Source of the DNA: Calothrix sp. MO_167.B12
GTDB taxonomy: Bacteria; Cyanobacteriota; Cyanobacteriia; Cyanobacteriales; Nostocaceae
Assembly: GCA_030066045.1 (NCBI GenBank)
Contig: JASJCJ010000007.1
Location: 1 to 64,000, forward strand
Direction: 5' to 3'
DNA: 64,000 bases
The number at the start of each line of letters is the position of its first letter. The first letter of the stretch is position 1. This document shows positions 1 through 64,000 of the stretch, piece after piece. Made by a program: the position numbers and the translations under genes. A model generated the notes under the pieces. It ran no database searches. It saw nothing but the letters and a program-made list of their open reading frames with translations, and was not told the origin of the DNA.

Positions 1-230
1 GTTGATGGTTATAATACCATATTTTGTAGTCATAATATTTTTGAGGGAAACGCTCGTGATAAATCCCTTTGAGTCGGGTTTCATCCCCTGGTTAAAAACG
101 AGCGGGGTTCTCACCCTCCCATTATGCTTTGATAGAAGGGGTCACAAACCGCGAGATTTAGGTGCTTATCTCGGTAGATTGATTGTCACTGGCTCAACGG
201 CAAAACCAATTTCTCAAAATTAACATTTCC
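1..230 (-). mobile_element. Possible IS200/IS605-type terminal remnant
   Basis: Read on the minus strand this stretch has a short open tail ending in VEPVTINLPR and a stop near 190. It is followed by GC-rich hairpin-forming sequence (aggggatgaaacccgactc near 75-95, gagcggggttctcaccctcc on the plus strand). That resembles the region after a tnpB gene, where the IS right end and guide RNA lie. No transposase core is visible. The plus-strand ORF here is low quality and probably spurious. This is an inference from general appearance only. Confidence 0.22.
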
Positions 231-251
231 GTAGGGTGGGCAATGCCCACC

Positions 252-1688
252 TTACCCCAAAACCCGTTGAAAGTAGTGGCGATATAAATTACACCGAGGT
301 ATGACATGATTATCTTGCCTCTCCACCAAACCCATACTGTGCAATTTATAAATCTGCACTGAATTCAATTCCACTGGTTCAGGTGATTTAACCACAAGTT
401 GAAAAGCCTGAGCCAATTTTGGACGTTGTTGGAGTAACTGCAAATGTCCCCGTAGATGGTTGCTATAAATCCCTGCTTCCTTGGGAGCATCTTCCAAGAG
501 TCGCTCTAGGGTGAGATGACTAGAACTAACTTCATACATTGCTAACCTGACTAGGTAAGGATGTCCCCCTACCATATTCATTAATTCTTCCACCTGGATA
601 TTGCTCCACTCTAGCCCGTGGATATTTGCTAAATGTATCACCTGCTGTTTGTCAAACTCCCGTAATTCTACTGGTACTCCAGCATTAAAAGGAGATTGAT
701 TCATATCCAAAGGGATGTAAACTTCAGTAGAGTGAGCGATCGCTAAACGTAGTTGCTCCCAAATTGGATAAATTTTCCCTTTTTCATGCCAACTACGCAG
801 CATTCCCAAAAAGTCTTCAATCACATCACTACAGGTAAATAGTCGATCCAGATTATCTAATCCTAAGACTACTGGAGTATCTATTGCGGGTAATAAATAT
901 TCTTCAAAGTAAACTGTGCAATTATCATTACTACCTAAAATTTCCGTATCCCAGTAATCGTTTAATTGATTTTCTAATTTTAATTGCCGGCCAACTTGGC
1001 AACAGAACCAGCGTAAAAATTTATCTAAATTAGCCACAATATTTCGGTCTACGCTGTTAAAATCTAAATCAACACTTATATAATTATGATGGTGTGTTTC
1101 GGTTAAAATCCTCTTCATTAGAGAAGTTTTGCCCATTAATTTAGGAGCCTTAATCCGAATTAAAGCACCTGGTTTACAAATTGTCTCATAACATAAAGAT
1201 TCGATTCCATTGCGTTCTAAATAAAAAGGCGAATCAATGGGTACTAGTCCTTCTGGAAAAGATAAATGAGTCTCTGCAGGGAAGGCTGGTATAGCTAAAT
1301 TATTCTGAATTAATAAATGATTTTTGTTTGACCAAGCTCTTCTGAGGGCTGCTTGAAAATTTCTTTTTGTAACTGTCTCTGCTAAGGCTGCCGAAAGTTT
1401 GCGCCATAATTTATTACCAACATCTTTATTTAAATATTCAGGACTATAACCATACTCTATTGCCATATCATCATAGGTTTTTCTCTCCCAAGAACCCTGA
1501 AGTACTTTAATTTCTATATCGCTCAAGTGTTTTCCAGTATGCTGGTAAATAGCATCATCTGCTGCTGCTTGAGCTTGCATCCACGAAAATGCGGATTCAG
1601 CATATTCGTAATCGGATTGGTCAAACATTTGAGTCATCATGAGGTGTTCCACCGGCTTGGCAATGAGTTGAGATACAGTTGTAAACAC
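252..1688 (-). CDS. AAA-like ATPase with N-terminal HTH-like (VMAP-type) domain
   Basis: 478 aa with a GTG start. Residues about 54-115 are a helical segment (LSDIEIKVLQGSW, then YDDMAIEYGYS and LWRKLSAAL) like the N-terminal HTH region of cyanobacterial vWA/MoxR-associated proteins. Residues 150-400 look like the AAA_35 ATPase family: a P-loop APKLMGKTSLMK at 181-192 (first Gly replaced by Ala) and a Walker B-like LGLDNLD at 275-281. The rest is the winged-helix-like tail of that family. Proteins of this class are thought to act as NTP-dependent sensors or switches in signalling and conflict systems; the partner is not visible here. It is the first complete gene of the window, read away from the DUF58 gene across a repeat-filled gap. 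Family call likely, function unknown. Confidence 0.72.
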   Translation of the reverse strand: MFTTVSQLIAKPVEHLMMTQMFDQSDYEYAESAFSWMQAQAAADDAIYQHTGKHLSDIEIKVLQGSWERKTYDDMAIEYGYSPEYLNKDVGNKLWRKLSAALAETVTKRNFQAALRRAWSNKNHLLIQNNLAIPAFPAETHLSFPEGLVPIDSPFYLERNGIESLCYETICKPGALIRIKAPKLMGKTSLMKRILTETHHHNYISVDLDFNSVDRNIVANLDKFLRWFCCQVGRQLKLENQLNDYWDTEILGSNDNCTVYFEEYLLPAIDTPVVLGLDNLDRLFTCSDVIEDFLGMLRSWHEKGKIYPIWEQLRLAIAHSTEVYIPLDMNQSPFNAGVPVELREFDKQQVIHLANIHGLEWSNIQVEELMNMVGGHPYLVRLAMYEVSSSHLTLERLLEDAPKEAGIYSNHLRGHLQLLQQRPKLAQAFQLVVKSPEPVELNSVQIYKLHSMGLVERQDNHVIPRCNLYRHYFQRVLG

Positions 1689-2406
1689 TATGATTCCGTA
1701 AAGTAGATCTAAAAATTAGAAATTTACTACTGTAACCGCAACTTCTCACTGATAACCGAAATGACATATTAAGTCTCTACATCATTTTCTCTGAATAAGC
1801 CAAAATAACTCATCCCATTCTTAAGGCAGTAAATTAATATTGAACCAGTAAAAAATAAAAATCATATTTATTTATCGCACACTCTCTTGATAGGTAAAAA
1901 CTATAGAAATCATATTTGATTTTTGAAAAAAACGAGCGTACACTTTCTGTTAATAGTTCCCTGTTTTCAAGTTAGTCTCTCATGAACTTTGGTACACAAC
2001 CAAGGATCTGAAAATAATTCCCTCACTCTGGGCGGGGAAACCCCGCCCCTACTCCTGAACTCCGAACTCCGAACTCCGAACTCCGAACTCACTATTTTCA
2101 AGTTAGCTCCCCACGGTCAAATCCCACAACCTGCGTATCTGAAAATGCTTTGTGACTAACTCCTCAAGGGCGCACGCAATGCGCCCCTACATCGCACCTC
2201 CGCGCCTATTTTCAAGCTAGTCCCACTCTGCTCAAAGCCGCGCTTCGCGCGTCTACATGGACAATGTTTTGTCCACAACCAAGGATGAAAATAATTCCCT
2301 CACTCTGGGCGGGGAAACCCCGCCCCTACTCCGAATTCCGAATTCCGAACTCCGAACTCCGAACTCCGAATTCCCTATTTTCAAGCTAGTCCAAATGAAG
2401 TAAATT
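1689..2406. repeat. Mosaic repeat block upstream of the DUF58 gene
   Basis: A 700-bp gap with no gene. From 1964 to 2391 the motif tattttcaagctagtcc (with variants) occurs four times, near 1964, 2095, 2209 and 2378. Between copies lie cargo segments: a gggcggggaaaccccgccc palindrome with gaactccg octamers (2028-2092), a gggcgcacgcaatgcgccc palindrome (2165-2190), and a second gggcggggaaaccccgccc copy with octamers (2308-2374). The last joint ends about 15 bases before the DUF58 start, so the native promoter is probably displaced or supplied by the repeat. At 1905-1950 there is a short IS-end-like segment (aacgagcgtacacttt) shared with the sequence near 39400. Confidence 0.75.
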
Positions 2407-3732
2407 ATGATTCCAGCAACACGGGTTTATCTTTTATTGATATTGGGAATTGCGATCGCTCCCATTACAGCTATTTTCTTTGATATTGCCACCAGTATCA
2501 ACCTAACTCTGGTTTTTGATGTCATAGTACTGATATTAATGTTGGTAGATGGTTGGTTGGTGAGGCGGAACCGAGTTGAGGTAACTAGGGAATTGCTACC
2601 GCGATTATCTATTGGTAGGGATAACTTGGTTGTGTTGCGGGTCAAATCCGCTAATACCAATGCCATTGTCCAAATCAGTGACTATTACCCCAGTAGTTTT
2701 GATGTCTCTACACCAGTATTAACAACCACTGTGCCTAGTAATAGCACCCAGGAATTAGATTATACAGTTCACCCCAACAAACGGGGAGAATTTCCTTGGG
2801 GAGATATTCAAGTGAGACAATTGGGTAGTTGGGGGTTAGCCTGGGACAATCGCAAAATTCCCCAGAGCTTGAAAGTTTGGGTATATCCAGATTTAGTGGG
2901 ATTGCGATCGCTATCTATCCGCCTGACTTTACAATCATCTGGTTCCATGCGTCAATTTCGCCGCCAATTGGGTATTGGTACGGAGTTTGCCGAACTGCGT
3001 AACTACCGAGTCGGTGATGATTTACGATTTGTGGATTGGAAAGCTACCGCCCGTCGGGTAAGTACTACCAATGCACCCCCATTAATTAGGGTACTAGAAC
3101 CCGAACAGGAACAAACCCTATTAATTTTGCTGGATCGGGGCAGATTAATGACTGCTAGGGTACATGGCTTGCAGAGATTTGACTGGGGACTGAATGCCGC
3201 TTTATCCCTAGCATTGACAGGATTGAGAAGGGGCGATCGCGTGGGCTTGGGTGTATTTGATCGACAAATGCATGCTTGGCTACCTCCAGATAGGGGAGAA
3301 CACCATCTCACAAGTCTGATCGATCGCTTGACACCCATTCAACCAGTACTACTAGAATCCGATTATTTAGGGGCGGTGACTCATGTTGTCCAACAGCAAA
3401 CCCGGCGAGCCTTGGTAGTAGTTATTACCGACTTAGTGGATGCCACAGCCTCAGCGGAACTGTTAGCAGCACTTTCTAGACTTGCACCCCGTTACCTACC
3501 ATTTTGCGTTACCTTGCGCGATCCTTTAGTAGATGAGATGGCTCATACTTTTACCGCAGATGTAACAGCAGCATATAGCCGTGCAGTAGCCTTGGATTTA
3601 CTCGCCCAAAGACAAGTAGCTTTTGCTCAGTTAAAGCAAAAGGGTGTATTAGTATTAGATGCACCTGCAAATCAAATTTCTGATGGATTAGTAGATAAAT
3701 ATTTGCAGCTCAAAGCGAGAAATTTACTTTAA
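2407..3732 (+). CDS. DUF58 domain protein
   Basis: 441 aa, ATG start. Two hydrophobic helices at residues 7-26 and 33-50 anchor the protein in the membrane, followed by a beta-rich region. The DUF58 signature ELRNYRVGDDLRFVDWKATAR is near 196-216. The downstream segment (LLILLDRGRLM, RALVVVITDL) has the look of a vWA-like fold. DUF58 proteins usually accompany a MoxR ATPase; no MoxR gene is adjacent here, though one lies at 51.4 kb. The methyltransferase gene follows after 22 bases, so the two may be co-transcribed. The family call is firm, the physiological role unknown. Confidence 0.9.
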   Translation: MIPATRVYLLLILGIAIAPITAIFFDIATSINLTLVFDVIVLILMLVDGWLVRRNRVEVTRELLPRLSIGRDNLVVLRVKSANTNAIVQISDYYPSSFDVSTPVLTTTVPSNSTQELDYTVHPNKRGEFPWGDIQVRQLGSWGLAWDNRKIPQSLKVWVYPDLVGLRSLSIRLTLQSSGSMRQFRRQLGIGTEFAELRNYRVGDDLRFVDWKATARRVSTTNAPPLIRVLEPEQEQTLLILLDRGRLMTARVHGLQRFDWGLNAALSLALTGLRRGDRVGLGVFDRQMHAWLPPDRGEHHLTSLIDRLTPIQPVLLESDYLGAVTHVVQQQTRRALVVVITDLVDATASAELLAALSRLAPRYLPFCVTLRDPLVDEMAHTFTADVTAAYSRAVALDLLAQRQVAFAQLKQKGVLVLDAPANQISDGLVDKYLQLKARNLL

Positions 3733-3754
3733 ATCATAAATAGGAATTAAAGAC

Positions 3755-4495
3755 ATGGGTGGAACAAATCAAGAACACTATCAAAAAATAGGCAGCATTT
3801 ATGATGATTTATGGTCTTACTCGGACGAATATATTCAATTTATGGCTACAAATATAATTGAATATTTACATTTGAAACCAACAGATACTTTAGTGGATTT
3901 AGGCTGTGGTACAGGGATGTATTCCAAAGCAATTCTGGAACAGATACAGTTAGATAATCCGATTATATGTGTGGATTGTTCTGAAAAGATGCTCGAACAA
4001 TTACCATCCAGTGATCAATATAAAACTATGGCAATAGATGCAATTGATTTTGTCTCCCAAGCCGAAGTTTATAATCAGGTTTTCATGAAAGAAGTAATTC
4101 ATCATATAGAGGAGCAAGAATTACTATTTAGTCGTTTGTTTCAAAGACTACCTATTGGGGGAAATTTTTTGTTGATACTTCTGCCTCCAACCATTGATTA
4201 TCCTTTATTTAGCAAAGCTTTGCAGCGATATGAAAGGGGTCAACCTCACTATGAAAAGTTGGCAAAATTACTTGAGAAAGTAGGTTTCCATGTATCAGTT
4301 AATTTTGTGGAATATCTTCAGGTGATTCCTAAATCCAAATACTTTCACATGGTGAAAAATCGCTATATGTCCTTACTTTCATTCTTTGACGATCAACAAT
4401 TAGCAGAAGGTCTGGCAGAAATGGAACAAAAATATGCTCAACAGTCTATTCTGGAATTTCCTGACCGCTTTGTTTTTATTACAGCGAATAAGTAA
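3755..4495 (+). CDS. Class I SAM-dependent methyltransferase
   Basis: 246 aa, ATG start. Motif I, LVDLGCGTGMYS, is at residues 46-57 and binds S-adenosylmethionine. The second acidic position is in IICVDCSEKML and motif IV-like residues are in YNQVFMKEVIHHIEE. This is the methyltransferase 11/25-type Rossmann fold. No substrate can be assigned from sequence. It sits 22 bases after the DUF58 gene on the same strand, and a repeat element begins directly after its stop codon. Confidence 0.85.
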   Translation: MGGTNQEHYQKIGSIYDDLWSYSDEYIQFMATNIIEYLHLKPTDTLVDLGCGTGMYSKAILEQIQLDNPIICVDCSEKMLEQLPSSDQYKTMAIDAIDFVSQAEVYNQVFMKEVIHHIEEQELLFSRLFQRLPIGGNFLLILLPPTIDYPLFSKALQRYERGQPHYEKLAKLLEKVGFHVSVNFVEYLQVIPKSKYFHMVKNRYMSLLSFFDDQQLAEGLAEMEQKYAQQSILEFPDRFVFITANK

Positions 4496-4770
4496 TTAGG
4501 GCTTGCTGTTCGCGGAGCGTGCCGTTAGGCATAAAAGTCTTTTGGTGTGGGTAGGGAATAAGGAAGAAGGAACATGGGACACGTAGGGGCGGGGTTTCCC
4601 CGCCCAGAGAACAAGAGACAGGGAAAAGTTTCAGTCTATTTTTTTTATCATCAAAAATTCTATATACAAGGATTTTTAAACCTAAAATTCCAATTGACTT
4701 GCACTTATTACCCAAAAAATAGCCTCAAAGCATTGATAAATCAATATTTTTCAGTTATTCAGCAAGCCCA
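4496..4770. repeat. MITE-like element with agggcttgctg ends
   Basis: Begins agggcttgctg just after the methyltransferase stop and ends cagcaagccca at about 4770, so its ends are inverted. Inside are a gggcggggtttccccgccc-type palindrome (4588-4608) and the motif attgataaatcaat near 4734. The same motif and the same right end recur at 22597-22852. No transposase is encoded, so this is a non-autonomous element or the relic of one. Confidence 0.6.
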
Positions 4771-4926
4771 ATGTAGTAGGAGCATCTCGCTCCCTGCTGT
4801 AAGAATGTAGTGGGAGCGTCTCGCTCCCTGCTGTAAGAAAGCGGGCAAGATGCTCCCTGTTTCCAGAAAGCGGGCAAGATGCCCGCACTACAATAAATTA
4901 TCAAAATTAATGGAACAGACCACTAG
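4771..4926. repeat. Palindromic gcgggcatcttgcccgc-family element
   Basis: Contains two gggagcgtctcgctccc-type palindromes and a gcgggcaagatgcccgc palindrome, then the terminal motif tatcaaaattaatgg followed by ccactag. The end abuts the clpB stop codon. Related copies are at 27943, 28212 and 53077. It could fold into strong hairpins and act as a terminator for clpB, but there is no clear T-tract. Confidence 0.7.
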
Positions 4927-7596
4927 TTAAGATTCATGGGATGCTTCTAATAGGTCTTTACTATTGGCAGACACTGACATTTGCGGTGACTTTTTTTTCT
5001 CAAATGTCAACCCATTTTTACCTTTATCGATCGCAATTGTATCCCCAGCAATAAAGGTATTTTCTAATATTTTGGTGGCTAGGGCATTTTCGACTTCTCG
5101 CTGAATTGCCCGTTTGATGGGACGTGCACCGTAAACTGGGTCATATCCGACTTCTACTAGGTAATCACAGGCTGCGTTGGTTATTTCTAAGGAGATTTTT
5201 TGATCGGCGAGGAGGTTTTCCACCCGCTTGAGTTGGATGCGGATAATCCTTCCCATTTCGCTGCGACTGAGGGGATGGAAGATAATTAAATCATCTATCC
5301 GGTTGAGGAATTCGGGTCTAAAGTGCGATCGCAAGGCATCCATTACCCGATTCCGCATTTTATCATATTGGGAATCATCTCCAGATATATCCAGGATGTG
5401 TTCGCTACCGATGTTACTTGTCATCACAATCACGGTATTGCGAAAATCGACGTTGCGCCCTTGAGAATCAGTAATCCTACCGTCATCTAAGACTTGCAAC
5501 AGTATATTAAATACATCTGGGTGGGCTTTTTCCACTTCATCCAATAGCACCACGGAATAGGGGCGACGGCGGATGGCTTCGGAGAGTTGTCCCCCTTCTT
5601 CATAACCCACATATCCGGGAGGCGCTCCCACAAGACGAGATACGGAGTGCTTTTCCATGTACTCGGACATATCTAACCGCACCAAGGCATCATCGGAGTC
5701 GAAGAGGAATTGAGCCAAGGCACGGGCCAGTTCTGTTTTACCCACACCAGTAGGTCCCATGAATAAAAACGAACCAATGGGGCGGCCGGGATCTTTCATC
5801 CCCGCACGGGCGCGACGAATTGCCGCAGAAACAGCTTCCACGGCTTCCTGTTGCCCTACCACCCGTTTATGTAGGTGGCTTTCTAATTTTAATAGTTTCT
5901 GTCTTTCTGATTCCAGGAGGCGATTAACCGGAATACCCGTCCACTTGGCCACAATTTCGGCAATATCTGCTTCCGTGACTTGTTCCCGCAGCAGGGTAGT
6001 ACCTTGGCTCTGGATTCTCAGCAGTTCCGTTTCTTTCGCCTCTCGGTCGTGCTGAACTCCTTCCAACTTACCATACTTTAATTGTGCCGCTTTATTGAGG
6101 TCATAGGCGCGTTCTGCTTGCTCTATTTGTACCCGCAGATTTTCTTCCTCTTGCTTGAGGGCACTAATGGCTTCCAATACCTGCTTTTCCCCTTGCCATT
6201 GCCCATTTAACTCATTTTGTTTTGCCGTTAATTGGGTGATTTCTCCCTCAATTAAGCTCATCCGTTGTTGGGTTTGGAAAGTGGCCTTTTCTTCCCCTGC
6301 TAAGGATAGCTTTTCCATCTCCAACTGCATCAAACGGCGATCAATATTTTCTAATTCCGCAGGCTTGGAGGTGATTTCCATTTTCAACTGGGCTGCGGCT
6401 TCATCCACTAAATCAATTGCCTTATCTGGCAAAAAGCGATCGCTAATATACCTAGCAGACAAGGTAGCGGCTGCTACCAACGCCGAGTCAGAAATTTTCA
6501 CATTGTGGTGGACTTCGTAGCGTTCCTTCAAACCCCGCAAAATAGAAATGGTATTTTCCACGGTTGGTTGATCCACAAAGACCTGTTGAAAACGCCGTTC
6601 TAAGGCTGCATCCTTCTCAATGTATTTACGATACTCATCCAAGGTACTCGCGCCAATACAGCGCAATTCTCCCCGTGCCAACATGGGTTTGAGTAAGTTC
6701 CCCGCATCCATAGAACCCTGTTGTCCTGAGCCTGCACCGACAACGGTGTGTAGTTCATCAATAAATAGGACAATTTGACCATTAGATTCCGTGACTTCCC
6801 GTAAAACAGATTTTAGCCTGTCTTCAAACTCACCTCGGTATTTTGCCCCAGCAATCAAACTACCAATATCCAGGGCAATTAATTGGCGATTCTTCAAAGA
6901 CTCCGGTACATCGCCCTTGACAATTCTTTGTGCCAAAGCCTCAGCGATCGCAGTTTTACCTACTCCCGGTTCGCCAATTAAGACGGGGTTATTTTTGCTA
7001 CGACGGGATAGGACTTGAATTAGCCGGCGAATTTCATCATCCCGCCCAATTACTGGGTCTAATTTTCCCGATTTTGCTTGCTCGGTTAAATCCCTGCCAA
7101 ACTTTTGTAGAGCTTCATAGCGGGATTCGGGATTTTGGTCTGTGACCTTTTGACTACCGCGCACAGCTTTAATAGTACTTTCTAACTTGGCGGTATCTAA
7201 ATCCAAACCCTTACAAATTCTTCTGCCAACCCGTTCATCCTCCAGAAATCCCAGGAGCATGTGTTCTATGGAAATATAGGAATCTTGCATCCGCACCCTG
7301 GCATTCTCGGCTACATCCAGCATCTCATCCAAGGCTCGGCCGAGGTAAAGTTGGTCACTTTTACCAACCTTGGGTTGGCGGCGGATAAACTCCTCTAGTT
7401 GTTGTTGTAAACGGCTAGCATCTACCCCAGTGCGATTTATTAACCGCGCAGCTAGTCCATTTTCCTGTTGTAGTAGAGCAATAATTAAATGTTCAACATC
7501 AAGTTGTTGCTGTTGATAAGCACGTACTATATCCTGAGATTTAACTATACCTTCCCAAGCTTTATCTGTAAATTTATCTGGATCTGTAGGCTGCAT
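4927..7596 (-). CDS. clpB: ATP-dependent chaperone ClpB
   Basis: 889 aa, a typical ClpB length. Order: two Clp-N repeats (1-145), AAA1 with Walker A GEPGVGKT at 208-215 and Walker B VLFIDELH, a coiled-coil middle domain (about 400-540), AAA2 with Walker A GPTGVGKT and [12 protein letters not shown], then the C-terminal D2-small domain ([13 protein letters not shown]). It is a cytosolic hexameric disaggregase working with DnaK/DnaJ. There is no ClpP-docking loop, as expected for ClpB rather than ClpC. Cyanobacteria usually have two ClpB paralogues; I cannot say which this is. No CIRCE element is visible upstream, so heat control by HrcA is not supported. Confidence 0.97.
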
Positions 7597-7917
7597 ATTT
7601 ACTGTTTCGGATTTAGAATTTTAGATTTTAGACTAAGTCAGTAATTTTAGTTATCATTTATACTATTTTTTCTTTGGGTTCCATCTCACAAATAAATCTG
7701 GAGGATTGGCACCCTTAATGAGTATCCCATGTTCTAGTTATATTTATTCTTACTCGAATTGAAAAATCAGGGGAACGAAGAGCAGGGAAATTAAATAAAT
7801 TTTCATGCACTATTAGTTTGTACCATTGAGGATGGCAACTTGGGGTATAATTTCCATGATAAAGAGTAAAAGAAAAATATAATTACAACTTATAGCATTT
7901 TGAATTTTAGAAAACAG
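7597..7917. other. Intergenic region, divergent clpB/DUF3592 promoters
   Basis: About 320 bases between divergent genes. It is AT-rich, with no coding sequence and none of the repeat families found elsewhere. The promoters of clpB (reading left) and of the DUF3592 gene (reading right) should lie here. I see no distinctive operator. Confidence 0.5.
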
Positions 7918-8553
7918 ATGATCCGACTACATGACAAATGTCTATCTTTCTTTGCTATAATTGCCTCTTACATTATTGGGTTTGGTTTACTTAGGTATAG
8001 TATTGACTCTGCCAATAAATCAGTCGAAGCTTCTAATTGGTCATCTGTAACGGGCACAATAACCAATTTGTCTCTTGAGGAGAGTTCAGTTAGCCATGAC
8101 GGAACAACTTATGAAGTATATGAAGTAAAGGTTGAGTATCGTTACTCTGTCATGGATAGAACATACACTAGTTCCCGATTGGCATTTGGATATGCTTCGA
8201 CTGGTCGCAGACAGGTACACCAAGATATTCTCAATAAACTAGAGAGTGCTTCATCAGTAAAGGTTCGATACAATCCACAAGATCCCGAAACATCCACTCT
8301 TTCATTTGGAATTCATAACTCAATAAAGCTTCGCTTTATTGGAGCTATTATATGGTTAGCACTTACTTTTAACTTTACCTTTTTTTCATTTGAAACTCAT
8401 GGTCCAATAAGGCCTATCTTGTTTTCAGTTATTATATGTTTATTTTCAGCTATTATATGGTTAGTAATTATTTTTAGCTTTACCTTAATTTTTTGGATAG
8501 CATATCAACCAGACTCTGTTCTCCTCAACAATATGGAAGTGACCCGAAAGTGA
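7918..8553 (+). CDS. DUF3592 domain membrane protein
   Basis: About 211 aa from the ATG at 7918; an upstream in-frame TTG at 7900 would give 217 aa. An N-terminal transmembrane helix (residues about 9-26) is followed by a beta-rich extracytoplasmic DUF3592 region (WSSVTGTITN, VEYRYSVMDRTYTSSRL, VKVRYNPQDPETS). Two closely spaced hydrophobic segments follow at about 138-155 and 165-195. DUF3592 proteins are small membrane proteins of unknown function. Repeats of IIWL and SFTF in the last two helices suggest an internal duplication. The gene stands alone. Confidence 0.72.
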   Translation: MIRLHDKCLSFFAIIASYIIGFGLLRYSIDSANKSVEASNWSSVTGTITNLSLEESSVSHDGTTYEVYEVKVEYRYSVMDRTYTSSRLAFGYASTGRRQVHQDILNKLESASSVKVRYNPQDPETSTLSFGIHNSIKLRFIGAIIWLALTFNFTFFSFETHGPIRPILFSVIICLFSAIIWLVIIFSFTLIFWIAYQPDSVLLNNMEVTRK

Positions 8554-8612
8554 TTATCTTACTGATTATTTCTAGCATATTAGTCCAGTATGACTCCATT
8601 CCTGATACAAAT

Positions 8613-10418
8613 CTAAAATGAAATCACGGTTCTCAGGGTAGTTTGCCAAATTGTATCCTGGGTGCGATCGTTATCTGGGTTAGTTACCAAGGAAAATGTG
8701 GGGGTAATACTGAAATTTTCTTTCAGTGATAAATTATAGAACACCTCAAAATTGGTTTGAGTCGCGTTTCCCAATCCACTGGTAACAAAAGGCTGTCCCA
8801 CAGCTATACCAGCCACACTACCAGGAATTAAGAGATTGCGAAATCCCACACCTAAGGCCCAGGTTACAGGATGTAAATCTAAATCTTCACCGATGGCGGT
8901 GTTAAATCCTTGGTAGCTACCAAATCCCAAACGAGTAAAAATTCCCGTATTTTGATTGAAAGCATATTCGGCATTAATACCAAAGGCATTAATATCAGTA
9001 TTATTAACTAAAGCATTAGTAAATTGTAATTTCAGTGAAAAGTTATTGCTAGCTAAATATTCCACCTCCATACTGGCTTGATATCTGTCACCAAATAAAC
9101 CACCATTACTATTTCCATTAGTTTTATCAGCATCCGCAGCAATGTAGAGCGATCGCCAAGATAGTTTACTATTATCAGGATGCCAGACAATAGCCACCCC
9201 CGCACCACCAGCACCATCAATTTGGTTTTGTACTATCAGGGGATTGTTGAGAAAAAAACTGGAACTAAAATCCACCCCTTCATTATTGGCATAGGAATTT
9301 CGATCAATAAAATCTCGCGGTGACATCTTGGCTCCCACCACCATCTCCACATCACGGGCAGGACGAAAACTATAGTACAATCGCCGCAACCGCACCCCCG
9401 ATTTTACCCCAACAATATCCAGTCCCCCACCATTAGCAATCAAACCATCGGTTCCCAATAAATTCAAATTTTCTTGCTGGGATTTAGCAATGGCATCAGT
9501 TCCATTATTACCAACCTCTAACTGAGTCACCAGTAAATCTTTACCTTGGAAACTCGTATTCAGATTCAACCGGGTGCGACTAATTACCGTAGTACTAGCT
9601 TGGTTTCCATCAGTGAAGGCAAAAATTGATTCTCCTTGGAGTTTAGTGGTAGGAGAAAATTGTTGTGCTTGCAAACGATTAGCTCGTTGTTCCATCAAAT
9701 GGGTCCGCAACCGCAATTCCTGTAAATCCTGAGCAAATTCCCTTTGTAGCCGTCTAGCAACAACCGCATCACTTTTGAGAAATTCTTCACTGATATCCCC
9801 CGTCAATCGATCTAAATTATCCAGGGTAGCTAATAAAGCACTAGCAAATTCGTGACGGGTAACAGAGCGAGCCCCACGAAACGTATTATCTGTATAGCCA
9901 GATATTACACCATAACGTTCCACCAAAGACTTCAAAGCTTGATAAGCCCAATCAGTAGGTTGAATATCCGCAAGTTGGTCAACAGATGGTTGTGGGGCTA
10001 CAGGTTCAGAGTTGGGAACTTCATTATTATTAATTATTTGGGTTTCTAAAGATAACGGAGAGTTACTGGACTCTTTGCTAGGTGAAAATTCTGCGATGGA
10101 GAAACTGTTCTGGGTTTCTGGTGGCGATACTTGTAAGGTACACCCTCGTCTCTTGTGCAGTTCCCTTTGGGAGCATCGCCAATTAGTATTAATTATGCCT
10201 GTAGTTAATACAGTATTTTGATCAGTAATTGTTCTGGGAATGTAAGTGTGTTTAGTGTCTGAAGTTTGAGCTGGAGTCGTAATTGGTACTGAATAAGCAG
10301 CAGATAAGCAGCACATTGGACTCAATATACTGCAACCGACTAAACCACCTGCCAAAAACTTATGAGAGTTAATTTTCTGCTCAAAACTTTTTTTGACACT
10401 CAACTTTATCACCTGCAT
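8613..10418 (-). CDS. Iron uptake porin (SLH domain plus OprB-like barrel)
   Basis: 601 aa, ATG start. An N-terminal hydrophobic signal segment (GGLVGCSILSPMCCLSAAYS) targets it to the outer membrane. An SLH domain lies at about 148-205 (ADIQPTDWAYQALKSLVE, YTDNTFRGARSVTRHEFA) and binds the peptidoglycan-linked cell-wall polymer. A short coiled coil with QELRLRTHLMEQRANRLQAQQ follows. The rest is an OprB-type 16-strand barrel ending in aromatic Phe (TLRTVISF), the usual outer-membrane assembly signal. This matches the multi-copy cyanobacterial porins often annotated as iron uptake porin. The true solute is not shown by sequence. Confidence 0.88.
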   Translation of the reverse strand: MQVIKLSVKKSFEQKINSHKFLAGGLVGCSILSPMCCLSAAYSVPITTPAQTSDTKHTYIPRTITDQNTVLTTGIINTNWRCSQRELHKRRGCTLQVSPPETQNSFSIAEFSPSKESSNSPLSLETQIINNNEVPNSEPVAPQPSVDQLADIQPTDWAYQALKSLVERYGVISGYTDNTFRGARSVTRHEFASALLATLDNLDRLTGDISEEFLKSDAVVARRLQREFAQDLQELRLRTHLMEQRANRLQAQQFSPTTKLQGESIFAFTDGNQASTTVISRTRLNLNTSFQGKDLLVTQLEVGNNGTDAIAKSQQENLNLLGTDGLIANGGGLDIVGVKSGVRLRRLYYSFRPARDVEMVVGAKMSPRDFIDRNSYANNEGVDFSSSFFLNNPLIVQNQIDGAGGAGVAIVWHPDNSKLSWRSLYIAADADKTNGNSNGGLFGDRYQASMEVEYLASNNFSLKLQFTNALVNNTDINAFGINAEYAFNQNTGIFTRLGFGSYQGFNTAIGEDLDLHPVTWALGVGFRNLLIPGSVAGIAVGQPFVTSGLGNATQTNFEVFYNLSLKENFSITPTFSLVTNPDNDRTQDTIWQTTLRTVISF

Positions 10419-10484
10419 TCTCGTTCTATATTAAGTAGCCATCATGAACTGCGTACACATGAAAATCTATTTTCCCCAACCCCT

Positions 10485-10623
10485 AGGGCGTGTTTTCAAA
10501 CTATGTATGGTGTAGGTTGGGTAGAACGAAGTGAAACCCAACTGGGTGTACGGAAAATGTTGGGTTTCGTTCCTCAACCCAACCTACAATTGATGCTAAT
10601 TTTGGGTTTGAAAACAGTCCCTA
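10485..10623. repeat. MITE-like element, tgttttcaaac ends
   Basis: About 139 bp, opening tagggcgtgttttcaaac and closing gtttgaaaacagtccct, an imperfect terminal inverted repeat. The inside is a hairpin built of gtaggttgggtagaacg and cgttcctcaacccaacc arms. A nearly identical copy in the same orientation is at 20133-20269; partial copies are at 28072-28194 and 59039-59180. No coding capacity. Confidence 0.8.
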
Positions 10624-11255
10624 ACCCCAAACACCTAACCCCTATTTTCAAGTCAGTCTCCCACGAGAAAATCTCACAACCAAGCATGAAAATACCTCGA
10701 GTGCGACTCCCACACCTCAGCTGTCAACCATCAACCATCAACCATCAACTAACAACTAACAACTAACAACCATTTTCTAGCTAGTCCCCCATGTACATTT
10801 GTACGTAACCAAACATAAAAATAATCCCCTCACTCCGGGCGGGGAAACCCCGCCCCTACTCCTTCCCTCCGAACTCTCTATTTTCTAGCTAGTCCTGCAT
10901 GAATTGTGGTACACAACCAAACATCAAAATATTTCGAGTGCGACTCCCACTCCTAAGCTGTCAACCATCAACTAACAACTAACAACTAACAACCATTTTC
11001 TAGCTAGGTAGGCGTAAGAAAATGTAAGACTTAACCTCACCCCTGGTCCCTCTGCTTACTAAGGATGCTGCTGGCGAATAGTGGGCATGACCCCTGATTA
11101 TGCTAAAAACTGGGGATTACTGTCATAATTTGAGCTGGGTTTTTTCTACCCCCACTCCCAAGAGGGTGATACCCCTGATTCGCCATTGGTATCTTACGAA
11201 GGAGAGGGGTGCCGTCAGGCGAGGTGAGGTTTTATATTTAATTTGACCCAGTTAC
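10624..11255. repeat. Second mosaic repeat block
   Basis: Four copies of the joint attttctagctagtcc (or attttcaagtcagtc) at about 10643, 10771, 10878 and 10993 separate three cargo segments. Two are cgagtgcgactcccac followed by caactaacaac heptamers; the middle one is the gggcggggaaaccccgccc palindrome. After each joint comes a variable stretch, then acaaccaagcatgaaaat. The architecture matches 1964-2391 but with cargo in a different order. From 11020 to 11255 I see only repeat fragments (ggtgataccccтga-like short motifs are not conserved) and no gene. Confidence 0.72.
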
Positions 11256-11690
11256 TTACTGAGACACAAGCTGCTGTTGAGTTGGTTCCCGGTTAGCAGA
11301 GTCTTGAGTCTTGGTTTGAATGAGTTCGACTTTATACCCGCTAGGGTCTTCAACAAAGGCAATTACCGTAGAACCATGTTTCATGGGACCTGGTTCTCGC
11401 ACTACTTTTCCCCCGCGTTTTTTGATTTCCTCACAGGTAGTGTAAATATCATCAACTCCAATGGCAATATGTCCGTAAGCATCACCTAAGTTATAATCTT
11501 CTACACCCCAGTTATAGGTCAGTTCTAAAACTGTATTGTCAGCTTCATCACCATAACCAACAAAAGCGAGGGTAAACTCACCCCCCGGATAATCTTTTCT
11601 GCGTAACAACTTCATTCCCAGAACATCACAATAAAATTGTAAAGATTCTTCAAGATTGCCAACTCGTAGCATTGTGTGTAGTAAGCGCAT
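11256..11690 (-). CDS. gloA: Lactoylglutathione lyase (glyoxalase I)
   Basis: 144 aa; the glyoxalase I core ends near residue 125, leaving a polar tail rich in Gln and Thr. The four metal ligands of the Escherichia coli enzyme fall at the same numbers: H5, E56, H74 and E122. Signatures [18 protein letters not shown] and [12 protein letters not shown] are intact. It converts the hemithioacetal of methylglyoxal and glutathione to S-lactoylglutathione in the cytosol. Single gene, divergent from an IS-scarred region. Confidence 0.95.
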
Positions 11691-11842
11691 TATTTACCTT
11701 TTGCCTCTTGAATTTGCATATTTTGATCTGACAACAATATTCTACAAAGACATTGGCAGGAGTGAAGGAGTACGGAATGAAAGAGGGAAAGAGTGAGGGG
11801 ATGATGAGATGAAGGGATAATGAAATGAGGGAAGTATAAACA

Positions 11843-11875
11843 ATAACCCCGATTGTTTGAAACAATCGGGGTTAT
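11843..11875. repeat. Perfect 33-bp palindrome
   Basis: The arms ataaccccgattgttt and aaacaatcggggttat pair over 16 bp around a single central g. There is no T-tract on the plus side. It could be a terminator for minus-strand transcription, or a terminal hairpin of the IS remnant that follows. It is about 150 bases upstream of the gloA start. Confidence 0.7.
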
Positions 11876-12324
11876 CAGGGTTATAAGAAAACAGGCTGAA
11901 AACCCTTGAGTCTGAGTCTCTTCGCTTGGCGAAGAGATTCAGGCGTACTTCAGGTAAGGGATGAAAGCCGTTAGAGGCGTTTACGCCTCAGTCAATTTGT
12001 AGTAAAATTCAATCTAACAGGAACGGTAATCAACCTGTATAAAAACCCAACTGCCTAAGGGCAATCTGTACCTTGACAATTGAAGATATGGGGTTCTATT
12101 TCATAGTTCTAGCTCTTTTCCAGAAATAGGTAAAATCTTCATGGAGACTAGACGACACAGAATTCAACTCAAACAAATTTTGGAGCAATCCAACTACCGA
12201 GGGGCACTCGGAAAGTCAACGCTTGAGGAGAGAACCACCTCTGGGCTAGATACCGCAAGGGGTCTAGTTTAAGTGGACTCGTTGAATCAAGAATCTCCTC
12301 GCCTTTAGGCAGGAGAGTGTCAAT
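11876..12324 (+). mobile_element. IS200/IS605-like remnant without transposase
   Basis: No protein-coding frame of note. The right part contains the hairpin-like stretch cctcgcctttaggcagg followed by agagtgtcaa, which resembles the right end and guide-RNA region seen after tnpB genes of cyanobacterial IS200/IS605-type elements. Immediately after it, near 12325, glycosyltransferase coding sequence begins mid-protein, so the boundary behaves as an insertion junction. The left end may be the palindrome at 11843. The assignment to a family is from memory of similar sequences and is tentative. Confidence 0.4.
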
Positions 12325-12672
12325 TCACCAGCTAAGATCCACCATTACTTTCTCTTAGGTGATATCTTCGTCTGTGCTTCTCAATGGCAGGAGCCATTAG
12401 CTAGGGTTCATTATGAAGCGATGGCAACAGGTCTATGTACCATTACGACTTTACGAGGTGGTAATCCTGAAGTTATTATCCCACATCAAAATGGTCTACT
12501 GGTAACGGACTACCAAAATCCTGATGCTTTTGCAGCTTCGATAAATTACCTTCTTTCTAATCCAGAGTGAGCAAAAACCATGGGGCAAAATGGGCGTGAT
12601 TTGAGTGAAAGATATTACACTTGGTCTCGGGTTGCTTCAGATATTCTCAAAATTATAGAAAAAAATTATTAA
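12325..12672 (+). pseudogene. Glycosyltransferase family 4 C-terminal fragment
   Basis: Frame 1 reads SPAKIHHYFLLGDIFVCASQ, then WQEPLARVHYEAMATGL, then TTLRGGNPEVIIPHQNGLLV. This is the donor-binding EPxxRVxxEAMA region of GT4 enzymes. There is a TGA at 12568-12570, after which the frame continues (KTMGQNGRDLSERYYTWSRV) to TAA at 12670-12672. The N-terminal two thirds are missing, cut at the IS-like boundary. It is therefore both truncated and interrupted, and must be non-functional unless rebuilt elsewhere. Confidence 0.85.
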
Positions 12673-12769
12673 TTGAAGTTTTTTGTAGGGAACGAATAAA
12701 ATGCGATACGCTTTGCATCAAGCCTGGGGCTTATCACATCCTTTTGTTTTTATATTTTCTCCCTAAAAC

Positions 12770-12895
12770 TATAGCTGTAGCCATCTTGATTAGGACAGTA
12801 TTGCTTGACTCAATGACTCCCACCTGTCAACTGTCAACTGTCAACTGTCAACTGTCAACATCAAAAACGTCCTAACTTGACTGGCTATAGCTATA
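12770..12895. repeat. MITE-like element with TATAGC / TTAGGAC ends
   Basis: Left end tatagctgtagccatcttg then attaggac; right end gtcctaacttgactggctatagctata. The arms pair over about 27 bp with mismatches. The inside is mainly ctgtcaa heptamers. A related element sits at 51232-51445, and single ends occur near 39414 and 47590. Confidence 0.7.
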
Positions 12896-13230
12896 TCTTT
12901 ATGTTGAGACTTGATATCATGTCCGGTTAAAGACTTATCATTAGGACTGCAATGGGGCTTACTATATCACAACTCATCAGGCGGACTTGATATGAAAGGT
13001 CTTTTGTTGTTCAAATAATTTCTGTTTTCTTCATATTTTATGTTGGGTTCCACTACCCTACGGGAACACTCCGTGTACGTTCCACCCAACCTACGAGGGA
13101 TTGCTGTCTTGATTGTCAAGGGATAGCTTGTGCTGAGGGAGAGGTTCCCTAAAAATTAGGTAACGGGAATTTGAGATGATTGGTAAAACTGGAAATTTGT
13201 CCCAGATACCCCACACCAAGCCAATTATAA
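12896..13230. other. Intergenic region with a repeat fragment
   Basis: No gene seen. A partial gttgggttccac / gttccacccaacc hairpin of the family found at 10485 lies at about 13041-13092. The last 100 bases upstream of the Rpn-type gene are unremarkable. Confidence 0.5.
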
Positions 13231-14145
13231 ATGCCACAGATAGACCACGTTCGCCTTTTTAAAGAACTCCTTTCCAATTTTTTCCCGGAATTTATCGAGT
13301 TGTTTTTCCCCCAAGTCAGCACATACTGGGAACGGGATTCCCTCGAATTTCTCCCCCAAGAAATATTTACCGATGTTACACAAGGAGAGAAAAAAGTCCT
13401 TGATATCGCAGTCAAAGCCAAATTTAGCAACCAAGAAACTGTATTTATTATCCATGTCGAACATCAATCTTACTCCCAGGAAGATTTTGAACGACGTATG
13501 TTTATATACTTTGCACGTTTACACGAAAAATACACTCTCCCAATTTATCCAATCGTCATTTATTCCCACGATTCCCCACTCACACCAGAACCAAATTGCT
13601 ACCGGATTGATTTTCCCAACAAAATAATTCTGGAATTTAACTACGAAGTGGTGCAGCTAAATCAACTACAATGGCAAGCCTTTGTAAACCAGCAAAATCC
13701 CGTAGCAAGTGCATTAATGTCCAAAATGGGAATGGATGCTGGAGAGCGTCCCACAGTGAAGCTGATGTCATTACAATTGCTAGCTAGCTTGGGGTTAAAC
13801 CCAGCCCAAATACAATTAATTTCTGGATTTATTGATACCTATCTGAGATTAAGCCCCTCAGAACAAGCAAGCTTTGAATCACAACTTGCTAGGATTGAAC
13901 CAAGACAGCAGGAGGATGTTATGCAAATAGTCACCAGTTGGATGGAAGAAGGTATCGAGAAAGGGAAAAAGCAAGGAGAATTAGCTTTGCTAAACCGTCA
14001 ACTTAACCGTCGTTTTGGCTCCCTATCTTCCCAATTGCAAGAACAGATTGAGAATTTATCAATTCCTCAATTGGAGGATTTAGGGGAAGCAATGCTTGAT
14101 TTTACCAGTGTTGCTGATTTAGAAGCTTGGCTTGCTGGGAAGTAG
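13231..14145 (+). CDS. Rpn-family nuclease-like protein with DUF4351 tail
   Basis: 304 aa, ATG start. The N-terminal half is the Rpn / PD-(D/E)XK transposase-like nuclease fold: D58 in VLDIAVKAKF and E77-x-Q79 in FIIHVEHQS form the predicted metal site, which is the E-x-Q variant typical of this group. The C-terminal part (KKQGELALLNRQLNRRFG, LSIPQLEDLGEAMLDF, LEAWL) is a DUF4351 helical tail. Members are common, multi-copy, and linked by experiment in E. coli to recombination-promoting DNA cleavage. It stands alone between repeats; a gtaggttggg-type repeat fragment follows the stop. Confidence 0.88.
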   Translation: MPQIDHVRLFKELLSNFFPEFIELFFPQVSTYWERDSLEFLPQEIFTDVTQGEKKVLDIAVKAKFSNQETVFIIHVEHQSYSQEDFERRMFIYFARLHEKYTLPIYPIVIYSHDSPLTPEPNCYRIDFPNKIILEFNYEVVQLNQLQWQAFVNQQNPVASALMSKMGMDAGERPTVKLMSLQLLASLGLNPAQIQLISGFIDTYLRLSPSEQASFESQLARIEPRQQEDVMQIVTSWMEEGIEKGKKQGELALLNRQLNRRFGSLSSQLQEQIENLSIPQLEDLGEAMLDFTSVADLEAWLAGK

Positions 14146-14259
14146 TATATTGTAGGTTGGGGAGCCACTGCAGTGGATGGGTTTCCCGGCATATAGCAAG
14201 TGGCGTTGGAGCGGAGCGTAACCCAACACAGAACCATCAAACTTTTTTAGCAAGCCGAT

Positions 14260-15375
14260 TTATTTTCTTCGCCACAAACTCTGAATAAAATTAAATACTG
14301 TGACAATTTTTTCTTCCAACCACAGCATACCATTATCCAACCATGCCAAAACTTTTTCTAGGGGATGTTGAGCATAACCCACCATTTTGGCTTGGGTTTC
14401 TATAAAGTCTGGATTGGTTTCTATTTGATTGTTGGTAGTGCCTAACTCAGATAGGGATGACGTGTCATTGGATGATGTTGACGCAGGAGTGATATCGACG
14501 TTTTCTGGTTGCTGCTTGACTAATCCCACATCTGTTTGTGGTTGTCGTAAAAACTGCTTGTAAATCCTCAGCCAATTTCGGGGAGATTTTTCGATTGATG
14601 GGTTAACAACAGCATTATTTACTTCTATTTCTGCTTCTTCTGGTAGTCTTGACTGGGAATTACCAAACAAATCATTGAGGGTAAGCCAAGGATCTGCAAT
14701 TTCTCCGCTTTCTGGGTTAGGGGTTGGCGATTTTTGGGAGGGAGGAGGAGTTAAAGGTATTTGTTTAACAGTATTTATACTGATTTTATTTGTATTGTTT
14801 TTATTGCGATCGAATAAAGCATCCAATGCAGCAGAGATGAATTCTTGAATTCCATGTCTTTGTTTGTTCTCAGATTTTTCAACTGCTTTTTGCCCATAAA
14901 CAAAGATTTTGAACTGAGTTTGTATAAATGCAAAGAATCCTCCAGTAACCTGAGAAACTGGTACTAGAGCATTGGATTCAAATTTTGCGATCGCTGTATC
15001 TAAAAATACAATTGTTCCTTTGGGCTGATGTACTATCTGTGTCTCAATTGCAATTTCTCTATCGTCAGTAGAACCAGTAAGTGATGGGTTGATATTCCCC
15101 TGACTATTAATTAACTCTTGCTGTTGATTATCTGTATATTCTGTGGAAACTGTCGATGTATCCTGCTGTTTTCCCGATTTCAGCCTTTTACCACGGGATT
15201 CAATCACTTTCCGCATCATTAACACCGCAGAATGCAGTAGTGCTTCTACTGACCAGTTGGCGTTAACTTTAACATGACGAAAGGTACGTTGAACTTTTTC
15301 CCCCCAGCGTCGCGTTTGCTGATGGAAAAAGTTAAACAGTCGGCTTTGATATTTTTCGGAGTCAGCGGCAGGCAT
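14260..15375 (-). CDS. Cyanobacterial hypothetical protein
   Basis: 371 aa, not recognised. The N-terminal segment is basic and helical (LFNFFHQQTRRWGEKVQRTF, then WSVEALLHSAVLMMRKVIESRG). A long Ser/Thr/Gln/Pro-rich, low-complexity middle follows, with LPLTPPPSQKS-like and PWLTLNDLFG patches. The C-terminus is amphipathic (ETQAKMVGYAQHPLEKVLAW, WLEEKIVTVFNFIQSLW). No signal peptide or catalytic motif is visible. The pattern of conserved ends and disordered middle suggests a scaffold or membrane-peripheral protein, but this is inference. Confidence 0.6.
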   Translation of the reverse strand: MPAADSEKYQSRLFNFFHQQTRRWGEKVQRTFRHVKVNANWSVEALLHSAVLMMRKVIESRGKRLKSGKQQDTSTVSTEYTDNQQQELINSQGNINPSLTGSTDDREIAIETQIVHQPKGTIVFLDTAIAKFESNALVPVSQVTGGFFAFIQTQFKIFVYGQKAVEKSENKQRHGIQEFISAALDALFDRNKNNTNKISINTVKQIPLTPPPSQKSPTPNPESGEIADPWLTLNDLFGNSQSRLPEEAEIEVNNAVVNPSIEKSPRNWLRIYKQFLRQPQTDVGLVKQQPENVDITPASTSSNDTSSLSELGTTNNQIETNPDFIETQAKMVGYAQHPLEKVLAWLDNGMLWLEEKIVTVFNFIQSLWRRK

Positions 15376-15615
15376 GGTAATTAGGTTCTAATTGAGATTT
15401 GTGTTTACGTGTTGAGACTCCCGCTAAACAATAAAAATACTCGGTAAATATAGCAATAGATAGATTAAGTTTCAAGTACTTCTGTTACTAGAGGTGGAGA
15501 TTGCTATTAGATAATGAAAGTAGGGATTTAGAATCTGATTTTAGCGAAATATGCTCGAAAAGTAATCTGTATCCTTACCAGCAAATTCCATACCCAAGTT
15601 CTTTGAGAGAAATAG

Positions 15616-15920
15616 TTGTTAGTTAGTGGTTGTTAGTTGTTAGTTGGTGGTTGATGGTTGACAGTTGACGGTTGACAGTTGACGGTTGACGGTTGGGATT
15701 TAATGCATTCCTCCTTCCCTCCTTCCCTCCTTCACTCCTTCACTCCTTCACTCCTTCACTCCTTCACTCCTTCCCTCCTTCCCTCCTTCCCTCCTTCCCT
15801 CCTTCACTCCTTCCCTCCTTCCCTCCTTCCCTCCTTCCCTCCTTCCCTCCTTCACTCCGGGCGGGGAAACCCCGCCCCTACTCCGAACCCCGAACTCCGA
15901 ACCCCGAACTCCGAACCCCG
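15616..15920. repeat. Heptamer/octamer tandem arrays upstream of the GH38 gene
   Basis: First a gttgttagttgacagttgacgg heptamer array split as gttagttgt and gttgacg units (15616-15699). Then about 20 units of ccctcctt / cactcctt (15709-15856), a gggcggggaaaccccgccc palindrome (15858-15879), and finally gaactccg / gaaccccg octamers (15884-15920). All three frames of this array are open, which gives false Ser/Pro/Leu-rich ORFs. The rest of the gap from 15376 is plain AT-rich sequence. Confidence 0.9.
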
Positions 15921-15971
15921 GTTTTATCTGTGGAGACAATCGAAAATTTAAAATCCAAAATCTAAAATTGT

Positions 15972-18900
15972 ATGACTACCCCAGTATCACCAGCAAATAC
16001 AGAAATTATCTCAGATGCCATTGAGAAGTTACGCTCTTACAGTCAGGTTGATATCTACTCTGGTTGGCGATATTGTGCGGATGCTGTAGAAGCCAGGGAT
16101 GTCACAGCAGCGAATATTTTTAGTTGGAATATTCCCCAACTGAATAACCAAGGAAATATCACTTGGAATGGAGGTAAAAAGGTTCTATGGTTGGGGCAAC
16201 ACATAGTTATTCCTACTGATATACAAGGTTATCAAACAACTGGTTTATCACTACGACTGGCATTAGTTTGGTGGGCTGATAATGCTCAGGTATATGTCAA
16301 TGGAAAGTTAGCAGCAGAGGGAGATTTATTTGATTTTTCCCCCAGGGTATTACTCGAACATCAGGTGAATCCAGGGGATGAGTTTATTGTTACCATCCGT
16401 TTGGTAAGTCCCGGACATTGTGATGGAGCTTTGATGAGTTCCCGTTTAGTTTATCAATCCACTGATGATAGTCTCCCAGAACCGGGATTTGTAGCTGATG
16501 AGTTGGCAGTACTGCAACAGTACCTGAAAACATTTGCTCCAGAAAAGTTAGAGATATTAGCTGCAATGGTAAAGGATATTGATGGTGTAGGCTCATCCAA
16601 AGCAGAAATAGATTCCTCATTAACTTTACTACGCGATCGCTTAATTCAAACAAACATCTTCCATCCCCAATCAAAAATCTATCTTTTAGGTCATGCACAT
16701 TTAGACATGGCATGGTTATGGCGGGTGAGTGAAACTTGGAAGGCAGCACAAAATACTTTTGAGTCGGTGTTACGGCTGCAAAAGGACTTCCCAGAGCTGA
16801 TTTTTTGCCACTCTACCCCGGCTCTGTATGCATGGATAGAAAAACATCGTCCCGACTTATTTGAAGGTATACAGGCTGCTATAGATGCCGGAGTTTGGGA
16901 AGTGGTAGGTAGTTTTTGGATTGAGCCAGATTTGAATTTAATCTCTGGGGAATCCATTGTTCGTCAATTACTGTACGGACAATGTTATGGGATAGAAAAA
17001 TTTGGCAAACTCTCAACGGTGGTGTGGGTTCCCGATAGCTTTGGCTTTTGTTGGACTTTACCCCAATTTTTACAGCAGGCAGGGGTAGAGTACTTTGTTA
17101 CCCAGAAATTGCGCTGGAACGATACTACCAGATTTCCCCACGATTTTTTCTGGTGGCGATCGCCTGATGGGAGTCAAGTATTGAGTCTGATGTCCTCTGC
17201 CATTGGTGAAGGTATCGATCCTATGAAAATGGCGGCATATGACTGTGAATGGCAAAGTCAAACAGGGTTAAAATCATCCCTATGGCTGGCTGGTGTGGGG
17301 GATCATGGCGGTGGACCCACCCGTGATATGTTAGAAATCGCCCGACGTTGGCAAAACTCCCCTCACTTACCTCCTCTAGAATTTATCACTGCCGAAAAGT
17401 ATTTACAGCAAATAACACCAACACAACAACTTCCTGTAGATACCAACGGCACAGAAACCACATCTCCCTCTGCCTCCCCATCTCCCCATCACCCCATACT
17501 CCCCATCACCCCATCACCCCATCACCCCATCACCCCATCACCCACACTCCCCACATGGAACGACGAACTGTACCTAGAATTCCATCGCGGCTGCTATACC
17601 AGCCATGCAGATCAAAAACGCTGGAATAGAAACTGTGAAAACCTGTTATACCAAGCCGAATTATTTGCTTCTTTTGCTAACATCACCAGTGGTATTACTT
17701 ATCCCCAAAAAAAATTAGAAACAGCTTGGAAGCAGGTTTTATTTCACCAATTCCATGATATTCTTCCCGGTACCTCCATCACCGAAGTGTACCAAGATGC
17801 CCTACCAGAATGGCAACAAGTAGAACGGGTAGGCACAGAAATATTACAACAGTCCTTAGATGCGATCGCATCCCAAATTAACCTGCCAGAACCACCACAT
17901 CCCCATAGTTTACCTGTGGTAGTTTTCAACCCCCTCAACTGGGAGCGATCGGAAGTAGTTGCAGTTTCCTTACCTGAAATTGGTGCAACTCATTCGGCAT
18001 GGCAAATCATTGATACCAACGGACAACCCCAAACTTCCCAATTAGGTGCAGATGGCAAGCTATTATTTTTAGCAAAAAATATTCCTTCTGTGGGCTATGT
18101 TCTTTTCTGGTTATCTCCCCAAGAAATCGAAAAATACAATACAAGCCCGCATTATGAAAATACCATATTAGAATTACCATCGCAACCAGGAGAATTTTCC
18201 GCCCCTGGAGTCACCTTAGAAAATGAATATTTGCGAGCGATCGTTGACGAAGAGACAGGTAACTTAGCGAGTGTATTTGACAAAATTAATCACAGGGAAA
18301 TAATTGCAGACGGAGCAGGCAATCAGCTCCAGGCATTTCAAGACAGCGGTCAATACTGGGATGCATGGAACATAGACCCCAACTATCAAAAGAGTCCCCT
18401 ACCATCAGCAGCCCTAGAATCCATTGAAGTACTGGAAAGCGGTTCCGTACAAACACGAGTGAGAGTCATGAGAACAATAGGGAAATCTGAGTTTTGCTGT
18501 GATTACATCCTTCAGTCTCAATCACCCATACTGAAAGTAGCTACAACCGTTGATTGGCAGGAATCTCATGTCTTGGTCAAAGCTGCATTTCCCCTTAATC
18601 TCCAATCAGAATTTGCTACCTATGAAATTCCTTGTGGAGCCATTCGCCGTTCCACCAAACCCCAAACCCCAGCAGAAACAGCAAAATGGGAAGTACCAGC
18701 TTTACGTTGGGCAGACTTGACAGAAGAGGGCATAGAATCCCCATCAGCAACCAAAAATGATTATGGTGTCAGCTTACTTAACGATTGTAAATACGGTTAT
18801 GATAGCCAACCGAATCTATTGCGTTTAACCCTGTTGAGAAGTCCAAACTGGCCAGATTTAGAAGCAGACAAAGGTAGACATGAATTTACCTATGCCTTAT

Positions 18901-19304
18901 ATCCCCATACTGGAAACTGGCAAGCAGCACAAACCGTGAGACGGGGTTATGAATTGAACATACCGTTGCAAATTGCCATCAGCACTTTGCCCCAGCCAGG
19001 GGATAAAAAGGCTTTATCCCCCATAGGTAAGTTTTTAGACTTATCAGCAGGCAATTTAATCTTGATGGCATTTAAGCAAGCAGAAGAAAATCCACAGCAA
19101 TGGATTCTACGTTGCTATGAGTGCCAAGGAGAAACAGCCGATTTGAGTTTACAGAGTGATTTGGGATTGAGTTTGGGCAATTCCGTAGATTTATTAGAGC
19201 GTTCTTTATCCCAGCCAGAAAATTTACCAGCCAAGGAAAGTATCACCATCAAGCCCTGGAAAATTACCAGCTTTGAGCTGAAGCAATCAGTAGTTGGTGG
19301 TTGA
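15972..19304 (+). CDS. Alpha-mannosidase, glycoside hydrolase family 38
   Basis: 1110 aa, ATG start. An N-terminal beta domain (1-220) is followed by the GH38 catalytic barrel. Zinc-site motif HAHLDMAWLW is near 240, the catalytic Asp lies in WVPDSFGF near 353, and GVGDHGGGPTRDM near 440-452 supplies further ligands. Middle helical and C-terminal beta-sandwich domains follow. It should cleave terminal alpha-mannose residues, cytosolic by lack of a signal peptide. Between about 497 and 530 the chain is interrupted by a His/Pro/Ser/Ile repeat (HHPITPSP-like) encoded by a tandem array, just before the conserved ELYLEFHRGCYTSHA. The last residues (VVGG) and the stop codon come from another repeat array. 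Confidence 0.93.
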   Translation: MTTPVSPANTEIISDAIEKLRSYSQVDIYSGWRYCADAVEARDVTAANIFSWNIPQLNNQGNITWNGGKKVLWLGQHIVIPTDIQGYQTTGLSLRLALVWWADNAQVYVNGKLAAEGDLFDFSPRVLLEHQVNPGDEFIVTIRLVSPGHCDGALMSSRLVYQSTDDSLPEPGFVADELAVLQQYLKTFAPEKLEILAAMVKDIDGVGSSKAEIDSSLTLLRDRLIQTNIFHPQSKIYLLGHAHLDMAWLWRVSETWKAAQNTFESVLRLQKDFPELIFCHSTPALYAWIEKHRPDLFEGIQAAIDAGVWEVVGSFWIEPDLNLISGESIVRQLLYGQCYGIEKFGKLSTVVWVPDSFGFCWTLPQFLQQAGVEYFVTQKLRWNDTTRFPHDFFWWRSPDGSQVLSLMSSAIGEGIDPMKMAAYDCEWQSQTGLKSSLWLAGVGDHGGGPTRDMLEIARRWQNSPHLPPLEFITAEKYLQQITPTQQLPVDTNGTETTSPSASPSPHHPILPITPSPHHPITPSPTLPTWNDELYLEFHRGCYTSHADQKRWNRNCENLLYQAELFASFANITSGITYPQKKLETAWKQVLFHQFHDILPGTSITEVYQDALPEWQQVERVGTEILQQSLDAIASQINLPEPPHPHSLPVVVFNPLNWERSEVVAVSLPEIGATHSAWQIIDTNGQPQTSQLGADGKLLFLAKNIPSVGYVLFWLSPQEIEKYNTSPHYENTILELPSQPGEFSAPGVTLENEYLRAIVDEETGNLASVFDKINHREIIADGAGNQLQAFQDSGQYWDAWNIDPNYQKSPLPSAALESIEVLESGSVQTRVRVMRTIGKSEFCCDYILQSQSPILKVATTVDWQESHVLVKAAFPLNLQSEFATYEIPCGAIRRSTKPQTPAETAKWEVPALRWADLTEEGIESPSATKNDYGVSLLNDCKYGYDSQPNLLRLTLLRSPNWPDLEADKGRHEFTYALYPHTGNWQAAQTVRRGYELNIPLQIAISTLPQPGDKKALSPIGKFLDLSAGNLILMAFKQAEENPQQWILRCYECQGETADLSLQSDLGLSLGNSVDLLERSLSQPENLPAKESITIKPWKITSFELKQSVVGG
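17462..17556 (+). repeat. In-frame tandem repeat inside the GH38 gene
   Basis: Octamer-type units (ccccatca / ccccatct / caccccat) repeated about ten times encode a Pro/His/Ser/Ile/Thr-rich linker. The flanking coding sequence stays in frame on both sides, and no other GH38 motif is lost. Similar arrays are otherwise only intergenic in this window. Confidence 0.9.
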
Positions 19305-19401
19305 TAGTTGGGAGTTAGGATTTTTTATCTTTCACTCCTTCCCTCCATCACTCCATCACTCCATCCCTCCTTCCATCCTTCCCTCTTTCTCTCCTTCCCT
19401 C
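19305..19401. repeat. Short octamer array between GH38 and psbN
   Basis: cactccat / ccctcctt units fill the space between the two convergent stop codons. No terminator is visible. Confidence 0.8.
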
Positions 19402-19533
19402 CTAATCCTCATGATCCTCAAAAGGATCACTAAGTTGTTTAGACGGTGGTCCAAAGGAAGTATAGATGGAGAGGACGGTGACTACAATCAAGACAACGCC
19501 GACAGAAATGCTAATAACTGTTGCGGGTTCCAT
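19402..19533 (-). CDS. psbN: Photosystem II assembly protein PsbN
   Basis: 43 aa, too short for usual ORF lists but unmistakable: MEPATVISISVGVVLIVVTV, then LSIYTSFGPPSKQLSDPFED and HED. It has one N-terminal transmembrane helix (residues 5-24) and the conserved stromal tail FGPPSK..DPFEDHED. It is needed for efficient PSII reaction centre assembly and is not a subunit of the mature complex. As in other cyanobacteria and plastids it is encoded on the strand opposite psbH and transcribed away from it. Here the two are about 1.3 kb apart. Confidence 0.95.
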   Translation of the reverse strand: MEPATVISISVGVVLIVVTVLSIYTSFGPPSKQLSDPFEDHED

Positions 19534-20817
19534 ATTTTCCATAATAAAAAAGTAGATTACGAATAGTATTCTTTTGACACTTTCACCACCTTAACGCAGC
19601 CATGCACGACAGGGCTATAGCTGACGCTTTGGCGGGAGATTCTTGTTTCTGTGAAACCTGCTTTTTGGTACCAGTTTTTGAAGAAGTTACAGATTTCATT
19701 TTGCCATGAATGCTTTTGGAAAGACTAGCTAGAAAATAGTTGTTAGTTATTAGTTGACAGCTTAGGAGTGGGAGTCGCAGTCGAGGTATTTTCATGCTTG
19801 GTTGTGGGATGTTCTCGTGAGGGACTAGCGTCAAGAAGAGACGCACCAGACGCGGAGAGAGGGAGACGCACTCCTCCACCTATGTGGTGGGGGCTTGAGG
19901 TGCCCACCAATCGGGAGCCATCAAATCGCAGATTTTGATGGGGGAGGAGGACCCTTGGGGCTTATCGCCCCGACACAGAGCGCTCCGCGTCCGGTGTGTC
20001 CCCGCTTAAGCGCGTCATCCGGTTGAAAATAGGGAGTTCGGAGTTCGGAGTTCAGGAGTAGGGGCGGGGTTTCTCCGCCCAGAGTTAGGGAATTATTTTC
20101 ATCCTTGGTTGTGGGATTTTCCCGTGGGGGACTAGGGCGTGTTTTCAAACTATGGTGTAGGTTGGGTAGAACGAAGTGAAACCCAACTGGATGTACGGAA
20201 AATGTTGGGTTTCGTTCCTCAACCCAACCTACAATTGATGCTAATTTTGGGTTTGAAAACAGACCCTAGCTTTAACAATACCAAGTTTAGGAAGTTTTAA
20301 ACCACTATTCTTAATTGAGCAGCTTTCAGGGTAACGGGTTGATTGTTTAGAGTGCTTACTGTTTACAGATTTAACGTCGAGATCCTATTGGTGGTAGAAT
20401 ACCGCAGAAAAGCATTCATCTCACGGTTCTCACCCAGGGTGCGTGTCAGCGCGTAACCCTACGGGTGTAACGGGTGTTGTGCGTAAAATAAATCAAACTG
20501 CCTTTGCTAGCCCTATGGCTGCGCGGGTTCCTCCTTGAGGGGATAAAGGCAGAAATGCCAGAGACGCTGTGTAAGACTCAGACTGGATTTAGTTCCGGAT
20601 ACCCATTTTTTGGGAATACCCAACGGAGCAACGGCTAGTGAGACGCGTAAAGCCTACGGTATGGCTTCGCTTAACGCGGAGCGTGCGCGTCAGCGCTTAG
20701 CCCCTAGTGTAGCGTTAGCGAAGCTATGCCGAAGGCTATAGCGAAACTAGGGGTAATTCACGATAAAATATTACCGAAAAGTTAAAAAAACTTTGGCAAT
20801 ATAGTCTTAGGTGAAAT
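19534..20817. repeat. Repeat-filled gap between psbN and psbH
   Basis: About 1.28 kb without a gene. At 19722-19815 and 20027-20132 are inverted copies of the mosaic joint/cargo structure (gactagctagaaaat joint, cgactcccac-type and ggcggggtttc-type cargo, accaagcatgaaaat element in reverse). At 19826-20000 there are short palindromic pieces with gcgtctc and cgcttaag. At 20133-20269 lies a near-identical copy of the 139-bp element at 10485. From 20380 to 20755 there are cgcgtcagcg, gcgaagctatgccgaag and related short interspersed palindromes. The psbH promoter must lie within or beyond these. Confidence 0.75.
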
Positions 20818-21006
20818 ATGGCACAAAGGACGCGGTTAGGAGATATCCTCAGACCCCTAAACTCTGAATATGGTAAAGTTGCTCCAGGTTGGGGTACTAC
20901 CCCTCTAATGGGAACTTTTATGCTTTTATTCTTCGTTTTTCTGCTGATTATTCTACAAATCTATAACAAGTCACTCATTCTTGATGGCGTACCTGTAGAT
21001 TGGTAG
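20818..21006 (+). CDS. psbH: Photosystem II reaction centre protein H
   Basis: 62 aa, ATG start, normal length for cyanobacteria. [20 protein letters not shown] is the cytoplasmic N-terminus, GTTPLMG leads into a single transmembrane helix (about 30-51), and the short lumenal tail ends in DGVPVDW. It is a thylakoid membrane subunit that stabilises the acceptor side and bicarbonate/QB site of PSII. The N-terminal phosphorylated Thr of the plant protein is absent, as in other cyanobacteria. A rho-independent terminator follows about 25 bases after the stop. psbB is not in this window. Confidence 0.96.
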
Positions 21007-21028
21007 AGTTTAGGTAAATTAGTTCTAT

Positions 21029-21053
21029 AACCCGGTATGTCCGGGTTTTTTTG
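21029..21053 (+). terminator. Rho-independent terminator of psbH
   Basis: aacccgg / ccgggtt stem with loop tatgt, followed by a run of seven T. It is correctly placed after the psbH stop codon. Confidence 0.88.
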
Positions 21054-21275
21054 TCTTTCTTCTGGTACAAACCTGATCCAGTAAAACTTTGCACAATCCC
21101 GGACAGTTGTTCATGGGAAGCCCACATGCTCACTGCTTGCAGTTAGTGTGTGGAGAAGTGACGGAACTTTCTGGAAATGCAAAATTGATTTGATTCTAAA
21201 TGGTTAAGATTTTTGGATTAAACTACAAATGTGGGTTGCTGCGGCACTGTTAGAGTTGATAGGAGACACAATCTG

Positions 21276-21524
21276 ATGAATATATTTGGTATAGGACTCC
21301 CAGAGATGGCTGTAATTATGGGTGTAGCACTACTGATATTTGGTCCCAAGAAGTTACCAGAAATTGGACGCAGCATGGGAAAAGCAATTCGGGGTTTTCA
21401 AGAAGCTTCTAAAGAGTTTCAAAATGAATTTCAAAAGGAAGCAGAGCAATTAGAAGAGGCTATGACAACCACTGCGGAGCTGGAAACTAAACAAATTGAA
21501 GCAGGGACAAAGGAAAAAGGTTAA
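21276..21524 (+). CDS. tatA: Sec-independent protein translocase TatA/E
   Basis: 82 aa from the ATG at 21276, which has aggaga 10 bases upstream; an ORF from 21231 would add an unconserved leader. MNIFGIGLPEMAVIMGVALL contains the N-terminal transmembrane helix and is followed by the FGPKKLPEIGRSMGKAIRGF hinge and amphipathic helix, the TatA signature. The tail is Glu/Gln-rich. It forms the pore-like component that exports folded twin-arginine substrates across plasma and thylakoid membranes. TatA and TatB are not well separated in cyanobacteria. A tnpB remnant lies between it and pth. Confidence 0.94.
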   Translation: MNIFGIGLPEMAVIMGVALLIFGPKKLPEIGRSMGKAIRGFQEASKEFQNEFQKEAEQLEEAMTTTAELETKQIEAGTKEKG

Positions 21525-21717
21525 TTAACAGTATTTTTTTGCTAACTATTGCTCACAATAAATCACATATGCTCACATTAGTGTATTGTTATATTCCCAA
21601 GTTTGCTGTTAATCAACATGGGATATGTTACACAATATTAGGCTAATTGAGATATAAAGAAGACTTGCCACAAACTTTCGGTGATTAGTACTTGCTTATG
21701 GTGAATACTATTTAACA

Positions 21718-21858
21718 ATGCCGGAGGAAGTACAACAACAACGAACCGAGAACCAAGGGCGTGTAATTGCCTTAGATACAGGTATTAGAACATTCTTAAC
21801 TTTCTTTTCTGAGACTAATTTTGGTGAGCTTGGCAATGGTGCAAATACTGATAACTGA
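21718..21858 (+). pseudogene. tnpB fragment (RuvC-I motif)
   Basis: A 46-codon frame starting at an ATG reads EEVQQQRTENQGRVIALDTG, then IRTFLTFFSETNFGELGNG. The VIALDxGxRTF(L/A)TF pattern is the first RuvC-like motif of IS200/IS605 TnpB nucleases, with the usual DPG Pro changed to Thr. The stop is provided by a tgataactga repeat array, and all other TnpB motifs are missing. Lies in the tatA-pth gap (21525-21873), where I see nothing else. Confidence 0.8.
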
Positions 21859-21873
21859 TAACTGATAACTCAA

Positions 21874-22527
21874 ATGACAGAGACTGCTACCAAAAAAGCT
21901 TTAGTAATTCCCCAGCTAATTGTTGGTTTGGGGAATCCAGAACCTAAATACGACCAAACTCGCCATAATATTGGGTTTGCGGCAGTGGATGCTTTATCCC
22001 GTTCCTGGCAGATTAATTTAGCCGGAAACCGTAAGTTTCAAGGAGATTATGGAGAAGGTTTTGCACCCGTTGACAGAAAAAAAATCCGCTTATTAAAACC
22101 ATCAACTTATATGAACCTTTCGGGACAGGCAATACAGGCAGTCGCAAATTGGTATAAATTGTCTCCTGAATCTGTACTGGTGATTTATGATGATATGGAT
22201 TTACCTTTAGGCAAAACTAGGCTACGTTTATCTGGTTCAGCTGGGGGACACAATGGAATGAAAAGTACTATTTCTCATCTGAACACACAAAACTTCCCTC
22301 GGTTGCGTATTGGTATTGGTAAACCAAAGGGTGCGGTGAAGGAAGATGATAGAAAGACAGTTTCCCATGTACTCGGAAAATTTTCAGTTGCGGAAAATCA
22401 ACTTATGTCTGAGGTAATCCGGTTTGTTGTTGAATGTGTGGAATTATCTCTCAAACAAGGGGTAGAGAAGGCAATGAACCGCTGTAATAGTAATGATTTC
22501 AGTCTTTCTGAGTCTGATAAATCATAA
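21874..22527 (+). CDS. pth: Peptidyl-tRNA hydrolase
   Basis: 217 aa. Pth motifs are intact: LIVGLGNPEPKYDQTRHNIG with catalytic His31, STYMNLSGQAI, IYDDMDLPLGKTRLR with the catalytic Asp, and GSAGGHNGMKS. It cleaves peptidyl-tRNA released from stalled ribosomes. A short extension before VGLGNP and the acidic/serine tail are normal variation. Preceded by three tandem tgataac units that place the repeat 15 bases before the ATG. Confidence 0.96.
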   Translation: MTETATKKALVIPQLIVGLGNPEPKYDQTRHNIGFAAVDALSRSWQINLAGNRKFQGDYGEGFAPVDRKKIRLLKPSTYMNLSGQAIQAVANWYKLSPESVLVIYDDMDLPLGKTRLRLSGSAGGHNGMKSTISHLNTQNFPRLRIGIGKPKGAVKEDDRKTVSHVLGKFSVAENQLMSEVIRFVVECVELSLKQGVEKAMNRCNSNDFSLSESDKS

Positions 22528-22596
22528 ATTGCAACCTAATCCTTTACCTGTCATGGCAAGACATCATTTTAAGTAGAGTCTGCTAAATAATTATAA

Positions 22597-22852
22597 AACA
22601 TTGATAAATCAATGCATAAGGGCTGTTTTCTCCGGAGAAAGTACAATCAAACAGGGGTTTGATATTTAAAACCTTGCATTGACGAGCGACCCCGCGACGA
22701 CGACAGTCGCTCTGGGTAGCGCGAGTCGTGATCATTTTTTCTGGTAAAAAGAATAGAAAAAATCAGGGATGAAACTGTTGCCTGTTGCCTGTTGCCTGTT
22801 GCCTGTTCCCTGTTCCCTACCTCCACCAAGGGACTTTTTCAGCAAGCCCTAA
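22597..22852. repeat. MITE-like element, attgataaatcaat / cagcaagccc family
   Basis: Starts near acattgataaatcaatgc, passes a cgcgacgacgacagtcgc hairpin-like region and five gttgcct / gttccct units (22776-22817), and ends tttttcagcaagccctaa. It shares both end motifs with 4496-4770. Surrounding intergenic space from 22528 to 23034 holds no gene. Confidence 0.6.
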
Positions 22853-23034
22853 GTATTGGGAGAGGGAGGATAGAAAAAAATTATGGTTGATAGGTAGGTG
22901 TTCATCCTATCCTATTCAACCATGATGCCATAAGCGATCGCCTCACGGGATATTTACCCAATGGTGGCTATACTGTAATTTTTGTAAATTTGATGCTCAA
23001 CCGCTTGTAAAAACTTACACATATTCCGGCATAA

Positions 23035-23270
23035 ATCCGCAAATATAGGCAAGTCCAACTTTACGGTATAAATTCACTCAATTAGAAATGCCGAAAGGCT
23101 TGGTTCCTTTGCTTTGTAGCAAATGGTTCCTTGGTCACTAATCTGCTCTGTAAAGTCTAGAGTTGCCGGACATTACTTCCTACTTCATAAGGAGCATGGG
23201 AGCGGTTATCCCTCAGTAGGCTTACACGGCTGAGCCGTCCGCGTTTTCAGATATTAAATTATTTGCGGAT
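23035..23270 (+). ncRNA. Candidate structured RNA between pth and rpsU
   Basis: A perfect 10-base inverted repeat, atccgcaaat at 23035-23044 and atttgcggat at 23261-23270, encloses about 236 bases. Inside are a ccgaaaggcttgg segment, an acggc-tga-gccgt hairpin (23225-23238) and many short complementary blocks. It has no open frame and none of the repeat families of neighbouring gaps. The size and long closing stem are like those of 6S-type RNAs, but I cannot confirm identity. Strand is a guess; promoter and terminator are not obvious. Confidence 0.35.
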
Positions 23271-23667
23271 CTCTCGATCAGTGCTTGGTTTTTGCATATT
23301 CATCAAGAGATTGTTCGCTAATGAATCAGGTTGATTTTAGCAAAAATTATGCATCAAACACATGAAAAAACGTTGACAATTGTCTACAACTGTTAAGTCT
23401 TGTCTACAAAAACAGTACCTAGGTCAAAGCTCCAGTTAGAGATACGATATGCGACAGAGGAATTACAGTGGGAGCTGTACTGCGTACATTGTATGAGATT
23501 TAAAACTATTCAGTTTTTCACAATTAGTTTGTGCCAAGTGTTTCAAAGTTTTCATAACTTCGTAAGCTTTTGCATCCCGCACTAATCAAGCGCATTTATA
23601 TTATATGTTGCCTCATACAAAGTTCCGCAAGAATGTCGTCAAGTAATGTCAGCATCTAACAAATAGG

Positions 23668-23847
23668 TTATTTAAAACGTCGCTTGCGTCTAGCAGCAAC
23701 TGCCTTCCGCTTACGCTTTTCTATTGGTGTTTCAAAGTGCCGATGATATTTTACATCCGCTAAAATGCCAGCTTTAGAAACCTGACGTTTGAAGCGGCGC
23801 AAAGCCGAATCTATTCCTTCATTTTCTCCTAAAACCACTTGGGTCAT
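23668..23847 (-). CDS. rpsU: 30S ribosomal protein S21
   Basis: 59 aa, read from the complement: [20 protein letters not shown], then [20 protein letters not shown], then [19 protein letters not shown]. It is the small basic S21 protein with the conserved GE.E.ID.ALRRFKR start and the Arg/Lys-rich C-terminal helix. It binds the 30S platform near the anti-Shine-Dalgarno sequence. Single gene, promoter to the right of 23847. Confidence 0.97.
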
Positions 23848-24103
23848 TCTTACCAGTTCCTTATTCGTCCTAGTCGTCGATATTTACCATTATAATCCTG
23901 CCTTTACTTTGAATAAATACCCCCCTACAGACTTAATTCCTAAGGGCAAATATTACTTACTCAAGTCAGACCTGAATAAAAATGGTTGTACTGAATACTA
24001 TCTTACAAAGATTATGTAATCAATACTACACTATCTTCAATTCAAAAGCCACAACCATTAATAAGTAATAAGTAATAAGTAATAAATAATAAGTAATAAG
24101 TAC

Positions 24104-24252
24104 AGGACTTACGCAATTGGCACATTTCACCTCAAGCTGTCACATAGTAGTGATTTGTCTATAATTCTTGTAAATCAAGAAACATAGAGTTTGATACCAA
24201 ATTTAAGTATGTGTGCCAGTTGCCATAATTTTGTGACACTGGCGTAAGTCCT
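24104..24252. repeat. MITE-like element with aggacttacgca ends
   Basis: Left end aggacttacgcaattggcac; right end gtgacactggcgtaagtcct. The ends pair imperfectly across about 150 bp. A single related end is at 26866 (agggcttacgcattc). It is preceded by seven taataag units (24058-24100). The remaining part of the rpsU-rsmI gap (23848-24057 and 24253-24354) shows no gene. Confidence 0.7.
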
Positions 24253-24354
24253 CAAGTAATAAGTATTTTGGCTCTCCCACACATTGTTTTCATTCGCTCC
24301 CAGAGACTTGCAAGGCATTCATGGGAACTATGATTTTTTTGGAGCTTCGGGTGA

Positions 24355-25215
24355 TTATTTGTTAATATCGATCGCTAATGCGAGTTGATAGAGTTGGCGA
24401 CGAGGTAGGGAGGTTATTTTTGCCAGTTCTCGACTAGCTTGGGAGCGGGATATCCCTTGGCTAATCATCTGTGCCAATTCAGCTTTTAATTCAGTTTCTG
24501 AAAGCTGGGTTTGATTGGGTATAGCACCTGCCACAACTAAAGTATATTCACCTTGGGGTTCTCTTTCTCCTTCTTGGTAGTAAGCAAGTGCTGCGGCGAT
24601 TGTACCGCGCCAAAATTGCTCGTAAAATTTAGTTAACTCCCTCGCCATGACAATTTGGCGTTGATCACCTAAAATTTCCCCTAAGTCTTGTAAAGTACCT
24701 TTTAAGCGGTGGGGGGATTCATAAAAAACCAGGGTTCGAGACTCGATTTTGAGTAATTCTAATTGTTGGCGGCGTTGTGTGGCTTTTGCAGGTAAAAATC
24801 CCTCAAATACGAACCTATCCGTTGGTAGTCCGGCTGCACTGAGGGCAGTAATTACAGCACTTGCACCGGGGATGGGAACCACTGAAATACCCTCATCAAT
24901 ACAAGCCTTGACTAGCTCATAGCCAGGATCGGAAATTCCGGGCATTCCAGCATCTGTAACTAAAGCGATCGCTTGTCCTATTTGTAGTTTTTCTACTAGT
25001 TCAGGAATACGACTGCGGCGATTATGGTCATGATAACTTACTTGGGGGGTCTGAATTTGAAAATGTTGCAATAATTTACCTGTGTGGCGAGTATCTTCAG
25101 CAGCAATTAAATCTACACCTTGCAAAATTCGCACCCCTCGAAAGGTCATATCTTCTAAATTGCCAATAGGCGTGCCTACAATATATAGTGTTCCTGGTTT
25201 GGGATCGGTTTGCAT
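24355..25215 (-). CDS. rsmI: 16S rRNA (cytidine1402-2'-O)-methyltransferase
   Basis: 286 aa, ATG start. The tetrapyrrole-methylase-like fold is shown by LYIVGTPIGNLEDMTFRGVR, the AAEDTRHTGKLL motif, VTDAGMPGISDPGYELV and the VFYESPHRLKGTLQDL segment. A C-terminal helical domain (SQGISRSQASRELAK) is typical. It modifies C1402 in the ribosomal P site together with RsmH. Single gene. Confidence 0.96.
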   Translation of the reverse strand: MQTDPKPGTLYIVGTPIGNLEDMTFRGVRILQGVDLIAAEDTRHTGKLLQHFQIQTPQVSYHDHNRRSRIPELVEKLQIGQAIALVTDAGMPGISDPGYELVKACIDEGISVVPIPGASAVITALSAAGLPTDRFVFEGFLPAKATQRRQQLELLKIESRTLVFYESPHRLKGTLQDLGEILGDQRQIVMARELTKFYEQFWRGTIAAALAYYQEGEREPQGEYTLVVAGAIPNQTQLSETELKAELAQMISQGISRSQASRELAKITSLPRRQLYQLALAIDINK

Positions 25216-25610
25216 GGCTGAAGTAATTCGTAATTAATAATTTGTAATACTGATAGAAGTAATCTTTTATGTCATAGTAATTGTGAACAACTATTCAGGA
25301 TAGAATATTTCATTAAACTTACCATTATTCGATGAGATAAAAAGGTTAGAGATATCTGGAGAAACCTGGAGAATAACTCAATTTTGGAAATCCTAATCCT
25401 ATTGGGTTCTACTATTTAAAAATCCGAAGCCATGATGATAAAAGTCAAGGCAACAAACAGAACATTAAAAGAATTTAGAATTTAGAATGAGCGAATTTAG
25501 AATGAGCGAATTAAGTTTTGCAACGGGGATTTTACCCCAAAGCAAAACGCACTGCTTATAGAAGCAGGGGAATTCAACCCTCCAAGGTTGGTTAAACTTA
25601 TTACTTATGT
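25216..25610. other. Intergenic region with small repeats
   Basis: No gene. At 25480-25512 the unit gaatttagaatgagc is repeated in tandem. At 25515-25600 is a hairpin-rich stretch (gttttgcaacggggatttta with ccccaaagcaaaac, then aagcagggg) of a type often found near IS ends. No promoter is recognised for the divergent genes. Confidence 0.45.
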
Positions 25611-26483
25611 ATGACAAATTTAAAATCCTACCACGGCTTATTTGTGGGTTTAGTCACCCTAGATTTAATTTACCTAGCTGACTGTCCTCCCCAAAACAAC
25701 CAGAAAATTGTCGCTATAGATTATACTGCGGCGGCTGGCGGTCCTGCGGCTAATGCGGGGGTGACTTTTAGTTATTTAGGTAATGCTGCTACAGTGACAG
25801 GAGTGGTTGGTTCTCACCCCATGACACAGTTGATTCACAGAGATTTGGCAGATAGGCAGGTACAAATTGTAGATTTACATCCCACAACTAATAATCCACC
25901 TCCTGTGTCTTCCATTATTGTCACCCAAGGAACGGGAGAAAGGGCAGTAATTTCCATGAATGCGGTGAAACTTCAAGCTAGTAGTACTAACCTACCAACT
26001 AATATTTTAGATGATGTGGATATTGTATTAATTGATGGGCATCAAATGGAGGTAGGAAGGGAAATTGCTACTAAAGCCAAGGCTAAAAATATTCCTGTGG
26101 TCATTGATGGTGGTAGCTGGAAACCTGGTTTTGAAAATATCTTACCCTACGTTGATTATGCCATTTGTTCCAGTAACTTTTTTCCTCCCAATTGCTATCA
26201 AGAAGCCGAAGTTTTTGCCTACCTGCGCGACTTTAAGATTCCCTATATTGCCATTACCCACGGAGAACAACCCATTACATACAATATTAAAGGTAAAAGC
26301 GATCGCTTAGATGTTCCTCAGATCCAAACTGTAGATACCTTAGGTGCAGGAGATATTTTCCATGGTGCCTTTTGTCACTACATCCTCCAAGAAAATCATA
26401 ATTTTACTACTGCTTTAGCATCCGCAGTCAATATTGCGGCTTTGTCCTGTGGATATTTTGGTACTCGCCACTGGATGAACTAA
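25611..26483 (+). CDS. PfkB-family carbohydrate kinase
   Basis: 290 aa, ATG start. GGPAANAGVTFSYLGN near 46-62 is the PfkB N-terminal signature, and DTLGAGDIFHGAFCHYIL contains the catalytic Asp and anion-hole GAGD. The fold is the ribokinase family, which phosphorylates sugars or nucleosides with ATP. The substrate cannot be told from sequence. Two tandem ttacttatgtatg-like starts give some uncertainty of only two codons. Confidence 0.88.
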   Translation: MTNLKSYHGLFVGLVTLDLIYLADCPPQNNQKIVAIDYTAAAGGPAANAGVTFSYLGNAATVTGVVGSHPMTQLIHRDLADRQVQIVDLHPTTNNPPPVSSIIVTQGTGERAVISMNAVKLQASSTNLPTNILDDVDIVLIDGHQMEVGREIATKAKAKNIPVVIDGGSWKPGFENILPYVDYAICSSNFFPPNCYQEAEVFAYLRDFKIPYIAITHGEQPITYNIKGKSDRLDVPQIQTVDTLGAGDIFHGAFCHYILQENHNFTTALASAVNIAALSCGYFGTRHWMN

Positions 26484-27014
26484 GGGAATAACAGAAATTG
26501 ACTCAGGCAGGAGGCATCCATGCTGAAGGCAGAAGTTGCAAGTATAAGCACTGATTAACCGTTTACTCTTATATTAATTTATTTTTTGTCAACAGTATAA
26601 ATACGGTTGACAAAACTATTTATTAGTTTTTTAAATAGACCATAATACATTAACAATACATAAAAATTAAGTGTAAATGGGGCTTGGTGAGGGCTGGGAA
26701 TATTTGTATTTCAATTGGAGTACTGTATAACCCACAAAGTGCTGACATCAAAAATGGTATAATTTCAAGCAATTGTAAAAACTATAAATCTTGGGTGAAT
26801 ATAATCCAAAGACAATATTAAAATAGCATTCAAGGCATATGAATCAAAAGCTATAAAAAAGATAGGGCTTACGCATTCTTTACGAAAAGTCAGGTATTTG
26901 GGATTACTTCCTTGAGTGGCAATGACTGTAATTACCTTGTCCGTGCGTCAGTCCAGCAAAGAAATGGGTGTGTAATTTGGGTGAGTTTATTTTTTCAGAT
27001 ACTGAGATTAAAAA
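26484..27014. other. Intergenic region with an 8-8 inverted repeat
   Basis: No gene. The only structured item is ttgtcaac (26586-26593) and gttgacaa (26606-26613), separated by 12 bases. It could be an operator, but it lies 400 bases from the J-protein start. A partial aggacttacgca-type end is at 26866. Confidence 0.5.
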
Positions 27015-27935
27015 ATGTCACAGACTTTCCTCCATTCAGAATGGCTGCAACAACTTGTAGATCCTTACGCCGTCCTGGGAATTTCTGTGGGTGCAGATGA
27101 ACATCAAATTCTCAGGCGTTATCGCTCTTTAGCTAGACGACTACATCCCGATAGATACCACAGAAATAATAGTCCAGACCATAAATTAGCCCAAGCAATA
27201 TTTACTCGTTTAATCAACCCAGCTTACGAGCAGATAAAAAGTATCAAAAATCGCCGTCACGCCATAGAAATTCTCAAAACGCAAGTTGAGCTGGGTAACT
27301 TGTGGAAAGGTCACACCATTAAAACTCCTATAGCTCGGGAGATGATAGAATTATCTGCCCTGGAAGCAGATCTATTTTACGAGCAAGCGATCACTTCTCT
27401 AGCTTCTGCTCAATACAAATTACTAGATCGAGCCGATCTAGTAACCCAACAAATAAGAGAATTAAATCTAGTTTACCTGTGTTTGCAGCGATCGCTTCCT
27501 CTCACGGAAAAATCAACAGCTCTCGTCCCTCAGGTTAATCGAGAACCGAAACGAATCAATTTCAATCAAACGGCACAAAGCCAGTCACTGCCAAAAAATT
27601 ATGCACAACGCCACTATCAACGTGCCATTGACTATGTCAAACAATCTAATTGGAAATTAGCAGTACCAGAATTGCGGGATGCGATTAAACTACAACCACA
27701 GCAAAGCGATTATCATGCTTTATTGGGTTTAGTACACCTAAAACAAGGTCTGACAGGTATGGCAAGAGTTTATATACGTCAAGCATTAAAGCTCAACCCA
27801 GAACATCGTTTAGCCCTAAAATATGCTCCCCGACTCAAAATTACCCAGAATCAGCATCCTAGCCCCACATCAATGGCAAAAGCTGTTGGGATTGCAGCCA
27901 TATTTAGTAAATTGCTCGCTAATAAAACTTTCTGA
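27015..27935 (+). CDS. J-domain protein with TPR repeats
   Basis: 306 aa. Residues about 16-75 are a J domain: DPYAVLGISVGADEHQILRR, YRSLARRLHPDRYHR with the HPD tripeptide, then AFTRLINPAYEQIK. The C-terminal half has two tetratricopeptide-like repeats (YQRAIDYVKQSNWKLAVPEL, DYHALLGLVHLKQGLTGMAR). It should stimulate a DnaK ATPase and recruit clients through the TPRs. There is no zinc-finger domain, so it is a class C J-protein. Cyanobacterial orthologues exist; the client is unknown. Confidence 0.9.
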   Translation: MSQTFLHSEWLQQLVDPYAVLGISVGADEHQILRRYRSLARRLHPDRYHRNNSPDHKLAQAIFTRLINPAYEQIKSIKNRRHAIEILKTQVELGNLWKGHTIKTPIAREMIELSALEADLFYEQAITSLASAQYKLLDRADLVTQQIRELNLVYLCLQRSLPLTEKSTALVPQVNREPKRINFNQTAQSQSLPKNYAQRHYQRAIDYVKQSNWKLAVPELRDAIKLQPQQSDYHALLGLVHLKQGLTGMARVYIRQALKLNPEHRLALKYAPRLKITQNQHPSPTSMAKAVGIAAIFSKLLANKTF

Positions 27936-27942
27936 TAGTTAT

Positions 27943-28340
27943 CTAGTGGTCTGTCCCATTAATTTTGATAGTTTATTGTAGTGCGGGCATCTTGCCCGCT
28001 TTGTGGAAACAGGGAGCGAGACGCTCCCACTACATTTTTTACCCTTCAGAACTAATGGGACAAAGCACTAGGGACTGTTTTCAAACCCAAAATTGGCATA
28101 AATTGTAGGTTGGGTTGAGGAACGAAACCCAACATTCTCCGTTCGATTTGTTGGGTTTCACTTCGTTCTACCCAACCTACACGATAGTTTGAAAACTAAT
28201 GGGACAAAGCACTAGTGGTCTTTTTCATTAATTTTGATAGTTTACCGTAGTGCGGGCATCTTGCCCGCGTCCGATATACAAGTTAAATACACCATAGCTT
28301 ACAGCAGGGAGCGAGACGCTCCCACTACAATTGTTTACCT
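27943..28340. repeat. Nested MITE-like cluster
   Basis: 27943-28071 is a palindrome-rich element with ends ctagtggtctgtcccatt and aatgggacaaagcactag, inverted. A tgttttcaaac element follows at 28072-28194, and the right end of the first family is then repeated at 28195-28215. A 21-bp direct repeat (28051-28071 and 28195-28215) flanks the inner element. A third, right-truncated copy runs from 28212 to about 28340. Each carries gcgggcatcttgcccgc and gggagcgagacgctccc palindromes. From 28341 to 28430 there is an inverted mosaic fragment with gggcgcattgcgtgcgccc. Confidence 0.75.
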
Positions 28341-28461
28341 AATCAAGAAGCGCGAAGTAGGGGCGCATTGCGTGCGCCCTTGAGGAGTTAGGAACCAAGC
28401 ATTTTCATCCTTGATAGTGAAAAATTTTTTTCATCGGCACAGCCTTCTCTGATAGACATTT

Positions 28462-28501
28462 GTCAAGTGTTGAAATTTCGGTTAAAAACCGTACACTTGA
28501 C
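28462..28501. promoter_or_regulatory. Nested inverted repeat upstream of the DUF1825 gene
   Basis: gtcaagtgt (28462) pairs with acacttgac (28493), and inside is cggtt-aaa-aaccg. Together they form a symmetrical 40-base structure about 100 bases before the start codon. It could be an operator or a 5' leader hairpin. No known family is recognised. Confidence 0.5.
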
Positions 28502-28602
28502 GAAACTGGTTTTCTAGATTAGTTCCCTACACTAGAATAAAACTATAGGCACAAATTTGAGAGAAAGTTACTGGATACACTCAGCAATTAAATACAAGTA
28601 CA

Positions 28603-28920
28603 ATGGGATTTTTTGACTCTAATATAGTTCAGCAAGAAGCAAAACAGCTGTTTGAAGACTATCAAGCCCTGATCCAACTAGGTAATAACTACGGCAAGTT
28701 CGATCTCGAAGGTAAAAAGCTGTTCATCGAACAAATGGAAGCCATGATGGAACGCTATCGCATTTTTATGAAACGCTTTGAGCTTTCCGAGGATTTCATG
28801 GCACAAATGACTATGGAACAATTAAAAACCCAGTTAAATCAATTTGGTGTGACTCCACAACAAATGTTCGATCAAATGCAACTAACTCTAGAGCGGATGA
28901 AATCCGAATTAGGGACATAA
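28603..28920 (+). CDS. DUF1825 family protein
   Basis: 105 aa. The whole protein matches the DUF1825 pattern: MGFFDSNIVQQEAKQLFEDY, MEAMMERYRIFMKRFELSED, MTMEQLKTQLNQFGVTPQQM. It is predicted all-helical, small, soluble and confined to cyanobacteria and plastid lineages. Function unknown. It is a single gene with a structured upstream region. Confidence 0.95.
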   Translation: MGFFDSNIVQQEAKQLFEDYQALIQLGNNYGKFDLEGKKLFIEQMEAMMERYRIFMKRFELSEDFMAQMTMEQLKTQLNQFGVTPQQMFDQMQLTLERMKSELGT

Positions 28921-29025
28921 TCGGAACGGATCTTAGGAATCTATTGATTTTCAAACCTATTCTTACATTTCCAAAATAAATTTTATATATCTTGGCACCT
29001 AGTCCCATGAGTAAGGCATTAAAAC

Positions 29026-30948
29026 TTACTTAGCTTTGGGACGGCGGAATTTGGAGGGTGACTTAAAACTACGGGCGGGTACTCCTTTGAGAGCCTTGAG
29101 CATAAAACTGCGCCAAATAGGTGCTACCATGCTACCACCAGTAGCACCCCGAGAAAGAGTTCTATTGTCATCTCTACCTACCCAAACAGCGGTGGTTAAC
29201 TCCGGTGTTGTGCCTACAAACCAGATATCTTTTTCCGAGGAAGTTGTCCCCGTTTTCCCGGCTGCGGGACGACCAATGGCAGCTTTTTTACCAGTACCAC
29301 CGTTAATTACCCCCCGCATAATATCTATTGTTGCTGCTGCTGCCCAGGAATCAAGAACTAGTTGGGGCTTGGGGGTATTATCTAAAATCACATTACCGCT
29401 ACTATCAGTGACTCGCACAATTATGGTAGTGGGTGACTGCCATCCATAATTAGCCAAAGTCGCATAAGCTCCTGCCATTTCTAGGGGTGTCACTTCAATC
29501 GCCCCCAAAGGCAAAGAAGTCACAGGTTGCATGGGACTCATAATTCCCAAAGTCCGGCAAACTTCCACAACTTTGTTCATACCCACCGCTTTACCAAGTT
29601 TAATCACTGGAATGTTACGAGATAAAGACAAAGCTGTGCGGATACTCATAGCTCCCCCGAAACTGGCATCGTAGTTTTTCGGGTAGTACCAACCCCTACC
29701 ATCCCGATAGCGCACAGGAGTATCGAACACCTTAGTATTGGGTCCATATTTACCAGTTGCAAAGGCAGTATAGTAAACAAATGGCTTAAAAGAAGATCCT
29801 GGCTGTCTTAAAGCTTGAGTAGCCCGGTTAAATTCACTAGTTTTAGCATTCACACCACCTACCAAGGCTTTGACAAAATGAGTCCGGGGATCTACAGCTA
29901 CCAAAGCAATTTGATTTTTGTATAAGCGTCTTCTAAGTAATCGGTAATGCCACTGGGAAACGGTTTTTTCCGCCATTTGTTGAAATTTGGTATCAATGGT
30001 GGTTTGTATCCGCATTCCCCCTTTAATCAGGGCATCGCGACCGAATTTTTTCGCCAACTCCAATGACACGGCGTTGGTGACATAGGGTAGGGCACTACCT
30101 TGGAAAGATTTAATTTTACCTAGTTTTATTTTTTCCTTGAGGGCTTTGTCATGCTCTTTTTGGGTAATCCAGTTTAAGAGAAGCATCCGCCCCAGCACTT
30201 CTTTTTGTTTTTGTTTAGCTCTTTCCATACTAATGAAAGGGCTATATTGCTCCGGTGCTTGAATTAAGCCAGCCATCATTGCTGATTCTGCCAGGGTTAA
30301 ATTCTCAGCAGATTTATTAAAATAGCTTCTGGCGGCTGTTTGTACTCCGTAGTTGTTATGACCCCAATATACTTGGTTGAGGTACATCTCCAGGATGTCA
30401 TTTTTTTCCAGAATTTGTTCCAAGCGAATTGCTAATACAGCTTCTGCAATTTTCCTGGTAAAAGCTCGTTTGTGGGACAAGAACAGGTTCTTTACCAACT
30501 GCATTGTTACCGTAGAAGCACCTTCACGAACCCCACCAGAATTCCAATTGGTGACAATTGCCCGTCCTACACCCTTAGGATTAATCCCGTGGTGGGAATA
30601 AAAATCACTATCTTCACTTGCCAAAACAGCTCGTTTCAGTGCTGGTGAAATTCTATCTAGTGGTACAACTTCCCGGTTCGCTTCTCCGTGGAGACTCGCT
30701 AAAAGTCGTCCCTTAATGTCATAGATATATGATGTTTCTGATGGGAAGTAGTTTCTTAACTGTCTTACATCTGGTAAATTGCGGAAGCTAATGGCTAAAC
30801 CAACTAAGCCCCCAGCTACAATAGAGCTGGTGAGCATGGTGATGGACAGTAGAGTTCCGCCAGCTACCTGACCAACTCCTTTTAAAAATTCAAACCCTGA
30901 TGCAGCTTGGGTTTGACCTTGTTTTTTGGAAAAAGTCCTAGAAGACAC
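29026..30948 (-). CDS. Class A penicillin-binding protein (PBP1A family)
   Basis: 640 aa; the annotated start is GTG. A cytoplasmic tail is followed by one transmembrane helix at about 29-54. The GT51 glycosyltransferase has its catalytic Glu in ASEDSDFYSHHG (E112) and motifs GASTVTMQLVKN and MYLNQVYWG. The transpeptidase has active Ser in GSSFKP near 384, SRN, and KTGTTSS. It polymerises and cross-links peptidoglycan in the periplasm. A basic C-terminal tail (FKSPSKFRRPKAK) is present. Single gene, convergent with DUF1825 and divergent from tyrS. Confidence 0.94.
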   Translation of the reverse strand: MSSRTFSKKQGQTQAASGFEFLKGVGQVAGGTLLSITMLTSSIVAGGLVGLAISFRNLPDVRQLRNYFPSETSYIYDIKGRLLASLHGEANREVVPLDRISPALKRAVLASEDSDFYSHHGINPKGVGRAIVTNWNSGGVREGASTVTMQLVKNLFLSHKRAFTRKIAEAVLAIRLEQILEKNDILEMYLNQVYWGHNNYGVQTAARSYFNKSAENLTLAESAMMAGLIQAPEQYSPFISMERAKQKQKEVLGRMLLLNWITQKEHDKALKEKIKLGKIKSFQGSALPYVTNAVSLELAKKFGRDALIKGGMRIQTTIDTKFQQMAEKTVSQWHYRLLRRRLYKNQIALVAVDPRTHFVKALVGGVNAKTSEFNRATQALRQPGSSFKPFVYYTAFATGKYGPNTKVFDTPVRYRDGRGWYYPKNYDASFGGAMSIRTALSLSRNIPVIKLGKAVGMNKVVEVCRTLGIMSPMQPVTSLPLGAIEVTPLEMAGAYATLANYGWQSPTTIIVRVTDSSGNVILDNTPKPQLVLDSWAAAATIDIMRGVINGGTGKKAAIGRPAAGKTGTTSSEKDIWFVGTTPELTTAVWVGRDDNRTLSRGATGGSMVAPIWRSFMLKALKGVPARSFKSPSKFRRPKAK

Positions 30949-31114
30949 GATGCTCTTACTTCCTCACTTGTAAATAATAACTTTAGTTTCTTTGCTAGCT
31001 AATTTTTGCAATTATATTAGTTTGGCGGATGGAAATTCAGACAATTTGTCAGTGACTACATTTAATCCCACTGTTTTTGTGAAAAGTATAGCTAATAATC
31101 AATTGAATTTTATT

Positions 31115-32308
31115 ATGGAGCAAAATTTTTCTTGGCTGCACCGAGGCACTGTTGAGATTTTCCCACAACCAAATGACCCTGAACATAAAGTTGACAGCCT
31201 AGAAAATATCTTGGCGAGCAGCGATCGCCCTTTGAGGGTAAAATTGGGAATTGATCCCACAGGTGCGGATATTCATCTTGGTCATAGCATACCAGTGCGA
31301 AAATTGCGAGCATTTCAAGATGCTGGACATACGGCAGTGCTGATTATTGGTGATTTTACCGCTCAAATTGGCGATCCTTCTGGCAAATCTGATGTACGCC
31401 GTCATTTATCCCCAGAACAAGTGGCAGAAAATGCCCAAACTTATCTGGAGCAGGTAAAACCAATCTTGGATTTTGATACTCCTGGTAGGTTGGAGGTACG
31501 TTATAACTCCGAATGGCTTTCCCAACTAGATTTAAGCAAAATTTTGCAATTACTTGCTACCATGACCGTGGGACAGATGTTGGCAAAGGAAGGTTTTACA
31601 GAACGGTATCAAAAAGAAAATCCCATTTTTCTCCATGAGTTTCTTTATCCCTTGATGCAGGGTTATGATTCTGTAGCGGTAGATGCTGACGTGGAATTAG
31701 GGGGTACTGACCAAAAATTTAACATTGCCGTGGGGCGGGATTTACAGCGTCATTTTGGCAAAGCTCCCCAGTTTGGACTCCTATTGCCGATTTTAATTGG
31801 TACTGATGGAGTACAAAAAATGTCTAAGTCCCTGAATAACTATATTGGTTTATCCGAACACCCCTCACAAAAGTACCAAAAGTTGCAGGGTGTACCTGAT
31901 AATCTTTTAGAACAGTATTTTGAGCTACTGACAGATTTACCCTTAGATAAACTACCAGAAAATCCCCGTGATCGCCAAAAGTTATTGGCATGGGAGGTTG
32001 TTCAACAATACCACGGTAAACCAGCTGCGGATGAGGCACAAAAGGCAGCAGAATCTGGGGGAGAGGCAGGGAATTTGCCGGAATTTTCCCTAGCTAGTGT
32101 AGAGTTTCCTACTAAATTGTTCCAAATTCTTAATTTCAGTGGTTTGTGTAAAAGCGGTGGGGAAGGTAAACGCAAAATTAAGGAAGGTGGTGTGAAAATA
32201 GATGGCGATCGCATTACCGATATTGACACTACTTTTCAACAAGCAAGTGAATTACAAGGAAAGGTTTTACAACTAGGGAAAAATAAGTTTGTGCGACTAG
32301 TTTTGTGA
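31115..32308 (+). CDS. tyrS: Tyrosyl-tRNA synthetase
   Basis: 397 aa from the ATG at 31115 ([11 protein letters not shown]); an upstream in-frame start at 30992 adds 41 unconserved residues. HLGHS at 54-58 and KMSKS near 235 are the class I signatures, with the Tyr-binding LKLGIDPTG region before them. The C-terminal S4-like domain ([20 protein letters not shown]) binds the tRNA long arm. It charges tRNA-Tyr in the cytosol. The stop codon is followed directly by repeat arrays. Confidence 0.95.
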
Positions 32309-32487
32309 GGGTTGATGGTTGTTAGTTGTTAGTTGACAGTTGACAGTTGACAGTTGACAGTTGTTAGTTGACAGTTCAATTCTCTCACTCCATCACTCCA
32401 TCACTCCCTCACTCCATCACTCCCTCACTCCTTCCCTCCATCAACTAACAACCAACAACTAACAACTAACAACTAACAACTCCCAAC
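32309..32487. repeat. Heptamer and octamer arrays between tyrS and pyrF
   Basis: gttgttagttgacagttgacag heptamers split as units of gttgaca, then catcactc/cctcactc octamers, then caactaacaac units. pyrF starts 10 bases after the array. No terminator is visible. Confidence 0.9.
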
Positions 32488-32496
32488 TTTAAATAA

Positions 32497-33216
32497 ATGA
32501 GTAAAGAAAAACCAATTATCGTCCCCTTAGATGTACCAGATGAAGAAAGTGCTTGCACTCTTGTGGAGCAACTACCATCAGTCACTTTCTGGAAGGTTGG
32601 TTTAGAACTGTTTACCAGTTGCGGACCAAAAATTTTGGAAGTTCTCAAGTCTGGCGACAAGAAAATTTTTCTCGATTTGAAGTTTCATGACATTCCCAAC
32701 ACCGTAGCTGGTGCTTGTAGCGTTGCTGCTAGCTATGGAGTGGATTTATTAACAATTCACTCCACTGCGGGTAGGGATGCCCTCCAAGCCGCTACAGAGG
32801 CGGTTCAGGAAGGGGCGGCAAAAGCTAATGTCAAACCACCAAAGCTGATTGCAATTACCCTACTAACTAGTATTTCCTCCCGTCAATTGGCATTTGATTT
32901 AAAAATCCCCTTAGAATTGCCCGAATATGCCCTACACATGGCACTAATGGCAAAAGAAACCGGATTAGATGGAGCTGTATGTTCTCCCCAGGAAGTAGCA
33001 CAATTACGAGACACCTGTGGAGAGGATTTTCTGCTAGTTTGTCCGGGAGTACGTCCTACCTGGGCTGCAAAAGGCGATCAAAAGCGATCGCTCACTCCCC
33101 TACAAGCAATACAAGCTGGTGCTGATTATCTGGTAATTGGACGACCAATTACTGCTGCTGAGGAACCAGAACTAGCTTGGCAGAAAATATGTGAGGAATT
33201 AACACCTGTGAGATGA
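32497..33216 (+). CDS. pyrF: Orotidine 5'-phosphate decarboxylase
   Basis: 239 aa. The catalytic D-x-K-x-x-D motif [13 protein letters not shown] is at 58-70, with phosphate-binding residues in PGVRP and YLVIGRPI. It converts OMP to UMP in de novo pyrimidine synthesis. The stop codon overlaps the ATG of the next gene (ATGA), so the two are translationally coupled. Confidence 0.97.
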
Positions 33217-33833
33217 AATTTTCAGTCATCAAGCTAAATCAGAGTTTATGGTTAATATTTTGTAGCTGTTGGCTACTAGCATCCCCCACTGCATTATCTT
33301 TGTCTGCCTATGGTAAAAAAGCAGGACAAAAAAAACTGATTTTTTCTGATACTACCCAGAAAAAGTCAGTCTGTTCTCACCAGGGTCTAGCAGTATTAAC
33401 TACTAATCTATTGCGTGATTTACCTAATTATGCAAATCGAGCTAGTCAACGTTCCCGTCGCCTAGCTAGAAAAACAGATATTTTTAGTTATGTAATTTTC
33501 GCAGGTAGACCGGAATTCACACCGTTACCCTTAAACCTTAGCAGCTATACACCCGAATCTGATGCAACTATTTCTCCAGATGTAGATCAAGTATTTTTCA
33601 CTACTTTGAAGCGCCAGTATATAGCCGGTAAAATGCTGGAGTCGCAGGAATTTCATTGGCTGTTATTGACTAAAACAGAAAGTGGTTGGCGTAAGGTAAT
33701 GATGTTTTCCCAGACAGGCTCTTCCCAATTTGACAAAATGCCCACACCACCCAGAGAAAGTAGTAACGGATATATCGGACAAGCCATTGATACTTGGTTG
33801 CGGGATTGTCGCGCCGGGAGTGTGGGAGGTTGA
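33213..33833 (+). CDS. Secreted or membrane-anchored cyanobacterial protein
   Basis: 206 aa, not recognised. An N-terminal hydrophobic segment ([20 protein letters not shown]) looks like a signal peptide. The body contains [35 protein letters not shown] and [14 protein letters not shown], with four Cys in total of which two follow the signal. It is coupled to pyrF by a 4-base overlap, which is unusual for an exported protein and suggests an accident of compaction. The C-terminal AGSVGG and the TGA stop lie in the following gttgatgg repeat array. Confidence 0.75.
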
Positions 33834-33975
33834 TGGTTGTTGGTTGTTGGTTGACGGTTGTTGGTTGACAGTTGGGATTACCTCAGAAGATAAATTTAAT
33901 CCTCCCTCACTCCCTCACTCCTTCCCTCCATCAACTATCAACTATCAACTAACAACTAACAACTAACAACCATCA
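33827..33975. repeat. Heptamer/octamer arrays between convergent genes
   Basis: ggttgatggttgttgg units, then cctcactc octamers and caactatcaac / caactaacaac units. They fill the whole gap to htpG and supply the stop codon of the preceding gene. Confidence 0.9.
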
Positions 33976-33981
33976 CCTTCT

Positions 33982-35958
33982 CTACTTCGTTGTTTGTTCA
34001 GTCAACTTGGTGAGTACATCATTAGAGCGCTCAACAAAAGATTTCATCCCTTCTGCATCAAATCCCTTTTGAGACATCAGAGCCAAATCATAAACGTGTT
34101 GACAAATCATTTTCACCAATTGTCCCGTTGGTGATTCACCATCCCCTTGAATAATCCCTCCTTGGCTGAGTTCTGCTAGATTTTGAATCAAGGGGTGAGC
34201 GGTATTTACCAATAAAATATGTTCTTCAGGGAATTCCGTTGCTTGCTGCTGCATCAAAGCATTCATATCCCGCAGGCGGCGGAGAATCTCTGGTAACAAA
34301 ACCATAGCTGGTGGGGTTGCTTGCTGAGTTTCTGATTTTAAGGCTTCAGCACGGATATTTACCTTGGGTTTGTTGATGGCTTTCTCAAACAATTCCTTAA
34401 TGGTTTCGCTGCGGGTTTTATTAGTTTTAGGATCAACAATTTCCCCGGACTTATCTTTATCCAACAAGGTATTATCCAAATCGGAATCTACCCTGGTGAA
34501 TTTAACATCCTGATATTCCTGTTCTAAGAAATGAATAAAGTGGGTGTCAATAAAGGAGTCCATAAATAGAACTTCCAATCCTTGACTTTTGTGTAATTCT
34601 ACGTAAGTAGCCTGCGACGCTTCATCAGTACAATAGAATACCTTATTCTCATGCTGTTCTTTATTGCGTTCCAAGTATTCTTTTAGGGTAGTATAATCAT
34701 CACCCTCACTATCCTGGGTGGATGGATTTACATCTTGCCAAGCATCTCCCTCATCGGATTGTACTTGAACTGCGGGAACTTCAGAGGTAGTTGCAGCTAG
34801 TTTGGCGGTGCTACGAAAAACAATTAAATCTTCTACCTGTTTTTTAAACTTCTCGTCATTGAGTACACCAAATTTAACGAAGGTACTCAAATCTTTCCAA
34901 GCACTGATGTATTGTTGGCGATCGCTACGGTATAATTCCTTAAGGCGATCGCCTACTTTTTTAGCAATGTAGTCACCGATTTTTTTCACGGTGCGATCGC
35001 CTTGCAATGCACTCCGGGATACATTCAATGGGATATCTGTACTATCAATTACCCCCCGCATAGGTAAGAGGAATTGGGGAATAATTTCTTCGCAGTTGTC
35101 ACTAACAAAAACCTGGTTACAGAACAGCTTGATTTGTCCCTTTGTAACATCTACATCTGGTCTGAGTTTGGGGAAATACAGGATACCGTTGATAATAAAA
35201 GGATAATCAGTATTTAAATGTACCCATAGCAGTGGCTCTTCTTGGAAAGGGTACAAATAGCGATAAAACTCTAAATAATCTTCCTGACTCAGGCTACTGG
35301 GAGCATCTCGCCAAGGAGCTTTTTGCTGATTCAACTGTTCCCCATCCATCTTAATGGGTACAGGCATAAAGTCGCAGTAGGTTTTAACTAAATTCTTCAC
35401 CCGTGCAGCTTCTAAGTATTCTTCCTCCTCTTCCATCAGGTAAAGAGTAATAGTTGTCCCGCGAGTGGTGCGGCTAGAATCTTCCAATGTGAAAGCAGGG
35501 GAACCATCGCAACTCCAGTGAACAGCTTGTGCTCCCTCTTGGTAAGAAAGGGTATCAATTTCTACCTTAGTTGCCACCATAAAGGAGGAATAGAAACCCA
35601 AACCAAAGTTACCAATAATTGGTTGATCTGATTGAGCTTCATATTTGTGGACAAATTCCTCCGCACTGGAGAAAGCAACCTGATTAATATATTTTTTCAC
35701 CTCATCGGCAGTCATGCCAATGCCATTATCTGTAATGGAGAGAGTTTTTTTAGCTTTATCTATAGCTATTTGAATTTCCGGTTCCCCAATCTCTCCCGAA
35801 TATTCCCCAGCACGGGATACCATGTTCAGCTTCTGAATCGCATCCACAGCGTTGGATACTAGCTCCCGCAAGAAGATCTGGTGATCTGAGTACAGAGACT
35901 TCTTAATAATCGGGAAAATATTTTCAGTATGAATACTGATGGTTCCTTGTTCTAGCAT
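33982..35958 (-). CDS. htpG: Molecular chaperone HtpG (Hsp90)
   Basis: About 658 aa from the ATG at 35958 (MLEQGTISIHTENIFPIIKK); a TTG three codons upstream is less likely. The GHKL ATPase motifs are ELVSNAVDAI, DNGIGMTADE and GNFGLGFYSSFMVA. The middle domain (WVHLNTDYPFIINGILYFPK, RGVIDSTDIPLNVSRSALQ) and the C-terminal dimer domain follow. It is a cytosolic ATP-dependent chaperone, in cyanobacteria important for heat tolerance and phycobilisome assembly. No CIRCE element is seen upstream (35959-36194). Confidence 0.96.
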   Translation of the reverse strand: MLEQGTISIHTENIFPIIKKSLYSDHQIFLRELVSNAVDAIQKLNMVSRAGEYSGEIGEPEIQIAIDKAKKTLSITDNGIGMTADEVKKYINQVAFSSAEEFVHKYEAQSDQPIIGNFGLGFYSSFMVATKVEIDTLSYQEGAQAVHWSCDGSPAFTLEDSSRTTRGTTITLYLMEEEEEYLEAARVKNLVKTYCDFMPVPIKMDGEQLNQQKAPWRDAPSSLSQEDYLEFYRYLYPFQEEPLLWVHLNTDYPFIINGILYFPKLRPDVDVTKGQIKLFCNQVFVSDNCEEIIPQFLLPMRGVIDSTDIPLNVSRSALQGDRTVKKIGDYIAKKVGDRLKELYRSDRQQYISAWKDLSTFVKFGVLNDEKFKKQVEDLIVFRSTAKLAATTSEVPAVQVQSDEGDAWQDVNPSTQDSEGDDYTTLKEYLERNKEQHENKVFYCTDEASQATYVELHKSQGLEVLFMDSFIDTHFIHFLEQEYQDVKFTRVDSDLDNTLLDKDKSGEIVDPKTNKTRSETIKELFEKAINKPKVNIRAEALKSETQQATPPAMVLLPEILRRLRDMNALMQQQATEFPEEHILLVNTAHPLIQNLAELSQGGIIQGDGESPTGQLVKMICQHVYDLALMSQKGFDAEGMKSFVERSNDVLTKLTEQTTK

Positions 35959-36194
35959 AATTTCCAATGAGGTTAAAGTTTCCCATTGAGAATTTTAACG
36001 GCTAGTCACAATCTAGAGCACTCATTTTAATTCAGTGATATCTATATATACTCGATTCGGTTTTCCCTACCTACGAATGTTATAAAATTCACTTCAATAC
36101 AAACAAAATCCCATAGTTAACACTCAGCAAGTATGGCTATTCAAGGGAAAACGCCACATAACAGCATATTTTTCCAGTATTATACTACTAAATT

Positions 36195-37145
36195 TCAATA
36201 CGCAAAAAAGCCCTTAAATAGCATAATTGGGTAGTATGTCCAAAGAGCAATAATTTTCAAAATTGCTATGATGATTAACCGTGTTTCACGGAATATGACT
36301 AATGGGTTATGTATTATCCAATTCCAAAAATATTTAGTAGCTATACAGATGTAAGATTGTTGAATAGATATATCAATAGCCTTGAAAAAAAGATATTTAT
36401 ATAGAACTGAAATCGATAATGACTTTAAATGCTGAAATGGGATTGACTCGCAATGATTAAAAAATTTATTAATTAATCCGAGGGAAGCTAATTCTTGCTT
36501 AATTAAATTGGCAGACCTAGATTTAACAGAGATTCGATACAATATCTGTGGTTTGTCTACACATACAAATTGATAGCGTTGAGACAAACGTAACAGCATA
36601 TCCCAATCTTCAGAAGCACTAAGGGACTCATCAAAATGACCAACATCCTGAAAAACTTTGCTATGGGTTAAAAAATTAGAACCGTTTTCTAAAAAATTAG
36701 ATACCAACATATCTTGGTAAACATATCCATGACATTTTTTTCGTCCACCTGACTTAATAATATTACCCAATTCATCTATGTAATCTGTCCAACTATAAGC
36801 GATTGTCGCTTGAGGATTGTTCTGCAAAGCTTGATACTGAGCTTCTAATTTATCAGGTACCCATAAGTCATCTGCATCAATGAAAGAAATATAATTTCCA
36901 TTAGCTTTTTCAATTCCTCGATTACGGCTTGCTCCTGAACCAGCATTGGGATAAGAAAATACCTGCAAGCGAATATCATCAATACTGTTAATAATCTTGA
37001 GAGTTGAATCTGTCGAACCATCATTGATGATGATTACTTCTATGTTAGAAAAGCTCTGTTTTAAAACCGATTCAATTGTTTCTTTAATAGTTTTTTCCCC
37101 ATTATACACAGGGATAATTACAGAAATTTCCGGTACAACATTCAT
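36195..37145 (-). CDS. Family 2 glycosyltransferase
   Basis: 316 aa. The GT-A core is VPEISVIIPVYNGEKTIKET, IIINDGSTDSTLKII and the DxD-like SFIDADDLWVPDKLEAQYQA, followed by EDWDMLLRLSQRYQF. One or two hydrophobic C-terminal stretches (LIIIAILKIIALWTYYPIML) suggest membrane attachment. It is a close relative of the next upstream gene, implying a tandem duplication, and is the last gene of a three-gene minus-strand operon (9-base spacing). Donor and acceptor are unknown; surface polysaccharide is likely from context. Confidence 0.9.
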   Translation of the reverse strand: MNVVPEISVIIPVYNGEKTIKETIESVLKQSFSNIEVIIINDGSTDSTLKIINSIDDIRLQVFSYPNAGSGASRNRGIEKANGNYISFIDADDLWVPDKLEAQYQALQNNPQATIAYSWTDYIDELGNIIKSGGRKKCHGYVYQDMLVSNFLENGSNFLTHSKVFQDVGHFDESLSASEDWDMLLRLSQRYQFVCVDKPQILYRISVKSRSANLIKQELASLGLINKFFNHCESIPFQHLKSLSISVLYKYLFFKAIDISIQQSYICIATKYFWNWIIHNPLVIFRETRLIIIAILKIIALWTYYPIMLFKGFFAY

Positions 37146-37154
37146 AATTATTAA

Positions 37155-38150
37155 TTATAACAATGAGTTAGATGTTTTGATATATCCTAAAAATGTACTA
37201 ATGTTAAATAATCTAGGAAAAATTTTAAATATTTTTATACATACAAATGGAGGCAATATGGTCATTACCAAAAGTTTTAACCATGCTTTCAAAACAACAG
37301 GTTTCATAGCAAAACCAGCATCTTTATATATAGCATTCATAATAAATCTTGTCGTATGTAAAGTCTTCTGTCTACCAGGTAATGTATCTAGTGATTTATA
37401 ACTTAAGTATTTATATAAATTACCAATACTATATTTTTTTAGATATTGATAATTAGCAGCTTTCTCATCAGAATAAGCTTTTTTTATTACTGCTAAACTA
37501 GATTTTTCTAAAGGTAAAATATTAGAAGATTTAGAATTAAAAGATACTCTATATAAAACTTGTACTTTATTGACATTTACAAATTGATATTTTGCAGCTA
37601 ACCGCAGCCACATATCCATATCTTCTGCATTAGTCAGTGATTCATCAAAGCCTCCAACTTCCATCAAAGCTTTTCTGCGTATCATCACATTGGAACCACA
37701 GATGATAAAATTGGTTACCAACAAGTGTGGAAAAACATCTCCTGCTAAAGTAGGATGACCACATCCACGTAAAAAATTACCTGTCTCATCTATACAATCA
37801 GTCCAACTGTAAGCAACCCCAGCTTCAGGATTTTCTACTAATGCTGTGTACTGCGCTTCCAATTTATCTGGTGTCCAAAGGTCATCTGCATCTAAAAAAG
37901 TGATAAATTCTCCAGTAGCATGACTAAAACCACGGTTGCGATTAATAGCTACATTAGCTTGAGAATAGTTAAATACTTGGAGACGGGAATCTTGTATTTG
38001 AGAAATTATGTTTGATGTAGAGTCTGATGAATTGGGGTTTATAACTATTAATTCAAAATCAGATAGAGTCTGATTGAGTACTGATTCTATAGTTTTTTTA
38101 ATTGTTTTTTCTGCATTATATGCTGGAATAATAACTGATATCTTAGGCAT
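37155..38150 (-). CDS. Family 2 glycosyltransferase, paralogue of the downstream gene
   Basis: 331 aa from the ATG at 38150 (MPKISVIIPAYNAEKTIKKT). A TTG start at 38180 would overlap the upstream gene by 23 bases and is less plausible. The core has LIVINPNSSDSTSNII, FLDADDLWTPDKLEAQYTAL and NAEDMDMWLRLAAKYQF. Shares LEAQY, AYSWTD and ALVENP-type segments with its neighbour at 36195. No N-terminal signal. Middle gene of the operon. Confidence 0.9.
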   Translation of the reverse strand: MPKISVIIPAYNAEKTIKKTIESVLNQTLSDFELIVINPNSSDSTSNIISQIQDSRLQVFNYSQANVAINRNRGFSHATGEFITFLDADDLWTPDKLEAQYTALVENPEAGVAYSWTDCIDETGNFLRGCGHPTLAGDVFPHLLVTNFIICGSNVMIRRKALMEVGGFDESLTNAEDMDMWLRLAAKYQFVNVNKVQVLYRVSFNSKSSNILPLEKSSLAVIKKAYSDEKAANYQYLKKYSIGNLYKYLSYKSLDTLPGRQKTLHTTRFIMNAIYKDAGFAMKPVVLKAWLKLLVMTILPPFVCIKIFKIFPRLFNISTFLGYIKTSNSLL

Positions 38151-38157
38151 AAATATA

Positions 38158-39150
38158 TTAGGTATTATTTGTGGTTTCAAATTTATATACTGAATTCAAT
38201 ACATTGAGCAACTTTAGATGCGCTAAATAAAAAGGACTTTGTAATATACCAATTAAACGTTCTTTCTCATATGCAGCAGTTACATCAGCATTTAATACTT
38301 TTCGATAAGTGATTAAATGTATAATTAACTTTATGATATCATTAAGTAAATACATAAAAAATAAAAAAGGTCTTTGCCAAGGCTTAATTAATGCCATCCT
38401 AAAATAATAATGAGGCAAGCCAATACTACGCATTAATCCCATAAAATATTTTTTTTCTAACCGTGAAGATGGAATTACATGTTCTATTTCCATCTCCGGA
38501 TTGTACCAAATTTCCCAATCTGCATGATAAATATATAAAAGAGCTTCTGTATCTTCAGAAGATACCAAGGATTTCCCTGTTCTACCTGAAAATAAAAGAT
38601 GTTTAGGTACATTTTGCTTCCATACATCTCGACGTACAACTAACCCTGCTCCTGGAGGAAAACCCTTTTTGCGAGGTTCATATAGTAGAGGCTGACAACC
38701 TCTTTCAGTAATTGCAAGATAAAAAATGATGGATTTTAAATACTCAGGTGGTTCTACTTCAAATAAGCCATGAATTTGACTAGCATATGCACCGGCTTGG
38801 GGGTGTTTTTGTCCAAATTTATATACTTCACTTACCCAATTAAGTGCGGGTATATTATCATCATCAAGAAAAGCAACTAATTCCCCTTTTGCTTCTTCTA
38901 TAGCCCGTTGTCTAGCAAATGCTAATCCTTGTTTTGGCTCAAAGACATATCTTAAAGGGTAAGAATGTTGCCATTTTTTTTGATATTCTTGGATTAGTTT
39001 TGCTGTATTATCTTTACTATTATTATCAACTACTATAATTTCCCAGTTTAAATTTTCTATATTTTTTTGCGCTTGTATTCTTTCTAATACTTGAGGTAAA
39101 CGATTAGCACCATTATAGGTAGGTATCGCAACAGTCAAATTTATAAACAT
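38158..39150 (-). CDS. HpsE-like family 2 glycosyltransferase
   Basis: 330 aa, first gene of the minus-strand operon. NLTVAIPTYNGANRLPQVLE, WEIIVVDNNSKDNTAKLI, FEPKQGLAFARQRAIEEAKG and LVAFLDDDNIPALNWVSE are the pattern of hormogonium polysaccharide HpsE proteins. EVEPPEYLKSIIFYLAITER and PPGAGLVVRRDVWK follow. A second, clearly related gene is at 54244. In Nostoc punctiforme hps genes make the polysaccharide needed for gliding; here only homology is shown. Confidence 0.85.
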   Translation of the reverse strand: MFINLTVAIPTYNGANRLPQVLERIQAQKNIENLNWEIIVVDNNSKDNTAKLIQEYQKKWQHSYPLRYVFEPKQGLAFARQRAIEEAKGELVAFLDDDNIPALNWVSEVYKFGQKHPQAGAYASQIHGLFEVEPPEYLKSIIFYLAITERGCQPLLYEPRKKGFPPGAGLVVRRDVWKQNVPKHLLFSGRTGKSLVSSEDTEALLYIYHADWEIWYNPEMEIEHVIPSSRLEKKYFMGLMRSIGLPHYYFRMALIKPWQRPFLFFMYLLNDIIKLIIHLITYRKVLNADVTAAYEKERLIGILQSPFYLAHLKLLNVLNSVYKFETTNNT

Positions 39151-39909
39151 AGATTATTCAATATTAATTCCAATCAATTTAAACCAACATTATTCAATAA
39201 TGACAACTTAAATAATCATTTTGCACCATAAAAATAGGGCGTATTTTTCAAATCGCCGAAGTAGTGACTTAACATTATATAATGCTATATTTAGCAACTA
39301 TTGGAGAGAATTTACTTCAGGATCATTACTGAATTTAATCACTAATATAGGACTCTTATCGGATTTTTGTTGGCGTAGCCTGTGCTTGCGCTTACAAAAC
39401 GAGCGTACACTTTTATAGCACTACGCATATACGTTAGGACATTGTTGAAAGCTGAAATCTATGAGCAGTCAACTTTTGACTCCTTTGGAGAGGCTAGGGA
39501 CTTCCAGATTAAAAAATATCCCAAAGTCATTTTACCAATCGTATGATTCGTAGGGGCGGGGTTTGAGAATCCCTGCGGATTTATCCCAGGGAGTACGTCA
39601 AGTTCCCCGTTTCCTGTTCCCCGTTCCCTTTCTCTACGAGTGATTCAGGAATTAAATCGGATTGCTAAGTTCATACACAGCTAAATTGTATAAAGTAAAA
39701 AAATCAGGTGATTGTAGTGTGGGCATCCTGCCCGCTTTATGTATACAATTTAAATGCTTAACAGCTTATATCAACTAATATCAATTTACATTGCTTTGAT
39801 GTGATGTCTTTCGGAGATTTGGTGAAATAGAGAATTGCTGGCTGAAAAGCTGATTTAAATGGTTACTTCCCATTTTTGCAGTCTCCATACATACAGCCAG
39901 CAGAATTAG
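39151..39909. other. Intergenic region with IS/MITE end fragments
   Basis: About 760 bases with no credible gene. At 39335-39412 there is a ggatttttgttggcgtagcc / aacgagcgtacactttt fragment matching pieces at 1905 and (reverse) 46435. At 39414 a tatagcactacgcatat / cgttaggacatt end begins. At 39550-39640 are degraded gggcggggtttg and gttccc repeats, and at 39716-39735 a partial gtgtgggcatcctgcccgc palindrome. Confidence 0.55.
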
Positions 39910-40965
39910 TTAAAAGAACCAGCCGTAGGAATGTAAACCTTTGCCGAGTAAATTAACTCCTAGGTAACATACCCAGACGACAACAAAGCCACTGGAGGCT
40001 AAGATTGCGGGACGACGACCCTGCCAGCCACGGGTAATGCGAGCATGGAGATAAGCCGCGAATACTAACCAGGTAATTAGTGCCCAAGTTTCTTTGGGGT
40101 CCCAACTCCAATAGGAACCCCAAGCTTCATTTGCCCACACAGCGCCGGAAATAATACCAATGGTGAGGAGGGGAAAACCCAATCCAATGATGCGATAACT
40201 GATATTATCTAGGGTTTCGGCAAGGTTCAGCCGTTGGGGTGAGAGCAACTCTGTAGGTGTGTTTGTTTGAGTTGGTGTTGTACTAACTACATCTAAAACA
40301 GCGGTTTTACCATTGCTAATTGTTCCCGAGCTGGAAAGACCATTATTGTCAACTGTGGCGGTTGCTTCGCTATTAGCTACCAACTCTCCAGCTTTTTGCA
40401 AACGGTAGCCATTCTGCCGATAACTACCAGCAGTACCAAAAGAACTACCTACTAGCTGCACATTTTGACCACGAGTCACTATCAAAAAAGCGATCGCTAA
40501 TAAAGAGCCTACCATTAAAGCAGAATAACTCAGCATCATCACACTAACGTGCATCATTAGCCAATTGGATTTGAGTGCGGGTACTAATGGTTCTGCTACT
40601 TGCATTCCTGGGGGTAGGGATATGGCTGCAAAGGCAGTAATTCCCATAGCCACCGGAGCGGTGACAGCTCCTACCAAACGGCTTCTACTAGTATGTTCAG
40701 CAATTAAATGGACAGTAGTGATACCCCAAGTTAAGAAAAATAGGGATTCATACAAATTGCTGAGAGGAAAATAGCCAGCTTCTAGCCATCGCGCTCCTAG
40801 AAGAGTAGCTATGCAGAGGTTTGCGATCGCCATTCCAGATGTACCGATAGTTGGTAAAATGGTTAAATTGGGAAAAATTGCCCCACACCAATAAACCAGC
40901 ATAGTGCAGAATAAAACTGCAAAGGCGGCATTATCCAAATAATTCTGGAGTACAACCAGATTCAT
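39910..40965 (-). CDS. ccsA: Cytochrome c biogenesis protein CcsA (also named CcsB)
   Basis: 351 aa with eight or so hydrophobic helices. The tryptophan-rich WWD signature [19 protein letters not shown] near 275-293 is the haem-handling motif of system II. It exports haem and attaches it, with Ccs1, to apocytochromes in the lumen. A long polar loop of about 75 residues ([20 protein letters not shown] to [13 protein letters not shown]) separates helices 5 and 6. Naming differs between databases: plastid Ycf5/CcsA equals bacterial family CcsB. Confidence 0.93.
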
Positions 40966-41040
40966 AAATGTATTCTCCCCAATCGGTTTTTATTTAAGCG
41001 TATGGATTTACATATTTAAGATCCTATCTGTTTTTGAGGA

Positions 41041-41226
41041 GTTCGGAGTATGGGAAGTGTGGGAAGTGTGGGGAGTGTGGGAAGTGTGGGAAGTGTGGGG
41101 AGTGTGGGAAGTGTGGGGAGTGTGGGGAGTGTGGGGAGTGTGGGGAGCGAAATAATTAAGCTGTCAACCAACAACTAACAACCAACAACCACCAACTAAC
41201 AACTAACAACCAACAACCACCAACCA
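41041..41226. repeat. Minisatellite between ccsA and the DUF3352 gene
   Basis: About eleven units of gtgtggga / gtgtgggg (41049-41147), followed by caaccaacaactaacaacc-type units (41161-41220). The array touches the stop codon of the DUF3352 gene. Confidence 0.92.
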
Positions 41227-42948
41227 TCACTCCTTAACTTTTTTAAACTCAACAAAAATGTCATAACGCCTACTACGACTATCACTGACAGCCGATGTGA
41301 CCCCAATAGAACGGGTAGCTCCTAAAATCATCTTCTGGTTGGGGAATAGGTTAGGTAGGGGAAAATTGGTGATACTCCGTTCAACATCCAAAAATAATTG
41401 ACCATTGCTGGGATTGGGTTGGGAGGGAACTGTATTTTGGAATGACTGGCTATTAGCTAGGGAATTCCGAGATGAAGGGATAATCCTATTAGTAACGGGA
41501 GCACCTAATACTAAGAAAGATACGTCTTTATCTAACCAGCCGTGGGTGCCTGTTAAAGTACCAAACGGTGCAATCCATTTAACCACGGGTGTACCAGCCA
41601 CATCCCCTTGCTGAATTTGGAACTGGTACTGGGTCTTCATGATCTCATCTAGCTTGGTAAAAAATAATTCTGCTTTTGGGCGATCGCTTGCCTTGATCAA
41701 AAATAATAATGCAGCACGAAAATCTTCCTCAATCCCTTCTCTAGGCAGATTGGGGACCACTGACACAGAAAACTCTCCTCCCATCCAGCTCAGTAAATCC
41801 CGATCTAAATCTAAGCTAGTGTATTCTTTAACACTTTTCTTTAATTCTTCTGGTGCAACTGGGGAGAAGGGATTGCCTTTGGATGTGGAAACATAATCTT
41901 TCCATAACCGGCGTAAGTTACTGCCAGATAACATCATTAAGGTTTCTGGTGGCAATAGTTTTGCCATCTCGCCCCCTTGATTTTCCACTACTAGCTGGCG
42001 GCGACTATTGGGATTTAACCAAGAAATCCCTTGCAAACGAATACCGGAAGACTTTAAGGAGATAGTTCCAGCTAAACCCTGATTTTCCTTTAATTGGGCT
42101 AAAACTTGAGCTGGTAAGCGACGGTTAGGTGCAGCAGCGGCAATTTGGGCAGATGCAGGCACATTCACATAAAATTGAGCAAAGGGGCGATGGGTAGCTA
42201 TTTTGGGGAAATTTTTGGCAAATCCTTCACTTGTAGCCAGAGATGTTGTACTTTTGTAGGTATCAATGGTTTGTTTAATGGCATTAGAGTTATCAGCGAT
42301 CGCTAAAAACCGTTGATCGATAATTGCCGTAGAAAACTTAGTTCCAGATTTAGATTTTATTTCCTGAATAGAAGTTCCTGCATAAGTAGTTTCCCGTGGC
42401 TCCTGCTTGGCAGTATCACCGGATTTATCCCCTGGCAGATTGAACTTTTGTGACCATATTTGTTGAGCTTTTGCCAAACTTTTAATTGGCAATATCATTA
42501 CCACAGGTTCTTCCTGACTCCTGTCCTTTGCATTGGTAGAAACAGGCTTTGGGGGAGGTACAGGATTCTGAGGAGCAAGGATAGCAAAAGTAATGCGATT
42601 GCCCACCCAAGGTTGAATATCCCTTTGGAAATCATAACCATGACTGGTCAAAAAGCGATCGCGTAACATCAATAAATTTTGATCTAGTGCGGCTTGAGTC
42701 TCTGTGGTGCCGAATTTTCGCAGTTTTTCCCATTGGTTGGGATTGGTAGTCATAGAAACTGCTAGTAGGGCATCTTGGGGAATAGTGTGGGCACCTGTTA
42801 GTAATTCCCCAGAAAATAGCCTTCCCTGAGTTAGCAACCAATATGTCGCCACCCCACTACCAATCAACAACCCAGTAGCTGAAAGCGTCAACGCAAGGGA
42901 CGATTTCTTCCTTTTCTGCACTGGAGGAGACTCTACGGGCACTGTCAT
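41227..42948 (-). CDS. DUF3352 domain protein
   Basis: 573 aa. A positively charged N-terminus and one transmembrane helix (about 18-38, ALTLSATGLLIGSGVATYWLL) anchor an extracytoplasmic DUF3352 region. Typical segments are DALLAVSMTTNPNQWEKLR, QDIQPWVGNRITFAIL-like and LDRDLLSWMGGEFSVSVVP. The function is unknown. The last codons and stop (AAG GAG TGA) match the reverse of the cactcctt repeat. Confidence 0.88.
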   Translation of the reverse strand: MTVPVESPPVQKRKKSSLALTLSATGLLIGSGVATYWLLTQGRLFSGELLTGAHTIPQDALLAVSMTTNPNQWEKLRKFGTTETQAALDQNLLMLRDRFLTSHGYDFQRDIQPWVGNRITFAILAPQNPVPPPKPVSTNAKDRSQEEPVVMILPIKSLAKAQQIWSQKFNLPGDKSGDTAKQEPRETTYAGTSIQEIKSKSGTKFSTAIIDQRFLAIADNSNAIKQTIDTYKSTTSLATSEGFAKNFPKIATHRPFAQFYVNVPASAQIAAAAPNRRLPAQVLAQLKENQGLAGTISLKSSGIRLQGISWLNPNSRRQLVVENQGGEMAKLLPPETLMMLSGSNLRRLWKDYVSTSKGNPFSPVAPEELKKSVKEYTSLDLDRDLLSWMGGEFSVSVVPNLPREGIEEDFRAALLFLIKASDRPKAELFFTKLDEIMKTQYQFQIQQGDVAGTPVVKWIAPFGTLTGTHGWLDKDVSFLVLGAPVTNRIIPSSRNSLANSQSFQNTVPSQPNPSNGQLFLDVERSITNFPLPNLFPNQKMILGATRSIGVTSAVSDSRSRRYDIFVEFKKVKE

Positions 42949-43098
42949 TTCAGTTATCAGTTATCAGTTATCAGTTATCAGTTTCCCATCAATCAATCAA
43001 GGGGCAAGAGTAGAAGAGATTTTTTCCCTCCTTCCCTCTTGGGCGCAAGCATTGCGCCCCTACACACTCCGAACTCCGAACTCCGAACTCCGAACTCA
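42949..43098. repeat. Repeats between two minus-strand genes
   Basis: tcagttatcag units directly before the DUF3352 start (42953-42981), then ccttccctcttgggcgcaag and gaactccg octamers (43064-43096). These lie between gatA and its downstream neighbour, so the pair is probably not a tight operon. Confidence 0.85.
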
Positions 43099-44568
43099 TC
43101 ACTCCTTCCCTGCCAATGAAGGCCTACGTGAATGCCAATCCGTAGATTGTTCATAGGCATAAGCAACTTGAAATAGTAAATCTTCCCTGAGAACATTACT
43201 AATCAGTTGCAAACCAATGGGTAAACCCTGATCATCAAAGCCACAAGGCAAACTTAAACCGGGCAAACCAGCAAGATTAACGGGAATTGTCATCAAGTCG
43301 GTTAAATACATACTGAGAGGATCATCTGTTTTTTCTCCGGCTTTGAATGCCGTTGCTGGAGCTGTGGGACACACTAGTACATCCACCTGTTCAAAAGCAT
43401 TTTCAAAGTCTTGCTTAATTAGAGTTCTGACTTTTTGTGCTTTCAGGTAATAAGCATCATAATAACCTGCCGACAAAGCATAAGTACCAATCATAATCCG
43501 GCGCTTGACTTCTGGACCAAAACCAGTGGCACGGGTACTGGTATACATGGACATGAGGTTATCTGCACCTTCGCTACGATAACCATATTTCACCCCATCA
43601 TAACGGGCAAGGTTAGCAGAAGCTTCTGAGGGAGCAATAATATAATAACTGGGCAAACCATAACGGAAACGGGGACAAGAAATTACATGAACTTCTGCAC
43701 CTAAGGCTTGTAGCTGTTCAATGGCTTTGGTAACAGCTTGTTCCACTACAGAATCCAAACCTGACCCAAAAGTTTCCTTAATCACACCAATTCTCAATTG
43801 TCCTTTGGGTTTCAAATCTGGTCTTAAACTAGCGGCATAGTTGGGAATAGGCACATTGAGACTAGTAGAATCCTTAGGATCGTAACCAGCAACGGCATTT
43901 AACAATATTGCCGCATCTTCTACGGAACGACCAAATGGTCCAATTTGATCCAAAGATGAAGCATATGCCACTAAACCATAACGGGAGACTAATCCATAGG
44001 TTGGTTTCATACCTACCACACCACAAAAAGATGCTGGTAAGCGGATAGAACCGCCAGTATCAGAACCGATGGATACCACACATTCTTCTGCCGCCACCGC
44101 TGCTGCAGAGCCTCCAGAGGAACCTCCAGGAACTCGGGACACATCCCAAGGATTCCCTGTGAGTTGGTAAGCAGAAGTTTCACAGGAACTACCCATGGCA
44201 AATTCATCCATATTGGCTTTGCCTACCATTACCGCCCCGGCATCGAACAGTTTCTGGGTTACCGTGGACTCATAGGGGGGTACAAAATTTTCTAAAATTC
44301 GGGAGGCGCAGGTAGTAGTGATGCCCTTAGTACACATATTATCTTTGATGCCAATGGGGATCCCTGCCAACAAACCAATTTCTTCTCCAGCAGCGATTTT
44401 GGCATCCACTGCCTCAGCCTGTTCTAATGCCTTGTCCGCCGTTACGCACAAAAAACTATGTAATTTCGGCTCTAAGGATTGAATTCTGTCTAAAGTTTCT
44501 TGGGTAATTTCCACAGCCGAACGCTCTTTGTTCACTAGCTGTGAGTGCAACTCGCGGATGGATGCCAT
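43099..44568 (-). CDS. gatA: Asp/Glu-tRNA(Asn/Gln) amidotransferase subunit A
   Basis: 489 aa. The amidase Ser-cisSer-Lys triad sits in [10 protein letters not shown] (Lys near 75), [15 protein letters not shown] (Ser near 149-150) and [14 protein letters not shown] (Ser near 173). The protein releases ammonia from glutamine for transamidation of mischarged Glu-tRNA-Gln as part of GatCAB. GatB and GatC are not nearby, which is usual in cyanobacteria. Its last codons GGG AAG GAG TGA lie in a cactccttccc repeat. Confidence 0.96.
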
Positions 44569-44991
44569 GATTGCTTCCTTGTATGACTCAAGTGTTTGAT
44601 TTTAATACAAATTGACGGTTATTGTTCCAGCTGAGTAAAGCTATACGAACAAATCCCCTTATAAGGCTTGCACTAATTTAATATTTATTTGGGAAGTGCA
44701 GATAGAGGGTATTCTGATTTAACTTTGACAATAAATTTTATTATTCTCCTTAATTTACGAACAGGGTGTAGGGTGTAGGGGACTCCATACTTAAAAGTAG
44801 GGGTTTCAAAAAAGGATGCCGTGTTGATCATAATATGTATCTCGAAACATGTATCTCGAAACACATTTTTATATGATTCTCATACTTAAAAGTAGGGGTT
44901 TGTACCCAGAACGAGGGGCTAATTCTTCCCCTATACCCCACAACCGATAACCCAGCCGAAGGGCTTGGTCAAATTCCGAGCATATTGAATA
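44569..44991. other. Upstream region of dnaE-C with nested direct repeats
   Basis: No gene. A 21-base direct repeat (catacttaaaagtagggg plus ttt) occurs at 44786-44806 and 44881-44901, and between them atgtatctcgaaaca is repeated twice (44836-44865). The promoter for the split polymerase gene must lie here or in the 90 bases after it. No Shine-Dalgarno is seen before the ATG at 44992. Confidence 0.6.
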
Positions 44992-45099
44992 ATGGTTAAA
45001 ATAATAACTCGTAAATTTTTAGGTACGCAGAAAGTATATGACATTGGTGTCAGAAATGACCATAATTTTGCCATAGAAAATGGTTGCATAGCTGCTAAT
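44992..45099 (+). other. DnaE intein C-fragment (IntC)
   Basis: 36 codons, residues 1-36 of the gene product, removed on splicing. It carries block F (VYDIGV.RDHNFA type) and block G (NGCIAAN followed by Cys). Compared with the usual NGFIASN ending, the Phe is Cys here. Confidence 0.93.
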
Positions 45100-46353
45100 T
45101 GTTTTAACAAATCTCACTCCACTGCTTATGGGTACGTCACCTATCAAACTGCATACCTGAAGGCAAACTACCCTGTAGAGTATATGGCGGCACTGCTGAC
45201 GGCTAACAGTGGGGATACCGATAAGGTACAGAAATATATTTCTACCTGTTTGAGCATGGGTATCAAGATTGAGCCGCCAGATATCAATAGTTCTGGGGTT
45301 GATTTTACTCCCTTGGAGGGCAAGAAGAAGATTTTGTTTGGATTTTCGGCGGTACGTAACGTCGGACAAAATGCGATCGCAGCAGTTTTAGCAGCCAGAG
45401 AGTCTGGGGGAGAGTTTCAAGCCCTAGGAGATTTTTGCGATCGCGTGGATTTAAGTACGGTTAACCGTAGAACTATACAATCCCTAATTTATTGCGGAGC
45501 TTTTGATAAAATTAACCCCAACCGCAACCAGTTAATTAAAGACTTAGAATTAGTTTATGATTGGGGACAATCCCGTGCCAAAGATAGGGCTAGCGGACAG
45601 GGAAATTTGTTTGATTTAATCGGAGGAGGATTCTCTTCCACCAATACCACAAGTCCAATCAAAAATGCTTTTGAGATGGCTCCGAAAGCCAAACCCGTGA
45701 ATGATTTACCCCCCCAAGAGAAATTACGTCAAGAAAAGGAAATTCTCGGCTTTTACGTATCCGATCATCCTTTGACATCTTTACGCCAATCTGCTAAAGT
45801 TCTCACCCCTATTAATTTAACTCAAATAGGCGATCGCCAAGAAGGAACCCTCATTTGTGCTGTTGTCATGCTCAATGGAGTCAAAAAGGTAATTACCAAA
45901 AAAGGTGACCCTATGGCTATTTTACAAATAGAAGATTTGACTGCCCAATCAGAAGCCGTTGTCTTTCCCAGGACTTACGAACGTATTCATCCCCTGCTGG
46001 AAGTTGATGCCAGGTTAATTCTCTGGGGCAAAATAGATCGCCGTGATGAGCAAACTCAGCTGATTGTCGAAGATGCTGAAGCGGTGGAAAATATACAGAT
46101 GATAATGGTGGAACTAAATCCCCATCAGGCAAGCACTATTGAAGAACAAGACCGTTTAAGAACTATTTTAAAAGAACAATCCAAAGCAAAGGAAAAAGCC
46201 AAAGTTCCAGTCATTGGCATTGTACAGGCTGGCACTTCTCGGCAGTTAGTTCGTTTTGGTAGACAATTTTGGGTAGAGGACTCCATTAGTACCATTCAAG
46301 CCCTGAAAAATGCTAGTTTTACAGCTCGTGTACAGCAACTGCATCAGACATAA
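44992..46353 (+). CDS. dnaE: DNA polymerase III alpha subunit, C-terminal half with split intein C-fragment
   Basis: 453 aa. The first 36 residues (MVKIITRKFLGTQKVYDIGV, then RNDHNFAIENGCIAAN) are the C-part of the cyanobacterial DnaE split intein, ending in the invariant Asn, with the block F His in DHNF. The extein begins with nucleophile Cys37 in CFNKSHSTAYGYVTYQTAYL. The DnaE C-terminal part follows: the fingers/HhH region (LIYCGAFDKINPNRNQLIKD) and an OB fold (LICAVVMLNGVKKVITKKGD). The N-half with IntN must be encoded elsewhere; protein trans-splicing joins both. Normal C-half length. Confidence 0.97.
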   Translation: MVKIITRKFLGTQKVYDIGVRNDHNFAIENGCIAANCFNKSHSTAYGYVTYQTAYLKANYPVEYMAALLTANSGDTDKVQKYISTCLSMGIKIEPPDINSSGVDFTPLEGKKKILFGFSAVRNVGQNAIAAVLAARESGGEFQALGDFCDRVDLSTVNRRTIQSLIYCGAFDKINPNRNQLIKDLELVYDWGQSRAKDRASGQGNLFDLIGGGFSSTNTTSPIKNAFEMAPKAKPVNDLPPQEKLRQEKEILGFYVSDHPLTSLRQSAKVLTPINLTQIGDRQEGTLICAVVMLNGVKKVITKKGDPMAILQIEDLTAQSEAVVFPRTYERIHPLLEVDARLILWGKIDRRDEQTQLIVEDAEAVENIQMIMVELNPHQASTIEEQDRLRTILKEQSKAKEKAKVPVIGIVQAGTSRQLVRFGRQFWVEDSISTIQALKNASFTARVQQLHQT

Positions 46354-46743
46354 TTCCCTCAGTCAGAGGCAACAAGCAACAGGGAACGAGGAATGGGGAA
46401 TGGGGAACTCTTAACAGAAAGTATACCCTCGATTTTTAAGCACTCGCCCAGGCTACGCCAACAAAAATCAAATATGAGTCCTAATATTACTTATCACTTA
46501 TTACTTGACCACAATCTTTATTGTCAAAATCAATACTGATTCTTGAATTGAAAAAGTCTTAATATTATGACCTCAATATTTATAATATTGACAAAATATC
46601 GCAGTCACCCCTTAAGTATATGGACGTATGTGTAGCCACAAATATTGTTTGTTTAGTTACTTATGCGGATGATGATTACTTAACAAAAATGATACTTTTG
46701 AATCCCATAACTATTTATGTGGAGGACATAGGAGAGTATACTC
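46354..46743. other. Intergenic region
   Basis: No gene. At 46376-46412 are caacagggaacgag / ggaatgggg degenerate repeats, and at 46435-46475 an inverted copy of the ttggcgtagcc element end found near 39365. A good Shine-Dalgarno (aggaga) precedes the next gene at about 46728-46733. Confidence 0.5.
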
Positions 46744-47295
46744 ATGACCGCACATCAAATTCACACAGCATCATATGCAGTTAGTAAATTTGTTACATAT
46801 TGCAAAAGAATGCAGCCCCAAACTCATGAAGAAATCAGGAGATTTTTTCAGGGAGTTGTAGGTTTTCCTTACGATAACGAACTGTTATTGCAGGCTTACC
46901 TGTTTTTGAATATCAAAGATTTATTCCCTGATTGCTCGGAACTACTATTATTTGAGAAATCACCCATATCTGACTATACAGATTTGGGTAAATGTGATTT
47001 TGTTTATCTCACACCTCAATTTAAATTATTCTTAATTGAAACTAAATTTATTGATACACATGCCACAGGAGCAACAGAAAGAAAAAGAAGAAATAAGCAC
47101 AGAAATAAAGTTTTTGACCAAGTACTTACCTTAAAAAGCCGATTTAGTGAATATTGGAATATTAATTCTGATGAATTACAAACTGGAGTTTTTACCACAG
47201 ATCCCGAAGTTGATTGGCGTGGTAATGAGATGAATGTGGTAACTAAATCTATATCTATTGAGGATCTCAGATATTGGCGGCGAAATTATCCCTAA
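46744..47295 (+). CDS. PD-(D/E)XK nuclease-like hypothetical protein
   Basis: 183 aa, ATG start with a clear ribosome binding site. D85 in LGKCDFVYL and E99-x-K101 in LFLIETKFID, separated by a hydrophobic beta hairpin, fit the PD-(D/E)XK active site. Upstream Glu in NELLLQAYLFLN could be the helix Glu of the fold. The tail RKRRNKHRNKVFDQVLTLKS is basic and likely binds nucleic acid. No known family is recognised and no partner methylase is adjacent. Reported as hypothetical with a probable nuclease fold. Confidence 0.65.
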   Translation: MTAHQIHTASYAVSKFVTYCKRMQPQTHEEIRRFFQGVVGFPYDNELLLQAYLFLNIKDLFPDCSELLLFEKSPISDYTDLGKCDFVYLTPQFKLFLIETKFIDTHATGATERKRRNKHRNKVFDQVLTLKSRFSEYWNINSDELQTGVFTTDPEVDWRGNEMNVVTKSISIEDLRYWRRNYP

Positions 47296-47777
47296 TTTCC
47301 TACCGGAGAGAGACTTTACGTCCTTTTTATTTGCGATCGCTTCTCATAATACACCATAGGCAAACCAATGCTCCAGTTGCAAACAGTTAAGTCGCTTGTG
47401 ATATAGGGCTGGTTTTGTGATTTTTTCTGACTACCCATTACTAACTTATCCCACCATTTACAAAAAAATATTATAAATATTGAATTAGTCATTACCTCCG
47501 GGTTTCTAGGAGCTATGCTGATGAAAGTAGTAACAAGTACTGTCTTTATAGTACTTAAGTACTATTTAACTAGTTGACTATTTGCATTTATAGCACTACG
47601 TTTTTGGCTGAGGACATTTTTGCTTTCCATTTGAGCAAAACATGGAGTCCGCTCCCCATATGCTTACTGTTATATGTGACAGATAGTACTTCAAGGAACT
47701 TCTCGATGGATTTTTCTCTCTATTCCCTTCGGGAATAGAGATATTCCAGATAAAGATGAGTAAATAATAAAGAGGTA
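47296..47777. other. Intergenic region with a stable hairpin
   Basis: No gene. At 47590 is a tatagcactacg / gaggacattttt element end. At 47717-47741 tctctattccc and gggaatagaga pair over 11 bp around a ttc loop, about 35 bases before the DUF6464 start. There is no T-tract, so a leader structure is as likely as a terminator. Confidence 0.55.
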
Positions 47778-48107
47778 ATGTATAAGGTGTGGAAAACACT
47801 TTTAGTGATTGCCATTGGTTTCTTGCCGTCCGTATTATCCTTATGGGTAATCCGTAAAGCCCATATCAGAGCTAGATCCCGTTTGAGGCGATTAAGCATG
47901 AACTTTTCTGCTGTCCAGAGAAGGTATAATCTCATATCAGAGGAAAATGATCGCTATTATCTAGAAGGTGTTGGTTTTCTCATTGGTGATATCAGCTGTC
48001 GATATAATGCTCGTTCTGCCCACATTCGTTGCGCCATCAATCCCTGTGGACCCTGTAAAGGTTGTCGCGATTACGAGCCAAGGGAATTGAGCGATAGCAA
48101 AAATTGA
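47778..48107 (+). CDS. DUF6464 family protein
   Basis: 109 aa, ATG with agagg upstream. One N-terminal transmembrane helix (residues 5-24) precedes a basic linker (RKAHIRARSRLRRLSMNF). The conserved end is YLEGVGFLIGDISCRYNARS, AHIRCAINPCGPCKGCRDYE, with a Cys-rich CxxxPCGPCKGC segment that may bind metal. Function unknown, found in cyanobacteria. The SWIM gene follows after 43 bases. Confidence 0.88.
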   Translation: MYKVWKTLLVIAIGFLPSVLSLWVIRKAHIRARSRLRRLSMNFSAVQRRYNLISEENDRYYLEGVGFLIGDISCRYNARSAHIRCAINPCGPCKGCRDYEPRELSDSKN

Positions 48108-48150
48108 GCAATGTCATCCAATTTTAGATTTTGGATTTTGGATTGACCCC

Positions 48151-49464
48151 ATGTCTACAATTTGGAATCAGGAACAGATTCTGGCATTAGCCCCAGATTC
48201 TAGTTCCATCAAAAATGGAAAATCTTTAGCTGTACGCCACAAATGGTTATCGTTGAGTTATAACGAGCAAGCTATTTGGGGAGAGTGTAAAGGTAGTGGT
48301 AAAAATCCTTACCGCACTCAAATTGATCTTACAGAACCCGCTTTTAAGTGTTCCTGCCCTAGTCGAAAGTTTCCTTGCAAACATGGATTGGGTTTATTTT
48401 TAATATTTGCCAATGCTAAAGATAATTTCAATCCCAGCAGCCCTCCAGACTGGGTGAGTCAATGGTTGGAGACTCGAAAGCAGAAACAAATTAACCAGCA
48501 AAAAGCCCCTACTAAAAAAACTGTAGATCCCAAAGGGAAGTTAAAACGTGCCGAACAACGTTACAACAAAGTCAAAGCAGGGATGGAGGATTTAGAGTTG
48601 TGGCTGCGGGATTTACTCCGTCAAGGTTTAGCTGTGGCACGAACACAACCCTATAGCTTTTGGGATACAGCCGCAGCCAGACTAGTGGATGCCCAAGCAG
48701 GGGGCGTAGCCAGATTGATTAGAGACATGGGTAGTATTCCCCATACTGGTACAGGATGGGAAGGTAGATTATTACATCGTCTGGGAAATGTTTATTTATT
48801 ACTAGAAGGGTTTAAACGTTTAGAAAGCTTACCCCCTGCTCTGCAAGCAGATATCCGCCACCAAATTGGTTGGACGCAAACTCAAGAAGAGTTATTTACC
48901 AAAGTGGGGATAGAGGATGAGTGGTTAATCTTAGGACAACGGGTGGAAGAAGAAGATGCCCTGAAATCACAGAGGATTTGGTTGTGGGGAAAAGCAACGG
49001 GGAAGGCCGCTTTAATACTTAATTTTGTCTATGGCAAGCAGATCCTAGATACTAGTTTAGTTCCAGGAACTTGCATACAAGCAGAGCTAGTATTTTTTGA
49101 TAGTGCTTATCCTTTACGTGCCATTGTCAAAACTCGCTATGATCAACCACAACAAATACAGCAGATACAGGGCTATAGTGGAATTAAAACCATGATGTCT
49201 ATCTATGCCCAAGCCCTATCTTGTAATCCTTGGTTAGAAAAATTTCCAGTTTTGCTCAATGGAATTATACCCTTGCAGCAACAAGGTAAATGGCTGATTC
49301 GGGATGATGCCAATCATCAATTAGCAGTAATGCCTAGTTTTGGGCAGGGGTGGGAATTGTTGGCTGTTAGCGGTGGGCATACCATAGACTTGTTTGGAGA
49401 ATGGAATGGGGAATACCTGTTGCCTCTAAGTTTGTGGGCAGAAAATACATTCCTCTGTTTTTAG
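48151..49464 (+). CDS. SWIM zinc-finger protein
   Basis: 437 aa. The SWIM finger C-x-C-x(n)-C-x-H is FKCSCPSRKFPCKHGLGLFL, with C67, C69, C76 and H78. The rest is helical and conserved in a family that neighbours MoxR ATPases, with signatures GLAVARTQPYSFWDTAAARL and AQAGGVARLIRDMG. SWIM domains bind DNA or protein. It is the first gene of a SWIM / DUF5691 / MoxR cluster; a 225-base gap with ttattac repeats (49645-49687) separates it from the next gene. Confidence 0.9.
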   Translation: MSTIWNQEQILALAPDSSSIKNGKSLAVRHKWLSLSYNEQAIWGECKGSGKNPYRTQIDLTEPAFKCSCPSRKFPCKHGLGLFLIFANAKDNFNPSSPPDWVSQWLETRKQKQINQQKAPTKKTVDPKGKLKRAEQRYNKVKAGMEDLELWLRDLLRQGLAVARTQPYSFWDTAAARLVDAQAGGVARLIRDMGSIPHTGTGWEGRLLHRLGNVYLLLEGFKRLESLPPALQADIRHQIGWTQTQEELFTKVGIEDEWLILGQRVEEEDALKSQRIWLWGKATGKAALILNFVYGKQILDTSLVPGTCIQAELVFFDSAYPLRAIVKTRYDQPQQIQQIQGYSGIKTMMSIYAQALSCNPWLEKFPVLLNGIIPLQQQGKWLIRDDANHQLAVMPSFGQGWELLAVSGGHTIDLFGEWNGEYLLPLSLWAENTFLCF

Positions 49465-49689
49465 GTGGTTGATGAAAATAATTTGACCGAAGTCAGAGAA
49501 GGAGAGGATAAATTTGGAACTTGGTTTACCCATCAAAATTAATGTGGTGGAGTACTGCTGCTTTGTCCCATTAATTCTTATAAGAAGAGGAAGAAACCAC
49601 AAAGGCGCAAAGAGCGCGAAGAAAGAAGGAAAGAGAGCCAAAATACTTATTACTTATTACTTATTACTTATTACTTATTACTTATTGAT

Positions 49690-51204
49690 ATGAATCTCTG
49701 GCAAGACTTGGTATCAACAGCTTTAGTTGGTACGGAACGGCAAACCTTAAAAACACCTGCAATAGATAACCCTCTAGGTCAAATGTTACACCACCTAGAT
49801 AGTAATGATCGCGAAGGTAGTTTGCTGGGTGCAGCTGCTGCGATCGCAATCTATCAAAAAGCTGGTAAATTATCTACAGCTACAACTCCATCCCTGCCAG
49901 AACCCTGTAACCAGCAAGACTTGCCTTGTTGCAATTCCTTAGCAGGACAGCATTTAACTATGATGTTGAGTGGAGAATATAATCAGGTATTACCAGAATG
50001 GTTAACTGTAGCTGCTAAAGTTGGCAAACGAGTAACACCCCAATGCTTACCGGCATTATTAACATTAGGAAAACGGCAAACTCATTTACAGTCAGCAATC
50101 CTATCCATACTGGGCAAACGGGGGTTATGGTTGGCCAGGCAAAACCCAGAGTGGAGTTATGCCATCAGTGAAAATATTGATTTAATTTGGAAAAAAGGTA
50201 ACTCTAATGCTAAACAACTAGCTTTGGCAAAGCTGCGGCAACAAGAGCCAAAAAAGGCGAGGGAACAGTTACAAGAAAATTGGCAGAGCAACAGTTTAGA
50301 TGAGAACGTAGCTTGTTTACAAGCCTTGGAAACTGGACTGAGTTTGGATGATGAGCCATTTTTGAACTCTGCTTTAGATCATAAGCGCAAGGCAATCAGA
50401 GATGTAGCAGCTAAATTACTTGCTCAACTACCAGAATCTCAGCTGTGTGAGAGAATGATTCAACGGGTTCTACCACTAATTCAGCTTCACAAAGGTGTGG
50501 TAGAAGTTACCTTGCCTACAGGTTGCACCAATGACCTAATCCGCGACGGAATTGACCAGTCTGAGTATAGTTCGACTTTTGGAGAAAAAGGTAGTTTACT
50601 CCTGCAAATGTTAGCTTGCATTCCCCCCAGTATATGGAGTCAGCATTGGGAAAAAGCACCAGCAGCAATCATCTCAGCATCTGAGGATAGTGAGTGGAAC
50701 AAATTACTAATTGAGGGTTGGGCAAAAGCAGCTATCAACAGTCGGGATGTATCCTGGGCAGAAGATTTATTGCAAGTATGTAGTAATTTTTATTACGAAA
50801 ATTTTGCGTATAAACAACAAATTATCTCCAAATTACTGGGTATTCTTCCTCAACATCGAGTTGATGCTTTTATCCTCAAATTATTTACGGATTACGAAGA
50901 CCAAGCTTTTAATTGCCAACATCCAGTTGTGCGTTTATTAAGTCACAGCAGCCATTATTGGGGTGTAGAACTGAGTAATTTAGTGTTGTCAAAAATACAG
51001 TCAAATCTCCAAGATAACCATTGGCAAAATGATCGGCAGATGCGATCGCACATAGAAAACTTTGCCCTATATATGGAACCTTCCCTCGCACATCAAGCAA
51101 TAAATACCCTATCACCTTTATCCCAGGGAAATTGGCAAGAGGCAATAGATAACTTCTTAAGTACTCTGCAATTTCGCTGGGAAATGATCCAAGCACTGCA
51201 ATAA
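49690..51204 (+). CDS. DUF5691 family protein
   Basis: 504 aa, ATG start just after a ttattac repeat array. The N-terminus MNLWQDLVSTALVGTERQTL and AAAAIAIYQKAGKL are typical of DUF5691 proteins. The rest is a helical-repeat-like chain (LALAKLRQQEPKKAREQLQE, LDHKRKAIRDVAAKLLAQLP), probably a HEAT-like scaffold. Always found near SWIM and MoxR genes in known genomes, from memory. Function unknown. Confidence 0.87.
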   Translation: MNLWQDLVSTALVGTERQTLKTPAIDNPLGQMLHHLDSNDREGSLLGAAAAIAIYQKAGKLSTATTPSLPEPCNQQDLPCCNSLAGQHLTMMLSGEYNQVLPEWLTVAAKVGKRVTPQCLPALLTLGKRQTHLQSAILSILGKRGLWLARQNPEWSYAISENIDLIWKKGNSNAKQLALAKLRQQEPKKAREQLQENWQSNSLDENVACLQALETGLSLDDEPFLNSALDHKRKAIRDVAAKLLAQLPESQLCERMIQRVLPLIQLHKGVVEVTLPTGCTNDLIRDGIDQSEYSSTFGEKGSLLLQMLACIPPSIWSQHWEKAPAAIISASEDSEWNKLLIEGWAKAAINSRDVSWAEDLLQVCSNFYYENFAYKQQIISKLLGILPQHRVDAFILKLFTDYEDQAFNCQHPVVRLLSHSSHYWGVELSNLVLSKIQSNLQDNHWQNDRQMRSHIENFALYMEPSLAHQAINTLSPLSQGNWQEAIDNFLSTLQFRWEMIQALQ

Positions 51205-51231
51205 AACATCAAAAAATTCATATTTTTTAGA

Positions 51232-51445
51232 GGTTATAGCCCTACGGCTTGAGGTTAGGACACATTTTAAACCTCATCCATTTTGAGAACTGGAGTTTTC
51301 CCCTCAAGGGGAATACCAAAAAATCAATTATCCTGTAGGGGCACGGCACCAACAATATTCTTCCATAGGTTGTAAGCTGACTGATGCCGTGCCCACCTTA
51401 CCCAAATTAAGAAAATGTCCTAACGTTATTTGGTACTGCTATATA
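51232..51445. repeat. MITE-like element ending at the MoxR start codon
   Basis: Left end ttatagccctacggcttgag then gttaggacacatttt; right end gaaaatgtcctaacgttatt then tggtactgctatata. The ends are inverted. Inside are ccctcaagggg and gtaggggcacggcac / gatgccgtgccc palindromes. The element fills the gap between the DUF5691 and MoxR genes and its last base touches the ATG at 51446. Confidence 0.7.
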
Positions 51446-52594
51446 ATGACAGAAGTAAATAAAACTACTAAGACAAGAACATCCAGAAAAAAGGTTAACA
51501 ATTCCCAAAATAATTCCAAAGCCCTACTCAGGGAGCAAGCAGAACAACAGTTTGCCCAGGAATTAGAGGAATTAGCAAAGTTTGACACTCGCCATCGTCC
51601 CCCCAATTGGCAACTATCCCCTTGGGCAGTAACTACTTATTTATTAGGTGGTAAATTAGACAATGGTTTTGAAGTATCACCCAAATATATCGGCGACAGA
51701 CGCATCATAGAAATTGCCGTGGCAACCCTGACTACAGATCGGGCATTATTATTAATAGGCGTGCCAGGAACCGCAAAATCTTGGGTTTCCGAACATTTAT
51801 CAGCTGCGATCGCCAAAGACTCTACACTGTTAATTCAAGGTACTGCGGGCACTAGTGAGGAAGCAATTCGTTACGGTTGGAATTATGCCAAACTATTAGC
51901 TGATGGACCTTCTATGGATGCATTAGTTCCCAGTCCCTTGATGCGGGCAATGGAAGATGGCAAGATTGCCAGGGTGGAAGAATTAACCAGGATACCCGCA
52001 GATGTACAGGATACATTAATTACCATTCTCTCCGAAAAAACCCTGCCTGTTCCAGAGTTAAATTCCCAGGTACAAGCAAATAAAGGGTTTAGTGTAATTG
52101 CCACCGCAAATGATCGCGATAAGGGTGTAAATGACCTTTCCAGTGCCCTCAAACGCCGTTTTAATACCGTAGTTTTACCCCTACCTAAAACAGTGGAAGC
52201 TGAAGTAGAAATTGTCCAACGACGGGTAGAAAGCTTGGGCAGGGCATTGGAATTACCAGCCGAACCCCCAGCATTAGAAGAAGTGCGACGCATTGTCACT
52301 GTATTTCGGGAACTGCGTAGCGGTGTTACAGAAGATGGCAAGACTAAGATTAAATCTCCTAGTGGGACTTTGAGTACCGCAGAGGCTATCTCTGTGGTGA
52401 ACAGTGGGATGGCACTAGCGGCGCATTTTGGGGATGGTTGTTTGAGTGCAACCGATGTGGCCTCTGGATTAGTGGGTGCGGTAATCAAAGATCCCGTACA
52501 GGATTTAGTGGTATGGAAAGAATATTTGGAAACAGTGGTGAAAGAAAGGGAAGAATGGAAGGATTTATATCGGGCTTGTAGGGAGTTGAATTAA
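51446..52594 (+). CDS. MoxR-family AAA ATPase
   Basis: 382 aa from the ATG at 51446 (MTEVNKTTKTRTSRKK); an in-frame GTG at 51389 lies inside a repeat and is rejected. Walker A GVPGTAKSW is at 105-113, Walker B-like segment MEDGKIARVEEL, sensor 1 VIATANDRDKG and the arginine-finger region LSSALKRRFNTVVLPLP follow. The MoxR group remodels vWA-domain partners. Here SWIM and DUF5691 genes precede it; no vWA gene follows in the next 1.6 kb. A basic, disordered N-terminal 45 residues is unusual. Confidence 0.9.
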   Translation: MTEVNKTTKTRTSRKKVNNSQNNSKALLREQAEQQFAQELEELAKFDTRHRPPNWQLSPWAVTTYLLGGKLDNGFEVSPKYIGDRRIIEIAVATLTTDRALLLIGVPGTAKSWVSEHLSAAIAKDSTLLIQGTAGTSEEAIRYGWNYAKLLADGPSMDALVPSPLMRAMEDGKIARVEELTRIPADVQDTLITILSEKTLPVPELNSQVQANKGFSVIATANDRDKGVNDLSSALKRRFNTVVLPLPKTVEAEVEIVQRRVESLGRALELPAEPPALEEVRRIVTVFRELRSGVTEDGKTKIKSPSGTLSTAEAISVVNSGMALAAHFGDGCLSATDVASGLVGAVIKDPVQDLVVWKEYLETVVKEREEWKDLYRACRELN

Positions 52595-52872
52595 GTAATA
52601 AGTAATAAGTAATAAGTTTGTTTTTGTGACCGGGATTCAAACCCCGTCCCAAAAACATTCTGCCTCAAAAGACAGGGCACCAGACCCCAATATTTCGGTA
52701 AGTTAAAAATATTGCACTATAGACGCAAAGACAGCAAAAAAGTAGGTTGGGTGGAACGAAGTGAAACCCAACAAAAGGCTGACATACACTTCAAATTTCA
52801 ACAGGTATGGAATATATTTTTCGAGTTTATTTTTAAACTCAGTTTTGTCATTCAAATTTGATAAACCTATAG

Positions 52873-53080
52873 CTGTTAAGCTTTTATCTTCTTTGTTGAA
52901 AAAATCCTACAAAGCCTTGAATTTGATATGGAACCAAATGTCCAAACTGCTTGGACTAATGAAGCAAAACGGCGACGAGATGAAATTCACAACGGCTTTG
53001 TACAGCCCATATCAGGAGAAGAAGCACTAGCTGGAGTGCAGCGTTTGCTAGAACTTATCAAAACTAATGGAATGAACTAG
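52873..53080 (+). pseudogene. Addiction-module antitoxin-like fragment
   Basis: From 52898 the frame reads EKILQSLEFDMEPNVQTAWT, then NEAKRRRDEIHNGFVQPISG, then EEALAGVQRLLELIKTNGMN and a stop. The WxxEAxRRxxEIxxG...SGEEAL pattern is that of putative addiction-module (RelB/ParD-like) antitoxins. Matching sequence before it (AVKLLSSL) is in another frame, so there is a frameshift near 52890. No toxin gene follows; a MITE-like element begins on the stop codon. Confidence 0.65.
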
Positions 53081-53299
53081 TGGTCTGTCCCATTAGTTCT
53101 GAAGGGTAAAAAATGTAGTGGGAGCGTCTCGCTCCCTATTTTACAGCGATTTTCAGGTAAATAGACCACACCGTAGGGGTTTAGCAGTGCTAAACCCCTA
53201 CATGAAGATGTGGTTCAAATAGATGAAAACTGCTGTAATCAAGCGGGCAAGATGCCCGCACTACAATCAACTATCAAAATTAATGGGACAACGCACTAG
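53077..53299. repeat. MITE-like element with nested insert
   Basis: Ends ctagtggtctgtcccatt and aatgggacaacgcactag are inverted, with ttttgatag-type inner motifs. The two palindromes gggagcgtctcgctccc and gcgggcaagatgcccgc are pulled apart by about 100 bases holding a third palindrome gtaggggtttagcagtgcta / aacccctac. That insert is absent from the copies at 27943 and 4771. Confidence 0.75.
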
Positions 53300-54243
53300 T
53301 AGTTTACTTACTTCAAGCTACTCCGCTTCTACACCCAGGGTAAAAGTAGGGAAGTTGAACTCATCAATTCTCGTAAATCAAATAGAATTGCTATATTGCA
53401 ATAAATTTATCAGAAATCGATAGAAATACCGAAGCGAAAATAGCAACTGGCAAGCAAAATTAAAACATTGGGTGCTTAATCATACATATTTTCTGGCTAA
53501 GAGTATATTCAGTCAGTTACCTAAACAAATAAATTTCTTATAAAAAGAATAAATTTTTCACTAAGACAGTAACTGTCTATTTCATTCTTGATCTAATTTT
53601 GCAATTATGTAACCTGAGTTCGGGATAAGAAATCCTCGAAACACCTGATGTTTCGTTGTTCGCTCTCAAACCATGTTTGAAGTTATTCTCAATAAGCCAT
53701 GTTGTTGATATTAGTCTCATTTATGAACCTGATTGACAAAATGATGCCAATTTAATCGGTTATTTAAGCACTTAGAGTTTGGCTAAATCCTTACAGAATA
53801 AGCTTTTAGCTTTTGGCTTAACCTGAACTCAGGTTAATTTTAACTCCGAACTCCGAACTCCTAATACCGAACTCAGGTTATGTAGGTAGGAATAGTAATA
53901 CCAACTTGCAAAAAAATATAACAAATGCAAGATTGTAGAGATGTAACATAGCCTCCCTTCAAAAGGAGCTACGCTAACTTATCTCTAGAAACGCATTTTT
54001 GGCAATCATAAATTGAATCTGTATAATATCATGTTCGCTTAATTACTTATAATTACTTCCTAACTCACCCCAGCCCTCTCTTACCCTCTCATTAATAAGG
54101 AGAGGATGCCGCAGGCAGGTGAAGTTTTATAAATATTCATCAACACATGATATAACCCAACTTTACTTAAGTAGATTCAAAACAGATTTGAATCATCTTG
54201 AGTCGTTTTTCGATGAAAATATCTCAGCTTCCATTTATAACCA
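53300..54243. other. Intergenic region with a TIR element
   Basis: About 940 bases without a gene. 53610-53881 is bounded by taacctgagttcggg and ccgaactcaggtta, an inverted repeat of about 14 bp, with another gaactcaggtta inside near 53826. Before it (53300-53600) and after it (53882-54243) I see no coding sequence; at 54070-54120 there is a degenerate ccctctcctt repeat. Confidence 0.6.
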
Positions 54244-55224
54244 ATGAAAAACAAAATTAATTTTACTGTAGCTATCCCTACTTATAACGGCGAGCATCGG
54301 TTGCCTAAATTATTAGAAAAGCTCCAGAAGCAACAGGGTACAGAATTTTTTAATTGGGAAATCATCGTTGTAGATAATAATAGTAATGATGGCACTGCTT
54401 CTATTATCAAAAGTTATCAATCTACTTGGCAATATCCTTATAAATTAAAATATATTTTTGAACCAAGGCAAGGAGCCGCATATGCTCGCAAACGAGCAAT
54501 TATGGAGGCTAAGAGTAAATTGGTTGGTTTTCTAGATGATGATAATTATCCTAATTGTATGTGGGTATTAGCTGCTTATCAATTTGCTCAAAATCATCCA
54601 AAAGTTGGAGCTTATGGTAGCCAGATACATCCTCAATGGGAAATAACACCTCCCAAAGACTTTGCTCGGATTGCTCCATTTTTGGCGATTACAGAACGTG
54701 GCGATGTACCTTTGTTATATGAAGCCGATAAAAAAGTATTACCCCCAAGTGCTGGACTAGTTATTAATAAACAAGCATGGCTCGAATCTGTACCTGAAAA
54801 AACACTTTTAGCAGGGAGAATATCGGGTAATATGCTAACAGGAGAAGATATAGAAATGCTTGGGTATATTCAACGTTCGGGTTGGGAAATTTGGTATAAC
54901 CCAGAAATGGAAATATATCATCAAATTCCTCAATGGCGTTTAACTAGGGAATATTTAATTCCTTTTTTTCAAGGAATTGGTTTAAGTCGTTATGTGACTC
55001 GGATGGTAAGTGTTAAGCCATGGTTACGACCAATATTTTCTATTGCATATACAATCAATGATTTGCGTAAAATTATTGTTCATTTCTGGAAATATCACTT
55101 AAGGGCAAAAAATAATTTGGTTAGTGATTGTGAAATGCAATTATTTATAAGTAGTTTGGTCAGTCCTTTTTATCTTTTGCTGAATGGATATTTTTCTCAA
55201 GAATTAGAAAATAAATCATCCTAA
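54244..55224 (+). CDS. HpsE-like family 2 glycosyltransferase
   Basis: 326 aa. INFTVAIPTYNGEHRLPKLL, FNWEIIVVDNNSNDGTASII, FEPRQGAAYARKRAIMEAKS and LVGFLDDDNYPNCMWVLAAY follow the same order as the gene at 38158. PPSAGLVINKQAWLESVPEK and GWEIWYNPEMEIYHQIPQWR are also shared. Two hydrophobic patches near the C-terminus. It precedes a pseudopilin and a TIGR04282-type protein, which resembles the mixture of genes in hps loci. Confidence 0.87.
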   Translation: MKNKINFTVAIPTYNGEHRLPKLLEKLQKQQGTEFFNWEIIVVDNNSNDGTASIIKSYQSTWQYPYKLKYIFEPRQGAAYARKRAIMEAKSKLVGFLDDDNYPNCMWVLAAYQFAQNHPKVGAYGSQIHPQWEITPPKDFARIAPFLAITERGDVPLLYEADKKVLPPSAGLVINKQAWLESVPEKTLLAGRISGNMLTGEDIEMLGYIQRSGWEIWYNPEMEIYHQIPQWRLTREYLIPFFQGIGLSRYVTRMVSVKPWLRPIFSIAYTINDLRKIIVHFWKYHLRAKNNLVSDCEMQLFISSLVSPFYLLLNGYFSQELENKSS

Positions 55225-55292
55225 AAAATAAAAAAACATTAACATCATCAGTATATCTATAAACAGATATTTGTTACGCCTCAATTCTCTGA

Positions 55293-55850
55293 ATGATTAC
55301 ATCTACCATGTCTACTAAATTAAATAATTTCCAAAATATTCATAAATCATCTACTCATGGTTTTACCTTATTAGAGATATTAGTAGTGACTGCGGCCTTG
55401 GGAATATTAAGCGCGATCGCTGCACCAAGTTGGTTGGGTTTTACCAATACTACGCGCCTCAGGAGTGCCCAGAATGAAATCTACCTTGCCATGCGTCAGG
55501 CTCAAAGCCAAGCTAAGTTACAAAAATTGAACTGGCAAGTCAGTTTGCGCGAACAAAATGACATTGTTCAATGGGCTGTTCATGCTGCTACTGTTAGCCC
55601 AAATAATGCTGACTGGAATAATCTGGATACCACGGTACGTATAGATGCGGAAACAACTTTCCAGCCATCAGATGGAATATACAGAATGATATTTGACTAT
55701 CTAGGAACTACCAGTCAACTAGGACGTTTCACAATCTCTAGCAAAGGTGGTGGTAAAGCTAAACGTTGTATTTTTGTCTCCACACTTTTAGGAACCATCA
55801 GGACTTCCAAGGAGCAAGAAACATCTCAAAGTGGTAAATATTGCTATTAA
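55293..55850 (+). CDS. Type IV prepilin-like (GspH/FimT) pseudopilin
   Basis: 185 aa. The class III signal is GFTLLEILVVTAALGILSAI at about 23-42: cleavage after Gly, Glu at mature position 5, then a hydrophobic helix. The later part (RLRSAQNEIYLAMRQAQSQA) is the GspH/FimT helix and a beta domain follows. In hps loci similar pseudopilins assist polysaccharide secretion. A second in-frame ATG (at 55308) is possible as start. It overlaps the next frame by 10 bases only if the TTG start is used. Confidence 0.9.
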   Translation: MITSTMSTKLNNFQNIHKSSTHGFTLLEILVVTAALGILSAIAAPSWLGFTNTTRLRSAQNEIYLAMRQAQSQAKLQKLNWQVSLREQNDIVQWAVHAATVSPNNADWNNLDTTVRIDAETTFQPSDGIYRMIFDYLGTTSQLGRFTISSKGGGKAKRCIFVSTLLGTIRTSKEQETSQSGKYCY

Positions 55851-55882
55851 AATATTATTTGTCAATTTTAATTGGGTTTGAT

Positions 55883-56509
55883 TTGCTGAAGAATTTAGAA
55901 AGAAACAAACAGCATTTAATCGTTTTTACTCGTTATCCAGAGCCAGGGAAGACCAAAACCAGACTCATACCTGCTTTGGGTGCAGAAGGTGCTGCCAATT
56001 TGCAACGCCAGATGACAGAACACACCCTCAGCCAAGTCAAAAAATTACAAACCATCATCCCCATATCAGTGGAAATTAGATTTGCAGATGGTAATTTACA
56101 ACTAATGCAAACTTGGTTAGGGGATGATTTGCTCTATCAATCCCAAGGAACAGGTGACTTGGGACAACGTATGGTGCGATCGCTATTGGATGCATTACAA
56201 GGTGGTGCTCAAAGAGTAGTATTCATTGGTATTGACTGTCCGGGAGTAAATGCTGATATTCTCACAACAGCATTTAAGCAATTGGATAGTTATGACCTGG
56301 TAATTGGTCCTGCAGTTGATGGTGGTTATTACTTGATTGGTTTAAAGCGGTATATCCCAGAATTATTTGCTAACATCGACTGGGGAACTGCAATGGTATG
56401 GCAACAAACTATAGATATTGCCCAAGGACTTAAGTTATCACATATGCAGTTACTACCTTTAGCTGATGTCGATCGACCAGAGGACTTACCAATTTGGGAA
56501 TCTCGCTAG
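55883..56509 (+). CDS. TIGR04282-type glycosyltransferase-like protein
   Basis: About 208 aa from the TTG at 55883 (LLKNLERNKQHLIVFTRYPE); another TTG at 55841 overlaps the pseudopilin. The core LIVFTRYPEPGKTKTRLIPA, VFIGIDCPGVNADIL and IGPAVDGGYYLIGLKR are the family motifs of a nucleotidyl-transferase-like GT-A fold, often annotated arsenosugar biosynthesis glycosyltransferase. True substrate is not shown. No ATG start is available, so the start is uncertain. Confidence 0.85.
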   Translation: MLKNLERNKQHLIVFTRYPEPGKTKTRLIPALGAEGAANLQRQMTEHTLSQVKKLQTIIPISVEIRFADGNLQLMQTWLGDDLLYQSQGTGDLGQRMVRSLLDALQGGAQRVVFIGIDCPGVNADILTTAFKQLDSYDLVIGPAVDGGYYLIGLKRYIPELFANIDWGTAMVWQQTIDIAQGLKLSHMQLLPLADVDRPEDLPIWESR

Positions 56510-56844
56510 TTCTGTTGGGAAATTAGCAATTTAATTTTCCAGATTTAATATTTTCCCATTCCTTTGCTTGTCTTTGCGGCAATCTCAAGTTTATACTGTG
56601 TCAATTATCACTATGAATGATTAAGCATAGAACATCAATCGCAGGATCAATTACCAGGTCATAACCATCCAATTTCACCCACTTAAACTACTTGCTTTAC
56701 AGTTCCTCCTCCCTGCATTCCCAGAATTGGTTACTTACTTTTTTATTTGCAAGTCTCTAACGCCCCATATACTAAATGTTACTCTTGAGAGAATTTGTGT
56801 AACTTGAAAAAGAAAAATAACTCCCATTTGACATCACAAAGCTT
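56510..56844. other. Intergenic region
   Basis: About 330 bases, AT-rich, with no gene and none of the main repeat families. Nothing further seen. Confidence 0.5.
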
Positions 56845-57696
56845 ATGATTAATCGTTTTACTACAGTGAATGCTGCTCGAACCCTGACGGTGGCTGGCAT
56901 AGTCTTGATGCTATCTTTCTTGCTCGACGTTTTTGTTCTAATATTTCCTTTTCAACCCACTGACAGCAGATGGCAAATTGCTTTAGTAACAGCATTAGTT
57001 GATCGGGGAATTGTACCTATGGTGGGTTTAGGTATGCTGTTTACTGGTTATTGGATCGGTAGTACAGATGATAGCGAACCCAAACAAGGGATAGATTTGA
57101 GATTTCCATCCCTGATTCTTGCTAGCATCTTGGGATTCATTTTCTTGATGTTTTTCCCTTTGCATTTGAATAATGTCCGCCAAGTCAGTGCCCAAAGAGT
57201 GGAAAAAATTAGTCAGGATGCAGAACAAGCAGAAACTCAACTAAAAAACCGACTATCTCAGGCAAAAGCTCAATTGAGTAGCGAACGAGGTAAAGCTCAA
57301 ATAGAACAACTACGAGCCAGAACCAAAACTCAATTAGCAGAAATACTCAAAGATGAAGCAAAATATAAACAAGCATTGGAAAGTCCTCAAGTACCTCAAG
57401 CAGTGAAAGATGTACTTAAAAAGGCTAAAGCAAATCCCAAAGAACTGGACAAATTAATTAATCAACAAACCGATCCTCTAACAACTGCTCAAAGAAATGC
57501 GGATCTAGAGCTAAACAAAATTCGTAGTAACAAGGAAAGGCTAGAACAACGTACTAAGCAGGATGCCTGGAAAACTGGATTAAGAACTGGTTTGAGCAGT
57601 TTATTATTGTCTGTTGGCTATATAATTATTGGCTGGAGTGGCTTAAGAGGCATGAATAATTCGTCTAGTAATAAGCGTAAGGCGACTATGCGTTAA
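56845..57696 (+). CDS. HpsJ-like membrane protein
   Basis: 283 aa. Hydrophobic helices lie at about 14-34, 57-71, 87-106 and 246-263. Between residues 115 and 235 is a long charged Lys/Glu/Gln-rich coiled coil (EKISQDAEQAETQLKNRLSQ to LELNKIRSNKERLEQRT). The start INRFTTVNAARTLTVAGIVL and DRGIVPMVGLGMLFTGYWI are typical of HpsJ family proteins. Its position after an HpsE-like gene and a pseudopilin supports a surface-polysaccharide role. Confidence 0.7.
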   Translation: MINRFTTVNAARTLTVAGIVLMLSFLLDVFVLIFPFQPTDSRWQIALVTALVDRGIVPMVGLGMLFTGYWIGSTDDSEPKQGIDLRFPSLILASILGFIFLMFFPLHLNNVRQVSAQRVEKISQDAEQAETQLKNRLSQAKAQLSSERGKAQIEQLRARTKTQLAEILKDEAKYKQALESPQVPQAVKDVLKKAKANPKELDKLINQQTDPLTTAQRNADLELNKIRSNKERLEQRTKQDAWKTGLRTGLSSLLLSVGYIIIGWSGLRGMNNSSSNKRKATMR

Positions 57697-58156
57697 GCAA
57701 TAAATTGCAGCTATTTGACTACAAATTATTAATAGCTAATTAATAATACCAGGGTCGCGGCATTCCGAAACAATATTTAGTATTATATAGGAATTTTGTT
57801 AATGCCGTGCCCCTACTTGATAATTGATTTTTTTGGTATTTACACATATAAATAAACCGTTCGAGAGTTAATTATCGCTCCTATAATATTGTCCGACAAT
57901 TTATATTAATCAACTACAGAAATAAACCCCATCCATCTTGAAATATGGAGTTTTCATGTAGGTTGGGTTGAAGAATGTAGACGCAACAGCGGCTTGGAGC
58001 AGAGTAACCCAACCATAGCAATGGTTCCGTTGGGTTACGCTATCGCTTTTCACAGGATGCCGAAGGCTATACCCAACCTACAACAATTACGAATCTCAAG
58101 GTGGTTTTGGTTTAAATAATCAATTTATTATCCAAAATCTAAAATCTAAAATTACT
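57697..58156. other. Intergenic region with palindromes
   Basis: No gene. 57749-57815 is a gtcgcggcattcc / aatgccgtgcccctac hairpin-type repeat similar to that inside 51232-51445. 57955-58085 is a degenerate gtaggttgggttg / cccaacctac element. Nothing else seen. Confidence 0.6.
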
Positions 58157-59029
58157 ATGACTATGTTTTCGATTTATATACTTACTCATAACGAAGAAAT
58201 AGATATTGCTGCTTGTATCGAGTCAGCAATGTTATCCGATGACATAATAGTTGTAGACTCATGTAGTAGCGATCGCACGGTGGAAATTGCCAGCACATAC
58301 CCAGTGCGCGTTGTCCAACATCCCTTTGAAAGCCACGGCAAACAACGTACTTGGATGTTAGAATCCATTGCCCCTAAGTATGAATGGGTATATATTCTAG
58401 AAGCCGATGAGCGGATGACACCAGAGCTATTTGCTGAATGCCAACAAGCAATGCAAAATCCAGATTACATTGGTTATTACGTTGCCGAGCAAGTCATATT
58501 TATGAATCATTGGATTCGCTACAGTACTCAGTATCCCCGTTACCAATTACGTCTATTTCGTCACGGAAAGGTTTGGTTTACAGATTATGGTCATACGGAA
58601 CGGGAAGTTTGTAACGGCGATACAGGCTTTTTAAAGTCAACCTACCCTCACTATACTTGTAGCAAAGGCTTAAACCGTTGGATCGAAAAGCATAACCGTT
58701 ATTCTACGGATGAAGCAAGGGAAACCCTGAAGCAAATCCAACACGGTAAAATTAATTGGCGCAACTTGTTTTTGGGAAAATCAGAAGTGGAAAGGCGACG
58801 CGCTCTCAAAGACTTATCTTTAAGATTGCCAGCTAGACCCCTAATACGCTTCCTTTATATGTATTTTATTTTGGGTGGCTGTCTGGATGGAAGAGCCGGC
58901 ATGGCTTGGTGTACATTACAAGCATTTTACGAGTATCTGATTTTGTTGAAAGTTTGGGAAATTCAGCATTTACCAACTCCCCAGCTAGAAGAAAATGAAC
59001 CAACATCAGCTATGATCGGCAAAGTTTGA
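58157..59029 (+). CDS. Family 2 glycosyltransferase, WaaE/KdtX-like
   Basis: 290 aa. FSIYILTHNEEIDIAACIES, DDIIVVDSCSSDRTVEIAST and the acidic DxE-like YILEADERMTPELFAECQQA are the GT-A core. RLFRHGKVWFTDYGHTEREV and RPLIRFLYMYFILGGCLDGR are typical of the WaaE/KdtX-like group. It has a membrane-associated C-terminal helix. Likely adds sugars to a lipid-linked or cell-surface glycan. Start MTM; the first ATG has no strong RBS. Confidence 0.9.
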   Translation: MTMFSIYILTHNEEIDIAACIESAMLSDDIIVVDSCSSDRTVEIASTYPVRVVQHPFESHGKQRTWMLESIAPKYEWVYILEADERMTPELFAECQQAMQNPDYIGYYVAEQVIFMNHWIRYSTQYPRYQLRLFRHGKVWFTDYGHTEREVCNGDTGFLKSTYPHYTCSKGLNRWIEKHNRYSTDEARETLKQIQHGKINWRNLFLGKSEVERRRALKDLSLRLPARPLIRFLYMYFILGGCLDGRAGMAWCTLQAFYEYLILLKVWEIQHLPTPQLEENEPTSAMIGKV

Positions 59030-59889
59030 CCAAACCCCTAGGGCGTGTTTTCAAACCCAAAATTGGCATAAATTGTAGGTTGGGGAGCCACTCTTGTGCG
59101 CGGGTTCCCCGCGTTGAGAGAAGTGGCGTTTGAGGGACGAAACCCAACATTCTTCGTTAGACTAGGGCGTGTTTTCAAAGTAGCCGTCACCCTAGAAGGG
59201 TGCGGCTATACGTACAAAGTCCCTTCGGGTTCCCCGGCATAAATGAGGCAGTGCGGTGGTGAGGCAGTACCGTCTTGGGGTCTCCCCAAGTGGAGTAACT
59301 GCCGAAAGGGTTCCCCGGCATAAAGCAACTGCCGTCAAGTGGCGTTGGCGTAGCCTCTCCGGAGGAGATACCCCGAGGGTGAGATACGTAGTACGAAAAA
59401 ATACGGAGTCCTTGTTAGAAACCCCTCATTTTAATTATGGGGTTCCCTAATCCCTTTCATGTTCAAGTTACATTTCTTAAAACAAAAATCATTATATTGC
59501 CCTATCTTTCTCAGATTAGTGGCAACTGATCACTGATCACTGATCACCGATCACTGAAATGAAGAGTACCGAGAAATAGCATTTCTAGGGCGTTTACAAC
59601 ATAGTAAGCAGTTTTTTGGCACGATAGTATGAGTAATACACTACAATACTTTTAACAATCGTTTACAACTCTTCATAAGAGGAATTTTATTGATATGTAG
59701 AGTAGAACTTGCATCTTCTCACTATGCTTATTACGTGGGTATGGTTGAAAAGTTGATTCGGCGAAGCACAGAATTAATCATGCAGTCAACTCAGAAAATG
59801 TCAAACTTAATGATATCGAGCTATCAAGTTTGACACCCTATCCCTCCCCAGGTTGCTTCGCTGAATCTGGGGCATCTCGCTGAAAAAAG
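59030..59889. other. Intergenic region with repeat ends
   Basis: About 860 bases without a gene. 59039 and 59162 carry the same tagggcgtgttttcaaa end in direct orientation, and the hairpin arms gtaggttgggga are damaged. 59210-59380 is full of ttccccggcataa and gcgttggcgtagcc fragments. 59527-59558 is a tgatcactgatcac array. The region before the DUF502 gene shows no promoter I can name. Confidence 0.55.
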
Positions 59890-60663
59890 ATGAATACCAA
59901 TAACAGAAGTACCAATCATCGAAAACTAGATAATGGGGGTTTGCTAATCAAGCGTTGGAAACAAGACCTAAAGAACGATCTAATTGCTGGCTTGTTAGTA
60001 GTCATTCCCTTGGCAACTACAATCTGGCTGACAACTACCATTGCCATTTGGACTATTGACTTTCTCACTCAAATTCCGAAGCAACTCAATCCTTTTGATG
60101 GGATGCATCCAATTTTAGTCAATCTACTCAACCTATTAGTGGGATTGATGGTGCCACTAATGAGTATTTTAATAATTGGTTTGATGGCTCGGAATATTGG
60201 AGGTAGATGGTTGCTGGATGTGGGGGAACGGATATTACAGGCAATTCCCCTTGCCGGACAGGTTTACAAAACCTTGAAGCAATTATTAGAAACATTATTA
60301 AAAGACTCGAACAATCGTTTTCGTAGGGTTGTTTTGTTAGAATATCCCCGTCGCGGAATGTGGTCAATTGCCTTTGTCACTGGCTCGATTAGCCCTGAGA
60401 TAGAAGCTAAAATGTCTACTTCAATGCTGAGTATTTTTATTCCCACCACTCCTAACCCAACTACTGGATGGTATGCGGTGGTCCCAGAGAATGAAGTCGT
60501 AAATTTATCCATGTCCATTGAAGATGCCTTAAAAATAGTAGTTTCTGGAGGTATTGTGGCTCCTAGCACTTCTGTTTCTTCCCTAGTAATTCCTCCAGAA
60601 CACGCTATGGAAATACCAAACCTAGAACCGAAGCGACAAGTAATGCCGATAGAAGAGACTTAA
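59890..60663 (+). CDS. DUF502 family membrane protein
   Basis: 257 aa. Two transmembrane helices (about 33-58 and 74-97) with GLLVVIPLATTIWLTTTIAI and VPLMSILIIGLMARNIGGRW, then the LLEYPRRGMWSIAFVTGSIS and FIPTTPNPTTGWYAVVPENE motifs. DUF502 proteins are integral membrane proteins in bacteria and plants (LCV-like) of unclear function. In cyanobacteria they are often next to nusB and ftsY, as here. Confidence 0.93.
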   Translation: MNTNNRSTNHRKLDNGGLLIKRWKQDLKNDLIAGLLVVIPLATTIWLTTTIAIWTIDFLTQIPKQLNPFDGMHPILVNLLNLLVGLMVPLMSILIIGLMARNIGGRWLLDVGERILQAIPLAGQVYKTLKQLLETLLKDSNNRFRRVVLLEYPRRGMWSIAFVTGSISPEIEAKMSTSMLSIFIPTTPNPTTGWYAVVPENEVVNLSMSIEDALKIVVSGGIVAPSTSVSSLVIPPEHAMEIPNLEPKRQVMPIEET

Positions 60664-61003
60664 AATTACTTCTGCCAATTCATCCCCAAATGCATTAATA
60701 TCAGTGTCTAATACCGATTTAATAAATGATTGCAACACATCCGATGGTAGAGACGTAGCAATGCTACGTCTCTGCAAGAATCTATTTGTCGCATCCTTTT
60801 TTGAAATTGGTATAACTCTATTGATACTCACTCCCACGGAAGGAAGACAGCCGATGGGATTATTGGGCTAATCACCGCCCTTTTAGGATTATTGATCTGT
60901 GGAATCAATCCAAAATCCAAAATCTCAAATCCAAAATCCAAAATTGACAGACCACTAGAGTCATACCGTAGCCCTATCTTCACATCTTTAAATTCACCTT
61001 CCT
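60664..61003. other. Intergenic region with a perfect hairpin
   Basis: agagacgtagc and gctacgtctct flank two or three bases near 60750-60775, an 11-bp perfect stem. Short atccaaaatc units occur at 60907-60946. No gene. Confidence 0.6.
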
Positions 61004-61633
61004 ATGCAACCCCGTAAACCCCGGCAAATCTCCCGTGAATTGGCACTTTTAAGTCTTTCCCAACTACCTGCCAATCCCACAAAACTTACCGAAACTGAAT
61101 TACCAAAATTGGTACTAGCAGCAGTCAGAACATTAACATCAGAAGTCCAAGAAACCTTAGATAGTGCTACTGCTGAATTACAGCGTAGTAATGCTCGCGT
61201 CCTCAGCAGCCAGACCCGTGCCATAGATATCAATACTTCCAGAAGTATGTTGCAAGAGGCAATTACCTATACTCAAACGGCTATTAATCAATTGGGTGCA
61301 GCTGTGGAATTTCCCGAATTAATTCAATTAGCCAATCAAGATAAAGAAGTGGGCAAATATGCCATTGAAATTATCAGAACTATCAATGAAGAGCGAACAA
61401 TTATTGATGAAAGCATAGCCTCAGCTTTAGTAGATTGGCAAGTTACCCGCCTTGCTCAAATCGATCGCGATATTTTGCGAATTGCAGTAGCAGAAATGAT
61501 GTTTCTCCATACTCCAGACAGGGTAGCAATTAATGAGGCTGTGGAATTAGCAAAACGCTACAGTGGAGAAGATGGTCATCGCTTTATTAACGGAGTTTTG
61601 CGGCGGGTAACCGAACAACAAAAGACGGCATAA
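61004..61633 (+). CDS. nusB: Transcription antitermination factor NusB
   Basis: 209 aa, somewhat longer than the bacterial norm because of an N-terminal ~85-residue helical extension common in cyanobacteria. [20 protein letters not shown] begins the first NusB helix. The C-terminal helices are [40 protein letters not shown] and [15 protein letters not shown]. It binds boxA RNA with S10 during rRNA transcription. Upstream of ftsY by 168 bases. Confidence 0.95.
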
Positions 61634-61801
61634 AATATAAAAATATAAGTGTTGCACAACTTTGATGGATGGTAAGTTGTGAGTTGAGCATGAGGATAAC
61701 TCAGAGTTTTGAACACCGAAGCGGAGTTAAGAGTGCGATCAACTTATAACTTCAATACTCCTCATGACTAACTCATAAAACAACTGATAAATTTAGCTGC
61801 A

Positions 61802-63484
61802 ATGGTTTTTAATTGGTTCAATCGTCAAAATAAAGATGCTGCTGAGAGCAAATCTGAAGAAAAAGAGAAAGAAACTCCTGGTGTAAGTGAATCTCAACCA
61901 GAATCAACGGCAACTCCAGCTACGGAAACTACGCCAGAAGTAGCAACAGATTTGTTGGCGTTTGCCAAAGCAGCTTATAAAAATATCCAAGAAAAGCAAG
62001 AACCTCAGCCTCCAGCTGAAGACACTGTAATTGATGAGTCATCCCCCGCAACTACAGAACCAGAAACAATACCAGAAATAGAAGCTAAATCTACAGATAA
62101 TATTTCTTCTACCCAGCCAGAAACGGAAACCGAAGAATCCCCAGAGGTAGTTGCAAATGTTACGGAACCAACCATAACAGAAGCAGATGATGTGACCACT
62201 GTAGAACCTGCAATTCAAGGAGCGACTCCCCTGGAAAATATCGCTCCAGAAGCCGCAGAAACCACGGAAAATCCATCAGCAGCAATTCCAGAATCCACCA
62301 CAGAGTCAACCTCCGAGTTACCCCAACCCACGGCACCAGCAAACCTATCCTTCCTCGAAAGAGCCGCAGCAGAGAAGGAAGCAAAGCAAGAAAGATTAAT
62401 TGCCAGTGCCATTGAAGTAGAGGAGCCAGAGGAGGTACAAACAGATGCTGACACTCCACTTGAGGAAATTCCCCTAATTCCCTTTGATGATGGGTTCCTG
62501 TGGTCAGCAGAAGTCCTCGCAGCCCAAGGACGGCGACCGGAAGATATTTCCATTGAAGAAATTAACTGGCTCAAGAGGCTGCGCCAAGGCTTAGATAAAA
62601 CCCGGCGTAACATTGTTAACCAACTCAAGGCAATTGTTGGTCAAGGACCCCTGAATCAAGCCGCAGTGGATGAAATCGAAGCAGCGCTACTACAAGCAGA
62701 TGTGGGGGTTGAAGCCACAGATTATATTATTGATGCCCTGCAGAAAAAGTTAAAGGAACAGGCTTTACCACCAGACGAAGCGATCGCTTATTTAAAGCAG
62801 ATCCTCCGGGATATGTTAGATAAGCCCCTGGAAACATCCTCAATCTCCATTGCACCAGACAAAGAAACTTTAAATATTTGGTTGATGACTGGGGTAAATG
62901 GTGCGGGTAAAACTACTACCATTGGTAAATTAGCTCACCTTGCCAAAAAATCAGGTTACAACTGTTTGATTGGAGCCGCTGATACCTTCCGTGCTGCCGC
63001 AGTAGAACAAGTTAAGGTATGGGGAGCCAGAAGCGGAGTAGAGGTAATTGCCAATCCCGGCAAGAATACTGACCCCGCAGCAGTAGTATTTGATGCCATC
63101 TCTGCCGCCCAGTCCAGAAGTACTGAATTACTTTTGGTCGATACCGCCGGACGGTTACAAAATAAGAAAAATTTGATGGAAGAACTCAGTAAAGTCCGCC
63201 GGATAGTCAATAAAAAAGCTCCTGATGCCAAAGTGGAATCACTACTAGTATTAGATGCGACTTTGGGACAAAATGGTTTGCGGCAAGCAGAGGTGTTTTC
63301 TCAAGCTGCTCAACTAAGTGGTGTTGTCTTAACTAAATTAGATAGTACTGCCAAGGGAGGAGTAGCTTTAGCCGTAGTCCAGCAACTCGGTTTACCTATC
63401 CGGTTTATTGGTGCTGGGGAAGGAATTGAAGATTTGCGACCTTTTTCTAGTTACGAGTTTGTCGAAGCACTCTTAAGCGGTTGA
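61802..63484 (+). CDS. ftsY: Signal recognition particle receptor FtsY
   Basis: 560 aa. A long acidic Glu/Thr/Pro-rich N-terminal A domain (about 1-245) precedes the NG domain. The GTPase has G1 TGVNGAGKTTTIGKLA near 363-378, G2 DTFRAAAVEQ, G3 DTAGRLQNKKNLMEEL and G4 TKLDSTAKGG. It docks SRP-ribosome complexes at the membrane for co-translational insertion. The A domain is unusually long and low in complexity, with many repeated ETTPE/PETE-like segments. Downstream gene is unrelated. Confidence 0.96.
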   Translation: MVFNWFNRQNKDAAESKSEEKEKETPGVSESQPESTATPATETTPEVATDLLAFAKAAYKNIQEKQEPQPPAEDTVIDESSPATTEPETIPEIEAKSTDNISSTQPETETEESPEVVANVTEPTITEADDVTTVEPAIQGATPLENIAPEAAETTENPSAAIPESTTESTSELPQPTAPANLSFLERAAAEKEAKQERLIASAIEVEEPEEVQTDADTPLEEIPLIPFDDGFLWSAEVLAAQGRRPEDISIEEINWLKRLRQGLDKTRRNIVNQLKAIVGQGPLNQAAVDEIEAALLQADVGVEATDYIIDALQKKLKEQALPPDEAIAYLKQILRDMLDKPLETSSISIAPDKETLNIWLMTGVNGAGKTTTIGKLAHLAKKSGYNCLIGAADTFRAAAVEQVKVWGARSGVEVIANPGKNTDPAAVVFDAISAAQSRSTELLLVDTAGRLQNKKNLMEELSKVRRIVNKKAPDAKVESLLVLDATLGQNGLRQAEVFSQAAQLSGVVLTKLDSTAKGGVALAVVQQLGLPIRFIGAGEGIEDLRPFSSYEFVEALLSG

Positions 63485-63707
63485 AAATAGTTAGGGCTTT
63501 ATGCCTATAGATTGCTTAAAATACAATTTTCTAGGTGTTGGTTAATTCAAGGTAGCCAATCCTAAAAAGCAACTGTGGTTGAAAGCTTTAGTTTGTTAAT
63601 TATTACAATAGTTTCCAAAACCTTGACAATGTTTGAGGGGTTTGATTCAAGGTAAGCTAGATTTAATCAAGTTTGCCCACTGTTCTAATTAAGTCACGGT
63701 ATTTTAT

Positions 63708-64000
63708 ATGCGTTTCCCTCCACTCATGGTTATTGTAATTACCTGCATCATAGGTGTGGGTACGTTGTTATTTACTCCTGATGCCATCGCATTGACACAA
63801 GTAAGACTATTTGACCTTTCTTACCATGAGTGCCCTCCAGACATTGCTAAAGGGGCGGTGACTAGTGGGAGAAATACAATGGCGGCTAACTGCTTTATTA
63901 TTACCGGAAAAGCTGAAAATACTAAAAACCAAACAATTTATGATGCAGATATTTTTGGACGCATCTACGACGCTAATAATGATCCGGCCATGCAGAACCG
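63708..64000 (+). CDS. Secreted hypothetical protein, 3' truncated
   Basis: The ATG at 63708 opens a frame of 97 codons that runs off the window end. MRFPPLMVIVITCIIGVGTL plus LFTPDAIAL is a signal peptide with an A-x-A-like site. The mature part has FDLSYHECPPDIAKGAVTSG and NCFIITGKAENTKNQTIYDA with two Cys. It resembles small cyanobacterial secreted proteins of unknown function. No domain can be assigned. Confidence 0.7.
   Translation, partial: MRFPPLMVIVITCIIGVGTLLFTPDAIALTQVRLFDLSYHECPPDIAKGAVTSGRNTMAANCFIITGKAENTKNQTIYDADIFGRIYDANNDPAMQN

Follow-up and report, generated by a model that had tools for sequence, protein, structure and literature searches.

Head-to-tail repeat arrays in Calothrix are likely composed of units with constant ends and variable cargo

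The window analyzed here, a stretch of 64,000 nucleotides from Calothrix sp. MO_167.B12, contains three arrays with one common grammar, at 1962–2389 (+), 10643–11007 (+) and approximately 19725–20131 (–). The first-pass annotation had placed the same architecture at 10640–11010 and, inverted, at 19720–20130, in agreement with our boundaries, and had described it as a constant joint with interchangeable cargo. A constant boundary does exist, and the fillings do differ at orthologous sites, but the joint is likely composite, formed where the right end (RE) of a unit meets the left end of its successor. The unit likely comprises a left end of ~40 bp, cargo and an RE of ~14 bp; the order of repeats, head to tail, is left end (TCCCYCA, weak dyad, CACAACC..GATGAAAAT), cargo and RE (ATTTTCNAGYTAG). 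Nor is the interchange of cargo free: cargo goes with its left end and tends to the order B-A-C. On balance, we think that the arrays are probably stacks of non-autonomous elements whose content is further altered by exchange between units; among the explanations proposed earlier, a non-autonomous family with nested growth fits best.

In array 1 the left arm of the joint occurs at 1962, 2093, 2207 and 2376 (+), with spacings of 131, 114 and 169 bp and identities of 84, 79, 100 and 100%, i.e. four times, as originally noted. The second element, which had been said to follow each joint, is present after three of the four, while the last (2376–2389) is a bare left half followed by other sequence. 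The repeats previously taken for gaactccg octamers are heptamers (period 7). We distinguish four types of cargo: type A (AATTCCCTCACTC, hairpin core GGGCGGGGAAACCCCGCCC and heptamers), type B (CTTTGTGACTAAC... with core GGGCGCACGCAATGCGCCC), type C (CTCGAGTGCGGCTCCCACACCTAAGC and CAACTAA heptamers), and type D (GTTGCC repeats), which lies outside the window's arrays. The three arrays contain the following features:

1962–1975 (+): RE at the head of array 1, TGTTTTCAAGTTAG, with a D-like tail (GTTAATAGTTCCC) just before it
1976–2106 (+): unit 1, type A; left end 1976–2016, hairpin core 2030–2048, heptamers 2051–2090, RE 2093–2106
2107–2220 (+): unit 2, type B; left end 2107–2147 (GAAAATG), core 2167–2189, RE 2207–2220
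2221–2389 (+): unit 3, type A; left end 2221–2293, broken by a 31-bp hairpin repeat at about 2225–2255, core 2307–2325, heptamers 2328–2374, terminal RE 2376–2389
10643–10656 (+): RE at the head of array 2, TATTTTCAAGTCAG
10657–10784 (+): first unit of array 2, type C; left end to 10694, core 10704–10727, heptamers 10724–10770, RE 10771–10784
10785–10892 (+): second unit of array 2, type A; core 10837–10855, RE 10879–10892
10893–11007 (+): third unit of array 2, type C; core 10941–10964, terminal RE 10994–11007
19725–19828 (–): unit of array 3, type C; RE 19725–19738, core 19754–19777, left end 19787–19824, foot CTAG 19825–19828
19830–20022 (–): 193-bp insert in array 3, which splits the joint (TATTTTCAA / GCTAG)
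20023–20131 (–): unit of array 3, type A; RE remnant 20023–20031, variant hairpin and heptamers, left end 20094–20131

The 193-bp insert is dispersed, and a similar one lies within the B cargo of another locus (L002). An inverted-repeat element of 136–140 bp (TAGGGCGTGTTTTCAAAC...GTTTGAAAACAG.CCCTA, with TA at both edges) was seen at 10484–10623 and 20133–20268; the latter copy, of 136 bp, adjoins array 3 and overlaps the CTAG foot of a unit. Elsewhere in the window there are A cores outside arrays at 4584 (–) and 15859 (+), a hairpin core after a left-end motif at 28358 (–) with no RE nearby, a B-like core at 43041 (+), a long octamer array at 15710–15858 (CCTCCTTC, 18.6 copies) and a nonamer array at 41045–41147 (GGAGTGTGG, 11.4 copies). 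An Rfam search with the region 1800–2500 of the window returned no match above threshold, the single match being far below its family's cut-off, and the reading as a structured RNA was therefore dropped. The cargo cores recur throughout the genome and hence are not unique spacers, and we assign the arrays neither to CRISPR nor to a curated RNA family.

The joint is far from being confined to the window or to one kind of cargo. In the 7.66 Mb genome from which the window comes (G000), the joint pattern has 387 matches, with varied cargo, when up to two mismatches are allowed (15 in the reversed control), and 194 with at most one mismatch (0 in the reversed control). From 75 sequences we derived a profile of the joint with 52 positions. 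Run on fetched loci of ~1.0 Mb in total, it gave 266 matches at E<0.01 versus 0 in reversed DNA, and 377 versus 7 at E<10; the density does not represent the whole genome, since these loci were picked for containing the joint and since three overlap with other loci. The 266 joints fall into 109 clusters (G000, 81; G002, another species of the genus, 28). Several joints are present in 86 clusters, and a single one of these 86 has mixed orientation. Arrays avoid genes: their midpoints lie within ORFs in 2 of 71 cases, compared with 68% of random points. A role as terminators was considered and set aside, as arrays are not enriched between convergent genes (7/65, baseline 63/352). Among 59 genomes including its own, and with at most one mismatch, the pattern was counted 194 times in G000, 163 times in G002, 19 times in G001 and at most 10 times in each of the others, although it was derived from G000 and undercounts diverged copies elsewhere. 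Of the three congeneric species searched, G000 and G002 thus show an expansion of the joint, and G001 does not. When the K variant was searched as an exact pattern with gaps, the genome gave one match. The relatives identified by the protein identity of a neighboring gene both belong to Calothrix: the MAG MO_192.B10 (locus L031; 97%) and C. rhizosoleniae SC01 (locus L039; 92%). In aligned DNA, G002 and L031 are each about 93–97% identical to G000.

Our division of the joint into two unit ends relies on an association test with 2000 shuffles, in which 101 of 122 parsed joints, i.e. those with both neighbors typed, were used. The type of the joint core goes with the cargo downstream of it (none of 2000 shuffles was as strong), and it is tied neither to the upstream cargo (681/2000) nor to the two variable letters of the left half of the joint (1700 and 2000 of 2000). 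Because the core follows the downstream cargo and not the upstream cargo or the left half, the left end and the cargo after it belong together. That the RE is part of the same unit as the preceding cargo is inferred and less directly shown. It is assigned to the unit because array ends carry ATTTTCNAGYTAG followed by other sequence, and because of the single units of G001. The search for array ends returned 83 rows with ATTTTCNAGYTAG before unrelated flanks; it required ATTTTCNAGYTAG and a cargo-like tail, and by eye some 15–20 of the rows enter left-end-like sequence. Two letters of the RE were compared with the cargo on either side and proved independent of both: for the cargo upstream, 700 and 1990 of 2000 shuffles were as strong, and for that downstream 1815 and 506. 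The independence from upstream cargo counts against our preferred reading, since letters of an RE that belongs to the unit should follow the upstream cargo, although these letters vary little. Within 1500 bases of 182 left-end matches, an RE was found in 153 cases, with a median cargo of 64 bases. These pairs include a few false left ends within genes, and their cargo is of type A (46), B (40), C (33) or D (16), A without the hairpin (3), mixed (12) or untyped (3). A unit variant with the foot GGCAG or CAG and the left end TCCCGATGAAAAAATTTTTCACCACCAAGGATGAAA was noted in six loci (L132, L148, L146, L149, L210 and L211); in G001 the usual RE comes next after it.

The same data bear on the proposal that the 52-bp joint itself (TATTTTCA...TGAAAATA) is a mobile REPIN-like hairpin, and that cargo is simply what separates its copies. 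Its outer arms TATTTTCA and TGAAAATA are inverted, and the consensus fold has no pairs besides theirs: RNAalifold does not keep an inner stem, whose covariation is accordingly unsupported. REPINs are inverted doublets of REP sequences, according to the available part of PMC3116915, and the left half of the joint shows no tie to upstream cargo. We nevertheless find this proposal very unlikely: the two halves vary independently, the right half follows the cargo, many array ends have the left half alone, and the single units of G001 consist of left end, cargo and RE. The tie of the core to downstream cargo alone disfavors an independent joint in particular.

The cargo is composite, and its ingredients, C-rich heptamers or octamers and hairpin cores, are also present apart from units. 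The A core has 317 copies in G000, 227 in G002 and 3 in G001, and it reaches 67, 56, 24 and 19 copies outside the genus, in genomes with 10, 2, 0 and 1 matches to the joint pattern, respectively. The B core occurs 224 times in G000, 245 times in G002 and not in G001, with 24, 4 and 1 copies in three other genera; the C core occurs 106 times in G000, 138 times in G002 and in no other of the 59 genomes, G001 included. In a G000 sample, in which a few loci overlap, cores lie between a left-end motif and an RE in 43/73 (A), 47/66 (B) and 23/40 (C) cases. Thus the A hairpin, if no other, has an existence outside the unit, into which it was most likely set. Around the joint matches of G001 there are 18 loci (two of which, L212 and L222, resemble chance matches), mostly with one or two units each, and their cargo consists of C-rich repeats with no A, B or C core; one of them (L218, GAAAATAATTCCTTCACTCTTTCACTCC...) is a type A unit minus the A hairpin. 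A B variant that is G002's own (CGGGGGTGAC) was found in 15 of 28 copies there and in 0 of 40 in G000, which we regard as a sign of recent spread. Core divergence amounts to 5.4% for B, 6.9% for A and 10.3% for C. This order hints that the youngest units are at the 5' end, but we rejected the idea, as the pair L105/L156 retains the 5' B unit and changes the 3' units.

Our preferred reading, stacking of non-autonomous elements with exchange between units, would operate as follows. The units would be short non-autonomous mobile elements of which the arrays are built, and a transposase acting in trans would put a unit 3' of a YTAG-like sequence. The unit's own YTAG end could then provide a fresh target for each insertion, and arrays would grow in one orientation because the unit ends in YTAG and insertion follows YTAG-like sequence. 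Exchange at shared ends (GAAAAT / ATTTTC, joint homology) could swap, duplicate or remove cargo in place. In a search that left the first position open to any base, the foot was CTAG in 146 and TTAG in 72 of 226 cases (YTAG 218/226); at array ends it was one of these two in 73/85 (55 CTAG, 18 TTAG). The first letter of the foot is alike between array neighbors in 76 of 145 cases, against a null of 75.1. Since this does not exceed chance, the foot seems to be part of the unit rather than a target duplication, and propagation of a target site duplication along the array is unsupported; a foot that is part of the unit would show just this lack of likeness. It is this property that would allow a unit to insert behind its neighbor. 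YTAR was present at the junction in 5/17 partner alleles that lack the RE, and in 3/9 partners fetched by flank (L013, L020 and L218; one doubly counted site merged), against a background of 0.0195. A hand-aligned count of 7/11 was made post hoc and includes one site by one of two alleles. Taken together, this lends modest support to YTAG as the native target. In one locus (L106) the array lies within another repeat, after TAG and with TAG on both sides, and the repeat is uninterrupted in G002 (L168); both flanks of a G002 array (L143) match the repeat interrupted in L106. A repeat ending in GGTTCTCAAGGTAGATGAGGTTTA or similar adjoins several array ends (L106, L030, L015, L133 and L143), and TTCTCAAGGTAG of this repeat resembles the RE of the unit.

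As to the enzyme, 24 matches to Y1 transposases were found in G000, and none of them is bounded by unit ends, which speaks against our preferred reading. Three of the 24 (L187, L197 and L206) nevertheless have joints nearby, one array lying ~0.4 kb past an intact Y1 ORF, so that a linkage may exist; no joint was found at E<1 near the longer Y1 ORFs (L199, L201 and L202). The left boundary of the unit likewise is not fixed by clean empty sites, which also counts against this reading.

Comparison of species revealed rapid turnover. For G002, 34 short flanks were joined, which gave 29 matches, 28 of them used; 7 pairs from other loci (six from G002, one from the sister MAG, L031) raise the total to 35 pairs, of which 20 have both flanks, 2 are contiguous and 13 lack the second flank. 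Although the sisters are ~95% identical in the flanks, arrays are unchanged in only 2 of 22 comparable pairs (L026/L151 and L097/L158, the latter cut by a contig edge), which disagrees with one ancestral block. In place of 1906–2398 of the window, L031 has a 70-base remnant that resembles one C unit. At another locus (L022) five units in G000 correspond to one short unit in G001, and two sites have no unit at all in the sister (L133/L169 and L126/L170).

We also compared partner alleles via the flank right after the array end. The RE was scored at the array-end position in 21/38 partner alleles, a count that includes reciprocal pairs as well as chance and repeat matches; cleaning by eye left 14 genome pairs at 12 sites where a second species has an RE in the same position. 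For partners fetched by flank and not by joint, the RE was at the same place in 11/21 as scored and in 9/21 by eye, after L026/L168 and L133/L169 had been judged wrong. At one site the RE and the flank match in three species, each with its own filling: G001 (L264) has heptamers and lacks a clear left end, G000 (L117) has B cargo, and the cargo of G002 (L162) is C-like. Some array positions are thus common to species while their content differs, and the 12 sites give some support to the insertion hotspot proposed earlier.

These common positions with different fillings would also be produced by recombination only, i.e. if the arrays were old and immobile, and homologous or short-homology exchange and gene conversion among dispersed joints shuffled, duplicated and deleted their cargo. 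Several observations point in this direction. In the pair L130/L142, a gene start of G002 (ATGAAAATGCC) is joined in G000 at ATGAAAATGC to B cargo, with a length of 59 bases in G000 versus 593 in G002, and in L132/L154 a left end continues directly into ATGAAAATA, the start that belongs to the gene itself. Both are fusions at ATGAAAAT(A/G) to gene starts, and they are compatible with short-homology exchange. The G002 locus L134 has a tandem B-C duplication with seams at ATTTTC, and hybrid cargo occurs, e.g. B-C. Finally, the letter N of ATTTTCNAG is alike between array neighbors in 116 of 145 cases (null 103.2; 1 of 3000 shuffles), which favors local copying and in this respect goes against the preferred reading. 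Together with the fusions, the duplication and the mixed cargo, this likeness indicates that local copying or short-homology exchange contributes. As the whole explanation, recombination is nonetheless rather doubtful in our opinion, if with an appreciable chance of being right, as it accounts neither for the growth in copy number over G001 (194 and 163 versus 19 matches to the G000-derived pattern), nor for the array inside another repeat after TAG, nor for the sites without a unit in the sister.

Cargo tends to be ordered within arrays. Of 76 arrays with at least two of A, B and C, 53 follow the order B, A, C (permutations: mean 25.2, maximum 38). In 85 arrays the pair orders are BA 46 versus AB 13, BC 68 versus CB 10 and AC 28 versus CA 11, with 0, 0 and 28 of 5000 permutations as strong, respectively; both array sets include some arrays orthologous to each other. 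This order is predicted by no model tested, our preferred one included. Movement of whole B-A-C arrays as blocks is unsupported, given that the joint core is independent of the upstream cargo. Ordered content, one orientation, common addresses with different content and a variable joint core would suit non-coding cassettes handled by a site-specific recombinase, with the joint as the recombination site, as in integron arrays; this is highly improbable, however, considering that the cargo consists of short repeats (median 64 bases) and not genes, that there are many sites (387 matches) and not one array, and that half a joint is kept at array ends. We would give a small chance to a gene-free site-specific cassette system, in which a putative recombinase or transposase adds, removes and exchanges non-coding cassettes at common addresses, in one orientation and with the preferred order B, A, C, using the YTAG joint as both donor and target.

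Filamentous cyanobacteria host hairpins of the type of small dispersed repeats (SDR), as well as STRR, which are heptamer repeats. The SDR of Nostoc, reported by Elhai et al. in 2008, are said to comprise eight families of 21–27 nt repeats, very small hairpins nested in heptamer arrays and minitransposons. By this description, SDR are the nearest known system in host and ingredients, and the A and B cores resemble SDR-type cargo; our arrays differ in that the hairpins reside in a larger unit, which has fixed ends and stacks head to tail. The cargo tails are heptamers like STRR (period 7), which are here one ingredient and not the whole unit. Elements of the IS200/IS605 group have no terminal inverted repeats (TIR) or target site duplications (TSD), insert 3' of a fixed tetranucleotide and carry subterminal hairpins at both ends. 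Insertion after a neighbor would resemble the IS200/IS605 logic, but we do not file the units there, because no enzyme with these ends was found.

By inspection, the units have no TIR and are not classical MITEs: they start with TCCCYCA and end with NAGYTAG, and the sole inverted pair is the internal GAAAAT/ATTTTC. In single-stranded DNA folding, two of five units from the window were no better than shuffles, and the left-end dyad is weak. The lack of a visible TIR, this folding result and the restriction of RNAalifold pairs to the outer arms of the joint all count against our preferred reading. REP/REPIN sequences with RAYT share with our units a tetranucleotide foot by a small palindrome, tandem clusters and occurrence in cyanobacteria, as far as the available parts of PMC3733652 and PMC3116915 go; foot-tagged palindromes in cyanobacteria are already known from the former. 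The foot is never GTAG here (0/226), and we do not include the units in the GTAG superfamily. The first-pass statement that no known repeat describes such an architecture was too strong, as modular composite repeats such as BOX, BIME, NIME and Correia are known (PMC3049150, available part), the first three of which combine fixed ends with variable middles. The BOX of Streptococcus has, according to the same part, fixed end modules and variable inner modules with strain-varying size, a description that our units fit as well. BOX, however, has one inner module repeated between two ends and is reported to have TIRs and TSDs, whereas here whole end-to-end units repeat, with several kinds of cargo and no TIR seen. 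Tandem repeats within MITEs are also known: the BrickBuilt MITE of Porphyromonas has a tandem repeat between leader and tail modules, and the available part of PMC4596501 describes one tandem repeat and inverted-repeat ends, and no stacking or exchangeable cargo. We found no description of the present unit in the literature at the level of titles and abstract openings, a scope outside which most subscription journals fall.

The arrays provide the grammar, in worked form, of repeats that quickly reshape intergenic DNA within a genus. They suggest a route by which small hairpin repeats may ride in a host element, and how arrays could arise without selection from an element with an end identical to its target. 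As the content changes at addresses some of which persist, comparison of close strains would directly show the order and the mechanism of events.
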